Origin: Nannochloropsis oceanica
Taxonomy: Eukaryota > Sar > Eustigmatophyceae > Eustigmatales > Monodopsidaceae
Direction of reading: 5' to 3'
Length of the DNA: 64,000 bases
Assembly: GCA_004519485.1 (NCBI GenBank)
Contig: CP038109.1
Span: 998,745 to 1,062,744 of the forward strand
Of this stretch, positions 1 through 64,000 are shown in pieces; positions within the stretch are counted from its first letter, which is position 1, and each line of letters opens with the position of its first letter. Position numbers and translations under genes: made by a program. The notes beneath the pieces are model-generated. The model worked only from the letters and a program-made list of their open reading frames with translations. It had not been told where the DNA came from and did no database searches.

Positions 1-2
1 TG

Positions 3-47
3 GGGAAGTATGGCTTGAATGGTGAGGAGGCTGGCGAGATGGGATGA
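3..47 (+). CDS. possible 3' end of an upstream plus-strand gene
   Basis: Frame 3 reads 14 plausible codons (Gly-Lys-Tyr-Gly-Leu-Asn-Gly-Glu-Glu-Ala-Gly-Glu-Met-Gly) and then TGA at 45-47. It could be the C-terminus of a gene that lies mostly outside the window. There is no other support, so this is only a possibility. Confidence 0.15.
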   Translation, partial: GKYGLNGEEAGEMG

Positions 48-491
48 TTATATGTTTCGCACAGGGAAGATGGCTCAAACACAGGCTTCGTCATGGTGAG
101 AGCGATAGACCGGGGGTATGGCCACGGCCGAGCGACCGGAGGTGTGGGAGGTGCGCTTGGATAGCGTTGAGGAACATGGTGGTTGAAGAAGTGCCGAGGG
201 CAACTCGCTTGCCCCCGCTTGCTCGTGTCGGGTTATGTGGGAGGGCCTGGAGCATTAAGTAAGTGCAAGCGCCGGGTGGGCATTGTGCCAAGGAGGGTAC
301 AGGGCGACCAAACGTAAACATGAGATAAACCTCCTTTCTGCTCATACGTAGGACAATAAAAACACAATCTAGCGGCCTCCGAACATCGCCGCCCATCCAC
401 GCGCCGCTTGCTTTTGCTTCAATTGCCTCGCCACGTCCTTCAAAGCGGACGAGACATTCACGCACTTCCCACCGTACATCCTCACAGCCCC
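48..491. other. region without a recognised gene
   Basis: Short open frames exist on both strands (for example 91-501 minus), but none shows domain, compositional or splice support. It probably holds the promoter of the gene starting at 492. Confidence 0.4.
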
Positions 492-1133
492 ATGAAGACA
501 AGGCACAAGTACGACGATGACGACCGCCATGATTCGGACCGCGACAGGCGGAGGAGAAGAAGGAATAACCCGGAGAGTGGCACTAGGAATGTGATGCTGC
601 CACTGCTAGCGCGGTGGTGGCCTGCCTCGCCTCCAGCTCCTGTCACTTTTCTGGCGAGCTTGGTCTTTGTAATTCTCCTTCTTCAGGTAGGTGGGTGTAG
701 AAATAGTTAAGATACGGGTGGGTAGGTCTGGGACTTTATCCTGACTCGTATCGAAGACGGGGTGTCAAGGCGATCTGTGAGTGGTGTACCTGGCTGGGGA
801 TATATGTGAGACCATGCGTGTGGCATCTGGATGGCCTTAAGAAGAAGAAGTGGGTGCTCAGGTTTGATGGTGAGCAATATCAAAGGCCGTAGATCTTGTC
901 TTTTTTTCCTCAGGTCCTCTTCCCTCCCTCTCCTCCATCCATCTCTCATTCCTCCATCCCTCCCTCCCCCACCCCTCCAACAGCCTCTTCCCTCCACCTC
1001 CTCTTTCTACCCATCACGACACACCGCCCCTATTGCCTTTATCTTCGCGCATCCTCGCGTCCCAGGCATCGCTGGCCTGTTCAGCCGTACCTCAGTCTCC
1101 CTCTCACGTCTCTATTTTCATTCGTGGCCCCAT

Positions 1134-1167
<34 letters not shown>

Positions 1168-4100
1168 CGCAGTACGACAAACAACTTCATCGTAGCCTGC
1201 ACCAGCAACACCACCAGCAGCAGCTACGATTACCATCGTCCTGCCTCCACATGGTATCCACGGGCGCCAGAAGCAGCAGCAGCAGCGGTACGGCTAGAAG
1301 AAGAGCAACGCCCAGGGGTCAAGATGAGGAGGAGGGAGCGGGAGAGAGGCCGGGGGAGGGGGAGCTTGACATCTCGTTTACCTCCTCCACCTTCTCGGCA
1401 AAGGGGGAAGGGGAGGAATGGAGTCATGGCGGGGTAGTGCTGAACGAGAGCGAGAGGGCACAGCGCGGGTACCGCATTTTCAAGACGCGGCAGAAGGAGG
1501 ACGAGGAAAAGGAGGCGACGGGGAGGTGGAAGAAGGTCGAGCAGATGAGGGGGAAAGAGTCGGAGGCGAAGAAGAGAGCGCCGAAGGAGGGAGGAGGAGG
1601 AGGAGGAGGAGGAGGAGGAGGAGGAGGAGGAGGAGGAGGAGGAGGAGGAGGAGGAGGGGGGGGGGGTGGGGGATGGGAAGGCGAAGGGCGCGGAGGTGGC
1701 GATGGCCTCGTCGAGTGAGAAGTGGAAGGTAGGTGGGTGGGTGACTGCATGTACATGCTCATGCCGTGAGGGGGGGTTCCGGCGGAGCTCAATGTGCTTA
1801 TATTAGAGACATAAATATCTGAATATCTGTATATGTGCATGTATAGCTCGGTCCATTCCTAACCCCTTCCTGGTGCACGCATACCCTCCCTCCCTCCCTC
1901 CCTCCCTCCCTCCCTCCCTCCCTCCCTCCCTCCCTCCCTCCCTCCCTCCCTCTTTTCCTCCCCTGCAAACAGGGTTCTGCCACTTCTGACGCTGGTGCTA
2001 TTGTGACTCCCGCCGCTCACAGTGTGCAGGAGGAGGGGGAATGGATAAAGGGAGGAGAGGTGATTAAGGTGAAGCCGAATCAGAACAGGAGGTGACGATA
2101 GTGAGAGGAGAGAAAGCAGGAGGAGGGGGACGGAAGGGAGGAGAAGGAGGGGAGATCGGAGAAAAGATGGGGAGCGAGGCGAGGGGAGAAGAAAGAGATA
2201 TCATTTTGCAGCTGGTCGGGTATGTATATGGAGCGGGCGTACTGTCCCATTTGGAGGCACTCTAGAGAGGAGGGGGTGACGAGGATGGAGGTGGTGATCA
2301 ATCATTTTGTCGGCATGCTGGTAAACGGGTAGATATGTAGCGGGCGCCTACATGATCTCCACTCCCAAGGAGGAGGGGGGAGAGAGAGGGTGGGGGGGAG
2401 GAGGCTGGAAGGGGGGGTGGGTAACACAGTCGAAGGAGGCTGGGGAGGAGGAGAAGAGGAGGGAGTAGGGAGGAGAAGGGGTGTCACTTTGAGCGGTAAG
2501 GAGGTGGTGGGATGGAGGGATGGAGGGAGGGAGGGGGGAAGGGCTGCGCTTCATCACTCTTAATGCTTTCAGCAGCTCACCCTTCATCCTTTCCCCCTCC
2601 CTCCCTCCCTCCTTCCCTCCCTCCTTCTCCAGGCCTGTTTTTCAAGGTGCGAGACCGTTTTTTTCCCAACTTCAACCACGTGGCCTGGGGAGAGCGTGTC
2701 CTCACCCGCCTGGTGAAACGGATGGACAGGTGGGGAGGGAGGGAGGAAGGGAGGGAGGGAGGGAGGAAGGGAGGAGAGAGGGCGGGAAAGAGAATGATAG
2801 ATGACATCCTCCCAATGCATCAGTTCACAATCCCTCCCTCCCTCCCTCCCTCCCTCCCTCCCTCCCTCCCTGCTCCTTGCAGAGAAATCCTCTTGGGCTG
2901 CCTCGCCATCGTGGGGCGGGAGCTGGTGATGCGGGAGGTGGCCGTGCAGATCGCCTCGCTGCCTCCGTCAATGCAGGACAAGAGCTTCCGGCTCATGAAC
3001 CGCACCATGGTCAATTTCCAGGACAAGGTCCGACATGCCCTCCCTCCCTCCCTCCCCCTCCCTCCCTCCCTCCCTCTCTCCCGCCCTCGCTTCCCACCCC
3101 CCCATTGGCCGTGACCGCTGGTGGCCGTTGCTGCAGGCATCGACATCATCTCACCACTCCCCCCCCCCTTCCTCCCTTCCCTCCCTCCCTCCCTTTCCTC
3201 CCTCCCTCCCCTCCCTCCCTCCCTCCCTCCCTCCCTCCCTCCCTCCCTCCCTCCCTCCCTCCCCTCCCTCCCTCCCTCCCTCCCTCCCTCCCCCGATCCC
3301 TGTCCAGGTCGGCTTCGTCCTGACCAAGGGCGTGACGTGGGAGACGGTGTTGCAGCTCGTGCAGGGAGAGCTCAAATCCTTCCGAGAGGCTGGCATCGAC
3401 CCGCTCTCCGAGTCTGTGGCGCGAGAGCTGTTTTTCGTGGCGGCGAGCAGGGTAAAGAGGGAGGGAGGGAGGGATGGGAGGGAGGGGAGGGAGGGAGAAA
3501 GGTCTTCTGGAATCCCCTCTATTTATTTTCGACTCCCTCCGCTCTTGTGCCGTTATCTTATGCCCGCCGTTGCTTTTCCTCCCCCCCTCCCTCCCTCCCT
3601 CCCCTCACTCCTGCCCTCCCTCCCTCCCTCCCTCCCTCCCTCCCTCCCACCTCGTCCTCAGGTGTTTCCCGACCTGCCCCTGGACGAGTGGAACCGGAAC
3701 GTGGAGTCTCTGGGCGACAGGACGAGGAAATTTTGGATGGAGAGCCAGATCAAGGTGGGCAGGGGGAGGGAGGGAGGGAGGGAGGGAGGGAGGGAAGCGT
3801 GGCAAGTGCGGAATGATGGACCGCGGATTCGTCAATATCCTTCAACGCCTCTCACGTGGACGTTCCTCCCTCCCTCCTTCCCTCCCTCCCTTCCTCCCTC
3901 CCTCCCTTCCTCCGTTCTTCCCTTACAGATGGACGACCTCCTCCCCTCCCCCTACCCCTCCTCATCAAGCGGGCTTCCGTCCTCCCTTCCCGCCTCCCTG
4001 CGCCTCTCCTCCCCCTCCGCCTTCTACACCTCCCCTCACTCCTCCAACAGCACTTTGGCAGCGGCAGCGGCGGGGAACTACCTCAAGACATGGCTGGAGA

Positions 4101-4872
4101 GCCTCGAGGCGGCCCTGGTGCTGGGTAGGGAGGGAGGGAGGGAGGGAGGGAGGGAGGGAGGGAGGGAGGGAGGGGAAGGGGCAAAAGAAAAGGATTAAGA
4201 CGACTCCCACTTTTCTCCCCCTTTTTTCGGAAAAGACGCCATCTAATCCTTTCCTCCCTCCCTCCAGCCGGCGTAGGTATCGTGGATGAGAGCGGCAAGA
4301 CCCCCACCGTGGCTTTGCGTGAGGTGGGTGAAAACTTGGAGCGCCTCAAGCACCAGTCAGAAGACCTCCTGTTGCTCGTTGAGGACGAGATCAGGTATAT
4401 CGCTAAGGGAGGAAAGCCGGAGGTAAGGAAGGACCGGGGAGGGAAGGAGAGAGAAGGGGAGGAAGGGAGAGAGGGAAGGAGAGGGGAGGGAGGGAGGGAG
4501 GGAGGGAGGGAAGGGGGGTAGGGGGGGTAGATCTGCGTGCTGGAATTCTTCAACAAGGATATTGCGTAAAAGCGCTCTCTTGTATAAACGTACAACATAT
4601 TCACTGCCCACTGAAATCATGTACTTCCCTCTGCTCTCCTTTCTCCTTGGCAGGTGTCGATGAAGCACCTGGGCGAAAGCGTGAGAGCCTACGCAGGGGA
4701 ATACACGCGACTCGTTCCACAGGAGTGGCGGAAGGCCCTTAATCTCCCCCCACCTCCTCCCCTGCCCCTGCCACCGTACAAGAGGCGGGCTGAGGAGGTG
4801 GAGGAGGTGGAGGAGGTGGGGGAGGAGGAGATCGAGGCTTTGGTGGGGGATGAGGAGGGGGACTGGTTTTAG
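492..4872 (+). CDS. multi-exon membrane protein of unknown function
   Basis: I do not recognise this protein. Proposed exons are 492-686, 1137-1728, 1973-2091, 2212-2320, 2647-2729, 2883-3027, 3308-3451, 3662-3754, 3929-4124, 4268-4422 and 4654-4872. Every junction is GT-AG and in phase, giving about 682 residues. The N-terminus is charged (DDDDRHDSDRDRRRRRR), followed by one hydrophobic helix (about residues 51-65), so a single-pass type II membrane protein is likely. Next come an 11-residue polyglutamine tract, a charged region, a glycine run and a mostly helical globular part (exons 4-8). The tail is acidic and ends in Asp-Trp-Phe. Inside exon 2 the frame that fits upstream (through GYRIFKTRQKEDEEKEA) and the frame that fits downstream (MASSSEKWK) differ by one base across an 11-G run near 1656-1666. 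This is probably a homopolymer error. The 2647 acceptor was chosen by phase; 2633 is the alternative. The link between the first three exons and the rest is inferred. Confidence 0.6.
1134..1166 (+). repeat. (CAG)n coding for polyglutamine
   Basis: Eleven perfect CAG units. The first AG also serves as the proposed 3' splice acceptor, so the exon opens directly in the glutamine tract. Confidence 0.85.
1588..1677 (+). repeat. (GGA)n run ending in an 11-G homopolymer
   Basis: A long GGA array within the second exon of the gene at 492-4872, ending in eleven G, one T and five more G. The reading frame appears to shift by one base across it, which is the expected failure mode of sequencing through long G runs. 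Confidence 0.8.
1884..1952 (+). repeat. (CCCT)n intronic microsatellite
   Basis: An almost perfect CCCT tetranucleotide array directly upstream of the 3' acceptor at 1971-1972. It forms the polypyrimidine tract of that intron. Confidence 0.9.
2829..2872 (+). repeat. (CCCT)n at an intron 3' end
   Basis: The CCCT array ends just before the acceptor at 2881-2882. The same intron (2730-2882) opens with a purine GGGA array after its donor, so the two ends are complementary. Confidence 0.85.
3171..3294 (+). repeat. long (CCCT)n intronic microsatellite
   Basis: About 120 bases of CCCT repeats with minor interruptions, upstream of the acceptor at 3306-3307. Confidence 0.9.
4125..4172 (+). repeat. 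(GGGA)n at an intron 5' end
   Basis: The array begins at the donor GT (4125-4126) of the intron 4125-4267, whose 3' end is CT-rich with CCCT units. It has G-quadruplex potential in the transcript. Confidence 0.85.
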
Positions 4873-5423
4873 ATGGCGGAAGTGGAGGAAAGGGAAGAGG
4901 AGAGGGGATTAAGGACGTGATCGCCTCTCCCTCTCCTCCTTATTGTGTAAATGTCTTGTACAAAGGTAAAAGACGAGTGCGTTGCACCTCCCATAAGTAC
5001 AACGAGAAGAAAAAAGACAAATGGAATGCACATGCGTTACTTTCTTCGTCATGATCCACACAACCAGAAAAGCAGTGTGTGCCCAATCAGGCGATTGACT
5101 GACAATGACAAACGACGGAGCAAAGAAGAGAAGAAACGTAGGAAATATATATTCCATTTATGCACTCAGTATCTAAGCGCTTAAGCCCCCCCCCCCCCGC
5201 GGAGATCAATGTCGGAATCAGCCCTCCAAAGACTTCTGCCTACGAGAGTTTGACTGCGCGCAGACACTTGTGCGAGGCGATTAGCTTGACTTGTTCTGTA
5301 GCTCTTTGACGCTAAAATGAAGTACTTCACACCTCATACCTACCAATTTTATGAGAGACATTTTTCACCTCATTCTGACCGTAAAACTCTTTTTATTGGG
5401 GGGGGTTGACATGAAATCCTTGA
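4873..5423. other. convergent intergenic region
   Basis: This lies between the 3' ends of a plus-strand gene and a minus-strand ORF. It holds a C-homopolymer near 5187-5198 and no supported coding sequence. Confidence 0.5.
5392..5397 (-). promoter_or_regulatory. AATAAA polyadenylation signal
   Basis: AATAAA on the minus strand, 26 bases beyond the stop of the small ORF at 5424-5660. It supports that ORF being the 3' part of a transcribed gene. Confidence 0.45.
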
Positions 5424-5660
5424 TTAGCCGTCGTAAAAATTCTGGCTTGCCCCTCGTATGAGTACAGGCAAATTCACCAGCTCGGGCTCCTCCTCCTGTT
5501 GCTTCTCATTGTCATCATCGTCAGAGCTCTCATCCTCATCTTTGTCCCGGCCCTCGCCCTTGTACCCAATGAAACGCCGGTGTCCTGCCTTGTACCTCCT
5601 GCTCCTGCTCTTCTCCTCTTCCTCGAATGAGGGACAAGTGCTCGGTGTGAATTGTTTCAT
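5424..5660 (-). CDS. small acidic protein or last exon, unknown function
   Basis: An open frame of 78 residues with natural-looking composition: a basic stretch (KSRSRRYKAGHRRF), then an Asp/Glu-rich segment (about residues 38-60), then a hydrophobic-polar tail ending NFYDG. I do not recognise it. The acidic part resembles those of nuclear proteins, but that is weak. A polyadenylation signal lies just downstream. It may be the last exon of a longer minus-strand gene, since an AG acceptor-like site occurs inside its 5' part, but no upstream exon could be supported. Confidence 0.4.
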   Translation of the reverse strand: MKQFTPSTCPSFEEEEKSRSRRYKAGHRRFIGYKGEGRDKDEDESSDDDDNEKQQEEEPELVNLPVLIRGASQNFYDG

Positions 5661-6658
5661 ACAGTCCCACGAAATGAATGATTATGGATTCACAACCATA
5701 ATCGTGCTTCAGACTAGTATCTCACGGTAGAAGTTACTAATGAAAGCATCTTCTCTGGAAAAACGAAAGGGGGACTATGCACGGATGTCCCAGCTCCTTT
5801 TTCTGCCTCTTGAACCCTTCTGCTGCGCCCAATGCTGATGTCTGGTCCACACATTTCATTCCTTCCTTTTCCTTCAAAATGCTCTACATCTTTCTAGGTG
5901 AGTGTCTATCTAAATACAGGCCCCGTGTGCGCCAGTGCATCCAAGAGTGCCAAGTTTTAAAAGAGGATATGCACTGTCATACTACTATTACGACGGGAGA
6001 TCTTGTGGAAAGCGTTTGCGTCCCTTCTCTGTCTATGAAATAGTGCAAGTCGAATGATTTGATTCAATATATGATGCGAGCACGAGTGTTGGTACAGGTA
6101 CAGAAAGAGGACACGAGGGTCGTCATCGAGGGTAAAAAGGACAACAAATATGTGCGCGTGCGAGGCGGCCACGGCCCGGAGGCAAATGGAAAGAGAAGTC
6201 CGATTTCACGGAGAGAGAAAGAGATGTAAGAAGAAGTTACTTTGGAGGAGCAGCAGCAGCATCTTTTGTGTCATAACATCCTGGATGTGGTTTGGACGAC
6301 AATTAAAGGGACCAAGGGGTGTATGGTGGCGAATGCCGTTGAAACGGATGCTCGAAATCAAAAGTGGGCCGTTGTTTCTCTGGGGGGCTGGATCCTTTGT
6401 CCCTGCCATATGGGATGGCTTGGGCCGTCTTTCAACCCCATACGTTGTGCACGGCCATATCCTGTCCGATTTTTTGTAATCTAAGTCACTTATTGCTTGC
6501 TCATTGCTCATGCGTGCACCCTGTCCTCCATCTAATATGTCCGCTAAAGCGTTCTCGAAACAAAACACGATCTGCCCGCCGGACTCAATCTTTCTTCTAT
6601 TTTCCACGCACCTCGTACATATATACTATTTCAGACTTGGCCAGTACAATAAAAAAAG
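5661..6658. other. intergenic region upstream of the gene at 6659
   Basis: No coding sequence could be supported on either strand. Open frames at 6150-6479 (+) and 6206-6607 (-) overlap each other and lack family features or splice partners. The region should contain the promoter of the membrane-protein gene starting at 6659. Confidence 0.4.
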
Positions 6659-8260
6659 ATGAAGCTTTACAGCAAGCGCACGCTGACACTGGTGCTGCTT
6701 GCCCTCCTATGCGTGGCGCTCGCCGTGAGGGCGCAGGACGTGCAGCAGGAGCAGGAGCACCAGCAGGAGGACGGAGCAGAGGCCGCACAAGCGCTGGAGG
6801 CGTCGATCACCGACCACGAGCAGCAGCACATGGTAGAGCAGCGAGCTACTGAACAGGAGGTGAGTGAGTGGGAAGAGCGGGAAGGAAGTGCGACGGGAGA
6901 TTTCAGGACTATGCGTGTGTTTCTGCTTCCGGCGATCTGATTTCTTTTCCTTTCCGTTTGTGCCATCGCACAGGTGGCGGAGGAAGAACCAGCTACAGCC
7001 ACGATGCAGGAGGAGATGAAAAAGGAAGAGGAGGAACCCGTTGCAGCTGTGGAAAATGCGAAGGATGAAGAAAAGAAGGAGGAAGAATATGTCCCTACCC
7101 AGCCGGAGGTCCAAAAGGAAAAGGAAGAACCCGTGGAAACTAAGGTGGTGAAGGAGGAAGATTCGGTGCCCGTGGCTACGGAAGAAGAGAAGATCAACGT
7201 GGCGGTCAACCATGGAACATATCCTGCTGATCCTATCGAGCTCCCTGTGGCCGGTACGGAAACCGAGGGCGAGACTGCCGCGCCTAATGCTAAGAAGTCT
7301 GAGGATGAAGTGTCCGAGAGTGAAGAGGATTGGACCACAGCCATCGAAAAGGCCGTTGTGGAAGTAATCGAGCAGGAAGAAAAGGAGGCAGCAGCGGGGT
7401 GGACGGGCTTGCGCGGGTCGAAACGTGTATACGATGGCAGCTACGAGGAGGGAGAGGGAGTGGGAGGATCGCCCTTCTTCTTCCTCCCCAGCCTCTTCTC
7501 TCCCTTCTTTTCCTCCTCCGCCGCACCTTTAATGGTTGAGGATGAAAACGGCAATGGTGCTCTCCTCGTTCCTCCTCGTTCCTCCTCCTCCTCCTCCTTC
7601 TCCAATGGCTTCGCCGTCATGAACGACCTGGTCAATAACATCCTTTCTTCGCTCCCCAGCCCTTCCTCCCTCCCTGCCCTCCCCTTTGGGGTGCCAACCC
7701 CTCCAGAAGGCTCAAGGGTGATTGTGGAGACCACACACGATGGCTCAACGGGCAAGACGACAGAAACCTTTTACGTGGTGGACTCCGAGAGTGGTGAAAA
7801 GAAAATGGTGGGGGAGGAGGTGGAGGACGACGAGGAGGACGGGGGGCGGGCATCGGTGTTTGGGGAAGGACAAGGCATCATGAAGAGCATTGTCAGTTAC
7901 GTTGTGCGGGGTGGACCCCTTGTTCCTGCTGAAGAGAAAGGAATGCAACAGGAAGAGGACGCGGAGGGATCGAGCATTCGCTTGGAGGCAGCTGCTGCTC
8001 CTGCGGCTGAGGTTGTCGCTCCTGCTTCAGGCAAGCAGCAGGAAGCGGAAAAGAAGCAGCACCTACTATTTGTTGTGTTGGGAGCGATGATGGGGGCTGC
8101 CTTGGTGGTGCTTGCCATAGTGGGTGCCATGCTGCTCGTGCATCGACGGGGAGACGATAACGCGGTGGAGGGAGGCAGCCAGCAGCAACAGCAGCAGCAG
8201 GAGCCCTTGCTCTACGCTCCTCCGGAGGGAAGGGCGGAGGCCGGAGGGATGCAGGCATAA
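6659..8260 (+). CDS. type I membrane protein, glutamate-rich, unknown function
   Basis: Two exons, 6659-6859 and 6974-8260 (GT-AG, phase 0), encode about 495 residues. The ATG follows an A-rich stretch and opens a clear signal peptide (KRTLTLVLLALLCVALAVRA, cleavage near residue 25). The ectodomain is very rich in Glu, Lys and Val, with low-complexity Glu blocks, then a Ser/Phe/Pro-rich part. A single transmembrane helix (LLFVVLGAMMGAALVVLAIV) lies near residues 438-462. It is followed by a basic stop-transfer (HRRGDD) and a short glutamine-rich tail. The likely topology is a secretory-pathway or plasma-membrane protein with a large acidic luminal domain. No known domain is recognised, and no function is proposed. 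Confidence 0.75.
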
Positions 8261-9496
8261 ATGGAGGCTTGAATATATATGAATCGCGTATGGAGGGAGG
8301 GAGGGAGGGGAGAAAGGGCAAGGGAGGAATGACGAGGCGGAGCCGGAAGCAGACGCCGACACATAAATGGATGGAAAACCCTTAGAAATATTCATACGGC
8401 CCTACATCTCTCCTCCTCCGTCTATTTGTATCAGATGAGATTCCTTGGATGCAACAGCCAGAAGCGAGCCAAGAATCGGAACACCAGGAGCGGAAAGCGT
8501 GAGTTTCTTTCGATTTTTAAATTAAAGTACATTTGAATTGCCACCACAAATGTAAAAACAAAGAAAGACGAAGGGGGGGAATCGATGAACAAAGAAGGAA
8601 GGGCGGACATGGCAAGGAGGGGAGAAAAGAAAGAGGAGACAAGATACAAAAAAAGAAATGATGCACCAAAAGCATCACAACGAATCAGTGACGACAAAAG
8701 CACCGACAGATGCGAGGGAGAGGAATTTGGAGAGATAGCATGAAAATGAAAACGAAAAAACGAATCGAAGAAATTGAGAAATATGCCCCACATTTTGTCT
8801 ATTCTCGTGCGTGCTTTTTCCGGTCTTCTCGTCTTGTGCGAGCTGTGGGCATGAGTACTCATTTCTACCACTTTCATTTTGGGTTAGCAAACCCACGTCT
8901 TTGTGCAAGAGTGTACGTCTTCTGACCACACATCGTGGCGGACGCATGCCTTAATGCTTTCCATGCATGGCTGCTATTAATGCTGTTGCTTCTTTGGTCA
9001 TCTCTTTGTGAGTTGTCATTATTTCTCTGCGCATATTCTTTTCCTTTCTGTTCCTCTCCTCTTTGTCTTCGCCGTTGCTGTGCCAGTACTGCTGCTACTG
9101 GAGGTTCGATCGAGTCGCAGTAGCGTGGGTCTACTGTATCTCTCCCTCTCCCTTTCCCTCTTTCAATCCCTCCCTCCATTTAATCGCTTGTCTTGCTCCC
9201 CTCTATCGCTTTATCTTCCTGCCTTTCTCTTTTCTGTCCTTTTCAATTTATGTACACTCAGGGCATGCTCCGACACACGTCAAGATGAATTAATATATAA
9301 TTCGCTGCTGCACACACACACATACACAAACACACACACACACACACACAAACACACACAGAGGAAGAGCGACAAAAGGCATTTCTCAACCCTGTTCTCT
9401 CCCTTCTCTAATTATTAACCACTCCCCTTGTCATCCTCTTTCAGCCTATGCAATCAGCCATCACCCCTACATCTCCATCCCTCCCTTTCTCCCTCC
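8261..9496. other. convergent intergenic region
   Basis: This lies between the 3' ends of the gene at 6659-8260 (+) and the ARF-family gene at 9497-10667 (-). It is A/T-richer than its surroundings and holds a CA dinucleotide repeat at 9310-9361. No supported coding sequence. Confidence 0.5.
9310..9361 (+). repeat. (CA)n dinucleotide repeat
   Basis: An interrupted CA microsatellite of about 50 bases in intergenic sequence. Confidence 0.85.
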
Positions 9497-10667
9497 CTAC
9501 CAGCCCCCGCCGGCCGGTGCATTGAATGAGCCTGCGGCTGGTCTTAGTGCCGCAGCAGGGTGGATGGTGTCGTCCTGCCGAATACCATGGTGTGTGTGCG
9601 AGCCTACCTCCTGTGAGAGGAGAAAAGGGGGCGTTTGGGAGGGAGAGGGGGAAATGTGAGTGAATATGCGGGGAGGAAGAGGATAAAGTGGGAAAGTGGA
9701 GGGAGGCAAGGAGGGAGAGGAGGAAGGAGAAAAGGAGGGGAAGAAGTGTGCAAGGCCAACGCACCTTAAGTTTCTCCGATAACCAGTCTAGCCCCTCCAC
9801 AAGACCATCGCCGGTCATGGCACAGGAAGGCTGGATGTACCATGGACGACCCTTCGCCACCTGAGTGAAGGTAGGGAAAAAAGAGGGTTTTAAGCAAACC
9901 GTCTCGCGATGAAGACCTTCCACTCTCACTCTCCTTGCAACTCTATTATCTCTATGCTCGCTTGTGAAGCTGACCTACCGAGTCCAGCTGGAGGAAATGA
10001 GCCATTTCTTGCACTGAGATGGCGTGGGGGAGGTCGGCCTTGTTGGCGTACACTAAAAGGATCGAGTCCAGAAGCTGTGGTTCAGCCAGGAGGTGGAACA
10101 GCTCTTCCTTGGCTTCTGAAAGGCGGGCACGATCGGCCGAGTCTATGACGAAGATAAGAGCGTCATTATCTTTGTAGTAGTGCCGCCACAATCTGGTTTG
10201 AAGTACGTAGGCATGTGAGTGATTGCTGAACTTGCCACCATTCATTCAGCCCTCCCTCCCTCACTCATCCCCTCCCTCCCTCCCTGCCTCGCTCCTACGT
10301 ACTTTCGCAAGCGATCTTGTCCCCCCACGTCCCATATTGTGAAAGAAATATTTCTGTACTCCACTTTCTCAACGTTGAACCCGATGGTGGGAATGGAGTG
10401 CACGTCCTCACCCAGCTGCAAACGGTACAGGATGGTTGTCTTTCCTGCTGCGTCCAGACCCAGCATCAGGAGACGCCTATCGACAAAGGTTGTATGAGAA
10501 TTGCCCATGGGTGTGGTGACGGTGCTTGGAGCACTCAATTCGAAAAGCGGATGGGTAGCCTCTAACGATCTCGATCCCAGCCTCCCCCCCCATCCCCTCT
10601 CCCTCCCTCTCTACCTGTCCTCTTTTCCCCACAGCACATCCAGCGCGCGCTGCATAATTTGCCCCAT
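9497..10667 (-). CDS. ARF-family small GTPase with C-terminal extension
   Basis: Five exons on the minus strand, 10667-10615, 10476-10303, 10192-9979, 9860-9765 and 9610-9497, all in phase, give 216 residues. ARF proteins are GTP switches that recruit coats and effectors to Golgi and endosomal membranes. Visible features are Gly2 for N-myristoylation ([10 protein letters not shown]), P-loop GLDAAGKT, switch 1 PTIGFNVE, switch 2 [10 protein letters not shown], and NKAD for guanine specificity. Usual ARFs have about 180 residues. Here the last exon adds 37 residues (starting EVGSHTHHG) after the normal end KLK, so either the extension is real or the last intron is misjudged. The gene is divergent from a second ARF at 11531. 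The segment [20 protein letters not shown] is identical in both, but intron positions differ. The GTPase call is very secure; the 3' end less so. Confidence 0.93.
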
Positions 10668-11530
10668 GATTACTTCTCTATCTCTCCTCCTGACCCTATG
10701 GTAAAAATGTGGCGGGTATGGCGGGAAACGTGAGAAAAGGCAGGGCGGGGATGGTTTGCTCGTAGAACAAACCATCCATAGCGGCAGGTGGCTGATGATG
10801 CACGTGTCAAGGAAACGCAGAGCGAGATCTTGCATCACCAATCATCCAGGGCGACCCCATATCCAAGACGCCTTACACTAACCAAGGCGCCTCACTTTCA
10901 GACATGTGACAACAGTGGTTATGAGGTGGGGCGAGAGAGAATATATCTAACAAAACGCGAAGGCTGTGCCTTGCTTCCTCGAACGCTCATATACCCGAGA
11001 GGTCGCTCGATTTTGATTTTCAGCAACTGCTCGCCAGGGCCGGACGCAAGACGTTGGAGTTGGAAGTTTTCTGTCCGTGTCCCCACTGCATTCCTCGCCC
11101 GACACTCCCACGCAGCCCTCTGTACGACAGGCAAAGACAGCGTCCGCGTAAGCTTTCGGGTCCGACCGCAGCCAGCCGAGGTCCGAAAGACCAGGCAAGG
11201 CCGCGCTCGTTTCGTTGGCTCGCCCCCTCACGACCCCAGTCATATAGTTGCCACCGGACTCCACACCCTTACACGTCAACAACACGTCACCAATCCTCTC
11301 CAACATAACATCCACGTACACAGCACTCAGAGAACACGCGTGACAAGGTCTCGGAGCGCCCGCAGGAAAAGGCGCATCCCCGCCTTTTTGTCGGGTCGCG
11401 CCCCGCGTCATAATCCTCTCGTCCCCTCCCCCTTCCCTTCACAAGCTCCAGCTAGCGAGGGCGACCTCCAGCAGCACGCCAAGCCCCTGAGCCCTTCATA
11501 GTAGAGTTAGCGGTATACGTCATCGTCGTC
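10668..11530. promoter_or_regulatory. shared upstream region of two divergent ARF genes
   Basis: 863 bases separate the start codons of the two ARF-family genes. It must hold both promoters and 5' UTRs. Open frames in it (10788-11501 plus, 10947-11411 minus) overlap each other and have no family features. No TATA box is obvious. Confidence 0.5.
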
Positions 11531-12833
11531 ATGGGAGGTTTACTATCGCGCGTCCTCGACACTCTCTCGGCCCTGGGTGGCAAGCAAGAGAAGCGCATTT
11601 TGTGAGTTTGGACAGGAAAGGGAGGGAGGCAGGCAGGCAGGGAGGGAGGTAGAGATGATCGAAGGGATGGGTGCGTGGACGGGTGGAATGACAACCATTA
11701 TGTGGTGTCTCGCGGGGCGGCTTACTGCAAGGGCGTTTATTGGGGAGGGTTGTGAGGATGTGCAGAACAGGACAACGGACGTCGGGGGAAGAGAGAGCGT
11801 GGCACAGCGCACGGCACTGCAGGACTTTCGCTATAAAAGTCTACACTTGGAGCATGGCTTTCTCTCACCCACGGGTCACTTATTTCCTCCGCCTCTTCCT
11901 CATAACTCAACACAGGATGCTGGGCCTGGACGCAGCAGGCAAGACAACCATCCTGTACCGTTTGCAGCTGGGTGAGGACGTGCACTCCATTCCCACCATA
12001 GGGTTCAATGTGGAGACTGTCAGTTACAAGAATATCTCATTCACCATCTGGGACGTGGGGGGGCAGGACCGACTGCGGAAGTTGTGGCGGCACTACTACA
12101 AGGACAACGACGCCCTCATCTTCGTCATTGACTCGGCCGACCGCGACGTACGTAATATGACTAGGATTCATTCCTCTTGGTCGCCCTCCTCCTCGCCCCC
12201 TCTTTCTCCTCACTCCATCCTTAGCGTAGCCTTATGTCCCTTCTCCCTTCATTTTTCTTCGTTTCTATTAATTTTAAAACCGCTTCCCTCCCTCCTCCAT
12301 TCCTTCCCTCCTTTCCTCTCCTCAGCGTTTCGAGGAGGCCAAGAACGAGCTCCTCTCCCTCCTATCGGAGCAGCAGCTGACCGAAAGCGCCATCCTAGTC
12401 TTCGCGAACAAGGCCGACCTCCCAACCGCCATTCCCGTCGTCCAAATCGCCCAAATGCTGCAACTCGACAGGGTACGGTCGTCCGTTTTTTGATTTCAAG
12501 CAGCCGTTGCCCTCAATCCGCTTCGTTCCTTTCCACCCGCACGCCCTTTTATTGTCTCACACGATGTGAAATGAAGAGCCGCTGCTACCTTCTCCCCATG
12601 CACCGTAGTCAATGCGGTGATGCGACATATCTTGCTTTCCGCCTCTCACACTTACCACTCTCCCTCCCTGTCCTCCTCCTTCCCTCCCTCCCCCCCTCCC
12701 TCAGGTTGCCAAGGGCCGGCACTGGTACATCCAGCCTTCCTGTGCCACCACGGGGGACGGGCTCGTGGAGGGCCTCGACTGGCTCTCGTCTAAGCTCAAG
12801 GAACAAGGCCCGCGCCCGCCGAGCTCAGCTTAA
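11531..12833 (+). CDS. ARF1-type small GTPase
   Basis: Four exons, 11531-11601, 11916-12147, 12326-12472 and 12705-12833, all GT-AG and in phase, encode 192 residues. This is an ADP-ribosylation factor acting in vesicle coat recruitment at the Golgi. It shows Gly2 for myristoylation ([10 protein letters not shown]), P-loop GLDAAGKT, switch 1 with PTIGFNVE, switch 2 [14 protein letters not shown] and the conserved C-terminal [17 protein letters not shown]. Length is close to the family norm, with about ten extra residues from a longer N-terminal helix ([10 protein letters not shown]) and tail. The start is set by the myristoylation motif, because the first exon is short and its Leu codon is split by the intron. 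It lies head to head with a related ARF at 9497-10667. Confidence 0.95.
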
Positions 12834-13869
12834 GAGAGAGAGAGGAAGAGGAGGGAGCGAGGGAGGGGTCTGTACATGGAAGGGAGTAGCTGCTGATGAA
12901 TGAGTAGGTCATTCTATGGCTTTCTTTGGTGCTGACGCTCCGACGAGTGTCAGGAGGACAATGTGGAGAAAGAGGAGGAGGTAGAGGGGTTGTTGGTGGT
13001 AGCAGTAGCGCGGAAGAGGTGAAATAAAGTAAATAAATCAGGGAAAGGAAGGTAAAGCATACGGGCGACGGTGAAGGGTCAAGAGCAGGAGCGATGGGTG
13101 TCTTGTACGTAGAAAATCTCCCGGCAGGTCGCGCATGAGAGGAAAACCTACAAAAGTATAGGGTAAGATGTCAAGGGGGCAGATGGGAGAGGCTGAAGGA
13201 AGAGAAGGAAGGTACGCCCATAGTAATGATCTTTTCGGTGACTACTCGCGTCGTGCAGGCAAGCTGACGGCTACACGTCGCCACAGCTGCAATCACGAGA
13301 AAGGGATAATTTATCACGCATACTACACTGCATCTTCTGTTTGTTTTCTCTCGCACTCCCCCTCCCCCCATAGAGGGTCTTGTTTTACATCTCACTTCAC
13401 CTTCCAATTCAGTCACTCTGCTTCCCTAGATGTCATCATATGCGTTTCATATATTCATGCCCCAGATACCCGTCCTTTTGCCGTTTCTCTCTCTCGTCCA
13501 TCTATATTCAGGTCGTTTCCAGTCCCACACACAGTTCTTTCATGGATTCTGTCGCTTTTTCCCCCAGTATCATCAGCTGTCTTACTCCCCACGGCCTATG
13601 TTTATATAAGTGGAAGAACCCAGAAGTAGAGTTAGGGTTAGGTAAATAGCGGAAGAATTCCAGAGTGGGGCATTCAAGCTTCACAAGGGGCTCTGCTAAG
13701 GGTAGCAGCAGCAGCAAAAAATGAAGAACAGAAGTCTAACGGACGAGCGGTAGCACAATGATGGTGGCCGCGTCCTTCTATCTGTATTGGCCTCTCACGA
13801 ACCTTGTATAGTACACACACAGGTATCGGCGCGGCAACGACAATTACGAAACGCACGCAATAGGTCATA
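12834..13869. other. intergenic region
   Basis: This is 3' sequence of the ARF1-type gene followed by the 5' region of the chaperone gene at 13870. It holds an AATAAA at 13023-13028 and a short telomere-like motif at 13631-13642. No supported coding sequence. Confidence 0.5.
13023..13028 (+). promoter_or_regulatory. AATAAA polyadenylation signal
   Basis: AATAAA about 190 bases after the stop of the ARF1-type gene, in an A-rich context with a second AATAAA-like motif a few bases on. Confidence 0.4.
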
Positions 13870-16800
13870 ATGGAATCACCTACCTCCCCACCCCCGGCAC
13901 CTTCCCTTCGTCCTCCGTCTCGGCGCCGACAACGAGCAGCACCCCTGTCCTCCTTCCTCCTGCGACATGCTTCCATCCTCCTCCTTCTCCTCGTCGCAGT
14001 TCACGGCAACTTGCTCACGCCAATATCCTTAGGCATCGACCTTGGCAACCACAAGAGGTGAGTCCTCCTTTCTGTACCTTGCTTTCTTCGTTATCCATCC
14101 CGCTGTCCTCCTTCCCTCACTCCTTCCTCCCTCTTTCCGCGCCCGTACGTTCACAATACCTCTCACTCAAGCAGTCAGCCTGGTTCCCTTGATGCAAGAC
14201 CTCATTGCAAGCGCCTCCTCGTCCCCTTTGCTATCCATTCAACCACCTCGGCACTCACTCTTCCCAAACCTGCCCCCCCACAGCGTGGTAGCCTTGGCCC
14301 AAGGGCACGGCATTGACGTGCACGTCAATGCAATGAGCAGGCGGGAGACACCCTCGGCCGTGCTCTTTCGAGGCCGACGACGCTTGTTTGGAGATTTGGC
14401 GCTGGCAGGCGCCGGGGCAGCGCCAAAAAGTGTGGTCACGCACCTGCGACGGTTGTTAGGGGCCGCGCTGAGGATAAAGGATGATGACGAGATGGCGAGG
14501 GAGGAAGGGGAAGAAGAAGGGGTTGAAGAAGAGCAGGATGAAGAGGAGGACAAGTGTGTTTTCGAACCCTTTGGAGCGGGATTGCTGGGAAAGGGGGGTG
14601 AGGATGACCCTTGTCGTGTGGGGCCTCAGATAAAGGTGCGGCACGTAGGGAGAGACATTGAGCTGAGCGCAGCCCAGGTAGTAGCGATGCTCTTGAGTCA
14701 CCTCCGCAAGGAGGTTGAGGCTGCGCACGGGGACAGCAATGTTTTGAATACTGTGATTAGCGTTCCCGCCTGGTTCGGGCGGGCTCAGCGGGCCCTGGTG
14801 GTGGATGCGGCGCGCGTTGCCCGCTGTCCGAGTCCAGCAGTTGTCACGGACGGAACGGCTTTGGCCCTGGGGTATGGGCTCTTGAACATGGTGAGGAGTG
14901 TGGCGAGGGAGGAAAAGGGAGGGGAGAAGAATATATACACGCTTTAGCCGCCGAGATCTGCAGCTGCATGTCACGTGTTGTTGTCGTCGTTGTGGAATTT
15001 CCAACCTCTCAACTTCCCACGTTAACGTATTCGAATGACTCACTTCCCTCCCTCCTTTCTTTTCACCCTCTAACAGAAGGCTGGAGAACCTGCTAAGGTG
15101 ATTGTGTTCGTAGACATAGGCCACGCGGGGACGCAAGTGACGGTTGCGAAGGTGTCGGGGGAGGAGTGCAAGGTATGGACGGAGGGAGAGGGAGGGCGAT
15201 TAAAAAAGGGGGGCGAAATGATGCACTTGCTGATAATTGTTTAGACACCTTATCTTTTGCCTATGCACATGGTTGTGGTAGGTGTTGGCGCACGCATGGG
15301 ATCGGCGGGTGGGATGTGACAGCATGGACCGGGCTCTCTACCGCCTCCTGCGGTCACGGCAACCGTTGAGCTTGAGGGAGGGAGCGAAGGAGGGGGGGAA
15401 GGAGGGCAAGGTGACCGGAGCGGGGGAGCATCAGCATCAGGAAAAAACTGAAGGATTATTTGGTCGAGGGAAGGAGGAGAGGAGCAGCAGCAGTACCTTA
15501 TCTCCTCGAGCACGGGCGCGGTTGCTGGCGGGGTGTGTGAAGCTCAAGAAGACCCTAAGTGCCAACGTGGAGGCCTTCCTGACACTGGAGTGTTTGCTGG
15601 AGGGAGGGGAAGACGTCTCCTTTAAGATTTCGCGGCAGGAGGCGGAGGAGGCGTGGGCTCCGCTGGTTGCACGCTTGCGGAAACTGTGTCGGATGGCCAT
15701 GCGACGAGCGGAAGATGGAGAGAGGAAGGGAGGGAGGGAGGGAGAGGGTGGTGTGGGAAAGCTGACGATCGATGCAGTAGAGCTGGTGGGAGGCGGATCT
15801 CATATCCCTTGCTTACCGACAGCTATCGAGGCCGAGATGCGGGCATGGTCCTCGTCCTCTTCTTCGCCCACTTCACAAGCCAACCCTTCTTCACTTCCTC
15901 CTCACCCTCCTTTGCGCCGAACTCTGAACGCCGCTGAGGCCGTAGCGCGGGGGTGTGCCTTGGCTGCGGCCTTGCACTCGGAGGCGTTCCGCATTTCCCG
16001 GCCATATGTGGTGATGGATGCCCTTCCGCGCACTATGGAGGTTAGGAGTGGAAAGGGCAGGCTGTTGCTGCCGCGACTTGAGCGGGGAAGTGCGTACGCA
16101 CTCTATCCCAAGGGAGGGTGGGAGGGCGGCGTGGAGATAGATGGAGAAGAGGACGAGGAGGAGGGAGGAGTGGAAGGAGGGGGCGGGATTGAGGTGCGGG
16201 TGGAGGAGGAGGGAAGCGGGCTGGTGGCGGCTCGAGGTTTTTCTAGGCTCTTCTCGAAGTTGTTGGCGCCGGAGATGGAGGAGGAGGCGGGGGGGGGAGG
16301 GATAGGGAAGGAAAGGATCACCACGCGCGTGAAGCTGGATGCGTGGGGTCGGCCATCTGTGGGTCCATTGCAGATTACCCGAAAGGTATTGAAGGAGAAG
16401 GAGAGGGAGGGCGTGGAGGAGGAAGGGGTAGAGAAGGAGGTGGAGGAAGTGGAGGAGGAGGAAGAGGTGCTGGGCGCGGAGTGGGAGGCCGGAGCGTTAC
16501 CTTCCAGGGAGGAGCTGGAGGCTGCAGAGGCTTTGGAGGAGGCCATGGCGGGAGCGGACCGAGAAGTCGAGGAATGTTTGGATGCTCGAAATGCCTTGGA
16601 AGCTCTCGTGTATCGCTGCAAGGGGGGGGAGGAGCCAGGAGCAGGCGCCGAGGCGCAGGCAATGGCCCTGGTAGTTGAGGCTTGGTTGGAGGAGAAGGAG
16701 GGAAGGGGCGTAGAAGGGGAAGACATGGGAGCGGTGGGTGAGTATGAGGAGAAAAAGGAAAGTTTGTTTGCGGCGCTGGCGCGGGACAAGCAGACGGTCA

Positions 16801-17090
16801 AGACATTGGCAGCGGTGATGGAGGAGAAGGAAGCAGAATCAACACTGTCACGACGACTTACGTCGACAATATCAGCACGATCAAAAGCGGCAATGAAAAC
16901 ATCGGCGGCGGCAGGGAAGGAGGGTGTAGAGAGAATAGAAAACGAAAGGGAGGATGCTATAACCAGTGGTAGGGCGGAGGAGGAAGAGGAGGGGGTTGAA
17001 GTGGTTTTCACCGTAGAAGGTCAAGATTCCGAGTCCAAGGAGGAAGACGATGGGACAGACAAGAACCACAATGACAACAAAAGCAATTAG
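13870..17090 (+). CDS. Hsp110/Hsp170-type chaperone of the Hsp70 superfamily with N-terminal signal
   Basis: Exons 13870-14057, 14284-14890, 15077-15172 and 15282-17090 join in phase to 899 residues. Hsp110-class proteins are nucleotide exchange factors and holdases for Hsp70; those in the ER are HYOU1/Lhs1. The nucleotide-binding domain is visible: LGIDLGNHKSVVALA (split by intron 1), VISVPAWFG, VVTDGTALALGYGLL and VFVDIGHAGTQVTVAKV. The last matches the Hsp110 form (VDxGHxxxQV) rather than the Hsp70 GGGTFD. The stretch TLNAAEAVARGCALAAALHS is also diagnostic of Hsp110. A hydrophobic segment (ILLLLLVAVHG, about residues 36-46) just before the ATPase domain indicates ER import. Acidic insertions, including one at about residues 135-160, interrupt the fold, and the C-terminal third is Glu-rich and helical. 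The protein ends DNKSN, with no KDEL/HDEL-type retrieval signal. ER location is therefore inferred from the N-terminus only. Confidence 0.85.
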
Positions 17091-17974
17091 AAGAGCAGTA
17101 GCAGCATTAATACCACCACCACCACCACCTTCACCACCAACACCAACACCACCACCACCACCACCACCACCACAACAACAACAACAACAACAACAACAGT
17201 AGTAGTAGATTCAAATAATGATCATGGAAAAGGAACGGTCCTGGATTGGACGTAAATGAATAGAAGCGAAAAATGAATTGAATAAAGCAAACTGATGAAA
17301 TTTCCTTGATAAATCGTTCGTCGTCCTCTTAACTTTAACTCAGGATTTCTCTTTTTTCCCATCTTTCTTTGTCTCTCCTCATCTGTTCTGGGCAAGTCTC
17401 AATATCCATCAATCAAAAAATAGTGAGTCCAGAGATCCTGTGACACTTTGCTTAGATACAGGGCTGACACGTTACATAGACTTCGCTTTTCGTTTGAACA
17501 TTGTAATTGGATAAGTAAATAACTCAAATCAGTCACCTAACAGGCACGTATAAGGAGAAATGACAGTCACAACGACGTCCATTGGCTGCTCCTGATTTCG
17601 CTGCTGATTCTGCTACTGCTGTTGGTGATATTTTCTGGGCTCCCTCAGGGTTCGATGTATCTTTTCCGTCCGCTTTCTATTTGAACACGTTTGACGTATT
17701 ATATGTATACGAAGTTCTCGCTGCTGGCTTTCGCTGCTACTGCTGCTTGCACTGCCATTGACACGGCTTCTCACGGACGAACTGTTCAGTTTTTCTCCTA
17801 TCCCTCTTTGTCGAGATATCTCTGTAGGTACTTTGCACTGGACTCTCACTTTTCAATTATTCCACAGTTATTCTTCCCTCCTCTTTCGTCTGCCATTCCT
17901 TGTTTGCAATCCTCCCTCCCTTTCTCTTTTTCATGTTCTTCATTTTTATTTTTTTCATTCTTTCTGATCTTGTT
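17091..17974. other. convergent intergenic region with CCA/CAA repeats
   Basis: This is the 3' region shared by the chaperone (+) and the haloperoxidase-like gene (-). It starts with CCA and CAA trinucleotide repeats at about 17106-17211 and carries an AATAAA at 17281-17286 that could serve the chaperone. No supported coding sequence. Confidence 0.5.
17106..17211 (+). repeat. (CCA)n/(CAA)n trinucleotide repeats
   Basis: Consecutive CCA, CAA and short TAG-type repeats directly after the chaperone stop codon, in the 3' UTR. Confidence 0.85.
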
Positions 17975-20605
17975 TTATGCACGCAAAAATCGCTTTCCCT
18001 CCCTCTCCCGTTTACGGCGACGACGAGCTTGCTCCGGTGTCTCATGCGGCTGCTCGGCAACAGTGTCCTGTTCCATGATCGGCTGCTGTACGTTAGGCAG
18101 TGTGTCTGGTTGCTTTGTCATAGGCTCTACCTGCTGGCTCAACACGCCAACATGCTCCTGGCCCTGCATCTTAGGCTGTACTCTAACCTGCGCATCCCCA
18201 GAACTCGTCAAGATTTCTTGGCCAGCGGCTGCCTGCTGCTGCTGCTGCTTGAGGGTCTCGGCAGCAGTGGTTGCCTCGTACTTATCGTCGAATTGCTTAA
18301 TTACGGTCTGACCTACCTGCTTGCCAAGTGCTATGGAAGGTGAAGTAGTGTGCCGCCAGTGGCCACCCGAATACACGCGCGACACTGCGCAATCGTCCGC
18401 AATCTGGGACATGGAGTGGTACGTACGTCGCTGGCCATCAGGCGCTGTCAGGACCAAAGGGAAAGGCGCTTCGTCCTTACCGCTGTTCGCAACCTCTGCC
18501 AAAACCTCAGCCATGGCCCCCCCCAAGCTGGCATGGCCGTTCGGGTACTCGGGTGTCGCGGGCGTGACCCGAAAAGGTTCCCAGTTGCTCGATGCCTCCA
18601 TGTCTTGTCCTTCATTCCCAGTGCGAATGGCCGTGATGGGGCGCCAGGTATTGTAAAAGTACGTGTTATCAAAGGCAGCTACGCGCGTGTCCATAGCCGC
18701 CACACTTGCCATGGCGTAGGCACGTGCGGCCTCGGGAATGCTCAGCGTGACGCGGCCATCTGGGGTAAGCTTCACTAGATCATTAAGGCTATCATTTGCT
18801 TTCCAGGCATCTCCATTCGCCTTCTGATTTTGCCAGTCATTCTCTTTCTGCTGGGTCTGCTGCTGCTGATTCCAGTCATTGTTGTTCCACTGCTGCTGCT
18901 GGTTCCAATTATTATTGTTGTTCCACTGCTGCTGCTGATTCCAGTCATTGTTATTGTTCCACTGTTGCTGCTGGTTCCAATCATTGTTATTCCACTGGTT
19001 CTGCTGTTGCTGCTGATTCCAGTTATTGTTGTTGTTGTTCCACTGCTGGTTCTGGTTCCAGTCGTTGTTGTTCCACTGCTGGTTCTGCTGCTGCTGGTTC
19101 CAGTCGTTGTTGTTCCACTGCTGGTTCTGCTGCTGCTGATTCCAGTCATTGTTGTTCCACTGCTGGTTCTGCTGCTGCTGCTGATTCCAGTCGTTGTTGT
19201 TCCACTGCTGATTCTGCTGCTGTTGATTCCAGTCGTTGTTGTTCCACTGCTGGTTCTGCTGCTGCTGCTGGTTCCAGTCGTTGTTGTTCCACTGCTGGTT
19301 CTGCTGCTGCTGATTCCAGTCATTGTTGTTCCACTGCTGGTTCTGCTGCTGCTGCTGGTTCCAGTCGTTGTTGTTCCACTGCTGGTTCTGCTGTTGCTGA
19401 TTCCACTGCTGGTTCTGCTGCTGCTGGTTCTGCTGCTGCTGGATCTGCTGTTGTTGTTGCGCCTGCTGCTGCTGTTGTTGTAGCTGCTGCTGCTGCTGGA
19501 TCTGCTGCTGCTGTTGGTTGTTAACCGGCAGACCAATCGGGTTCTGTCCGGGCACCGAGGGCGGAGCGTTGGCGTTCTGTGTGGGCATGGGTAGACCCAG
19601 CGCATTAGTGGGAACGTTGGGGTCCTGCACGGGAAGATTATTGGATCCTCCAGCTTGTGCAGGAAAAGCTTGTAAGTTAGTGCCCAGCTGACCTCCGAAG
19701 TCCGAGCCGTTGACGCCTTCGGTACCCGCTCCGCCGCCATTCATGTCGTCTTCTACCCCGGTGACCTGTAGTTGGAGGCGAGGCATCATGGGGTTCGCAT
19801 CCGGAGAGTTAGGAGCGACTGCTGTGAGCTGATCTAAGGCCTGCATCCAAATGAGCTGCGGGTTGTTGGCCCAGAACTCGGCCTTGTCGGACATGTCTGG
19901 CGTGCGGGTAGTGCTGGCACTCCGGCCCAGCTCCTTTAGCTCGATATAGCTTTCACGGTAGACCTCGCTGTTGAGGGGAGGAGGTGGAGGCATGCGGAAT
20001 TCCTGGGACAGTGTTGTTGAATTCAGAACCCAGGGTGTGACCTTGGCCCACTGCACATCTTCTGCGGCATGAAAGTCGGGCGGGGTGGCGCGCCACTTGC
20101 CCGGCTCGTCCGTCCCCATCCAGGGCGTAGCCAGAGTCCGATCGCTGGCGTCATTCAGGCGCACAGCAAGCATCTGGTTCGCCACTTGAGCTCCTCTGGC
20201 TTCTGCCTCCCGGAGTCGTTGCTGGGGCACGTTATTCCTGCCGAGCTGCATCTGTGTCTGGAAGTTGAAGAGCGGCATTGCCGTCGCACTCGCCCGCGGG
20301 GCGATTTGGTCCAAAACTTGCTTGCCTGCGCCTGCCACTGCCGCCTGTAGCTCAGGTTGAAGATCAGGGCTGTGCTGAGCCTGCTGGTTGTCAGCCGTGA
20401 GGCCGTGGGTCTGCAAAAAGTCCTGGACGGCCAAGTGCTGTGCCACATGGAGCATGGCGAGGAGGCGGGTCGTCTCACTGTTGCTGATTTGATTTTGCAG
20501 AAGGTGGTTACGGAGGGCCTGGGACCAGGGAGCGATCACATCGTCCGCTTCACTCCTAGGCGTGACCATGCACAAGAGCAGGAGCGGGAGGAGGAGAATC
20601 CTCAT
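17975..20605 (-). CDS. secreted vanadium haloperoxidase/PAP2-like protein with an internal Q/N/W repeat domain
   Basis: A single-exon gene of 876 residues with a clear signal peptide (ILLLPLLLLCMVTPRSEA, cleavage near residue 20), so it enters the secretory pathway. Vanadium haloperoxidases and type 2 phosphatidic acid phosphatases share an active site. Here it is recognisable as YNTWRPITAIRTGN (about residue 655), TPEYPNGHASLGGA (about 687) and SRVYSGGHWRHTT (about 745), which are the binding Arg, the Gly-His loop and the SR-GxH motif. The loop reads PNGH where most family members have PSGH, so vanadate or phosphate binding may be altered. Residues 21-330 are helical, as in the bacterial-type family. 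Between that and the catalytic half sits a repeat-rich segment (about residues 370-600) built from units like WNQQQQQNQQWNNND. The C-terminal tail is Gln-rich then basic. Halide oxidation versus phosphatase activity cannot be told from sequence. Confidence 0.8.
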   Translation of the reverse strand: MRILLLPLLLLCMVTPRSEADDVIAPWSQALRNHLLQNQISNSETTRLLAMLHVAQHLAVQDFLQTHGLTADNQQAQHSPDLQPELQAAVAGAGKQVLDQIAPRASATAMPLFNFQTQMQLGRNNVPQQRLREAEARGAQVANQMLAVRLNDASDRTLATPWMGTDEPGKWRATPPDFHAAEDVQWAKVTPWVLNSTTLSQEFRMPPPPPLNSEVYRESYIELKELGRSASTTRTPDMSDKAEFWANNPQLIWMQALDQLTAVAPNSPDANPMMPRLQLQVTGVEDDMNGGGAGTEGVNGSDFGGQLGTNLQAFPAQAGGSNNLPVQDPNVPTNALGLPMPTQNANAPPSVPGQNPIGLPVNNQQQQQIQQQQQLQQQQQQAQQQQQIQQQQNQQQQNQQWNQQQQNQQWNNNDWNQQQQQNQQWNNNDWNQQQQNQQWNNNDWNQQQQQNQQWNNNDWNQQQQNQQWNNNDWNQQQQQNQQWNNNDWNQQQQNQQWNNNDWNQQQQNQQWNNNDWNQNQQWNNNNNNWNQQQQQNQWNNNDWNQQQQWNNNNDWNQQQQWNNNNNWNQQQQWNNNDWNQQQQTQQKENDWQNQKANGDAWKANDSLNDLVKLTPDGRVTLSIPEAARAYAMASVAAMDTRVAAFDNTYFYNTWRPITAIRTGNEGQDMEASSNWEPFRVTPATPEYPNGHASLGGAMAEVLAEVANSGKDEAPFPLVLTAPDGQRRTYHSMSQIADDCAVSRVYSGGHWRHTTSPSIALGKQVGQTVIKQFDDKYEATTAAETLKQQQQQAAAGQEILTSSGDAQVRVQPKMQGQEHVGVLSQQVEPMTKQPDTLPNVQQPIMEQDTVAEQPHETPEQARRRRKREREGKRFLRA
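18850..19515 (-). repeat. tandem repeat encoding Q/N/W-rich prion-like domain
   Basis: Units of about 42-48 bases encode Trp-Asn-Gln(4-5)-Asn-Gln-Gln-Trp-Asn-Asn-Asn-Asp with variable glutamine number, roughly fourteen in a row, flanked by a polyglutamine segment. The array is in frame, with no stops, inside the gene at 17975-20605. Confidence 0.9.
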
Positions 20606-22350
20606 GGTGGGGCTAGCGTCGCTAGGGGCTGTGCCAGGGAAAGGGGAAGGAGGAAAAGCATATGTGAGAAATGCAATCTCATAAAACCGGGCTGGTGCTA
20701 TGCTAGTACTTCGTCTCCTTTATGTGTAATGCTATTTCTATAACAAGGACGGGTATGTGGCAGCAAATTGGGACATCCACGCTGTACTTGTGTGCGTGGG
20801 GGCGTTCGCGGGGGTGGGCCATGATGAATTGGGTGAGACGACAAAAGGCGGGGGCTGAGGCAATTTTGCTTGGGAAGTGATCACGGCACGCTAAACTCTC
20901 CTAGAATGTCTCAATTATCCATGTGGGTGCGAAGTTAAGGTATGGTGTCTGCCGCCCATGTGCTTGAGGGGTGGGTAGGATGGAGGGTGGGCCGGAGAAA
21001 CAGACACGGGGTCGGACCGACACCAACGGGGTCGACACTTTCACCTGCCATGACTTTCCCGGAGGCATCACAAGGGTGGGACGAGCATGGACACTAGTCT
21101 GTCGCCATACCAATGGTAAAGAGTCGCTTAAAATGACAGATTCTTGCCATTCATCAGCACAGCAACAATGACACCGCCGCAACACTGTTCGGTTATTTGC
21201 AAAGTCTCCTCCAAATATTTTTCAACAAAAAACAGCCGACCACTAACGGTCCTCACAAGTCAATCTTTGACTTGTGACACTCACAGGCCAGAAGGAACCC
21301 ACACACCACACGTTTTTCCACGATATGTGGGTGAAAGAGAATTCAAGCGCTGTGCTCCTAGTCTTTTCACATTTGTACAAAATGCAATTAATCCTTTGAT
21401 ATGAACCTCCCTAGGCTGTTCTACATGCCACACACTCGGCAAGAAGATAATCCCAGGATCACAATCAGGCACGAACATGCCAAGTTGAAGTATTCATTTT
21501 CATTGGCCTTGCTGTACTTATCATATCAATTGTCGCATTTAAGGATAAATTTCCATACAACACTCTCAACAGGTAAAGGCACAGCTCTAAATCCCCCAAA
21601 AATTGCGTTATTCGCGCGACCAAATCCTGATGGGAACGATCGATTGTGTAATTAATCTCTCCCATTTCTTGTGGGCATTTGGTTTGAATTAATTACACCG
21701 TATCAAGGAACGAATGTGTCTGACTTTTCTTCTTTTTTGTGGCAAGAGCTTCCATTACAAATACTCTTGGGCACGTTGATTTCCATCTGCAGCTGCTCTT
21801 TGGTGCTGCTGGTGACGATGATGATGACGACGGATTGCCAGTAGAAGGCGAGGAATAGAGGTTTTGGGCCTTGCACCTCCTCTTTCCAATACTTGTTCTT
21901 GCCCCGCTTACCATTCCTCCTCCTTAACCATCGTTATCTCCTCATCCCTCTCCTCAATGTGCACCCTAGTATTCTCTCCGGCTTCTATACTAAAACATTT
22001 CGTCGTCGTCGCCTCTTCTACTTCTTCTGCTTCTTCTTCTTTTTTTCTGTTCCTTCATTTTCATTACTTTTATATCTCCAAATTCATTTTCCTCTTCCTC
22101 TTAATCTACCTACGCATACTAAGTAATCATAATCCCGATCACTTCATCGGTTGATAAACCCACACAGCAAGGAACAGAACGACACTCACTCCACCACCGC
22201 CAAGGCAGCTTGATTAAGAAAGGAAAGATATGACAAGCCAGGGCATCGCACCCTAAAGTTTGCCCACCCTCCTTCCTTCCCTCACTCCCTTTCCTCCTGT
22301 CTCGCAGTCAGTCTCGGCTCCCCTCCTCGCTCCAGTCCTGACCGTGCAGC
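20606..22350. other. large intergenic region
   Basis: This contains the promoter of the haloperoxidase-like gene (-) and the 3' flank of ycf23 (-). Open frames here (for example 20971-21171 plus, 21864-22154 plus) are short, mutually overlapping and without family features. I see no gene. Confidence 0.45.
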
Positions 22351-23717
22351 CTAATGCTGCATCTGCACCTTGTTCCGCTGCAGGGCCCGCACGATCTCGC
22401 GGACTTTGGTGGCCATGGCGGCCTCCGAATCCAAGCCAGAGATGGCAGTCCCCACCCCCACGCCCTGCGCGCCCGAGACCAGCGCCATCGGCGCCGTCAC
22501 CTCGTTCATGCCCGACGCCGCCATCACAAGCGTGCCTTTGCCAGCCAGCGCCCGTGAAAGCACGTATGTGGCGGCCAGGGCGGGGGCGGCCTTCTCGATG
22601 GCGGCGGTCAGGCCCGTGCTCATGGTGGAGATCGAGGGGGCGCCCTCCGTCTGGATTACGTCCACGCCTAGCCCAGCCAGAGACAAGGCCAGCTGCGCCT
22701 GCTCCTCCATGGCCAGCACGTGCGGGATGGTCACAGAGAGCGGCGTACGCGGACACAAGGCCTGCGTGCGCTTGGTCAGATCCAGGATGTCCAGGGAGGA
22801 GAAGCGCAGGCCCGAGGAATAGAAGGCGTCGAAGTTGCCCAGCTCGATCATGTCCACGCCCGCCTCCACGCAGGGCACGAACTTCTCGGGATCGATGGCT
22901 GAGACCATGGTGCGCACACGGGGCGCCTGGGCTTTGGCCAGGGCCACCAATTCGGGGTCTGCGGCCAGGTCCAAGTGAGTGGCCCCGCCCATGCCAGCGG
23001 CACGCGCGATGCGGCCGACCGAGTCGCGATCGAAATTTGTCAGGCCCGCAATCACCTTAAAGGCTCGACCTTCCCTGAAGGGCCGCATGATCTGTGTATA
23101 AGGCATATGAGAGTGGAAGGTGGGGATGAGTTGGGAGGAAATGGAAAAGATGAGTGGGATGAAGCCATAGGATGAGTGGGATGAAGGCATAGGAGAGACA
23201 AATGCGAAGGGTGTGATGGTGTGGTGTGGTGTGGTGTGGTGCAAAGGCTACCTTAGGAACGAGTATAAGACACATCAAACGTAAAGAAATGGCCGATGTT
23301 AACGATAGATGAGAATGAGGTGGAATGTGTGGAACGTGGTGGCATGGTGATGCTGAACGATGGAGACGGAGGATTTCAAAGGGTTTGCATAAGGGAGGCC
23401 TTCCTCCTTCCTCCTCCCCCTCCTTGTACACTCTCACACTACCATCGAAGACCTGGACGGACAATGTGACTAGGGTCCATACAGCCTCTAGTGCATAAGT
23501 AACAGCAGGTATATGCAGAGGAGATGGCGGGCGAAGGCTCAGGGATTGAAGACATTAAAAGGTGACTGAGGAGAGGGGGAATCTAACAAGTGCGCTCCTT
23601 AAGTGAAAGACTCACCTCTTTGTGAAACCGGGGACCCGAGGCGGGTGTGGCCATCATGGAGATATGGAAGGCCGAGGCAGAGGCCATGCAGACCGTGGCG
23701 AATGTCAAGACGCGCAT
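22351..23717 (-). CDS. ycf23: Ycf23/DUF561 protein, nuclear-encoded and plastid-targeted
   Basis: Two exons, 23717-23616 and 23091-22351, phase 0, encode 280 residues. Ycf23 (DUF561) is a TIM-barrel-like protein of unknown biochemical role, conserved in cyanobacteria and in the plastid genomes of red-lineage algae. The mature part starts MRPFREGRAFKVIAGLTNFD and includes HLDLAADPELV, VDMIELGNFDAFY and the C-terminal GVGVGTAISGLDSEAAM. Exon 1 adds 34 residues: a signal-peptide-like MRVLTFATVCMASASAFH whose 'ASA-F' junction is the stramenopile plastid cleavage motif. The protein is thus made in the cytosol and sent through the ER-type outer membrane into the plastid. The intron falls exactly between presequence and conserved domain, as is common after gene transfer from plastid to nucleus. 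Confidence 0.92.
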
Positions 23718-24472
23718 CGTGATGTGAGAGGGCGGATGCGTGTGCAGGGCCTGTGTGGTATGTAGTTGAATGAGGGGAGAAGAAGATAAGACAAAGAAGT
23801 TGTCGCCCCCTTAGATGAGAACATATGGTATCAATTATGCTATCAATGTCTAAGCGAGCGTATAACCATCACCACCAGGCACATTTCAGCGCATGACTGT
23901 GTGTCCGCGTGTCCTTTCCAAGGAGAGGGTGCGTGGTGCTACGCTGGTGCTGGTTACACTTGCCGTTGCAGCAAGTAGGGCGTGGAGGGGGGAGTCACAG
24001 GTAAGGGGAAACAATACCACCGCCATTGTTAAGCAAAACAATCACCTCCAACCTCTTCGTTTCCCACTCTCTGCGTACGGTCGTGTGCATTGGTGGAGCG
24101 GCGGTTGGTGGGGATACGTGAGAAGCGAGAGAGCGAGTGTGTGGTCACCAGGGTGCGTACTCCGGCTTTCGCCGTCATCCGCCAAAGCAATCGCCCGTTC
24201 CGAGCTGCAGCTCGAGAAGGCCAGCCATGACACCACCAACAACAACAAAAACTTGAGTCAGACCCGTCCAAGTGTCCCTGTTACCAGCTACGCTTGCTTT
24301 TGCACCTTAATTGATTCTTTCACTTCTTGCTTCCTTACGTACAAAAGTCATTTATTCAAACAGTCCGCAGCACAAATCAAAGCCGTGCCGGGTTTCCTGC
24401 CCCTTCGCAGAGTTTCTTGTCCACTGATATTTACTGTGTACACGCCCTTCCCAATCCTTATCTTCACCAAAA
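23718..24472. other. intergenic region
   Basis: Upstream sequence of ycf23 (-) and 3' flank of the CNNM-type gene (-). A long plus-strand open frame (23893-24714) runs into the CNNM coding region and is a shadow. No supported gene. Confidence 0.5.
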
Positions 24473-27400
24473 TCAAAATTGAGAATCGACGGGCCGCAAT
24501 AGCGGCTCCGTCAGCCCTTCCCCCTTCCCCTCTTCCTTCGTTGCGCTTCCCACAGGTCCTACTCCCTCCTCCGGGATGGGCCGACACTGCGACTGCTGCT
24601 GCTCCTGCTGCTGCTGCTGCTGCTGCTGCCGCCGCTGCTGCTGACTCGATCTCCCTCCTGACTGCGGCGGCCCTTGCTGTGCTAACGACCATGGCAGCTG
24701 CTGTATCTCTGTAGGGTCTTCCGCGGATCGACTCCTGAAGAGCCCGAACCCTCCTCCACCGCCGCCAGTCTCCCTCCACCCCTCCCTCCCTCCTTCTCCT
24801 TCTTCTCCTCCTCCTCCTTTTTGACTGCCGCTACCACCACGCCCACTACTGCTGTCCGCATCGGCACTTACGGCTCGCCGGTGCTTTGGCACAGAACCCC
24901 CTCCCCCTCTCTCCCCTCCCTCCCTCCCTTCTTCCAGCTGGTGGTGTGCATGCCACAGCCGGCTTAGGGAGGGATCGGGACGGGAACGGTCAAGCTGTGG
25001 TAGCTGCTGCTCTTGCTGTTGCAAATGAGGAAGAACCGAAGTGGGTGAAGGGTATGATGTGTAGATAGAGGGCTGCTGCTGCTGCTGCGTCCTTCGCTTG
25101 GTGGGGGAGGAAGGAGCGTTGTAGTGGTACAGCATTCCTCCTCCTCCTCCTCCTCCTCCTCCTCCTCCTCCTCCTCCTCCTCCTCCTCTTCCTCTTCCTC
25201 CTCCTCCTCTTCCTCTTCCTCCTCCTCCTCTACCACCACCACCTGCCGCTGCTGTGCCACTTTGGGCCATGGAATGAAGGGCCAGGTCCACCACCACCTG
25301 CTGCTGGATGCACGAGGCAGAGGAGGTGGAGGAGGATCCAGCAGTCCCGGCGGCAGCAGAAACGGCGAACGGGAAGGAGGGTGAGAAGGAGGAGGAAGAC
25401 GCGGAGGAAGAAGAAACGGAGCCCGTGTAAGGGCCCTCGAAGTCGATGATGCTGCTGGTGTTGAGCTCGCGGCTTTCTTTGCGCAGCAGGGAGGCGGAAA
25501 GGACCTGGGAGGGGGGAAGGGAAGGAGGGGAGGAGGGAAGGAGGGGATGTCAAATGGTGCGTCGCGCGGTAAGGTCTGCCTCTATTCGACGGCCCGTCCA
25601 AGCACGGGCGTGTCCAGGCAGACATTGTTTCCCTTTATCTTTGCCCCTCCCTCCCTTCTATCCGCTTATCCCTGTCCCCGAGTCGGGCGACCGTCCCTCT
25701 AACTCCCTCCCTCCCTCCCTCTCTCCTTCGCCATCCTAACCCTACCTGCTTAGCACCCCGCTGTCTCCGCCTCTCCAACTCCTCGCGGGTCCGGTCGTGC
25801 TCGTCCAAAATCTCCTCTTGCAAGATCTCCTCGATCACGTCCTCTAGCGTTATGATCCCTGGAGGGGGGGAGGGAGGGATGGAGGAGGGTGAGAGAAGTG
25901 CAGGAGAACTTGACATGTCGACGCCCACTCACAGCCTAAGTAAGAGGAGGAAGGTAGAGTTGAGGCTTTCCTATGCTCCTCCCTCCCTCCCTCGCTCCCA
26001 CCTCCCTCCCTCCCTCCCTTCGTCCCCACCGAGTGGTGCCGCCCCTCCCTTGAGAGGTCGTCCCTGTGTGATGCAGTCCAATGCCAGGTGGGGCTCGGCC
26101 GAGACCAGGGCAAGGTGGCTTCGACCCTCTGGATGGGGAGGGAGCGAGGGAGGGAAGGAGGGAGGGAAGTGGGCCACTCAAGGCCTGTGGCGACCTCTTG
26201 GACCGCAGAGCGCACGAGAGACACCACACGGGCCGCAGAACACTTGAATTAAACTGACTGCAAAGCGCACTAAAGTGGCACTAAAGAGGCAGAACGGGAC
26301 CCAGAGGGGTGAGGAGGGAAGGTAGGGGGTGTGGGCGAAAGGGAAAAGGGAAAAGTGCGCGAACGAACCTTGGAAGGCGTTGAGGAGGTCGATGAGCGGG
26401 CAGAGCGGGGACACGACAAGGGGCTGCCGGAGGGAGAGGCTCCCGACGCGACGGCGGCTGGCGGGGTCGAGGACTATGAGCCGTTTCACAAGCAGGAAGC
26501 CGCGGATGAAGGATGGATCCGCGCCTGAAAGGGAGAGGAGGAGGAGCGGAGGGAGTGGGGGCGTGCGTGCGGGTGTGAGAGAGGGGGCGGAGGAGAGAGA
26601 GGGGGGTGGGGGGGGGGGGGGGGGGGGCGCACCTTCATAGACGGGAATGCGGGAGAAGCCACTGGACATGATCGTGGCCTGGAGCCAGGGTAAAGAGGGT
26701 AGGAGATAAGGAGGGAGGGAGGGTAGGAGGGAGACAATGCGGAGGGCAGGTATGAGTATCCACGTGAGCATCGCTCCCTTCCCCTTCCTCCCTCTCCCTC
26801 CAACCCACCCCCCTCATTCCCTCCCTCCCTACCTCCCTACCTCCCTGTATCGCTCCCTTCCTCCTCCTCCCTCCTCCCCTCCCTCCCTTCCTCGTCTGCG
26901 TAGCCGCCTTACCAGCATGGGCCCGTCGAGCTCGTCGCGCGTGGAGAGGCAGAAAACCTTGTCCATGGGCACCAGACAGTCTCGCACGGTCTTTGACGCG
27001 ATCTGGAGGGGAGAACCGGAGAGGGAGGGAGGGAATGAGTGCCGAAATGAGAGAGAGGGGGAGCGCGTGTGCTGGTGCTGCCTGACGGGTGGAAAACGAC
27101 AGCCGACATTTCTTTCCTTCTTCCAACCTCCCCTCCTCCCTCCCTCCCTCCCTCCCTCCCTCCCTCCTTTCTTTCCTCCCTGCCTGTCTACCTTCAAGAC
27201 GCCAACCACGATGTCCACCTCGTCTTGGGAGAGCATAGCGTCCGTGCCTGCTGCATGCCCGCGCCCACTGCTGCTGCCACTGCTGCTGCTACCTGCTGCA
27301 AGTGTACGGGCAAGAGGCAAGGGAGTTGGGGAGTGGATGAGTCCGGTCTCCAGCTACTGTTCCTGACGACGGCATGACTGTTGCTGCTGCTCCTGCTGCT

Positions 27401-29392
27401 GCGACAGCAAGATAATGTGTGTGGGGAGCAAGGGAGGCAGACTACTGGCGCTGACGGGACCTACCTGTCCCTCCCTTTCCTCCCCCCCGCCCGGCCCCGG
27501 GATGGTGGGAGATGGAGAGAAGCCCGGCCCTGGCACTGGTGGCGGAGGAGGCCGACATGTGGGCGTATTGAGGCGCCTGTTGGCTGCTAGTGCTGCTGCT
27601 GCCGCCGTTGACCTGGTAGGAGGCCCCACTGGGGAGGATGGTAATGTTCCGACGCTTCACCTCCTAAAAGGAGGGAGGATGAGAGGGAGGGAAGGGAGGG
27701 AAGGGAGGGAAGGGAGTGAAGGGAAAGAGGAAGACAAGGAATGCTCGTTAGTTCCTTCTCCCTTGTTGGATGTTTGACGATAAACTAAGCTATAGGCCCG
27801 AGAAGAGGAGGGAGGGAGGAAGGGGGGGGGGGCGGGAAAGAGGGAATTCTCGTGAGAGCCACGTGCCTCGGTCGCGCGGGTAGAAGAAAGACAAGAAGGG
27901 AGGGGGGAAAAGGAGGAGGGAAGGCGATGGGGGAAACGCCACACCGAGGGCTGTACTGCACCTGGTGGATCTCAATTAGGGCGGAGAGCTCGGCGCGGTT
28001 GTAGCGCTTGCGGGGGTTGTGGCTGCCGAAGCAGCGGTCCAAGAGCCAGGCCAGTGGGTATGAGATGGGCGACAGGATGAGCATGAGGAACCTGGAGGGG
28101 CGGACGAGGTGTAGGTGGGGGGGGGAGGGAGGGTTTCGGCGCGTGGACAAGCAGATGAGTGGAAAGAACCGGGAATGCTCGGGGCCTGAGCGACGGGGTG
28201 GGTCTGGGGAGTCACTCACCAGACGAAGGAGGCCATGCGGGCCGCGATCTTGAGCTGGTTGGGGCCACTGAAGAGCGCCGAGGGCAAGATTTCCCCGAAG
28301 ATCAGGACTAGGGTCACGGACAGGATCACCGCCACGTAGGAGGGGACTGGGGGTGGTAGTGAGGGGGGAAGGAGGGTCAGAGGGAGGGGGGGTGGCGGAG
28401 TGAGTAAGGAGCTCCTCACTGGTGTGTCCTTCATCTCCTCCCTTGCTCTCCCTACCTAGCTTGTCAAGGAATAGCGGGAGTGTCTCGTTGGCGGCGGAGT
28501 TGTAGAGGAGGAGGGTGACCAGGAGGTAGTGGTGGCGCTGGATGAGGGGCAGCACCACCGAGGCTTGTCTGCACTCCTCCACCGTGCCCACCCGCTGCTT
28601 GATCTCCAGCTCCAGGGGGTCGATGGACTAGAAAGGGGAAAGGGCGGGGGGAGAGGGAAAAGGTTAAATGACGCCCACAACATAACAACAGGGGAAACGG
28701 AGTGATTCTGACGCCACCCACTATTCGACCGCCTCCTTTCTTTCACTCTTCTCACGTACCATCAGGCCAATTGTCAAGCCTGCCGCTATTGCCGCACACA
28801 GGACACAGGCGAAGGCCACGCACAGGTTCACTATGTCGTCGGGGTCTTTGAACGTGGCGTAACCCCCGCTCGTTGCTTCGATATGGGGCCATGTAAAGGA
28901 GAGAAGAGGAAAGGAGGAGGTGGAGGGGGGGCTGGGAGACGAAGAAGAGAAGGATGGGGAGGATGGCGAGTACAGTGAGGAGGAGGAGGAGGAGGAGGAG
29001 GAGGAGGAGGAGGAGGTAGGAAAAAAGGCGGAGGGTGAGAAGCGTAGGTGGTGCTTCTCTGCTTGCCACCACTGCTGCTGCATGGGCAAGAGCGGTGCCA
29101 ATAGACTGGATGCTAAGGCGGCGGGAGAAAAAAGGTGCGCCAGGCGGCGGCAGGTGTCTGCATGGATCATGGATTCGGAGGAAGAGGGGGGAATAGGATA
29201 GGTGGCAGTCAAAAGTGCCAAGCAATGAGCCTGCTGCTGCTGCTGTTGCTCCTGCTGTTCCTGTTGTTGCCATGATGTAGTCGGAGGTTGTCCACCGCCC
29301 GCGACTAAGACAACTCCAAACGTAAGCAACAGAGGCAGGAAGAAGGATCGCCCTCTCCCCTTCCGTTGTATGCCGTAAGTTAACATGGTCAT
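24473..29392 (-). CDS. CNNM/Mam3-type DUF21 + CBS-pair membrane transporter
   Basis: Twelve minus-strand exons join in phase to about 966 residues: 29392-28760, 28627-28456, 28346-28220, 28091-27962, 27663-27465, 27295-27192, 27002-26913, 26678-26633, 26524-26369, 26128-26030, 25858-25746 and 25504-24473. CNNM/CorB/Mam3 proteins handle Mg2+ and other divalent cations across membranes. Order: N-terminal hydrophobic segment (about 16-33); Gln/Ser-rich ectodomain; transmembrane DUF21 (about 188-350, with AGLTIGLM, LDPLELEI-like SIDPLELEIKQRV, FGEILPSALF and PISYPLAWLLDRC); then a CBS pair (about 456-622, with TVRDCLVPMDKVF, GFSRIPVYEG, GRSHLALVSAE and GIITLEDVIEEIL). The TLEDVIEEIL stretch is the family hallmark. 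A long tail follows, with poly-Gly and poly-Gln. Start 29386 is an in-frame alternative. The tail and the low-complexity insertions are unusual for the family. Confidence 0.9.
25135..25235 (-). repeat. (GGA)n coding polyglycine
   Basis: A CTC/TCC array on the plus strand, read as GGA/GAG on the minus strand, in the last exon of the CNNM-type gene. It gives a Gly-rich run in the tail. Confidence 0.85.
26608..26627 (+). repeat. 20-base G homopolymer in a CNNM intron
   Basis: Twenty consecutive G just beside the donor of the exon ending at 26633 (minus strand). Its length is unlikely to be exact in the assembly. Confidence 0.85.
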
Positions 29393-30015
29393 TGCCGTAG
29401 TCTAGACTCTACAAAGACGATAGATAGAGTATGCCTCTTTTTTGAGCTGACTTCTGTCGTATCTTAAACTGACTCTGCAGTCGCCTTGCCAATCTGTGTG
29501 TGCAACATTTGCCCGCCTGTGGGCAGTAGCTAACGCTATGGGTGTGATGAGGGAGAAGGTGCACGCTCTGTCTGGAGGGGTAACGGGAGCAAAGAAATCT
29601 GACATAGGTTAGGTGAGGCATAATTCTACGTGCGATGTCATGCAATCGTGTTACTGTGTGGTGTTTCCAAGTGCCGAGTCATTTATAAGAGGGTTCAAAA
29701 GATGCCATGCCATCGAGGAGGAGGAGCGATGACGATGGCGAATGAGCCACTGAGAAAGAAAGTGTAGCTTTGCAGACCGCACATCTCCCTGACCTTTCAC
29801 CTTTTCATCTTCACCCGTTAAAGAAACAGCCATGTTGGAAGATGCTAGTGTCTTGTCGTAGTGGCCTTGCCGATAAGTGTCCGTTCCCTCTCTTGGTCTA
29901 CTATCGCCTACTCACTTCTCAATTACTCCATTATGATGCATGCCCTCTCCTCCCCTCCACACCCCTCCACACACATATCACAGATCACTGCGACAAACCA
30001 ATCATCAACCAAGCC
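29393..30015. promoter_or_regulatory. upstream region of divergent CNNM-type and SRP68 genes
   Basis: 623 bases between two start codons on opposite strands. An in-frame extension of SRP68 to 29770 exists but lacks an ATG-led conserved part, so it is treated as 5' UTR. No other gene seen. Confidence 0.5.
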
Positions 30016-32106
30016 ATGGCGGCGGACGATGCCCAAGACAATGTGAACGGTGCAACAATCATTGAGGATTCTGGCAAGACGCCTCCTCCTCCCCTGAACT
30101 TGCGACTCCACCACATGCTCCGCTCCCTTCAACTCCAGCACGGCCTTAGACACGGTGACTACCAACGCTACCGCCACTACGTCACGCGCCGCCTCGTCCG
30201 CCTCCGCAAGGCGGGGAAGGCTACGCACAAGGGCGGCAAGGCCTTTGCAACCAAGGACGTGCACACCCTGGCGAGCGTGGGTGGCGACCCGGCGGCTGTA
30301 AAGATGGAGCACCTGCTGCTATTGCTCCTGAACGCGGAACGGGCCTGGGCATTTGCGATGCAGGTCAAGCAAGACGCGGCCAGCAACCAGCACATGCCCA
30401 GCTACCAGCGTGCCCATCTATTGCGCCGCCTCCGCCGGGCAGCTGTGTGGGCCACGCGCTTGCAGGGCTTAGTAGGGGAGGCGAGCGGGCATGTCACCAA
30501 ACGAACGTCATTGGAAGTGGCGGCTTACGCGGGCTGGATGGCGGCGGGCGTGGACGTGGAACAGGAGCAGTGGGAAGCGGCTCTGGGTAAGCTGCGTACG
30601 GCGCACTCGATCCTGAGCCAGCTAGGGGAGGTGGGGTCGGCGGAGGAGCAGGATTTGTTCTCGAGTAAGGCGGAGGAAGTGATGCAGTCGGCCCGCTTTT
30701 GCCAATACAATTTAGGGGAGGGCTCGCTTGAGGACCTGCAGCAGGTGCAGAGAGAATACGTCCCGCAAGGGCTGAGGGAGAAGCTGGAGGCGGTGATGGA
30801 GGCCTCACGGACCGAGGCGGCCACTGGCTTGGAGACCGTGGAGTGGGGCGGCCGGCACGTGCCTGTTTCGAGCGCCGAGGTGCGGGTTGCCTTGGTCAAA
30901 GTAATTGAAGCTCGCAAGCGTCTATATACCTCCAAAGAGAACGAAGAGGTGGGACAGCAGCAGAAGCAGGAGCAGGAGAGCCAAAGGGAGGAAGCATACT
31001 CGAGTGTGTACGCAGCCTACGATGAGGCCTTGAAGCGGGTAGCGGCGGCGGCGGACAAGGTCGAGGGCATGAGCCATGGTGCCCGTGTGGACGCCCACAA
31101 GGAAGAGCTCAAACTGCTGGCTAGCTACCTGCGGCACGGAAAGCTCGAGACCATGCGCCTGCGGAAGGAGGTGTTGGTTCAGAGCTTGCTGCGAGGCAGC
31201 AATGCGGGCGGGAAACGGGAGGGGAGAGGGAGGCCGGAGGACCTGGTGCACGTGTTGGACGCCTTGATGCAGAACGTGGTTGAGGTTCAGGCCTTGCCAG
31301 GTGTAGAAGAGCTCGAGCCCGTCTTGACGCAAGCGCAGGCCCTCGAAGCTCGCTACCGGGCCCAGCGTGCATTTTACCTGGCAGAGTGCTATGCAGGGGA
31401 GAAGAAGCTGGCCGAGGCCATAGCCCTCTTCGCGAAGGCGGAGACTCTGGGGGAAATGGCGGTTAGTCTGGCGAAAGAGGTGGTGGGGAAGGAGCAGAAG
31501 GAGGGCATGCTTAAGGAGGCCCGAGAGGTGAAAGTAATGGCGGCGGGGGGTAGATGCCGAACTCAAGCCTTGGCTCTGCTGGCTTCCTTGTCCCCGGCTG
31601 CTGCCAGTGGGGCGGTGAGTGAGGAGGCGGCCTTGACGGTTGCACTCTCGGCGCTTTCGCTCTCGGCCGCAACTGCTGCGCGAGCGGAAGATGGAGCGGA
31701 AAAAAGAAGCAAAGGAATGAAGATGCAGCAGCAGCAGAAGAAGGGCAAGGATACGCGGTCGCCGCAGCAGTCGGGCACGAGCACGGCAAAAGCAATGTCA
31801 GGCGCGTCATCGAGGGGCCCAAAAGCAGGCACTGACTTTGAACCGGCGTCACGGACCTTGCTGGAACGGTTGGGGGAGATCGATGGCGGCAAGGAGATCA
31901 GTGGATTTGGTATCGCGCGCATGCCACCCACGGTGATGCCGGTACGGGCCAAGCCCCAGCTTTTCGATATGGCCTTCAACTTTCTGGAAGGACGCTTGCC
32001 AGACCTAGCTATCAAAGCGGGTCTGCCCCCGAACAAGAGGGCAGGCCCACGGGGGGGAGAAGGTTCGTCCGGAGTTGGAGGGTTGTTTGGGTGGTTGAGA
32101 GGATAG
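30016..32106 (+). CDS. SRP68: signal recognition particle subunit SRP68
   Basis: An intronless gene of 696 residues from ATG 30016. SRP68 pairs with SRP72 on the SRP RNA and is needed for delivering ribosomes with signal peptides to the ER. The N-terminal RNA-binding region is recognisable: LQLQHGLRHGDYQRYRHYVT followed by RRLVRLRK, then LLNAERAWAFAMQVK and YQRAHLLRRLRRAAVWA, in the family's order. The rest is an all-helical TPR-like repeat region with ECYAGEKKLAEAIALFAKA, a low-complexity basic linker (about 585-640) and a final FDMAFNFLEGRLPDL, which is the SRP72-contacting end in this family. Length fits SRP68 (about 600-700). Upstream in-frame sequence to 29770 looks non-conserved. Confidence 0.92.
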   Translation: MAADDAQDNVNGATIIEDSGKTPPPPLNLRLHHMLRSLQLQHGLRHGDYQRYRHYVTRRLVRLRKAGKATHKGGKAFATKDVHTLASVGGDPAAVKMEHLLLLLLNAERAWAFAMQVKQDAASNQHMPSYQRAHLLRRLRRAAVWATRLQGLVGEASGHVTKRTSLEVAAYAGWMAAGVDVEQEQWEAALGKLRTAHSILSQLGEVGSAEEQDLFSSKAEEVMQSARFCQYNLGEGSLEDLQQVQREYVPQGLREKLEAVMEASRTEAATGLETVEWGGRHVPVSSAEVRVALVKVIEARKRLYTSKENEEVGQQQKQEQESQREEAYSSVYAAYDEALKRVAAAADKVEGMSHGARVDAHKEELKLLASYLRHGKLETMRLRKEVLVQSLLRGSNAGGKREGRGRPEDLVHVLDALMQNVVEVQALPGVEELEPVLTQAQALEARYRAQRAFYLAECYAGEKKLAEAIALFAKAETLGEMAVSLAKEVVGKEQKEGMLKEAREVKVMAAGGRCRTQALALLASLSPAAASGAVSEEAALTVALSALSLSAATAARAEDGAEKRSKGMKMQQQQKKGKDTRSPQQSGTSTAKAMSGASSRGPKAGTDFEPASRTLLERLGEIDGGKEISGFGIARMPPTVMPVRAKPQLFDMAFNFLEGRLPDLAIKAGLPPNKRAGPRGGEGSSGVGGLFGWLRG

Positions 32107-32946
32107 TCGGCTTGGCTTATTTCGGGGCCTAAAGAAAGTGTGAAGAGGGGAAAGCAAGGATAGACAAGGAAGGAAAGAAAAAACATTTGGGAAAGAATTC
32201 TTAGGTCTCGTTTGCTACGTGTGACGGCGGAGGGGACATGGCTTGAGGATGCGGCAAGTGAAAGGTTGAGCCATATTTCATTTTTGGGCTCTTACATAAG
32301 GAGGCCTAACTTTATCCATATATCCAAATGTCTTTCTTTATTACCGTAGCCTACGAGGAATTTAAGAGGGGAGGGGAGGTCGTGCAGTGATGGAGACGAG
32401 GACTCCTTTATGTTTTCAACCTTGATACTTTCTATCTCAGTCCCGCGAACGAGCTCTCATCTTAACATATTTTACTATAATAGTATTTTTGGTTGAACCA
32501 GCGTATATTCACCTGCATTCAGACAGCCTCCCCAGAGAAACTTTCTACGCCGCGCGTTGAATCCAACTGCTTGAACACTTTCAACGGCATTCGCCACGCC
32601 CTTTCCCTGTCGTCCAAACCACACCCAATAGCATACGACACATATTCATGCTTGCACAGCAAGAAGCATAGCTTCCTCACATTTACCTTGCTTCTTCTCT
32701 CATTCATTCCAAACCTCCGAGAAAGCGGGCTTCTACCTCCACCTGCCTCCGACTAGAGCCACGGCCGCCTCGCACGCACTTATTCGTTGTCCTGTCAATA
32801 ACAATCCAGGCGACCCTCTCGTTTGACAAAAGCACACTCGCTCATTCACTCCATTCACTTAATTATTCTCCTCTCAGCTCTTTTACAGACAGGGAAGGGA
32901 CGCGAACGCCTACCGCAAGATCTCCCGTCGTGATAGTAGCTAGACA
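32107..32946. other. intergenic region
   Basis: 3' flank of SRP68 and promoter of the secreted-protein gene at 32947. An open frame at 32493-32756 (+) has no supporting feature. I see no gene. Confidence 0.5.
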
Positions 32947-35091
32947 ATGCGGGCCCTCATCTCAAAGCTGGCACTATTGTGGACGCTGGCGCACCCAGGA
33001 CCCGCGTCAAGGTAAAAATCTCAGTTAGAGAGACGTACTTTCGCAGGAACACAGGCTGGTAGAGCTGTCAGCGCTAGGAGGAAGAAATGCATTCCATTGA
33101 GTGGACCAGATATCTATGTGATAGTTGGTTGGCTTTTCACGCCAGAAGACCCCTGTTTAGCCTGTTATCATGCTCCTTCAATTCTACTAGGCGCCTCGTG
33201 ATTTCCGTGACCCTTTTATAATTGCTCATCCCCTCTTCCCCGTCCTCTTCTCTCTCATCCACAAAGCATTGATCGCAGCGGCCCTAAGGACGAGGGCTAC
33301 GCCGTGGGCCAGGCAGTTGCGGAGGCCTTTAAAAGCAGCGGATATAATATCTCTTTCAATAAGATAGATACTGCAGACGAGCAGCAGATGCCTTTCCAAA
33401 AAGAGGCCGAGCAGAGACAGAATGCCCAGGATAATGGGAATCATGAGCACGACAGCCGCACTAAGGGCGGCATCCGACGACAGCTGGGGATAACCCCGTT
33501 TGGGTTACGACCCAGCACAATCGCGGATAAGAAGGAAGCATATAAGAAATTCGCTGCCAAGCAGAATCTGGGGAGAGCTTCCAGCCTTCAGATGGCCGGA
33601 AAGTGGAGTTCCAATAATGACGAGACACTGGATTTGAAAGCAGTGACGGACGGCAAGCTGATGCAGCCCAACTGCGCCTGGCAGGCCTTCATCACAGGCG
33701 GTAATCACGCCAACATTAACGCAGCCTACCCAGACTCCCACTGCGTATATCAGTTGCTGGTTATGACTAAGGTCACGGAGGATCGCATCTTCCGCGTCAA
33801 GGCCAAGTTTCCCACCGGAGGCAATCGATACTTCTCGCTGCAGTCGAACAATCCCAACGTGGGATTCCCTCTGGCAACCATCCCGGACTTTAAGATCAAG
33901 CCTGATCCTGGCGTGAACGCCAAAGGCAAGCCCTGGAAGAACCCATATATGGCGGGCGAGGAAGTGCCGGACGACGAAGTGGGGTCCTACACCATTTACG
34001 TGACGCCTCGCGGGGACAAGGGCTATCCGAACGAGATCAATTTGTGCACGAAGGAAATGTCGGCCATAGAGTGCGGCACAACCAATGCTATCGTAGTCAT
34101 GCGATTTTACACCTCTAACCCCGACATGGGGATGCTGAACTCTGAGACGGACACGGGCGACAGCAATGAGCCCCGCCTCTTTGGCTATGCGGGCATGCCA
34201 GTCGTAGAAGTACGCACGTGCAAGAATGGATGCATTGGCATGGCCGAGAAATGGAAGCCCTTTCGTCCCTGCGACCAGTCTCGGCCCACACCCCTCACTA
34301 AGATGATCGAAGACAACTTTGCCAAGGTCATTCCAGGGTGGGGTACGCCCTCCTACCACGACGTCAACGACAACTTCATCATGTACATGGGTCTGGACTC
34401 TAGCAGCAACGGCGTCTACCCTAACCTCGACGCAAATTATCTGGTTGCAAATACCTGGCAGGAGGCCGTTAAGGGTGCGCCGGGCGGTAATCCCATGCTT
34501 GTAGCTCGAATTACGGGCAAGCTTCCCCTCACGGCATGGAACTTTCATCACGACCCTAAGACGCACGACTATGAGAATTATGAAGTACGCTACAACTCTT
34601 TCTCTACAATTGCTAAGCTACAGACGGCCCCCACAATCCAATCCGTGGATGACTCCGAGATCCGCCGCTTCTACCGGGGCAAAATTACCGATTGGGAGAC
34701 AACAAGGCCGTACAGCATCGTGGTCGGTCCTAGCAAGGGTACCACCTGCGGCCTCTACAACGCCTCAAATGACCTCTTTCTGACTACCACAATGGCGGAC
34801 GGTAGCATCGCTGACAATTGGGCTGTCCTTGACCGGCAGTTGGTGCCCAGGTATACGCGCGATGGTCAGCCCGACAAGTCGATCACATACACCCGCATAA
34901 CTTGCTCGGCGATGTCGGATGAGCGCGCTTGCCACAACCCCTCCGTCCTCAAACAGGTACTGGGCGAGTACTACCCTAGCATCACTTGGTATACTTGCGG
35001 CGATGATGGTCAGCTCCGTCCCGCGTTCCCGCAGACTATGCTGGAGAAATACTTTGGTAAAAGGGAGGCGGGAAATGCGGAGGGGGGATGA
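32947..35091 (+). CDS. secreted or lumenal protein of unknown function
   Basis: Exons 32947-33011 and 33267-35091, phase 2, encode 629 residues. The first exon supplies a short hydrophobic leader (ISKLALLWTLAHPGPAS). The body has Cys residues consistent with disulfides, a stretch resembling the DUF1254/DUF1214 type of sandwich domain (DRIFRVKAKFPTGGNRYFSL with SYTIYVTPRGDKGYPNEINL), and later FHHDPKTHDYENYEVRYNSF. The DUF similarity is from memory and weak; I do not know the function. It is the last gene before the telomere array on this arm, and reading is clean to TGA. An AATAAA follows at 35136-35141. Confidence 0.75.
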
Positions 35092-35835
35092 AAAGGATAT
35101 GATGATTAGGAGTGAACAAGCCAAAACATGCATTTAATAAAGCATTTGGACAAGCTTTCCAAGACTACGATCCCCACCTTGAGAGGGGGAAGAAAATCGA
35201 ACATACGAGGGGAAAGGAACAGAAAGAGCAGCTGGCGCTACAGCACCAGCAGCACCATTGCGAGCAGCAGCATGAGACAGAGCAACATCCTCCCCGAGAA
35301 GCAGGCAGCTAAATCGGGAGTGATGAGTGATCTACAAAAGAATCCAAAAGAGCCAGGTGATGCCTGCTCCTCCACTATTCCTCTTAACTCCTCACTTACT
35401 TGTAAAGATAAATAACAGGTATTCAGAGAACGGCCCCATGGCCGCATTAACTGTAGAGATTTTTATATGGGAGTGTTGATAGAACAATGGACAGAGTGAG
35501 AGCGAGAGCTGTAGACCAAACAAAAAAAATGGAATAAGAAGCTTTGTTAGGGTAAGGGTTAGAGTTAGGTTTATAATAATAACGGACAGAGAATCAAAAA
35601 AAGAGCCCTGGGGGGGTTCCAACACAGTAAAATGTAGATGTGACCCATAGCCGCCAGATATCAATAGTCGTATATGTATCTTTCATAAAACCAAGCAAGG
35701 CGTCAGAACACCCAGCGAGCGTTTCTCTCTCATGGGCCTTCTCTCAACTTCGTGCACAAAAAGAACAAAAACATGAGCTTGATGACGAAAAATCCGCCAA
35801 TATCTAGCAGTTTAGAGTGTTTTTCCACAACCTCT
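35092..35835. other. subtelomeric region, left arm
   Basis: Only 744 bases separate the last stop codon from the telomere array. It includes a degenerate telomere-like stretch at 35545-35569 (TTAGGG with variants TAAGGG and TTAGAG). No gene, satellite or subtelomeric repeat family is seen. Confidence 0.7.
35136..35141 (+). promoter_or_regulatory. AATAAA polyadenylation signal
   Basis: AATAAA 45 bases after the stop of the secreted-protein gene. Confidence 0.6.
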
Positions 35836-36077
35836 GTTAGGGTTAGGGTTAGGGTTAGGGTTAGGGTTAGGGTTAGGGTTAGGGTTAGGGTTAGGGTTAG
35901 GGTTAGGGTTAGGGTTAGGGTTAGGGTTAGGGTTAGGGTTAGGGTTAGGGTTAGGGTTAGGGTTAGGGTTAGGGTTAGGGTTAGGGTTAGGGTTAGGGTT
36001 AGGGTTAGGGTTAGGGTTAGGGTTAGGGTTAGGGTTAGGGTTAGGGTTAGGGTTAGGGTTAGGGTTAGGGTTAGGGT
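35836..36077 (+). repeat. telomere repeat array (TTAGGG)n
   Basis: About 40 perfect TTAGGG units reading 5'-3' toward the gap, the orientation of the right-hand end of a chromosome. Confidence 0.98.
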
Positions 36078-36177
36078 NNNNNNNNNNNNNNNNNNNNNNN
36101 NNNNNNNNNNNNNNNNNNNNNNNNNNNNNNNNNNNNNNNNNNNNNNNNNNNNNNNNNNNNNNNNNNNNNNNNNNNNN
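36078..36177. other. assembly gap of exactly 100 N
   Basis: One hundred N, the conventional placeholder for a gap of unknown size, lying between two telomere arrays of opposite orientation. Confidence 0.99.
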
Positions 36178-36401
36178 CCCCTAACCCTAACCCTAACCCT
36201 AACCCTAACCCTAACCCTAACCCTAACCCTAACCCTAACCCTAACCCTAACCCTAACCCTAACCCTAACCCTAACCCTAACCCTAACCCTAACCCTAACC
36301 CTAACCCTAACCCTAACCCTAACCCTAACCCTAACCCTAACCCTAACCCTAACACTAACCCTAACACTAACCCTAACCCTAACCCTAACCCTAACCCTAA
36401 C
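36178..36401 (+). repeat. telomere repeat array (CCCTAA)n
   Basis: About 37 CCCTAA units, the orientation of the left-hand end of a chromosome. Two variant CTAACA units lie near 36350-36367, close to the chromosome side. Confidence 0.98.
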
Positions 36402-36589
36402 AGAGGAACCAAGATGGTACGTAGCGAGTAAGAGCATAGCGCTAATAATGGCTGCAAGGTCAAGGAAGTCTGTATTGAAAGTTAATGCTTTGTGATAATA
36501 TGTCAAGCGCGTTTACAATCTCGAAGCTAGTCTTCTCAAGTCAAAGACACATTCCTTCGACGCAAAGAAACTGCGACACAACGTTCGTT

Positions 36590-39304
36590 CTAGTCCAAAC
36601 AAATTACTTCCGTCTGATGTCCGCCTCCTTCTCCTCCTCCTTTCTCTGTCCAAGGGTGCTCGTCGTCCACAACCACCACTTTGTCGTCCTTTCCCCCTAC
36701 TGTGAGCCGGAGCCGCTTTGCCTGCCCTCCCAAGTGCCCCTCGGTCTCTTCTTCTTCCCCTTCCAACGCCCCCCTCGTAGCCATCTCCTCTTCGCCCTCC
36801 CGCTTTTTTTTAATCCCTCCCCTTCGCCCCACCCTCAACGACTCCTTCGCTTCCTCCTCCTTGGCGTATAGACCCTGGGCCTTCTCCCTCATCTCTTTTT
36901 GCAGACCGGCCGCCGCTGCAGCTGCTGCCATGGCCTCCTTTGCTCCTCCTCCCAGCAGGAACCCTTCCGGTGGTGGCTCCCCTTCCCATTCGGCCCAATC
37001 CTGGTGGTAGACGTTCACCTGCAGCGTGAGCTCTTGGGACATGTCGTCAATCTCTATGATGGTTTCGTGCTTGATGCCCCCCGCCGGCAGCGTGCAGAGG
37101 GGTTTGGCCAGGTTCAGCGCTGCTAGGTCCTCGTCCGCGTCTTCTCCCTCCTCATAAAGGATGTTTCCTCCGATCATGACTGAGGGATGGGCAAAGGAGA
37201 GCTTGGCCTTAAGGATCTCGTTGACCAGGAAGGCCAGAGTGGTGGTTTGGGTGTCGAGCATCAAATCAATACGGCTGCGATTGCAGACAAAGCAGGCGGG
37301 ATTGGGCGGGTGAAGGGCGGTGGGTTGGAGGAGGAGGCGCTTCCGACCCGCGTAGGCCCGTACAATGTAGTTGACCTTGCATGCAGCGTCCACGATTGTG
37401 GAGGGAGGGAGAGAGGGAGGGAGGAGGGCGGCCCGGAGGATTTTTAAGGCTTCGAGGACTTGGAGGCCGGCGGCCATGGCATTGGTGGTGGCAATGGCAG
37501 GGACGATGTTGCCGGCGATGCCTTTGGTGTCGTGGAAGGACTGGGCCCGGATGCCGAAGGAGGCGGCGCGCAGGTTGGTCGCAGCGGCCACAAAGCGCAT
37601 GGCCAGCAGGTCGTCTTTGTCGAACTCGTAGGCACCCACGTGCTCCCTTCGCGCCGGGTCACCATAGAGGGCAGCAAATACCCTGAGGAGCTCGAGGACA
37701 CAGGCTTCGGGCCCCCAGACTTGGCGAGTCCAGTCAGCTTCGCCGTTCCCCGTGGGGTTGCCATTCTTCCTTGTCTCCTCACGGTTGTCGAGAGGTATAG
37801 TGCTGCTGGTGCTGTTGCTGTCAACGCTGTCGTCTCCGTGCTTACCATGCGACCCCAACACCTTTTCCACCCACTCGTCCTCCGTCTTGGCTCCTTCGCC
37901 TCCCAGGCACGCCACAGGTGCCGGTTGGACCTGCTTACTCTTGTACAGCCCTTGAGCCACCTTCGCCTCAAGCTCATGATGAAACAGGGCTTCCAGGACC
38001 CGGACCCCGTATCGGACCGCGCCTTCTTGCCCTGCACCCTGCGGTGGTCTGGCCAAGACCACCGCCATGTAGAGGGAGGGCTCGGGGGCGTCCGGCGCCT
38101 CGAACAATAGGGAGGCGTCTTGCTGGCCGAAGACGAGCTTGTAGGCCTCCTTGGCCCACACCACGCAGTGCACGGGCTTGTCGGGCGTGGACCGAATGGT
38201 GCAAATGGGATAGATCTTCTGGGTGGCCTTCTCCTCGCACTCGTAGCAGGCGGCTTCCCCTTTCTTGATCACGTTCACCTGGCCCACGTAGCTTGGGAGG
38301 GCCGCGATGGGGAGGGAGCGAGGGAGGGAGAGGAAGATGGAGAGGAACGTCAGAAGTGCGATAGAATATGAGGGAGATTGAAGTAAGCCAAGAGGCAGAC
38401 AGGGGTCAGCCTACGTGAACTCAGGCATGAATTCGTGCCCTCCCTGTCCCACGCTTCCCTTCCCTTCCTCCCTGCATCCTTACCCAGTGGTGCCTGCGTC
38501 GATCATGGGCTTGCCCGTGGCAAGACACATCCGATTTACGTGTCGCCGGGCGTCGATGTTGTCCAAGGCGTTCAGGACTATCGAAAACTTGGAAAGAGGA
38601 GGGACGACATGAGGAATGTAGGGTAAGGATGGTGCTCAAGACGAGATTGGTAGGAGCCTCATCTCAAACAATAATCAATGCAAAAAATGACCAAATTTGT
38701 GGTAAGCGTGTCCATAACCGACATTTCTGGCAACGACGTATGCGAATAGTTTGAAAGGGGAATGACATAACACACCTTAATCCTCATCTTGGTCAAACAC
38801 GATATTTGCACACGTTTGAGTAAGCTGTACCATGGCCCTTATCGATATCGCAGAAGATCCATTCAACCACGTTGTCCTCCCCAGCTCCTAAGCTCCGCCC
38901 CCTTCCCTCTTCTTTCCATCCCTCTCTTCTACCTGCTGGAAGTAGTCCAAGCCAAACTGGGGTTCCTTGATGTTGGCATGGTGAGCCACAATCGTCTCGG
39001 CCGCCCGAGGGTTCAATCCCAACACCACCTCCCGCGCCACCACCGCCTTGGGCTGTCCCACATGACGGGCGCGGAAGAGGAACTGCCGGTTGAGGTTGGA
39101 AACATCGATAGTATCCAGGTCAATGATCTCTATGTGCTCGAAGCCCGTCAGGACAAGGTTTTTGAGTAGCTCGCAACCAATGCCGCCCGCACCTATCACT
39201 AGGAGCTTGGACGCACGCATGGCTTGCGCCAAGGCCGGACCTAGGACGCGAGTGCGAGCATCATCGATAGGCTTGCATGCAGAGGAGGACGAAGCGGGAG
39301 CCAT
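36590..39304 (-). CDS. UBA2: SUMO-activating enzyme subunit 2 (UBA2/SAE2)
   Basis: Exons 39304-38933, 38587-38484 and 38291-36590 join in phase to 725 residues. UBA2 pairs with AOS1/SAE1, adenylates SUMO and carries it as a thioester before transfer to UBC9. Visible are the nucleotide-binding loop [61 protein letters not shown], the paired zinc cysteines CYEC and later CFVC, the catalytic cysteine in [10 protein letters not shown] (about residue 189), and [20 protein letters not shown] from the second half of the adenylation fold. A ubiquitin-fold domain follows. The tail is Lys/Arg-rich with KVVVVDDE and ends EVICLD; both look like SUMO-interacting motifs. The stop is under 200 bases from telomere repeats. 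Confidence 0.95.
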
Positions 39305-39898
39305 AGGGTTTGTGTGTGTAACTTGCGCGCAATGCTGTAGGTCAGCGGGAGGATAAGGAGGGGAGGTAAATGGAAGGGAGGAGGGATAAGGATAAGCGTG
39401 AGTGTCGCAGAAGTTGATAGACAACCGTGATCTTTGCTGAGCATTAATTGTCAGAAGGAGGAGGGCGTGTGTGCGCACGTTACGATGCTAGTGCGGGTGC
39501 TGGTGCGGATGCGACAGAAGGAAGTATTATATGTGCAGCAGGAGCGAAGGCGAAGCGTTGTTTTGTCAGCCTGCTTCGAGAGTGCGATGTCTGCAGATTA
39601 AGGGCGACGGTGTCGACGAAATATTCCTTCCGCAAATGCATGAGTGTGTGTTTATGTCTATGTTTGTGAGTGGCTCGAGCGTGAGAGTTAATATAGGATG
39701 GGAAGAGGCTGCTGAGAGGGGACCAAAAGGTGGAGCACAACGAATGACGGTTGCATCTGGCACACAAAGCCTATGCACGATGTACTCCTCAAACTCCCAG
39801 CAAACCCACACCTACGACACAGACAGGGCAACGACAGCCAACCACTGCTCCTCATTCCCCTCCGTTGCCTGGACCAGCCAACCCCCCTTTCAGCCATC
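39305..39898. promoter_or_regulatory. shared upstream region of UBA2 and the DUF3326 gene
   Basis: 594 bases between divergent start codons. Open frames on both strands here overlap and lack support. It presumably holds both promoters. Confidence 0.5.
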
Positions 39899-41747
39899 AT
39901 GCGACCTCTATTCCCTGCCATCCGCATGTCCTCGACCCTTATACTGCTGCAAGTAGCCCTCCTTAGCCCTATGGCGCTCGCTTTTACAAACCCGGCTGTG
40001 GTACCCCGCCGACGGCACCACATCAGGTCTACAATGAAAGTGGCCTCCTCCTTTCCATCTTCCCCTCCTACTGTCCCTCCTTTCCGCTCGCACCCGTACG
40101 ACAATTTACAACAGCAAGCATCTCTCTGGGGCGGCAACGGCCACTTTGGTAGGTACAATTTGCCTTTCATTTAAGCTGCTTCTCCATTAGGCCTTTTTGG
40201 TATCGTTCCCTGATCTATATGCCATCCTTATTACCCTCCTCCCCCTCCTCCCTTCCCTCTCTCCCTCCTTCCCTTGCTCTCTACGCCAGGTTACACCGCC
40301 GTGCTTATCGTGCCCACGGGCATCGGGGCATCTATCGGCGGATACGCCGGCGACGCACTCCCCGTGGCACATGGCATTGCCTCAGTCGTGGACACCTTGA
40401 TTACCCACCCCAACGTCATGAATGGTACTACGGGAGGGAGGGAGGGAGAAAGGGAGGGAGCAGACTGTGAAAGATCGGGAGGAAGGGACAGAGGGATAGA
40501 AAGTAGGGGAATGGATGAAACGACGGCGATGTATGGTATAGCCTGATATTCTTGTTTTGATATCGAACAATCCCTGGACCCTCGCTCCCTTGCTCCCTCC
40601 GCTCCTACTCCCAGAACCCTGCAAGACTTCGCCTCCTGTCCCTCATCCTCAGTCATCTCTCTCCTTCTCCCTTCCCTCCATCTCTCTCCCCTCCCTTTCT
40701 GTCCTTACAGCTGCCTCCCTCTACTCCCCCCGCCCCAACATTCTCTACACGGAGGGCTTCGCGCTCGACGAGTTCTGCGCAGGCATGTGGGGCCTTCGGC
40801 CCTTCCTCCCTCAGCAAGGCAGCCACAAGATCGGCCTGATCCTGGACGCGGGCATGGAAGAGGACATGCGGCTGAGGCACGTACAGGTGGCGGACGGGGC
40901 GCGGGCGGCGCTCGGGGTAGATGTGGGAGCTGTGGTGGTGACGGAGGAGCCAATGGAGGTCGGCCTGGGGCTAATGCCGGGGGGGGGGTCGTGGGGGAAG
41001 GTGGGCAAGCCGGGGACCTTGCTAAGGGCGGCAAGGAGGCTGGTGGAGGAGGGTGGCTGCACGGCCTTGGCGGTAGTGGCACGATTCCCCGAGGAGGAGG
41101 AGGAGGAGGAGGCGCTGCAGGCGTACCGGGAGGGACATGGCGTGGACTGCGTGGGGGGCGCCGAGGCCGTCATCTCGCACCTGGTCACGAGGGAGCTGCG
41201 GGTGCCGTGTGCGCATGCCCCGGGCCTGCCGCCGCTGGAGGTGGACGCGGGCACCAGCCCCAAGGCCTGCGGTGAGGAGCTGGGGTATACATTTCTGCCC
41301 TGTGTGCTGGCCAACCTTAATAGGGCACCCTTGCTGGTGGTCCCCCCGCCGTCCCCCGCGACCTCGGCCTCGTCCTCCTTGTGGGAGGCCTCAACGGGGG
41401 GAGGGAAGGAGGGAGGAAGAGGGAGGCCGAGGGGGGACGGGCGGACCCTGTGGCGTGAGGATGTATCGGCCGTGATTGCCCCGGCATCAGCCATCGGAGG
41501 GCCGGCGGTGCTAAGCCTACTGGGGGGGGGAAGGGAGACGGGCCAGGCCACCTTACTTATTGCGGTGGAGGAAAACGAGACGCTGATGAAAACCACGCCG
41601 GAGGAGCTGCTCCCGCGGCAGATGGAGGCGGGGAGGGTAGTGAGGGTCAAGACGTACCTGGAGGCCATGGGTTTATTGGCCGCACACAGGGCGGGCTTGA
41701 ATCCGGCAGCACTGACCGCAACTGTGCCGAGGGTGCGGGTTTTGTAG
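39899..41747 (+). CDS. plastid-targeted DUF3326 protein
   Basis: Exons 39899-40148, 40290-40424 and 40711-41747 join in phase to 473 residues. DUF3326 proteins occur in cyanobacteria and plastid-bearing eukaryotes; their biochemical role is unknown to me. Conserved blocks are VLIVPTGIGASIGGYAGDA, VVDTLITHPNVMN, NILYTEGFALDEFCAGMWGL, IGLILDAGMEEDMRLRHVQV, AVISHLVTRELRVPCAHAP and EELGYTFLPCVLANLNRAP. The N-terminus (STLILLQVALLSPMALAF) is a signal peptide ending in 'ALA-F', followed by a Ser/Pro/Arg-rich transit-like stretch, which is the stramenopile plastid presequence. A run of seven Glu interrupts the conserved VVARFPE block. The family call is firm; the plastid location is inferred from the presequence. 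Confidence 0.92.
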
Positions 41748-42328
41748 GCGATAGGCGCCCTCCACCCCGTCTTCCTCCCTCCCTCCTCCCTCCCCTCCTA
41801 TCCCTCCTTGCTTGCTTGCTTGCCACGGCTGAGGGGGTGGCAAGGAGAAGGACGAAGGAAGAGGAAGAGAGGGCGAAGTTGGAGATGCAGGACAGTGTTA
41901 CGAATGTGGGGAGAGGGAGGAGGACGTGGCGGAGGAGAGACATAGGGTAAAATAGGAGGAGCACATTAGTCGAAAAGGAGCGTGGAAACGATTGTCCCCA
42001 AGTACCAAATGCTGTAAATTTATGTATCCGCGTGAATGACTTCTATCCAGGAAAGATGGAGAACCCTTGAACAGAGCATGTCACAGTGCGTGACTGCCCC
42101 GTTGACCCCCCTCTTGCCTATGCTTGCTCTCTTCTTCTTTGTTTTGGGAGCGCCTGCTGAGCCAAGAGATACAGAACCAGGCCAAGACGGGAATCTTCTT
42201 TCTCTTGCTCGCGCACCCCCTCTCTGAGCCGAGACGCTGCCTCCTCAATCCTATGAGGTTCCCTCTATTCATCTCACTCAGCCTCGCTCCTCTTACCCCC
42301 CTGCCTCTCTCCAACAGCCTGGTTCCCC
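41748..42328. other. intergenic region
   Basis: A plus-strand frame at 42036-42227 has a hydrophobic stretch (LLPMLALFFFVLGAPA) that could be an upstream signal-peptide exon of the DJ-1-like gene. An acceptor-like CAG lies at 42315-42317, but no donor in the right phase was found. Otherwise nothing is seen. Confidence 0.4.
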
Positions 42329-43460
42329 ATGATGAAGACAGGAGACACACCCGTCTCCCCTCCGCCTTCTCCTTCCCTCCCTTCTCCCCTCACCGTGGGC
42401 CTCCTCGTCTTCCCCGGCCTCACGGCCCTGGACGCCCTTGGCCCATACGAGGTCTTCGCCCGCGCCCCCAATACCCGCGTCCTTCTCATCTCCTCCTCCT
42501 CTTCTTCCTCTTCTTCCACCCTCCAAGCGTCCCCCATTCTGAGCGACTCGGGTATCTCTCTTCTTCCCCACATCCACTCCCTCTCCCTCTGCCCACCTTT
42601 GGACGTGCTTCTCATTCCTGGAGGTCCGGGCCAAGTGGCGCTGATGGAAAACCCGGATGTGAGTGAGGGAGGGAGGAAGGGAAGGGGGAGGAGGAGGAGA
42701 AGGGTTGCAATATTTTCATGTTCCTTTCCTGCTTCTTCTACATCATCGCGTCCAGTCCTCGTTCGTTGCTACGAGAAGTGCTCCTTCCGTCCCTCTGCCT
42801 CGCGCCCTCATTCCCCTCTCTCCCCCCCTCCTTCAGGTTCTTGCCTGGATTGAGCGCCAGTCACGCTCCTCCTGTCGGTACATCACCAGCGTCTGCACCG
42901 GCGCCTTGGTTTTAGCATCTGTGGGAGGAGGAATGGGGGGAGGGGGGGGAAGCGGGCTGCTGCTACAGAGGAAGGGGGTGAGGGCGACGACGCACTGGAT
43001 GTTTATGGAGCAGCTAAGGGCCATGGGGGTGGAGGCTGTGGAGGGCCAGAGGGTCGTGCGAGCCGTCACCACAGTGCCGTGCTGGGATGAAAAGGAGGAG
43101 GGAGAAGAGGTAGAAAATAAGAGAGGCGGAGAGAAAAGAGGAGGAGAGATGAAGGGTGGGAGGAACGAGAAAGAGGTCGTCTTGTACACGGGCGGGGGCG
43201 TGACGGCGGGGATCGACTTCGCCTTCGCGGTGGTGAGAGACGTGTGGGGCGAGGATGAAGCCCAAGCCATTCAACTGAAGATGGAGTACTTTCCCGCCCT
43301 TCCTCTTGGCCTGCTCACGTCGCGGCCCGAGGTTGTGAGGAAAAGAAGGGGGAAGGAAGCGAAGGTGCTGGAGCGGGTGGAGATGGAGGGGAAGGAATTG
43401 AAGGAACGGAGGGAAAAGGTGTGTGCAAGGGTCAAGACAAGACTCCAAGGGAAGGAATGA
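42329..43460 (+). CDS. DJ-1/PfpI-family protein, isonitrile-hydratase-like
   Basis: Exons 42329-42658 and 42837-43460, phase 0, encode 317 residues. The family is a cysteine-nucleophile sandwich fold that includes isonitrile hydratase, DJ-1 and PfpI. Features: TVGLLVFPGLTALDALGPYE with the acidic residues of the active site (Asp35, Glu41), DVLLIPGGPGQ, the nucleophile elbow SVCTGALVLA (Cys about residue 130), GVRATTHW and VVLYTGGGVTAGIDFA. This combination is closest to the isonitrile hydratase/ThiJ-like branch with the GLxxGxxATTHW motif. A Glu/Lys/Gly-rich insertion of about 30 residues precedes VVLYTGGG, and the C-terminal 60 residues are basic and helical beyond the usual end. The substrate cannot be inferred. 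An upstream targeting exon is possible. Confidence 0.88.
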
Positions 43461-43628
43461 CGAAGTGGAGGAGGAAGGGAAGAAGGAGGCTAGAGAGGAA
43501 GCCACAGGGAAAGGAAAGCACGCGTGTATTTTATATATTTAACGTATTTAGTGCCATGAGTTACGAAGAAAGAATTGACTTTTTTAATTTTCGCAGCTAC
43601 TCTCCCATACCTTTTGTTCCTTTTCATC

Positions 43629-44749
43629 ATGCCGTGGCCTAAGCCATGCACTTGCCGTCTCATCATGTTGAACTGTGTCGCCGTCCTCTTTCCTTTGTGG
43701 AGCAAGGCGTGGGCAAATGGGCCACCAACGGCATCTCCATCTCCCTCGGGTCATCTCGCTCGAGATGAGGCCTTCACTTGGCTTCCTCGTCTGATGCCGC
43801 GGGGAGCGAAGACCTTGATCCACAGTTACATGTCCATGCTCTCCACTCCTCCTCATTCCCATTCTCCCTCTCATAGGCCTCTGCGCTCAATTGCTTTTGC
43901 TCCGCGCGTGTCTGTCGTTGTCAGTTCGTTGTCATCCATCTCATCCATGCCTCCGACTGCCCCCATTGTCTACCCGCATCAAGTCCCTGCCTTGGCCAAA
44001 GCCCACGCCCGCATGCACTCCTCCGCAAGCTCCGCCTCATCTTCGTCTGCGGCCACGGGTTGGCGCCTCTTGGCCGTGGCAAGCGTGTTATCAATATGGA
44101 TAGGTACGTATAAATAATCATCTCGCGCCCCACCATTTCTCGATGTCTCTCTCCTCCCACTTTGCCTCCCTCCCCTTCCCATTCCGACATTTTGGACTAA
44201 TGCACTTGTATTAAGACTTTAGAACCAGGTACATCTCGCCACCCAACCACATCCGCTTTGCATGAGACTTGCTCCCTGCTATTCCTCTCAAATCTCCTTC
44301 CCTCTCTCCCCTTCCTGCTTGCACTCACCCACTCTCTCTTCCCTGTTTAATCAGTGACCAAGCTGCTGGAAAGTGAGACCCTTCCCAAAGTGCGACGAGA
44401 GGAAGCGGACGAAGAAGCAGCAGCAAACAAACCGTCGAGGGTTGCCACCACGCAGAGGAGGACGGGAAGGCGGGAGGAAGGAGGAGTTGGATCGTTGTTG
44501 AGGGGGTGGGTGAGGGGATTGCTGATGGGTGAGGTCGACGCGACGCAGAGGGAAGAGGAGGAGGAGGAGGAGGAGGAGGAGGAGGAGGAGGAGGAGGAGG
44601 GGAAGATAGGGGATAGAGGAGGGGGGAGGGGAAAGCGCGTGAAGGAAGCGTGGGTGGAGGCGGAGCATGAGTTTAGTGTGACGCCCGAGTGGGAGAAGGC
44701 CAGGCAGCTGGTGGAACTAGCGAGGATGATGAGGCAGCAGGATGGGTAG
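43629..44749 (+). CDS. unrecognised membrane-anchored protein
   Basis: Exons 43629-44103 and 44355-44749, phase 1, encode 289 residues. The ATG at 43629 opens a signal-peptide-like stretch (RLIMLNCVAVLFPLWSKAWA), then a Ser/Pro-rich region, a hydrophobic segment at the end of exon 1 (GWRLLAVASVLSIWI) that could be a transmembrane helix, and a charged exon 2 with a long polyglutamate run. It closes with EHEFSVTPEWEKARQLVELA, which looks like a genuine amphipathic end. No family is recognised. A presequence with a membrane helix would fit a plastid or secretory protein, but this is a guess. Confidence 0.55.
44552..44599 (+). repeat. (GAG)n coding polyglutamate
   Basis: A near-perfect GAG array, about sixteen codons, inside the second exon of the gene at 43629-44749. 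Confidence 0.85.
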
Positions 44750-45246
44750 AGGGGAGGCAGGGAGAGAAAGAGAGAGGGAGGACTTTGAGGTGTTGGAGGA
44801 GGAGAAAGAGGAGGAGACGACGACTAAGACGACGGAGAGGAAGAAACAGGAAGAGGGGTCGTCCAGTAAAGTGAGACGCCAGTGAGGAGATGTGAGGTGA
44901 AGGGGAAGCGGTAGTCAAGAAGAGAATAGGGGGAGTGAGGGCACCCATTTCGGGTGCTACGGGGGCAAGGAGAAGAAGGAGGAGGAGGAGGAAGAGGAGG
45001 AGGAGGAGGAGAAGAACAGGGAACGACCTCGAGCCCCCACGTGAGTCAGCGGATGGGAGGCAGGGGGAGGGAAGGAGGGAGGGAGGGAGGGAATTGAGGC
45101 AGGGAATGTAAATTATCTAAATCCCGGACGCACCATGTCCTGAGGCCTCGACTCATCCTCACGCTGCTCCATTCATTATTTCCTCTCTTGGTCTCTTTCC
45201 TTCCACCCTCCTCCCTCCTCTCCACGCTGCTGCCTGTCCGAGGGGG
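44750..45246. other. intergenic region
   Basis: GGA/GAG-rich sequence (44965-45015) and a GGGA array near 45075-45090. No supported gene. A minus-strand frame (45046-45630) overlaps the next gene and is probably a shadow. Confidence 0.4.
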
Positions 45247-47254
45247 TGCAGACGCACAAGCAGCCTCAATGCGGCTGAGAATGAGAAGGGGGGTCACGGC
45301 CGCAGCCAAAACAAGTACATCGGTCGCAGTGAAGGAGCGGGGGCTGGGCGGGCGGGGCAGGCGCCGAGTCCTCGGGCCATTCGACCGGAAGACATGCCTT
45401 TCATGCCTTTCGTACCTTTTATGCCTACCGTGCCTGCCATGCCTATGATGCCTTTCCGCCGAGTCGGGATTGTGGGTGCTGCAGGCACTGCTGCTTCCGC
45501 TGATTAACATACTGTTACATCGCTGTGGCTTGTCTTTTATTGTGCCGGTGCGGCTGCTGCTGTCGTTGTTGTTGATGTCGCTGGTGGTGGTGGTAGTGGT
45601 AGTGATGATGAGGATTCTAGCATCGTCCACCGCCGCCCTTCGGCCTGGACTCCATCCAATAAAAGAGAGGCGGCCATCGATCCGGACATTGTCAATCCCT
45701 CACTCTCTGGCCCCCCCTCCCCACCCTCCCTGCCCCTTTCTACACGAACAGTTACACGCTCACACACCCATGGTGCCCCAACCACCACCACCACCGCGCT
45801 CCTCTTCTTCGTCCTCCTCTTCCTCCTCGCCCACCACCACCACCAAGAACGACCCGCCTTCCTCTCCTCCAAACCATCCTCCCCCTCCTGCCCACCCACG
45901 CCCCCCCCAGCCGTCCGACGGAGGGCGTAAAGGCGGTGGTGTCGCTTCCACTACTATCGCTCCTTCTGCCGCGGGTGGGGGTGCCACTGGAGGAGGGGCT
46001 CTGAGCCCGGCATCGTGTCGGTTGTGCCTGGGTATGACCCTGATGACGAGCAAGATGAGGAACGCCAGGCGACCACCCACGTGCTACGGCATCACACGGA
46101 CGAGCACTCGGCCGCATCCACCCCTTGACGAGGTATCACGGCCATCTGCGCTCCATCCGCCCCTCCCTCACTCCCTCCCTCCCTCTCTCCCTCTGATCGA
46201 CTCAAAATAGCTCTTTGGCTTCCTCACACCCACCTCTTCCTTCCTCCCTTCTCCTCCTTCCCCCCTTGGCAGCCCCGAGACGCCTACATCGACGAGGTTC
46301 TTCGCAGCGGTGGCCAGGCCCGGTGGACGTACCTGTGCGTGGGGGCCAGCGAGACGCTGGCAGCAAAAGCAACCACCAAAACCACCTCTGCAAGGGCAGA
46401 GCTAGGAGCAGGAGCAGGTGCAGGAGCAGGAGCTGCGGTAGCGCCAGCACCAGGAGCCATTCCCTCCTGCCCTTCCTCGTCGACGGTGGGGGGGGACGAG
46501 GGAGGGTGGGAGGCACCGGGGGCGGACCTGGCCGCTCTGCCCGTGTGCCAGGGCCTGCTGGTCTTCATGGATGGGGAGGAGTATGGAGAGGAGGCCGGGA
46601 TGCAGCAGGGCGCAAGACGACGACACCGGCCGGGCTTGGAGGGCAGTCTCGGTGGCCGGTCCACAGACACAGACATCGTGGGGGGGGCGATCGGGAACCG
46701 CCGTCGCACTTCCTCCTCGTCTTCCCCTTCCTCCACCCCTCATTCGGCCTTCCCTCTGGAGCCTCCCTCGTCCAGCGCCCTGGAGGAGGCGGCTCGACGG
46801 GTGGGTTCTTTCTGGTCGAATGCCTCAGAAGACTTCGCCAACAAGGTACGGTGCGGAAGAAGGAAGGGAGGAGGAGGAGGAGGAGGAGGAGGAGGAGGAG
46901 GAGGCGCCCTTCTTCCCTCTATTCCTTTCTTCCTATTTTTACCTGTTCTTGTGTTTAGTTGCTGACATTTCTCTCCCTCCCTCCCTCCCGTCCTCCCTCT
47001 CTCAGTACGTCCGGTCTAGCAGGAAACTGGTGGGGGCCATGGAAAGGCAGGCCCAGCAGGTCCTGGTCACGGGGCGCAGGTTGGTGGGGGGGAAGTGGGG
47101 AGGGAAGGACGGCAAAGGGGAGGATGGGGGGGGGGAAGGAGGGACGAAGGGAGGGGCGGGATGAGGGCCATGCGAGCCAGAACAGCCCCCGGCGTTCCTG
47201 CCCCCGTCCAGGTCGCCAGGGGAGAGGGTGTATAGAAGGGGCACGTGTATGTAG
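45247..47254 (+). CDS. unrecognised gene, 5' part unresolved
   Basis: The 3' exons are well defined: 46273-46845, 47006-47079 and 47212-47254 (stop TAG), GT-AG and in phase, including PRDAYIDEVLRSGGQARWTY and YVRSSRKLVGAMERQAQQVL. Upstream, two frames compete. Frame 1 reads natural-looking segments, such as DMPFMPFVPFMPTVPAMPMM near 45391-45450, a Gly/Asp stretch near 45560-45620 and VVPGYDPDDEQDEERQATTH near 46021-46080, but is broken by three stops. Frame 2 is open throughout, gives hydrophobic and Ser/Pro-rich sequence, and splices cleanly at 46132/46273. Either several short introns or base errors explain this. I assign no start and no function. Confidence 0.45.
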
Positions 47255-47882
47255 ATGTGAGAGGGGCGAACAGAGCGGGCGCGCTAGCAAGGAAGGGGAG
47301 GGGACAAGGAGAACAGAATGAGGGAGAGAGGGGAAGAGAGAGAGGCCGCATCGAGGCCCATGCGCGTATATTTCCAAAAGTCCGCTGTGCGAGGAAAGAG
47401 TAGAAAAAGACGATGAAGAAGAGATCGAAGAAGGAAAAAAAGAAGGAGAACGAAACGCACTCTCCTCATCGCGTTTTGTCACATCAAATTTCTTTTCTGA
47501 TTTCTCTTGTACACACCTATTTTCTCTGTCTCTGTCTACTTTCTTTCTGTCTGCTTCTATGTCTCTCTCGCCTTATGTCTCTGCGTCTTTCTGCCCTTCT
47601 GCCTCTCAGTCTCTATCTCTCCATTCGCCTGCTTTCCGACTAGCTACTAGCACCCCCCAGTCGATGGCGTCTCCATTCTCAAAGCCCTCGTTTTGAGAAA
47701 GAAAGTCGTCTTGTTATTGTAGTTGCATCAATCAAGAACCGGCCTCTGCGATGGACTGTTCCATTTTAATGGCACTCGACCTTCGTCATTCCTCTCCTCC
47801 CTCCTTTTTCTCCCAGCTACCTCTCCCTCTCATTGACCATCGCTTTTCCATTGATCGGCTCTCCCTCTCCCCCTCCCTCCCT
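47255..47882. other. convergent intergenic region
   Basis: Between the 3' ends of the unrecognised gene (+) and the P450 (-). Pyrimidine-rich on the plus strand, with no supported gene. Confidence 0.5.
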
Positions 47883-50481
47883 CTATCTTCTGGTAAACAC
47901 CAGCTGCACCCCCATGTCCTTCGGGCATAGCGTCAGCATATTTTTCGTCTTTAACATCCGGGCCTTCCGCTCCTCCCACCTCTCCCCCTCCTTTCCTCCC
48001 TCCCTCCCCCCCCCCACCCCTACCTCGTACCGCTGCAACAGCAGAGCTAAGGAGGCCATGACGGTGATCTGTCCGAACTTCCTCCCCAAGCAGCTCCTCT
48101 CGCCCAGGCTAAAGGGCGCGAATGCAAAGTAGTCAATGCCCACGAACTGCTCCTCTTCTCCCCCTTCCTTCCCCTCCGCCTTCCCCTTCGCCTCCCCTTC
48201 CGCCTTCCCCTCCGGCTTCACCCACCGGCGCGGCTTGAAAGCGTTGGGCTCGGCGTAGTGCTTCGGATTGCGGTGCAGAGCATAGAGATTCAGAAAAACA
48301 TTGACCCCCTTGGGAATTCGGAACGAAGAAGAAGAGGAGGAGGGAGAGGAGGAGGAGGGAGGGAGGGTGAGGGTGGTGTCGGCGGAACAGACCTTGGGGA
48401 TCATGGTGACCGGGGGAAAGAGGCGGAGGGCTTCGTTCATGACGCCTTGGCAGTAGGGGAGGAGGGAGAGCTGGTCGTACGTCATTGAGGGAAGGGGGGA
48501 GGAAGAAGGGTCGGAGGAGTCGGAAGGGAGGGCGGGCGAGCCGAGTACCCGGATGACCTCCTCGTGGGCGACTGCTTGTTCGTCGGGGTGGAGGGCGAGG
48601 AGGAGGAGGGCCCAAATCAGCGTGTGCGCCGACGTCTCGTGGCCCGCCAGAAGGAAGATGAAGGCATTACCCAGCAACTCCTGCAGTTTAAGTCGGTCGA
48701 CCGTCCCCCGCTTTTTCTTCCCCTCGCCCTCCTCCTCGACCTCCCCCGAGCCCGCGGTGTCGTCGGCCTTGTCGTTGGCTTGGACGAGAAGCGAGAAGAG
48801 ATTCTGCTGCCGACGCTGGGTGTGCTGCCGCTCCTGCTCCTTCTGCTCCGGAGAGCGGACACAGGCCATGTGGTCCTCCTTCTTCATTGGCCCTCCCTTC
48901 CTCCCTCCCGCGTCCTTCCTCCTCCGAAAGGACTGCATCCGGCTCAAGCCCCCCCATCGTCTGCGGCACCCGTCTAGCGCCACTTCCCCGTCGCCTTCCT
49001 CCTTCATCAATGTCCCTCCCTCCATCCCTGCCTGTCTGCTCCGTTCCCGATCGATGCTGTCTAGCAAGTGGCAATCGAATTCTCGGTAGGCGCGGGCGAT
49101 CTCCTGTAGGCGGGGGAGGAAGGGCATGGAGAAGAGCAATCTGGGGACTAGGACCTGGAGAAGAAAAGGGGGGAGAGAGGGAGGAAAAGGGGGAAGGATG
49201 AGTGGTGGTACGTCTGAATCTATTGAAAAGAAAGCGGACATGAGAGAAAATATAATAGACTAAAAGGCAGAGAAAAGGAGGGAGGAATCGAGTTGAAAGC
49301 AAGGTATGAGAAGCAAAAGTTGAGTCCGCCGAGGCCCCTCCCCTCCCTCTCTCCCTCCCTCCCTCCCCACCCATCTACCTACCTTAGCCAACGTGTGATG
49401 GGAGACCATTTGCATGCACTTGGTAAACGACATGGTGTACCGCCCATCCTTTCCCCCCTTCACGCCCCTCCCCTCCTCATTCTCTGCCTTCTCCTTCTCC
49501 TCCCTCTCCTTCCCATAGGCGGCCTCCAGCTGAAGCCCAAAGCTGGCCTGGCTAATGACGGCCAAGGTCAGTTGCGTCATATCCTCCATCAATGTCACCC
49601 GAAAGCCTTCATTATTCCCTCCCTCGTTCTGCCCTTTCTCTTTCCCTCCCTCCCTCTGCCTCTCCCAGGCGTCCATCATCTCTCCCGCACACGCCTGGAC
49701 CGTCTCAAACACCAACCGGTTGTTAGCCTCGCTGAAGGCCGCGCGCGCCACAAACCTGTGCCGCCTCCAGACCTCTCCCTCTGTCGTCACGATGTTCTCC
49801 CCGAACACCCTGACTGTGTCATACATGTGAACGGCCTTGGGAAAGCTCCTCCGCTTGCCAATGCAGACTTCCCGGATTAGATGCGCATCGTTGATGTGGA
49901 TAGTAACGTTTTTGGAAGAGATGAAAGCAAACAAGGGGGTCTGTAGCGATTCAAATAGCTCGGGGGCGATTTCGTAGAAGTTGGACCTGTACTTGAGCAA
50001 GAAGGGGAATAGTAAGCCCACGCTGGAAAAGATGTCGCAGTACTGGTAGATGTGGGGAAGGTGGCGGACCTTGTGGTGGAAGGGGACGGAGTGGAGAAAA
50101 GGAAGGCGATAGAGGGGAGAGGAGAGGGAATGTTATCAATTTAATAGATTACTAGTGTAGATGGGTAAGGACATAGACTCTGTAGTCAGCATCCTTGATG
50201 GGAGCGCTGTGCAAAGGATAGCCATATGTGTGTGAGAAGGAAGTCAACCTTGAAGCATCACATTATAGAGCCAGCCCGCGGTTTCCGAACACATTCCCTC
50301 CCAGCCATTTCCCTCCTCTTTCCATGAGTAGGATATGCCTTTTACTGACCATGTAGAAGCCCTGGAGGAAGATAAAGCAGTGCTTGCCCACCCACAGGCA
50401 CAGGAAAGTGACGGCGCTGGTGGCGAGGACCCTGGGTAGCAGGGCGATGACAGTCAGGAGGAAGGAGACCTCCGTTGCCAT
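47883..50481 (-). CDS. cytochrome P450 monooxygenase
   Basis: Exons 50481-50350, 50069-49383 and 49154-47883 join in phase to about 695 residues. It is a heme-thiolate monooxygenase, membrane-anchored by an N-terminal hydrophobic region (SFLLTVIALLPRVLATSAVT). Hallmarks: C-helix EVWRRHRFVAR; I-helix LLAGHETSAHTLIW; K-helix ExxR in NEALRLFPPVT; FKPRRW; and the heme loop FAPFSLGERSCLGRKFG with the ligand Cys near residue 627. At about 695 residues it is longer than the usual 500, because of charged Lys/Glu/Ser insertions before the I-helix, around 'PSSSSPSSSSSSF' and near the end. A donor-like GT at 48023-48022 may start a short intron that removes a Gly/Glu-rich stretch before the last strand (MLTLCPKDMGVQLVFTRR); the frame is open either way. 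Substrate unknown. Confidence 0.93.
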
Positions 50482-51963
50482 GATTGACCTTACACCAGAC
50501 AAAGAGGGCAAATACAATTGCTATTGTGTTCTATCGGTGTGTGGTGTAAAGGTGTGGAAGCGGCTCATGTAGGGGGGGAGGAGGAGGGTAAGAAGGAAAG
50601 GCGTAAACTCCGAGCGAGCAATGCACGCCCAGTCCGTCCATCCAACAATACCAAGAGCCGGCCCATAGCCAGATGAACGAATAGTTGAGCACACTATCCC
50701 GAAGATTCGGGTGTGGGCTTGTATGTCTGGAAACACAATTCGGAAGAAATGACGGGATTGCTTTCTCCGGCGGTTGACTTCAAAATGTTTGAGCATGGGC
50801 CACCACCACACGTACACAGGGAGAATGACATCAAAGGCGAAAGGTTTTCTAAAAAAAACCTAGAGCGGGGGAAGAGGAAGCCAAAAGGGCTAGTAAGAGT
50901 CTTTTTGTCATCTTCATTGTGTGTGTGCGTGTTTGTGTGTGATCCCTCCTTTCCTTGGCTTTCTCCTGTGTTGAGCTTCCAGTGGGGGGGTAAGGGTTAG
51001 GGAGGCGAAGTGCTATCTCCATTTCCCCATGTCATTCATTTTATGTGTAGTTGTGTTATACGTGTGTATGTGTACAGATTATTTTTAGTTTTGTGTTCCA
51101 TTTCTGCCACATTTGCTCCTTCCATTCTTCCCCCCGTCCCTTTCCCAGCATCACCATGTTTTTCCACACCTCATGCTCTTGGGGAAAAGAGGTGAGGACA
51201 ACGAAATTGGCTTATGCACGCATAAGAGGAATGAGGGATCGGATCGTTTAAGTAGCACGAGCAATTTTTTAATTTCTTGGTCCAGTTTTTCCGTTTTTGA
51301 TTTGTTTCAAGTGATACATATCCCGTCATCTTACGATGGCACTTTCCCTCGGCCCTTCTTCTCTTTCTCTGCCCCTTGAACCCCTCCAGTATGAGCCACT
51401 TTTTTGGTTTTTTCCTCCTCCTTGATGCTCAAGAATCTCATTTAAAAGCCTCCTCACGTCGTGAGACATCTGGCAACATGCGCCTGCAAGCGAGACACAC
51501 ACCAACATCCACACCGACACCTATGCCTCTGATAAACTGTTCTTGCTTGAATGTCATCTCCTCTTAGCCATCTACGACATCGACGTTGTTCGATCAACAT
51601 TTTCCCCCCTTTTCTCTTTTTTATTTGAAACCCAAATATATGTCGGACAATCATCTTGCCTCCACCTCGCTCCGCTCCCTTTCGTTTTGTTTCAGTTGGA
51701 TAACTATTTTCCCCTTCTCCTCTTCGGCAGCCTTTCTCCCGTCAGACATACAGCGCTTCTTTCTTTTTCCCGTTTCTTTTCTATTCTTCCGCTGGGTCAT
51801 ACCTCTCTACTTCTTTTTGCTGTCTCTCTTCAATTTAACTTATAATTTTGTACTGGGCAATCTGGCCATCTTCCACAGTCACAAATCCTGGCCTTGCTCG
51901 AGGCCTCCGCTCGTAATCACTCCCGTCCCTCCATCCCTCCCTCTTCTTTCTCTTTTCCCTCTT
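50482..51963. other. large intergenic region
   Basis: 5' region of the P450 (-) and 3' flank of the giant gene (-). Open frames here are short, T-rich and mutually overlapping. A telomere-like TTAGGG motif is at 50991-51002. I see no gene. Confidence 0.45.
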
Positions 51964-54806
51964 TTACCGCCGAGACGAGCTACGTGTGCTGCGCGTCGCC
52001 CTGGTAGTAGGGGCAGAGGAATCAGTGGAGGAAGGGACCTCGACTGACGCAGCCTTACCGCGCACCGTTCTGGCGATTGTAGTCTTCATCGTCTTGCTGC
52101 TGGTGCTGCTGCTTTTATCAGCCTTGGCTGCCGTCGCTGGTGCCGGTACAGCCGCCTTTCCACGGGTCGCTCGGGTGACCGCCCGCTTCTTCGGCTGCTG
52201 CTGCTCCTCCTCTTTCTCTTCCTTTTTCTCATTTTCCACCGCCTCCTTCTTCTTCCTCCCTCTCCCCCTTCCTCCCACCTTCGGCACAGCTTCCTTCTTC
52301 TCTTCCTTCTCCATCTCGTCATTCTTCTTCCTCCCCTTTCCTCCACGCGTGGACACAGGCACCGGCATCGACACAGCAATGGCTGGGGCTCTCCTCCGCC
52401 CTCTACCACCACCACCACCAGCAGCAGCTGCCGCCGGCGGGGCCGCAGCAGCTGCAGCAGGAGGCAGGGAGAGAGGGCGGCAGACTCGACAAAACCAATC
52501 GCCCTCGGGCACTTCCTCAAGCCCGACCTCGTCCAGGACGAATTCACCGTCACAGCCGTCGCAGAGTATGGCCAGGACTGACTCCATACCCTGGGGATAG
52601 GGAGGGGGGATCAAAGAGAGGGAGGGGAGAGAGGAGAGGGAGGTGAGAGAGGCCGTCGCTTCAGAGGATAAGAGGCTCCTGGAAAGAGAAAGAGGGGGGG
52701 GGGGGAGCACGACGTCGCTGTAAAGATTCAGCTTACCTCGCCTTCCTCCTCCGACGCAGCCGCCAGCTCCGCAGCACTAATCTTTATATGCTCCTCCTCC
52801 TCCTCTTCCTCTTCCTCTTCCTCTTCCTCCTCCTCCTGGTGAACCTGCACCTCAGCGTGCTCCATCTTCCTTTCCTCCTCTTGCTGTACAGCTTCCTCTG
52901 CAGCTGCTGCTGATGCTGCCTCCTCCCTCTCCTTCAGGAGCGAGGTTACGTGCGCACAGAAGCCTAAAGGAAGAAAGCAATATAAGATGAATAGGTCAGT
53001 ACACACGAAGATACAAACACATATCTCTACCCCTTCCCGTGACAGCCTCCTTTATCTGTCCCTCTTCCACTCAGAGCTTCCTTCCTTCTCCTTTGCCCCT
53101 CCTTCCTTTCCTCCCTCCCTCCCCCCCTGCCCACCTTGCCGATCTGCTAGGTACGTGTCAAGGGCCACGCCACAGGCGTAGTCGGGAGTCACACCGCCCG
53201 TCGAGGCCATCTCCTGAGGGAGGGAGGGTAAGACCGATCGTCAAAGGTGGACCGGGAGGTGGGAATATACAAGACAACACACCATATACCCTCCCCCTCC
53301 TTCGCTCCCTCCCTCCCTCCTTTGCTCCCTCCCTCCCTCCTTCCTCACCTTGGCGTATAATTCCACCAAACGCAAGTCTTCCTCGTCGTCGTCCTCTTTC
53401 CCTTCCTCCCTCCTCTCCTCCACGGGTGAGGAAGCGGAGCACGGGGAAGACACGGTCTAGGGAGGAGGGAGGGAAAGAGGGAGGATAGGAAGGGAGAAAA
53501 GGTGGTGAACGCGCCGCTCCATGTAGCCATCCACTAAGGGAGGGGGAAGGCACGGACCTGCAAGTGTTCCTGTCGGAGACCGTGAGGGTCAGCCAGATAT
53601 TGCTCCACTCCCCACTCATGCGCGCTGGCCGGGTTGGAGGGAGGGAGGAAAGGAGGGAAAGAGGACGGATGAGAATGTGTCAGCATCTGAGTCTGACGAC
53701 CCACCGCCTAATCCATCTTAGCCCCTCCCTCCCTCCCTCCCTCCTTCCCTCCATCTCTACCTTAGCGCCCCCAACGCCTCTTCTTGGAGATCTTTCTCTG
53801 ACTCGCGACGGACTGCAAGCACAGAGGGAAGGAGAGAGGGAGGGAGGGAGGGAGGGAGGGAGGGAGGGAGGGATGGAGGGAGGGGTTATTCAGTGTACGA
53901 GGGAGAGAAAAGACATCTGGGCAGGGGGAGGGAGGGAGGGAGGGAGAGGCGGAAGGAGGTAGTGATGGACAGCCACGTACCTCCATCCATGCTCGTGCCC
54001 ACCAACAGCTCCTCAGCCACCTCACTCTCATCTTCCTCCCTCTCGACCTCCTCCTGGCGGTCGTTGTGGCCCAGGTAGTCTGTCAGAGATGTGCCTTGGA
54101 GGATACCCGGAGCCTGAGGAAGGGGGGAAAGGAGGGAGAAGAGGAGAGCAGATGAGTCCCTCCTCACACAGGGAGACATGGAAGCTGATGAAAATGGAAG
54201 GTAGGAGGGAAGGAAGCAGGTAGAGAGAAAGGGAGGGGGGGGACAAACCTGCGCCCCGGCAGCGTAAAACTGATCGAGGAAGGTCTGCTGCTTTCGGGCG
54301 GAGGTCAAGCAGGGCAGGGGGTGGTCCAGCTGGAGAGGGAGGGGAGAAAGGGATGAGTGGGTGCAGAGGTACACCGAAAGAGCCGGCGCGCATGGAGAAG
54401 GGCGGTCAAGGATAAAGGGGAAGGGAGGGAGGAAGGAAGAGAGAAGTGGAGGGAGGCATAAAACCTTCTTTCACCCGAAACACACCTCGTCGTCCTCTTC
54501 CCCGTCCCCCCTCTCTTCCGAGCGGGCGGCCTCGTCGTTTTCCTGAATGAGTCGAGGCTGGCCCAGCTCCTCCAACAAGGAACGACGGCGAGGCTAGGAG
54601 GGATGATAAGGGAAATTGAAAGGGAGAAATGGAGCAAAGAGGGGGAAATGGACATCAGGAAAAAAGAGAATAGGTACCAAAAAAAGCATACATGCCCTGA
54701 TAAACGACAATCACCCATCCATCTACCAATGACCACTCCCTTCCTCCCGCTTGTAATTATCTCACCTCTCCTGCCTCCTCCTGCTGCTGCTCGCCTTCTT
54801 CTTCCC

Positions 54807-54837
<31 letters not shown>

Positions 54838-55169
54838 CTCCTCCTCTGCTTCGTCCGCGTTGGAGAGGGACATGGGCCCGGTGACGGCAGCCGCTGAAGT
54901 GGAATTGCGAAGGGCCGACCGCGGGGCGGGGGAGAAGGAGGACGAGGTCGTGGGAGCAGGGGAGAAAGCAGCACCTGCCGTGACGGCTGCGGGTGTGGCA
55001 ACGCGCTTGGACTCAATTGCCGCTCGAAGGGGTGTAGGGAGGGAGGCAGGGCGGGAGGGGAAAGAGAAGGAGGGAGGGATACCGGCGTGCATGGGCGTCT
55101 GAACACGCTTGGCTTGGATGGCGTTGCGGATGGGAGTAGGGAGGGCGGGGGGGCGGGAGGGAGGGCTTC

Positions 55170-55221
<52 letters not shown>

Positions 55222-58200
55222 AGTGGCAGCTAATGCCTCTGGTGTGGGAGGAGTCAGAGAGACTCCCGCAGTCTGCATGGACACCCTGCGGGCATTGATG
55301 GCGCTACGGACAGGGGTAGGGAGGGCGGCAGGGCGGGAGGGAAGACGAGTACGGGGGGCAGCGGGAGTGACGGCCATGCCTCGTTGGGTTTCAAATGCAT
55401 CCTCCTCCTCCTCCTCTTCCTCGACTACCTCTACTTTCTCCCCCTCTTCCTCCTCCTCCTCCTCCCTCGCAAGCAGCGCCAGGATCGCCGCCGAAGGCCG
55501 CAGGAAGGTGTGTCGCTCCTGCTGCTGCCGCTTGTGCTGGTGCTCGTTCCGGTGAAGGAATCCCTCCTCAAAGACGTCTTGGACCTCCAACCTGCCCTTC
55601 TTCTCCTCCACCATTCGCCGCTCGCGCATGCGCGGAGGGCCCATGGGCGTCAGAGCCATCGCACGCTGCCTTTCAAACGCATCCTCCTCCTCTTCCTTCT
55701 CTTCCACTTCTTTCCTCCCTTCCTCCAACTCGGCATGGCTCTGTCGACGTGCGTGGATGGCACGCACCAGAGGGGTAGCCATCTTCTTCGTCCTCCCTCC
55801 CTCCCTCCCTCCTCGCGGAAGGGCCGGCGTTAGGGTCATGCCTCGCTGCGCCCCAAACGCATCGTCTGCCTCCTCCACCTCCTCCTCCACCTCCAACCTT
55901 TGTTCTCTCCCTTCCGCCCCAGGCGCGACCCGACGCGGACGAGCGGCCTTGGGGCCGGCCGGCGTCAAGCTCATGTGCTGCAGGAAATGCCTCTCCTCCT
56001 CCTCCTCCTCCTCCTCCTCCTCCTCCTCCTCCTCCTCCTCCTCCTCCTCCTCCTCCTCCTCCTCAGCCTCCAGGTCTGCCTGTGTGTAGTTCGCGATCCG
56101 TCCGACCATTGCGTATCGAGCCGGGGTCAGGGGGGAGGCATGGCGGGAGGTGGAGGGCGGGAGGGAGGAAGGGGTGCCACGGGAGGCGGTATGGGGCAAC
56201 GGCCTGGCAAAAGGTGAGTGGGCCGGGCGCTCAAATAGCCCCTCAGAGAGGACCGACACCCCTCCCTCCATTCCTTCCTCCTCCTCATCTTCCTCCTCGT
56301 CCTCCTCCTTCTCTTCCCCCTGGACCATGGAGTCCAAGATCTCCCTCGCCACCCCCGAGGTACGCCCATCCTTCTCCCCCACCACCAGCACTCGTGCCGT
56401 CGCTCCCACTCCTCCCTTCGCCATCACCCTCCTATTTATCATGCCTTTCTTCACGTGCAGGGAAGGCGTCAGGGCCATTTCTCGCTGGGCCAAAAATGCA
56501 TCTTCCTCCACCTCTCCTTCTTCCTCCTGCTCCTCCTCCTCCTCCGCAGAAACAGCAGCCCCCGCAGTGGTGGTAGTGGTGTAGCTGAGGCGGCGACACT
56601 GAATGGCTCGCCTCAAAGGAGTAGGCATGCGCAACATCTTCCTCCCCTCACTCCCTTCCTCCCTCCCTCCTTCCCCCCCCGAGGCTGACAAACGCCGCGC
56701 CTCCTGCATGGCCGACCCGGTGCCGCTCGCCCCAAGCGCTACCTCCTCCTCTTCCTCTTCCTCGTCTTCTTCATCCCTTGTTCTATCCCCCGCCTCGATC
56801 GCCTTTGCCTCTTCCTCCTCCTCCTTCTCTTCCACCCCCGAATAGCTCTGTCGACGTGCGTGGATAGCCCGTGCCAGAGGGCTAGCCATCTTCTCCTTCC
56901 TCCCTCCCTCCCTCCTCCCCCGAGGCGCCGCGGGCGTCAGAGTCATGCCTCGCTGTGCCCCAAACGCATCCTCCTCCTCCTCTTCTTCCTCCTCTGCTGC
57001 AGCAACAGCTGTCCGACGAGGAGGACGAGGGCCCATGGGGGTCAGGGCAAGGGCGCGCTGGGCGGCGAAAGCGTCTTCCTTGTCTGATCCCCGCAGTACC
57101 GTCCGACGAGGAGGACGGGGACCCGCAGGTGTCAAGGTGATCTGCTGCAGGTATTGCTGCTCCTGCTCCTCCACCGCTTCCTCCCTCCCTTCCTCACGCT
57201 GAGGCGTGAGAGAACTGACACGACGGGTGCTAATGGCCTGTCGGAGAGGGGTGGGCATGGCGGAGCGGGGAGCAACAGCACCAGGAGCAGCAGCAGCACT
57301 CCTACTCCCCGCCTGAGTCTTCTTGAGGGGAGTGGTCATGGAGGTGGAGGAGGAGGATGAGGTGCGCCGGGCCTGGATTGCGCTTCGCACAGGGGTAGGG
57401 AGAGCGGGAGGGCGGGACGGCGGGCGGGTACGAGGCGCTGCGGGAGTCACAGTCATGTTCCGCTGGGCGTCGAAGGCGTCTTCCTCTCTTTCCTCGCCCT
57501 CCATCTCCTCGTAGACTGGAGCACTCACGCTGCTGTGGCTCTGACGACGGGCATCGATTGCACTGCGCAGAGGAGTGGCAAGCCTGTTCCTCCCTTCCTC
57601 CCTCGCTTTCTCCTCCTCCTCCTCTTCCACCACCTGCTGGTTGCTGTAGCTCTGACGACGGGCGTCGATGGCACTGCGCAGAGGAGTGGCAAGCCTGTTC
57701 CTGCGCACCTCCACTCCTCTTTCCTCGCCTTCCTCCTCTTCCACCACCTGATGGTTGCTGTAGCTCTGACGACGGGCATCGATTGCACTGCGCAGAGGAG
57801 TGGCAAGCCTGTTCCTGCGCACCTCCACTCCTCTTTCCTCGCCTTCCTCGCCTTCCACCACCTGCTGGTTGCTGTAGCTCTGACGACGGGCATCGATTGC
57901 ACTGCGCAGAGGAGTGGCAAGCCTGTTCCTCCCTTCCTCCCTCGCTTTCTCCTCCTCCTCCTCTTCCACCACCTGCTGGTTGCTGTAGCTCTGACGACGG
58001 GCATCGATTGCACTGCGCAGAGGAGTAGCCAGCCTGTTCCTGCGCACCTCCACTCCTCTTTCCTCGCCTTCCTCCTCTTCCACCACCTGATGGTTGCTGT
58101 AGCTCTGACGACGGGCATCGATTGCACTGCGCAGAGGAGTGGCAAGCCTGTTCCTGCGCACCTCCACTCCTCTTTCCTCGCCTTCCTCGCCTTCCACCAC

Positions 58201-60981
58201 CTGCTGGTTGCTGTAGCTCTGACGACGGGCATCGATTGCACTGCGCAGAGGAGTGGCAAGCCTGTTCCTCCCTTCCTCCCTCGCTTTCTCCTCCTCCTCC
58301 TCTTCCACCACCTGCTGGTTGCTGTAGCTCTGACGACGGGCATCGATTGCACTGCGCAGAGGAGTAGCCAGCCTGTTCCTGCGCACCTCCACTCCTCTTT
58401 CCTCGCCTTCCTCCTCTTCCACCACCTGATGGTTGCTGTAGCTCTGACGACGGGCATCGATGGCACTGCGCAGAGGAGTAGCCAGCCTGTTCCTGCGCAC
58501 CTCCACTCCTCTTTCCTCGCCTTCCTCCTCTTCCACCACCTGCTGGTTGCTGTAGCTCTGACGACGGGCATCGATGGCACTGCGCAGAGGAGAAGCCAGC
58601 CTGTTCCTGCGCACCTCCACTCCTCTTTCCTCGCCTTCCTCCTCTTCCACCACCTGATGGTTGCTGTAGCTCTGACGACGGGCGTCGATTGCACTGCGCA
58701 GAGGAGTAGCCAGCCTGTTCCTGCGCACCTCTACTCCTCTTTCCTCCTCCTCCTCCTCCTCCTCTTCCACCACCTGCTGGTTGCTGTAGCTCTGACGACG
58801 GGCATCGATTGCACTGCGCAGAGGAGTGGCAAGCCTGTTCCTGCGCACCTCCACTCCTCTTTCCTCGCCTTCCTCGCCTTCCACCACCTGCTGGTTGCTG
58901 TAGCTCTGACGACGGGCATCGATTGCACTGCGCAGAGGAGTGGCAAGCCTGTTCCTCCCTTCCTCCCTCGCTTTCTCCTCCTCCTCCTCTTCCACCACCT
59001 GCTGGTTGCTGTAGCTCTGACGACGGGCATCGATTGCACTGCGCAGAGGAGTGGCAAGCCTGTTCCTCCCTTCCTCCCTCGCTTTCTCCTCCTCCTCCTC
59101 TTCCACCACCTGCTGGTTGCTGTAGCTCTGACGACGGGCGTCGATGGCACTGCGCAGAGGAGTGGCAAGCCTGTTCCTGCGCACCTCCACTCCTCTTTCC
59201 TCGCCTTCCTCCTCTTCCACCACCTGCTGGTTGCTGTAGCTCTGACGACGGGCATCGATGGCACTGCGCAGAGGAGTAGCAAGCCTGTTCCTGCGCACCT
59301 CCACTCCTCTTTCCTCGCCTTCCTCCTCTTCCACCACCTGCTGGTTGCTGTAGCTCTGACGACGGGCATCGATGGCACTGCGCAGAGGAGTAGCAAGCCT
59401 GTTCCTGCGCACCTCCACTCCTCTTTCCTCGCCTTCCTCCTCTTCCACCACCTGCTGGTTGCTGTAGCTCTGACGACGGGCATCGATTGCACTGCGCAGA
59501 GGAGTAGCAAGCCTATTCCTGCGCACCTCCACTCCTCTTTCCTCCTCCTCCTCCTCCTCTTCCACCACCTGCTGGTTGCTGTAGCTCTGACGACGGGCAT
59601 CTATGGCACTGCGAAGAGGCGTAGCCAGCCTGTTCCTACGCACCTCCATCTCTTCCTCCCTCCATTCCTGTTTCTCCTCCTCCTCCTCCTCCTGCTCCTG
59701 CTCCTGCTCCTTTTCGTCCTCGTACACAGGTGCCGCCACGCTGCTGCTCCTCCTGGCCTCCATTCTCTGTCCTGTTTCTTTATTCTCTTCCTCCTCCTTC
59801 TCCTCCCCTTTCTCCTTCAGCACCTGCTGATCGCTGTAGCTCTTGCGGCGGGCATCAATGGCGCTGCGTAAAGGAGTAGGAAGCCGGCTGCTGCTGTTTT
59901 TATTCCCTTCCCCCGGCGTGACCGAGTCGGAGAGGGACGCAGGCAGGGAGCAAGGGAGGGGGAAAGGGGTGTAGCTCTGACGGCGGGCCTGAATGGCGCG
60001 TTTGAGAGGGGTGGGCATCGGCTCTACCTTCACTCCCGCTGTGGAGGGAGGGAGGGAGGGGCCGGAGGACGAGGAGCTCTGGCCGCGCGCCTCGATGGTC
60101 TTTCGAAGAGGGGTTGCCAGATGCGCTTGAATCGAGGAGGAGGGAGGGGGAGAGGACAAGGCCTTCTTTGCCAGGGTGGGAACAGGCTTGGGGTTGGCGT
60201 GGTTTGCGAGCTGGCTGGGACGGAGGGGTGCAGCAGGGGAGGAGGGAGGAGGTGACGATCCATTCCCACGCCGGCCTTTCTTCGCACTGCTGCCCTGGCT
60301 ACTGCGGCGGGAGAGCTTGAGAGCAGAGGCAGGAGCCCGAGCGTCTTCTTCCATTATGACTTTGGAGGGGGACTTCAGGTTCTCTTTGTCCACCAATGAG
60401 GCCCGACGCAGAGACGCACGCCTCCCTCCTCCTCCTCCTGCCCCAAACCCCAGCGCCGCCCGCTTGGCCGCTGCCACGTCATTCATAAGCTGAGTGGCGT
60501 CCGAGTCCTCTTCCTCTCTAATTTCCTCCTCCCTCCCTCCCTCCTCCCGCTGTGGCTGCAAGTACTCGAAGCGAAAGGAGCGGTCGGCCACGACAAACAC
60601 GTCGCCGTGCTCCAGTCGCACGGTGCTATCTTTTTTGCCCTTGCTCAGCTTCTTCCCGTTGACCATAGTCGGATTCACTTCCGAGTAGTTCGTCAGCATG
60701 ACAACCACCTCCTCGTCCTCCTCCACCTCCTCCACACGCAGCTCGGCATGCTTCCGCGAGACCCAGGGCAAGGCAATGCGAATGTCGCATCCCTCGTGTC
60801 GCCCTATCGTCGCCTGCCCTCGACTCAAAGGGAAATGCCCACCATCTTTCCCGTTCCGTCGGATGACAACAACATTACCCACCGGCGGGGAGGAAGGGAG
60901 GGAGGAAGGGGAGGATGTCCCAAGAGGCAACTTCATGGACGCCTCCACCTGCTCGTGCTGCGAGGCAATGGCGGCCAACAT
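51964..60981 (-). CDS. giant Ki-67-like FHA protein with TPLR/ARRxS repeats and a PHD-like finger
   Basis: Ten exons join in phase to about 2,565 residues: 60981-54766, 54593-54486, 54329-54249, 54113-53981, 53812-53761, 53624-53558, 53456-53349, 53213-53135, 52963-52737 and 52590-51964. The start is the first ATG in the open frame, which itself runs back to 61032 without an ATG. FHA domain at about residues 36-140: GHFPLSRGQATIGRHEGCDI, RIALPWVSRKHAE, NPTMVNGKK and LEHGDVFVVADRSFRFEY. This matches the Ki-67 FHA pattern (HFPLS, CDIRIxLPxVS, NPTxVNG, HGDV and DRSFR) far beyond generic FHA. FHA domains bind phosphothreonine; Ki-67 coats mitotic chromosomes. Then about nineteen near-identical units around LATPLRSAIDARRQSYS (447-1151), more divergent copies to the end of exon 1, and a second motif family (DAFGAQRGMTLTPAAPR). 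The C-terminal half has acidic helical exons, a PHD-like CDGCDGEFVLDEVG...FCRVC, and a basic GRGRKKK/TRATR tail. Nuclear, chromatin-associated function is inferred. Confidence 0.85.
55173..55221 (-). repeat. (CTG)n/(GCA)n coding polyalanine
   Basis: About sixteen CTG units on the plus strand, read as GCA (Ala) in the giant gene's first exon. Confidence 0.85.
55993..56064 (-). repeat. (GAG)n coding polyglutamate
   Basis: About 24 TCC/CTC units on the plus strand, read as GAG (Glu) in the giant gene between an ADLEAE segment and the next LTPAGPK motif. Confidence 0.85.
57527..59640 (-). repeat. coding tandem repeat, about 19 units of 108-120 bp
   Basis: Units of 36-40 codons, in frame, each containing the LATPLRSAIDARRQSYSN core followed by an acidic linker. 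Linker variants recur in the order B-D-C, giving a higher-order period of exactly 339 bp between equivalent positions 57602, 57941 and 58280. Confidence 0.95.
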
Positions 60982-61263
60982 GTTGCTGCTGCTGTTGTTG
61001 CTGCTGTTGCTGCTACTGCTGTCGTCACCCAAAATGTGGCTGCAGTCTCAGAAGCGGCAAAAACTTGTTTGTTTCTTACCTGTGCAACGGAGAGAAGGGA
61101 AAGGAGGCAGAGGTGGAATATGGGTGAGACTCACGATGGGTGCTGATATGTTGGGCCGTGGGAGGGAGGGCGGGTCAGGGGGAGAGAGGCACATGTGGCC
61201 TAGAAAAGATGCAGAATGTAAAGGAGCAAGCAAAGGATGTCAAGGCGAAGCACAAGAAGTTGT

Positions 61264-61572
61264 TTATTGCCTGGGGGGGTTGGGTTTGCAAGGGAGTGGA
61301 TCGGTGCGGTCGTTGTTATGCATGAGGGAGGGACGGCCGGAGTACGCGCCCAGCAGCAGTGCAGCACAAGCAAACAACAATCTGACGCACAGAAGAAGTA
61401 TCGAGGCAAAGCCCTTGTCCAGCACTTCACCATCGTCCTCATCCATGACGAGTGGCAAAAGGAAAAGAGCCGGCGGCACAACAACCAACACGAAGGCCGC
61501 GGTCGCCTGAAAGGTGCTAAGGTGAAGCGACGGAGAAGCAACCGCCCGACCGCCCGCTCGGGTCCATTTCAT
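61264..61572 (-). CDS. small protein with two predicted membrane helices
   Basis: An open frame of 102 residues from ATG 61572. It has two hydrophobic segments, AAFVLVVVPPALFLLPLVM (about 26-44) and ILLLCVRLLFACAALLLGAY (about 58-77), separated by an acidic loop (DEDDGEVLDK), and a polar tail. The two-helix hairpin with a short loop recalls small ER assembly factors such as VMA21, but no diagnostic residue supports this. An acceptor-like CAG lies just upstream of the ATG, so a 5' UTR or upstream exon may exist. It is downstream of the gene at 61930-64000 and upstream of the giant gene, all on the minus strand. Confidence 0.45.
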   Translation of the reverse strand: MKWTRAGGRAVASPSLHLSTFQATAAFVLVVVPPALFLLPLVMDEDDGEVLDKGFASILLLCVRLLFACAALLLGAYSGRPSLMHNNDRTDPLPCKPNPPRQ

Positions 61573-61929
61573 ATCTGGAATTTGGAGGGAGAAGCAAAAA
61601 CTAAGAGTTTAGGGCAATGGGTAAGGAGGAGGGGCCCGACAAGTTGCACTATTGTGCACGAGGGACTGAAGCACATTTGAGAAATGGCCATGAGGGTTGG
61701 TGATTGCTGTGGTAGATTTCTGTCGGTTGCTGGAGGCAGGCAGACAGACACAAGCACATGGCCCATATGGCCCATTGAGAGCATTGGAGCGATGAACGCA
61801 ATATAAACTGAGAATGGCGTGATTAAGCCTAGCGAGGGTGTGGCAGAAGCTGGCCTAAGAGTCATGTGTCCTTTTTGATCCCCTCATATTACACACAATG
61901 CACACACCCTTTTCACCCTCCTCCCTCCA
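61573..61929. other. intergenic region
   Basis: Between two minus-strand genes. An overlapping frame at 61569-61865 (-) could be an upstream exon of the small membrane protein, but splice support is weak. Confidence 0.4.
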
Positions 61930-64000
61930 CTACCGCCACCCTTCCCTCAGCCCTTCCAACTCTAGCTTGGCCAGCCTGGCAGTGACGTCCGTGAGTTCCT
62001 TCGCGATGGGATTAATGATGTGGTGCTTGATCTTGAGAGAGAAAGGGGGAAATGTAAGCGAGGCGAGTAAGAGGAAGGCGTGGAAGACGGAAGGTGGGGA
62101 GGCAGATAGAACAAGCCTACCTTGACATCAATCTTGACAAGGGCGTCGAATAGTGCCGCCTCCCTCTTCAGGGACTCGGCGTGATGTCCTATGGCTTGGT
62201 ACATGAGGGCCAGGGTGTGGCACAAGCCGTCTAATACCTCCAGGTAGTCGAGTTGAAACGGGATGTGCGGCGAAAAGAAGCTCTGGTGGATGATGGACCG
62301 GGAGTCGGGATGGCGGGGAAGGGAGGGACGGTGCATGGATGAATGAATAAAGTACCCCCTTCGTCATCCCCCTCCTTCGATTGATTGTGTGATTGTCCTC
62401 TTTTTCTTTCTCCTCCTCCGATTGTCTAATATTTGCAGGAACATGTCTTCAACCTATTGTTCCACCCTTCCTTCCCTCCCTCTCTCCCTTCCCCACCTCT
62501 CCTTCCCTCGCTCCCTCCAATCCATACCTCGAAAACAACATCAGAACCAAAGCGGTAGATCCTAGGATTGATGGGCTCATTCGGATCTAAGGGAGGAAAT
62601 TAGGGAAGGAGGGAGGAGGGGAGGGAAGGGGAGATGTGTGGGAAGGGAGGGGCCCAAGTTGGGGCGAAAGTTAATAAATTATAGAAGCAAGAAAGAGGTT
62701 GGATGTGGCCGCCATAGAAGAAGAAAACAACAAGGAAACAATGAAATCAATGTCACAACAAAATTTCGACTTAATGGTAATAATGGTGATAAATACGAGG
62801 AGGGAGGGCGGGAGGGGGGGGGGGCAGTGCCTCCTGTACCTGCCGGGGTCTGCTCGGGATAGGGAGACTCAGAGGGCTTGGCCAGAAAAAGCTTGACAGC
62901 TTGTGCGGCCCCGCTGGCGGTGTGGTATTCCATTTCCTGGGGAGAGACAAAGGGAGGGAGGGAGGGGGGCAGGGAGGGAAAATGCGAGAGTAAGGAGCGC
63001 AAGAGGTCAGAATCGATCGAGTTGGTAAGGTCAGGCAATCACTTCCTCTTTCCCTCCCTCCCTCCCTTTCTCCCATCCTCCCTCACTACCTCTTTTCCTT
63101 TCTTCCTACCTCAAATATCTGCGCCAGAGCCCTTAGCAGTGCGGTGCATGCCTCCGCATCCTCTCTCTCCTCTTGCTCCCTCAGCCTCCCCCCCCCCCCC
63201 TCGGATAACAGAGAAGAGGGTCGGGGGGGGGGCAGGGCGTCGAGGAGCTTAGCCAGGGAAAGGCCTAGGTGGAAGAAGACAAGAGGACGGGAGGGAGGTG
63301 CCTATGTTTGGGGGTGACGCCGGGACAAATCAATTAGGGTGGCGCTGCTTCCATGCCTCACTTCTCCACCCAACGCCCTTGCTATCTTTCCTTCTTGCCC
63401 TGCATCTCTCCATCATTCTCCGCGCCCTCTCTTTCCCTACCTCCGTCTCGATGTACCGCTGTATGGTGGCCTTGGAGAGAACGACGGTGCTGAGCCAGTG
63501 CTGTCCTCCTGTGAGAGCGGGAAAGGAAGGAGGGAGGGAGAAAGGGATGGAAGGGCTTGTGGGATATGGACCATGAGTCACCGGCAGCTTCTGCACCGAG
63601 CCTGTACATTATGGTAGCCGGTCTTCTAAGTCTCGATGAATGCTCACGCTGATCTCGCCATCGCCACACCGCCCTTTCCATCCAACACTCCCTCTCCTTT
63701 CCCCTCCTATCCTCCTCACGCACCGTCGTGCACTCTGCGTATGTAGTCTAGATTCAGAATCCGCTTTTCCACCAACGCCTGAACCTGCACGTGCCGCGTG
63801 TGCCGATCGCCTCCTCCTCCTTTCCCCCCATCCCCGGCTCTCGACCCCGCTTCCTCCTCCTCGTCTTCATCGTCGTCCTCCTCTCCTTCGAAAGGCAGTC
63901 GTGTGGTGGGTCTTGGCGCGACGGTGGAGTAGCGTGCGCTTGGTGAAGACGGAGGGGAAGATGAGGAGCCCCCCGTGGGTTGCCGACGTGTGGGGGACAG
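61930..64000 (-). CDS. unrecognised conserved-looking protein, 5' end outside the window
   Basis: Seven exons are visible on the minus strand: 64000-63724 (partial), 63508-63441, 63247-63110, 62936-62840, 62586-62528, 62282-62121 and 62031-61930 (stop TAG), all phase-compatible. The visible part starts Ser/Pro-rich, becomes acidic, then is globular: LVEKRILNLDYIRRVHDG, GQHWLSTVVLSKATIQRYIE, CTALLRALAQIFE, EPINPRIYRFGSDVVFE, QLDYLEVLDGLCHTLALMYQ and a helical C-terminus (IINPIAKELTDVTARLAKLE). The text looks like a real conserved protein, but I cannot name the family. The 63247 acceptor (AAG) was chosen by phase; an alternative is 14-18 bases upstream with another phase. Confidence 0.75.

Follow-up and report, generated by a model that had tools for sequence, protein, structure and literature searches.

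A gene on the minus strand of Nannochloropsis oceanica contig CP038109.1, running from position 60981 to 51964 of the 64,000-nucleotide stretch analysed here (the window), very probably encodes a member of the bridgin/Ki-67-type family of FHA proteins. The gene was assigned to this family because its FHA domain is kin to that of Ki-67 and because the deduced protein has the architecture used in a published screen for bridgin homologues, namely an N-terminal FHA domain, an unstructured middle and a basic C-terminus (PMC7794384). The FHA domain is closest to that of Ki-67 and lies at the N-terminus (residues 36-140 of 2,565), the centre is disorder-like and, given a correct splice model, the C-terminus is basic. 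A preliminary description of the locus had proposed the Ki-67 plan of an N-terminal FHA domain, a long repeat-rich charged region and a basic end. This plan was retained while the likeness failed in overall charge, as the whole algal protein is acidic (net -132, pI 5.0) and human Ki-67 is basic (+125.85 when unphosphorylated; PMC8786303). The accompanying remark that Ki-67 is best known from animals proved too narrow, since bridgin has been published in fungi, bridgin-like proteins are described in Amoebozoa (PMC9252888), and FHA-PP1-repeat proteins occur in corals. Bridgin-type relatives in fungi and amoebozoa are therefore already known, and the algal protein is a variant of them with a different motif array. 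A stramenopile relative of Ki-67 or bridgin was not named among the literature matches listed, and the supplement of PMC7794384 may tabulate one. In the N. oceanica genome paper FHA occurs once, counted within a table of transcription regulators, and Ki-67 is not mentioned (PMC3499364).

Ten exons, all on the minus strand, could be joined at GT-AG sites into a frame of 2,565 residues. Exon 1 (54766..60981; 6,216 bp, residues 1-2072) is an open frame that includes the FHA domain, an array of TPLR motifs and a region of divergent motifs, ends at a GT-AG donor and belongs to a single-exon ORF of 2,091 residues (54757-61032, minus strand) in which an ATG lies at 60981. It is followed by exon 2 (54486..54593), which is bounded by GT-AG sites and preserves the frame, exon 3 (54249..54329), exon 4 (53981..54113), exon 5 (53761..53812), exon 6 (53558..53624), exon 7 (53349..53456), exon 8 (53135..53213), the acidic exon 9 (52737..52963), and exon 10 (51964..52590), which includes half a PHD finger, a basic tail and the stop codon at 51964. 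The introns measure 101-172 bp, all nine have GT-AG ends with fitting phases, the joined exons add up to a multiple of 3 and their sole stop is the last codon, and the ten-exon model put forward in the preliminary description was thus sound as sequence. The unspliced exon 1 reaches a stop at the third codon past the donor (54757-54759), as would be expected if the model were an annotation chimera in which exon 1 and exons 2-10 were two genes and the basic end lay outside the FHA protein. Such a chimera is distinctly unlikely given the matching phases of the nine GT-AG introns, the zero internal stops and a gap of just 172 bp between exons 1 and 2.

The FHA domain (60562..60876, minus strand; residues 36-140) scored 46.4 bits against the Pfam FHA model. 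The strings GHFPLS, GCDIRIALPWVS, NPTMVNG, LEHGDV and DRSFRFEY, from which a likeness to Ki-67 had originally been proposed, were all five located in the minus-strand frame and in that order. In a comparison with 177,635 distinct PDB sequences, human Ki-67 chains came out on top (E 2.3e-22 and 3.9e-22), and the best non-Ki-67 chain was OdhI at 1.4e-6, followed by weaker matches to DUN1 (3.5e-5), MDC1 (3.5e-4) and CHFR (0.011). Rad53 was absent from the 32 PDB matches at E<=10, which is a comparison of scores only. The match lies well beyond the level of generic FHA sharing, as had been claimed, because the best non-self PDB match of the Ki-67 FHA domain itself is just 2.6e-7. The genome searched comprised 29,264,788 bases in 32 contigs, in which the chlorophyll-binding protein family, for instance, gave 36 matches with exon pieces counted singly. 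When the Ki-67 FHA domain was searched against this 29-Mb genome, the gene described here was returned first (3.2e-21, 52% identity over 92 residues) and the next-best of the three matches stood at 1.1e-3.

The GR, SxxH and NG positions, which are the canonical FHA positions for phosphothreonine binding, are kept in the algal domain when aligned with Ki-67. According to PMC4037201, the Ki-67 FHA domain departs most from the other FHA domains of that comparison in its loop 6, which is unusually short and holds Asp92; the long ligand places one strand between this loop and loop 1, and tight binding is limited to the extended ligand. In the loop-6 stretch the algal DRSFRFE aligns gap-free with DRSFRYE of Ki-67. 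A structure prediction of the FHA domain alone, run without an alignment, had a mean pLDDT of 39 and was unusable for loop geometry.

A total of 15 FHA matches were identified in the genome including the Ki-67-type one, and five of the 14 others were compared with the PDB. The best matches were NIPP1 for C11:918230 (1.8e-15), CHK2 for C3:800021 (8.6e-9) and nibrin for C2:366643 (1.5e-12), while C6:819852 matched SNIP1 (8e-40) and DDL (2e-39) and C23:268345 matched NIPP1 (2e-8) and then kanadaptin (1.1e-7); Ki-67 was the best match for none of these five. A maximum-likelihood tree of 26 rows and 117 columns was constructed from the algal FHA domain, 13 PDB domains and 12 of the 14 other genome matches. 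Two truncated genome matches were left out, as were MDC1, DUN1 and Rad53, and some of the PDB rows were aligned fragments as printed by HMMER and not whole domains. The algal and Ki-67 domains were grouped at 98/95 in this tree, in which 13 of the 23 inner branches were open and in which, as in the score comparisons, human Ki-67 was the only reference of its family. AU tests rejected six other partners (p 0.000145-0.0064), each represented by one member, namely CHK2, the genome's own CHK2-like domain, NBS1, kanadaptin, SNIP1 and OdhI. Clustering with a rival family, raised in the preliminary description as the alternative outcome with kanadaptin, Rad53/Chk2-like and plant FHA proteins as examples, did not appear (AU p 0.00015 for kanadaptin and 0.0007 for CHK2). 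Plant DDL fell within the SNIP1 clade, and two closely related FHA matches (G000:C5:901601 and G000:C8:430537) formed a clade of their own at 100/100.

Judged by the score gap, the reciprocal best hit and the tree, the sequence likeness between the algal and Ki-67 FHA domains is a family relationship. FHA domains are short, and this together with the open branches would leave room for convergence, whereby an unrelated FHA domain had grown similar to that of Ki-67; set against the 98/95 clade and E-values that lie about 16 orders of magnitude apart, convergence is highly improbable. The same comparisons bear on a DNA-damage or chromatin-signalling FHA scaffold of the MDC1 kind, in which the half PHD would serve as a chromatin contact. 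MDC1 has a plan of an N-terminal FHA domain plus repeats and was among the weaker matches listed above. Its FHA match is nevertheless 18 orders of magnitude weaker than that of Ki-67, BRCT was absent from the Pfam matches of exon 1 and of the spliced rest, and the motif sites described below are CDK-type, so that an MDC1-like role is quite improbable.

The TPLR-motif array occupies residues 366-1145 (57547..59886, minus strand) and comprises 20 motif copies, in which one variant unit precedes 19 near-identical units spaced 37-40 aa apart. TRF placed a tandem array at 57531-59648 with periods of 114, 225 and 339, and within each unit a basic block NRLATPLRSAIDARRQSYS alternates with an acidic linker. 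Ten divergent TPLR motifs lie outside the array, two before it and eight in the post-array region (54766..57546, minus strand; residues 1146-2072), for a total of 30 copies of roughly [LM]xTP[LVI][RK]xAIxARRxS in the protein. Twelve copies, consisting of the ten divergent ones and two from the array, were aligned and had the consensus xxLPTPLRxAIxARRxS, in which P and I never vary and T, A and R are each kept in at least 90% of copies. The full CDK consensus (TP[LVI][RK]) was present in 28 of the 30 motifs, [RK]Rx[ST] in 27 and both in 25. The whole protein has 32 S/T-P-x-K/R sites compared with 3.1 +/- 1.7 in 1,000 shuffles, 12 of these sites are outside the array (2.5 +/- 1.5 in shuffles), and [RK]Rx[ST] sites number 34 over the whole protein (5.6 +/- 2.3 in shuffles). 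A genome search with a single unit gave 24 matches, 23 of them inside the FHA gene, and around the lone outsider (E 0.9) the pattern [ST]P[LVI][RK] was not found in its three plus frames. Among viral contigs there were 11 pattern matches, none of which was confirmed. A second short repeat was observed at 54766-57546, where nine [LVI]TPxxP matches, six of them after DAFxxQR, are interleaved with the TPLR motifs.

Substitution rates among 11 array units were pS 0.13 and pN 0.004 for the motif and pS 0.018 and pN 0.026 for the linker, and dN/dS over 20 array units was 0.05. Purifying selection on the motif within the array was considered and set aside as weak, as the codon contrast between motif and linker comprised eight variable codons in non-independent copies and was not significant (Fisher p 0.11). 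Conservation in the ten divergent copies outside the array is, at the level of sequence, the better sign of constraint. Charge-hydropathy values were negative in all four central segments (-0.06 to -0.27) and in the tail, and the long central region is by this measure predicted to be disorder-like.

Several hallmarks of Ki-67 were sought in the algal protein and genome. The PP1_bind model (PF15276) had no match at E<=10 in exon 1, where the HMMER filters let few matches weaker than about 0.1 through, and none in a genome search in which the controls gave no signal either. The RVxF pattern, which every Ki-67 orthologue is said to retain (PMC8354752), did not occur in the 2,565 residues, and the Ki-67 repeat (K167R, FKELF-type) was absent from the six Pfam matches of exon 1 at E<=10. 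A strict Ki-67 identity was accordingly given up, and the algal protein is not Ki-67 in the strict sense because the PP1-binding motif and the Ki-67 repeat were not found in these searches and its net charge is acidic. With regard to the LR chromatin-binding domain of Ki-67, the observation in the algal protein was a basic tail. The genome's PP1 has an Arg (LLTVRG) at what is presumably the Ki-67-selecting position of PP1 gamma. The best hNIFK_binding match in the genome reached 16.4 bits against a cut-off of 25 bits.

Two proposals that the repeat imitates a known Ki-67-related element were rejected. The order of elements in the NIFK ligand (pTP – LERRKS – acidic – strand) resembles the repeat by eye, yet alignment scores for the repeats as mimics of this ligand were not above those of shuffles (fractions of 0.70, 0.12, 0.56 and 0.085 for four units). 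For the repeat as a degenerate KiR-SLiM (LPxNTPL[RK]; the general motif is given in PMC5005033), two of 12 comparisons with Ki-67 and Repo-Man segments fell below 0.05 (0.031 and 0.026), uncorrected for 12 tests and with a Ki-67 segment that carries T in place of the M of the solved chain, which favours a match.

Exons 2–9 are acidic, with a net charge of −58 over 285 residues. Within exon 10, a half PHD finger of the form CDGC-x20-CRVC was recognised at residues 2367-2394 (52480..52563, minus strand) by its similarity to an intact PHD, with Pfam scores below the cut-off (PF23011, 16.1 of 27 bits; PF00628, 11.3 of 24 bits). A complete PHD encoded at another locus shares 59% identity with it over 32 residues, the best full relative being at C10:515524, and the full PHD has HLAC where the half PHD has VLDE. 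The four cysteines that remain presumably correspond to the second zinc-binding site in a cross-braced PHD; the structure prediction of the half PHD was poor (pLDDT 56.5). The basic C-terminal tail of 171 residues (51967..52479, minus strand) has a pI of 11.3 and a net charge of +24.

Charge is distributed along the array in blocks, the standard deviation of charge over 15 residues being 0.23 compared with a maximum of 0.20 in 500 shuffles. When the CDK sites were phosphorylated in silico this value fell to 0.19, and to 0.18 when the RRxS sites were added, with the net charge of the array predicted from sequence to shift from -34 to -114 once both site types were phosphorylated. Charge blocks of Ki-67 control its phase separation, and phosphorylation generates such blocks in Ki-67 and raises its condensation tendency, whereas in NPM1 phosphorylation diminishes a charge block and suppresses condensation (PMC9106583). 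The algal array is predicted to be of the NPM1 sign, in that phosphorylation would lower its blockiness, opposite to Ki-67.

The best explanation, and one that we hold to be reasonably probable, is that the gene encodes a long flexible nuclear scaffold of the bridgin/Ki-67 type that would be located on the mitotic chromosome surface or linked to the kinetochore. From the domains, motifs and charges observed we infer how tethering, phosphorylation and localisation could combine into a function. The basic tail would hold the protein on chromatin, the FHA domain as a putative phosphothreonine reader at the free end would bind an extended phosphothreonine ligand in the way that NIFK is bound by human Ki-67, and the middle would be a CDK-controlled polymer. 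Prior to mitosis the alternating charge blocks would favour self-association, mitotic phosphorylation would erase the basic blocks and leave the array as an extended brush of mostly negative charge, and cohesion would return once the protein was dephosphorylated at mitotic exit. The outcome would be a scaffold on the surface of mitotic chromosomes or one tied to the kinetochore.

The architecture fits equally well with a bridgin-like working, in which the FHA domain and part of the disordered region would reach the outer kinetochore and the basic tail the centromeric chromatin. The searches above recovered neither PP1_bind nor Ki-67 repeats, as would suit such a protein, and Ki67 is described as the metazoan homologue of bridgin, with bridgin-like proteins extending beyond fungi and the tail of bridgin replaceable by the basic region of Ki-67 (PMC7794384). 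In our judgement a CDK-type motif array resembles a polymer coat more closely than a point linker, and the bridgin-like working is on balance rather doubtful.

The surroundings of the gene were also inspected. A long CTG-rich tandem array of about 42/87-bp units is located at 18848-19513 inside an 876-aa ORF that also has a match to the VCPO helical-bundle domain (PF22778, 6.6e-07), and an SRP68 gene with a 778-aa open frame is located at 29770-32106 (PF16969, 8e-105). At 35836-36401, rightward (TTAGGG)n and leftward (CCCTAA)n are separated by 100 N, representing two telomeres head to head, and a mis-join in scaffolding is the most likely cause of this junction. To its right lie some 110 kb of the 1,145,269-bp contig, which would place the FHA gene at 16-25 kb from what is likely the end of a chromosome. 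In regions near telomeres genes are often shuffled. This proximity to telomere repeats, an exon 1 that is one uninterrupted 6.2-kb exon, and a comparison that rests on a single distant reference sequence would be compatible with horizontal transfer, whereby an FHA exon from an animal or fungus was joined to an unrelated algal repeat gene. The 52% identity to the human domain gives, as we read it, no sign of a recent vertebrate-like donor, and such a transfer is considered unlikely.

The presence of a bridgin/Ki-67-type gene in this alga suggests that Ki-67-type chromosome proteins are older or more widespread than the animal and fungal examples show, and, unless the algal gene came by horizontal transfer, the origin of the family would reach back to a further eukaryotic supergroup. 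More tentatively, it is possible that a Ki-67/bridgin-type chromosome protein predates the split of opisthokonts, amoebozoa and stramenopiles. The stramenopile form might then have swapped PP1 docking and Ki-67 repeats for about 25-30 two-kinase switches, each combining CDK and RRxS sites in one 19-residue motif, that would flip the protein between a sticky block polymer and a negative brush, with a one-zinc half PHD added as a chromatin contact. Ki-67, which marks proliferating human cells, is among the most used medical markers, and the working of its disordered repeats is still debated. An algal relative with a different repeat would help to sort what is essential (the FHA domain, length, CDK switching and a basic end) from what is dispensable, which in this comparison would be PP1 docking, the Ki-67 repeat and net positive charge, and would do so in a distant, small-genome and probably transformable alga.

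Among the known systems, Repo-Man (CDCA2) has a short LP..TPL[RK] stretch that resembles part of the algal motif, a weak likeness in which two of 12 shuffle fractions were below 0.05, and the RVxF motif that enters this comparison was not found in the algal protein. The coral MOON proteins (SpMOON1) share an N-terminal FHA domain and tandem repeats, which are C-terminal in MOON and bind DNA there, and they have a PP1 domain (PMC11417379), which was not found in the algal protein. Cryptococcus bridgin (Bgi1) and the fungal and amoebozoan bridgin-like proteins share by description the N-terminal FHA domain, the unstructured middle and the basic C-terminus. Bridgin measures 1,295 aa compared with 2,565 in the alga, and a motif array like the algal one is not described for it in the relevant passages of PMC9252888. 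Unlike vertebrate Ki-67 (MKI67), the algal protein has another repeat motif, is net acidic and has a half PHD added, the PP1-binding RVxF/KiR-SLiM and the Ki-67 (FKELF) repeat were not found in it, and the predicted effect of phosphorylation on its charge blocks is opposite. Human Ki-67 has 90 CDK1 consensus sites, 70 of them in its repeats, and all of the repeats are in one exon (PMC8354752). The algal protein shares with it an N-terminal FHA domain of the same family, a giant, disorder-like middle that is rich in repeats and carries many CDK consensus sites, the placement of those repeats in one large exon, and a basic C-terminus.
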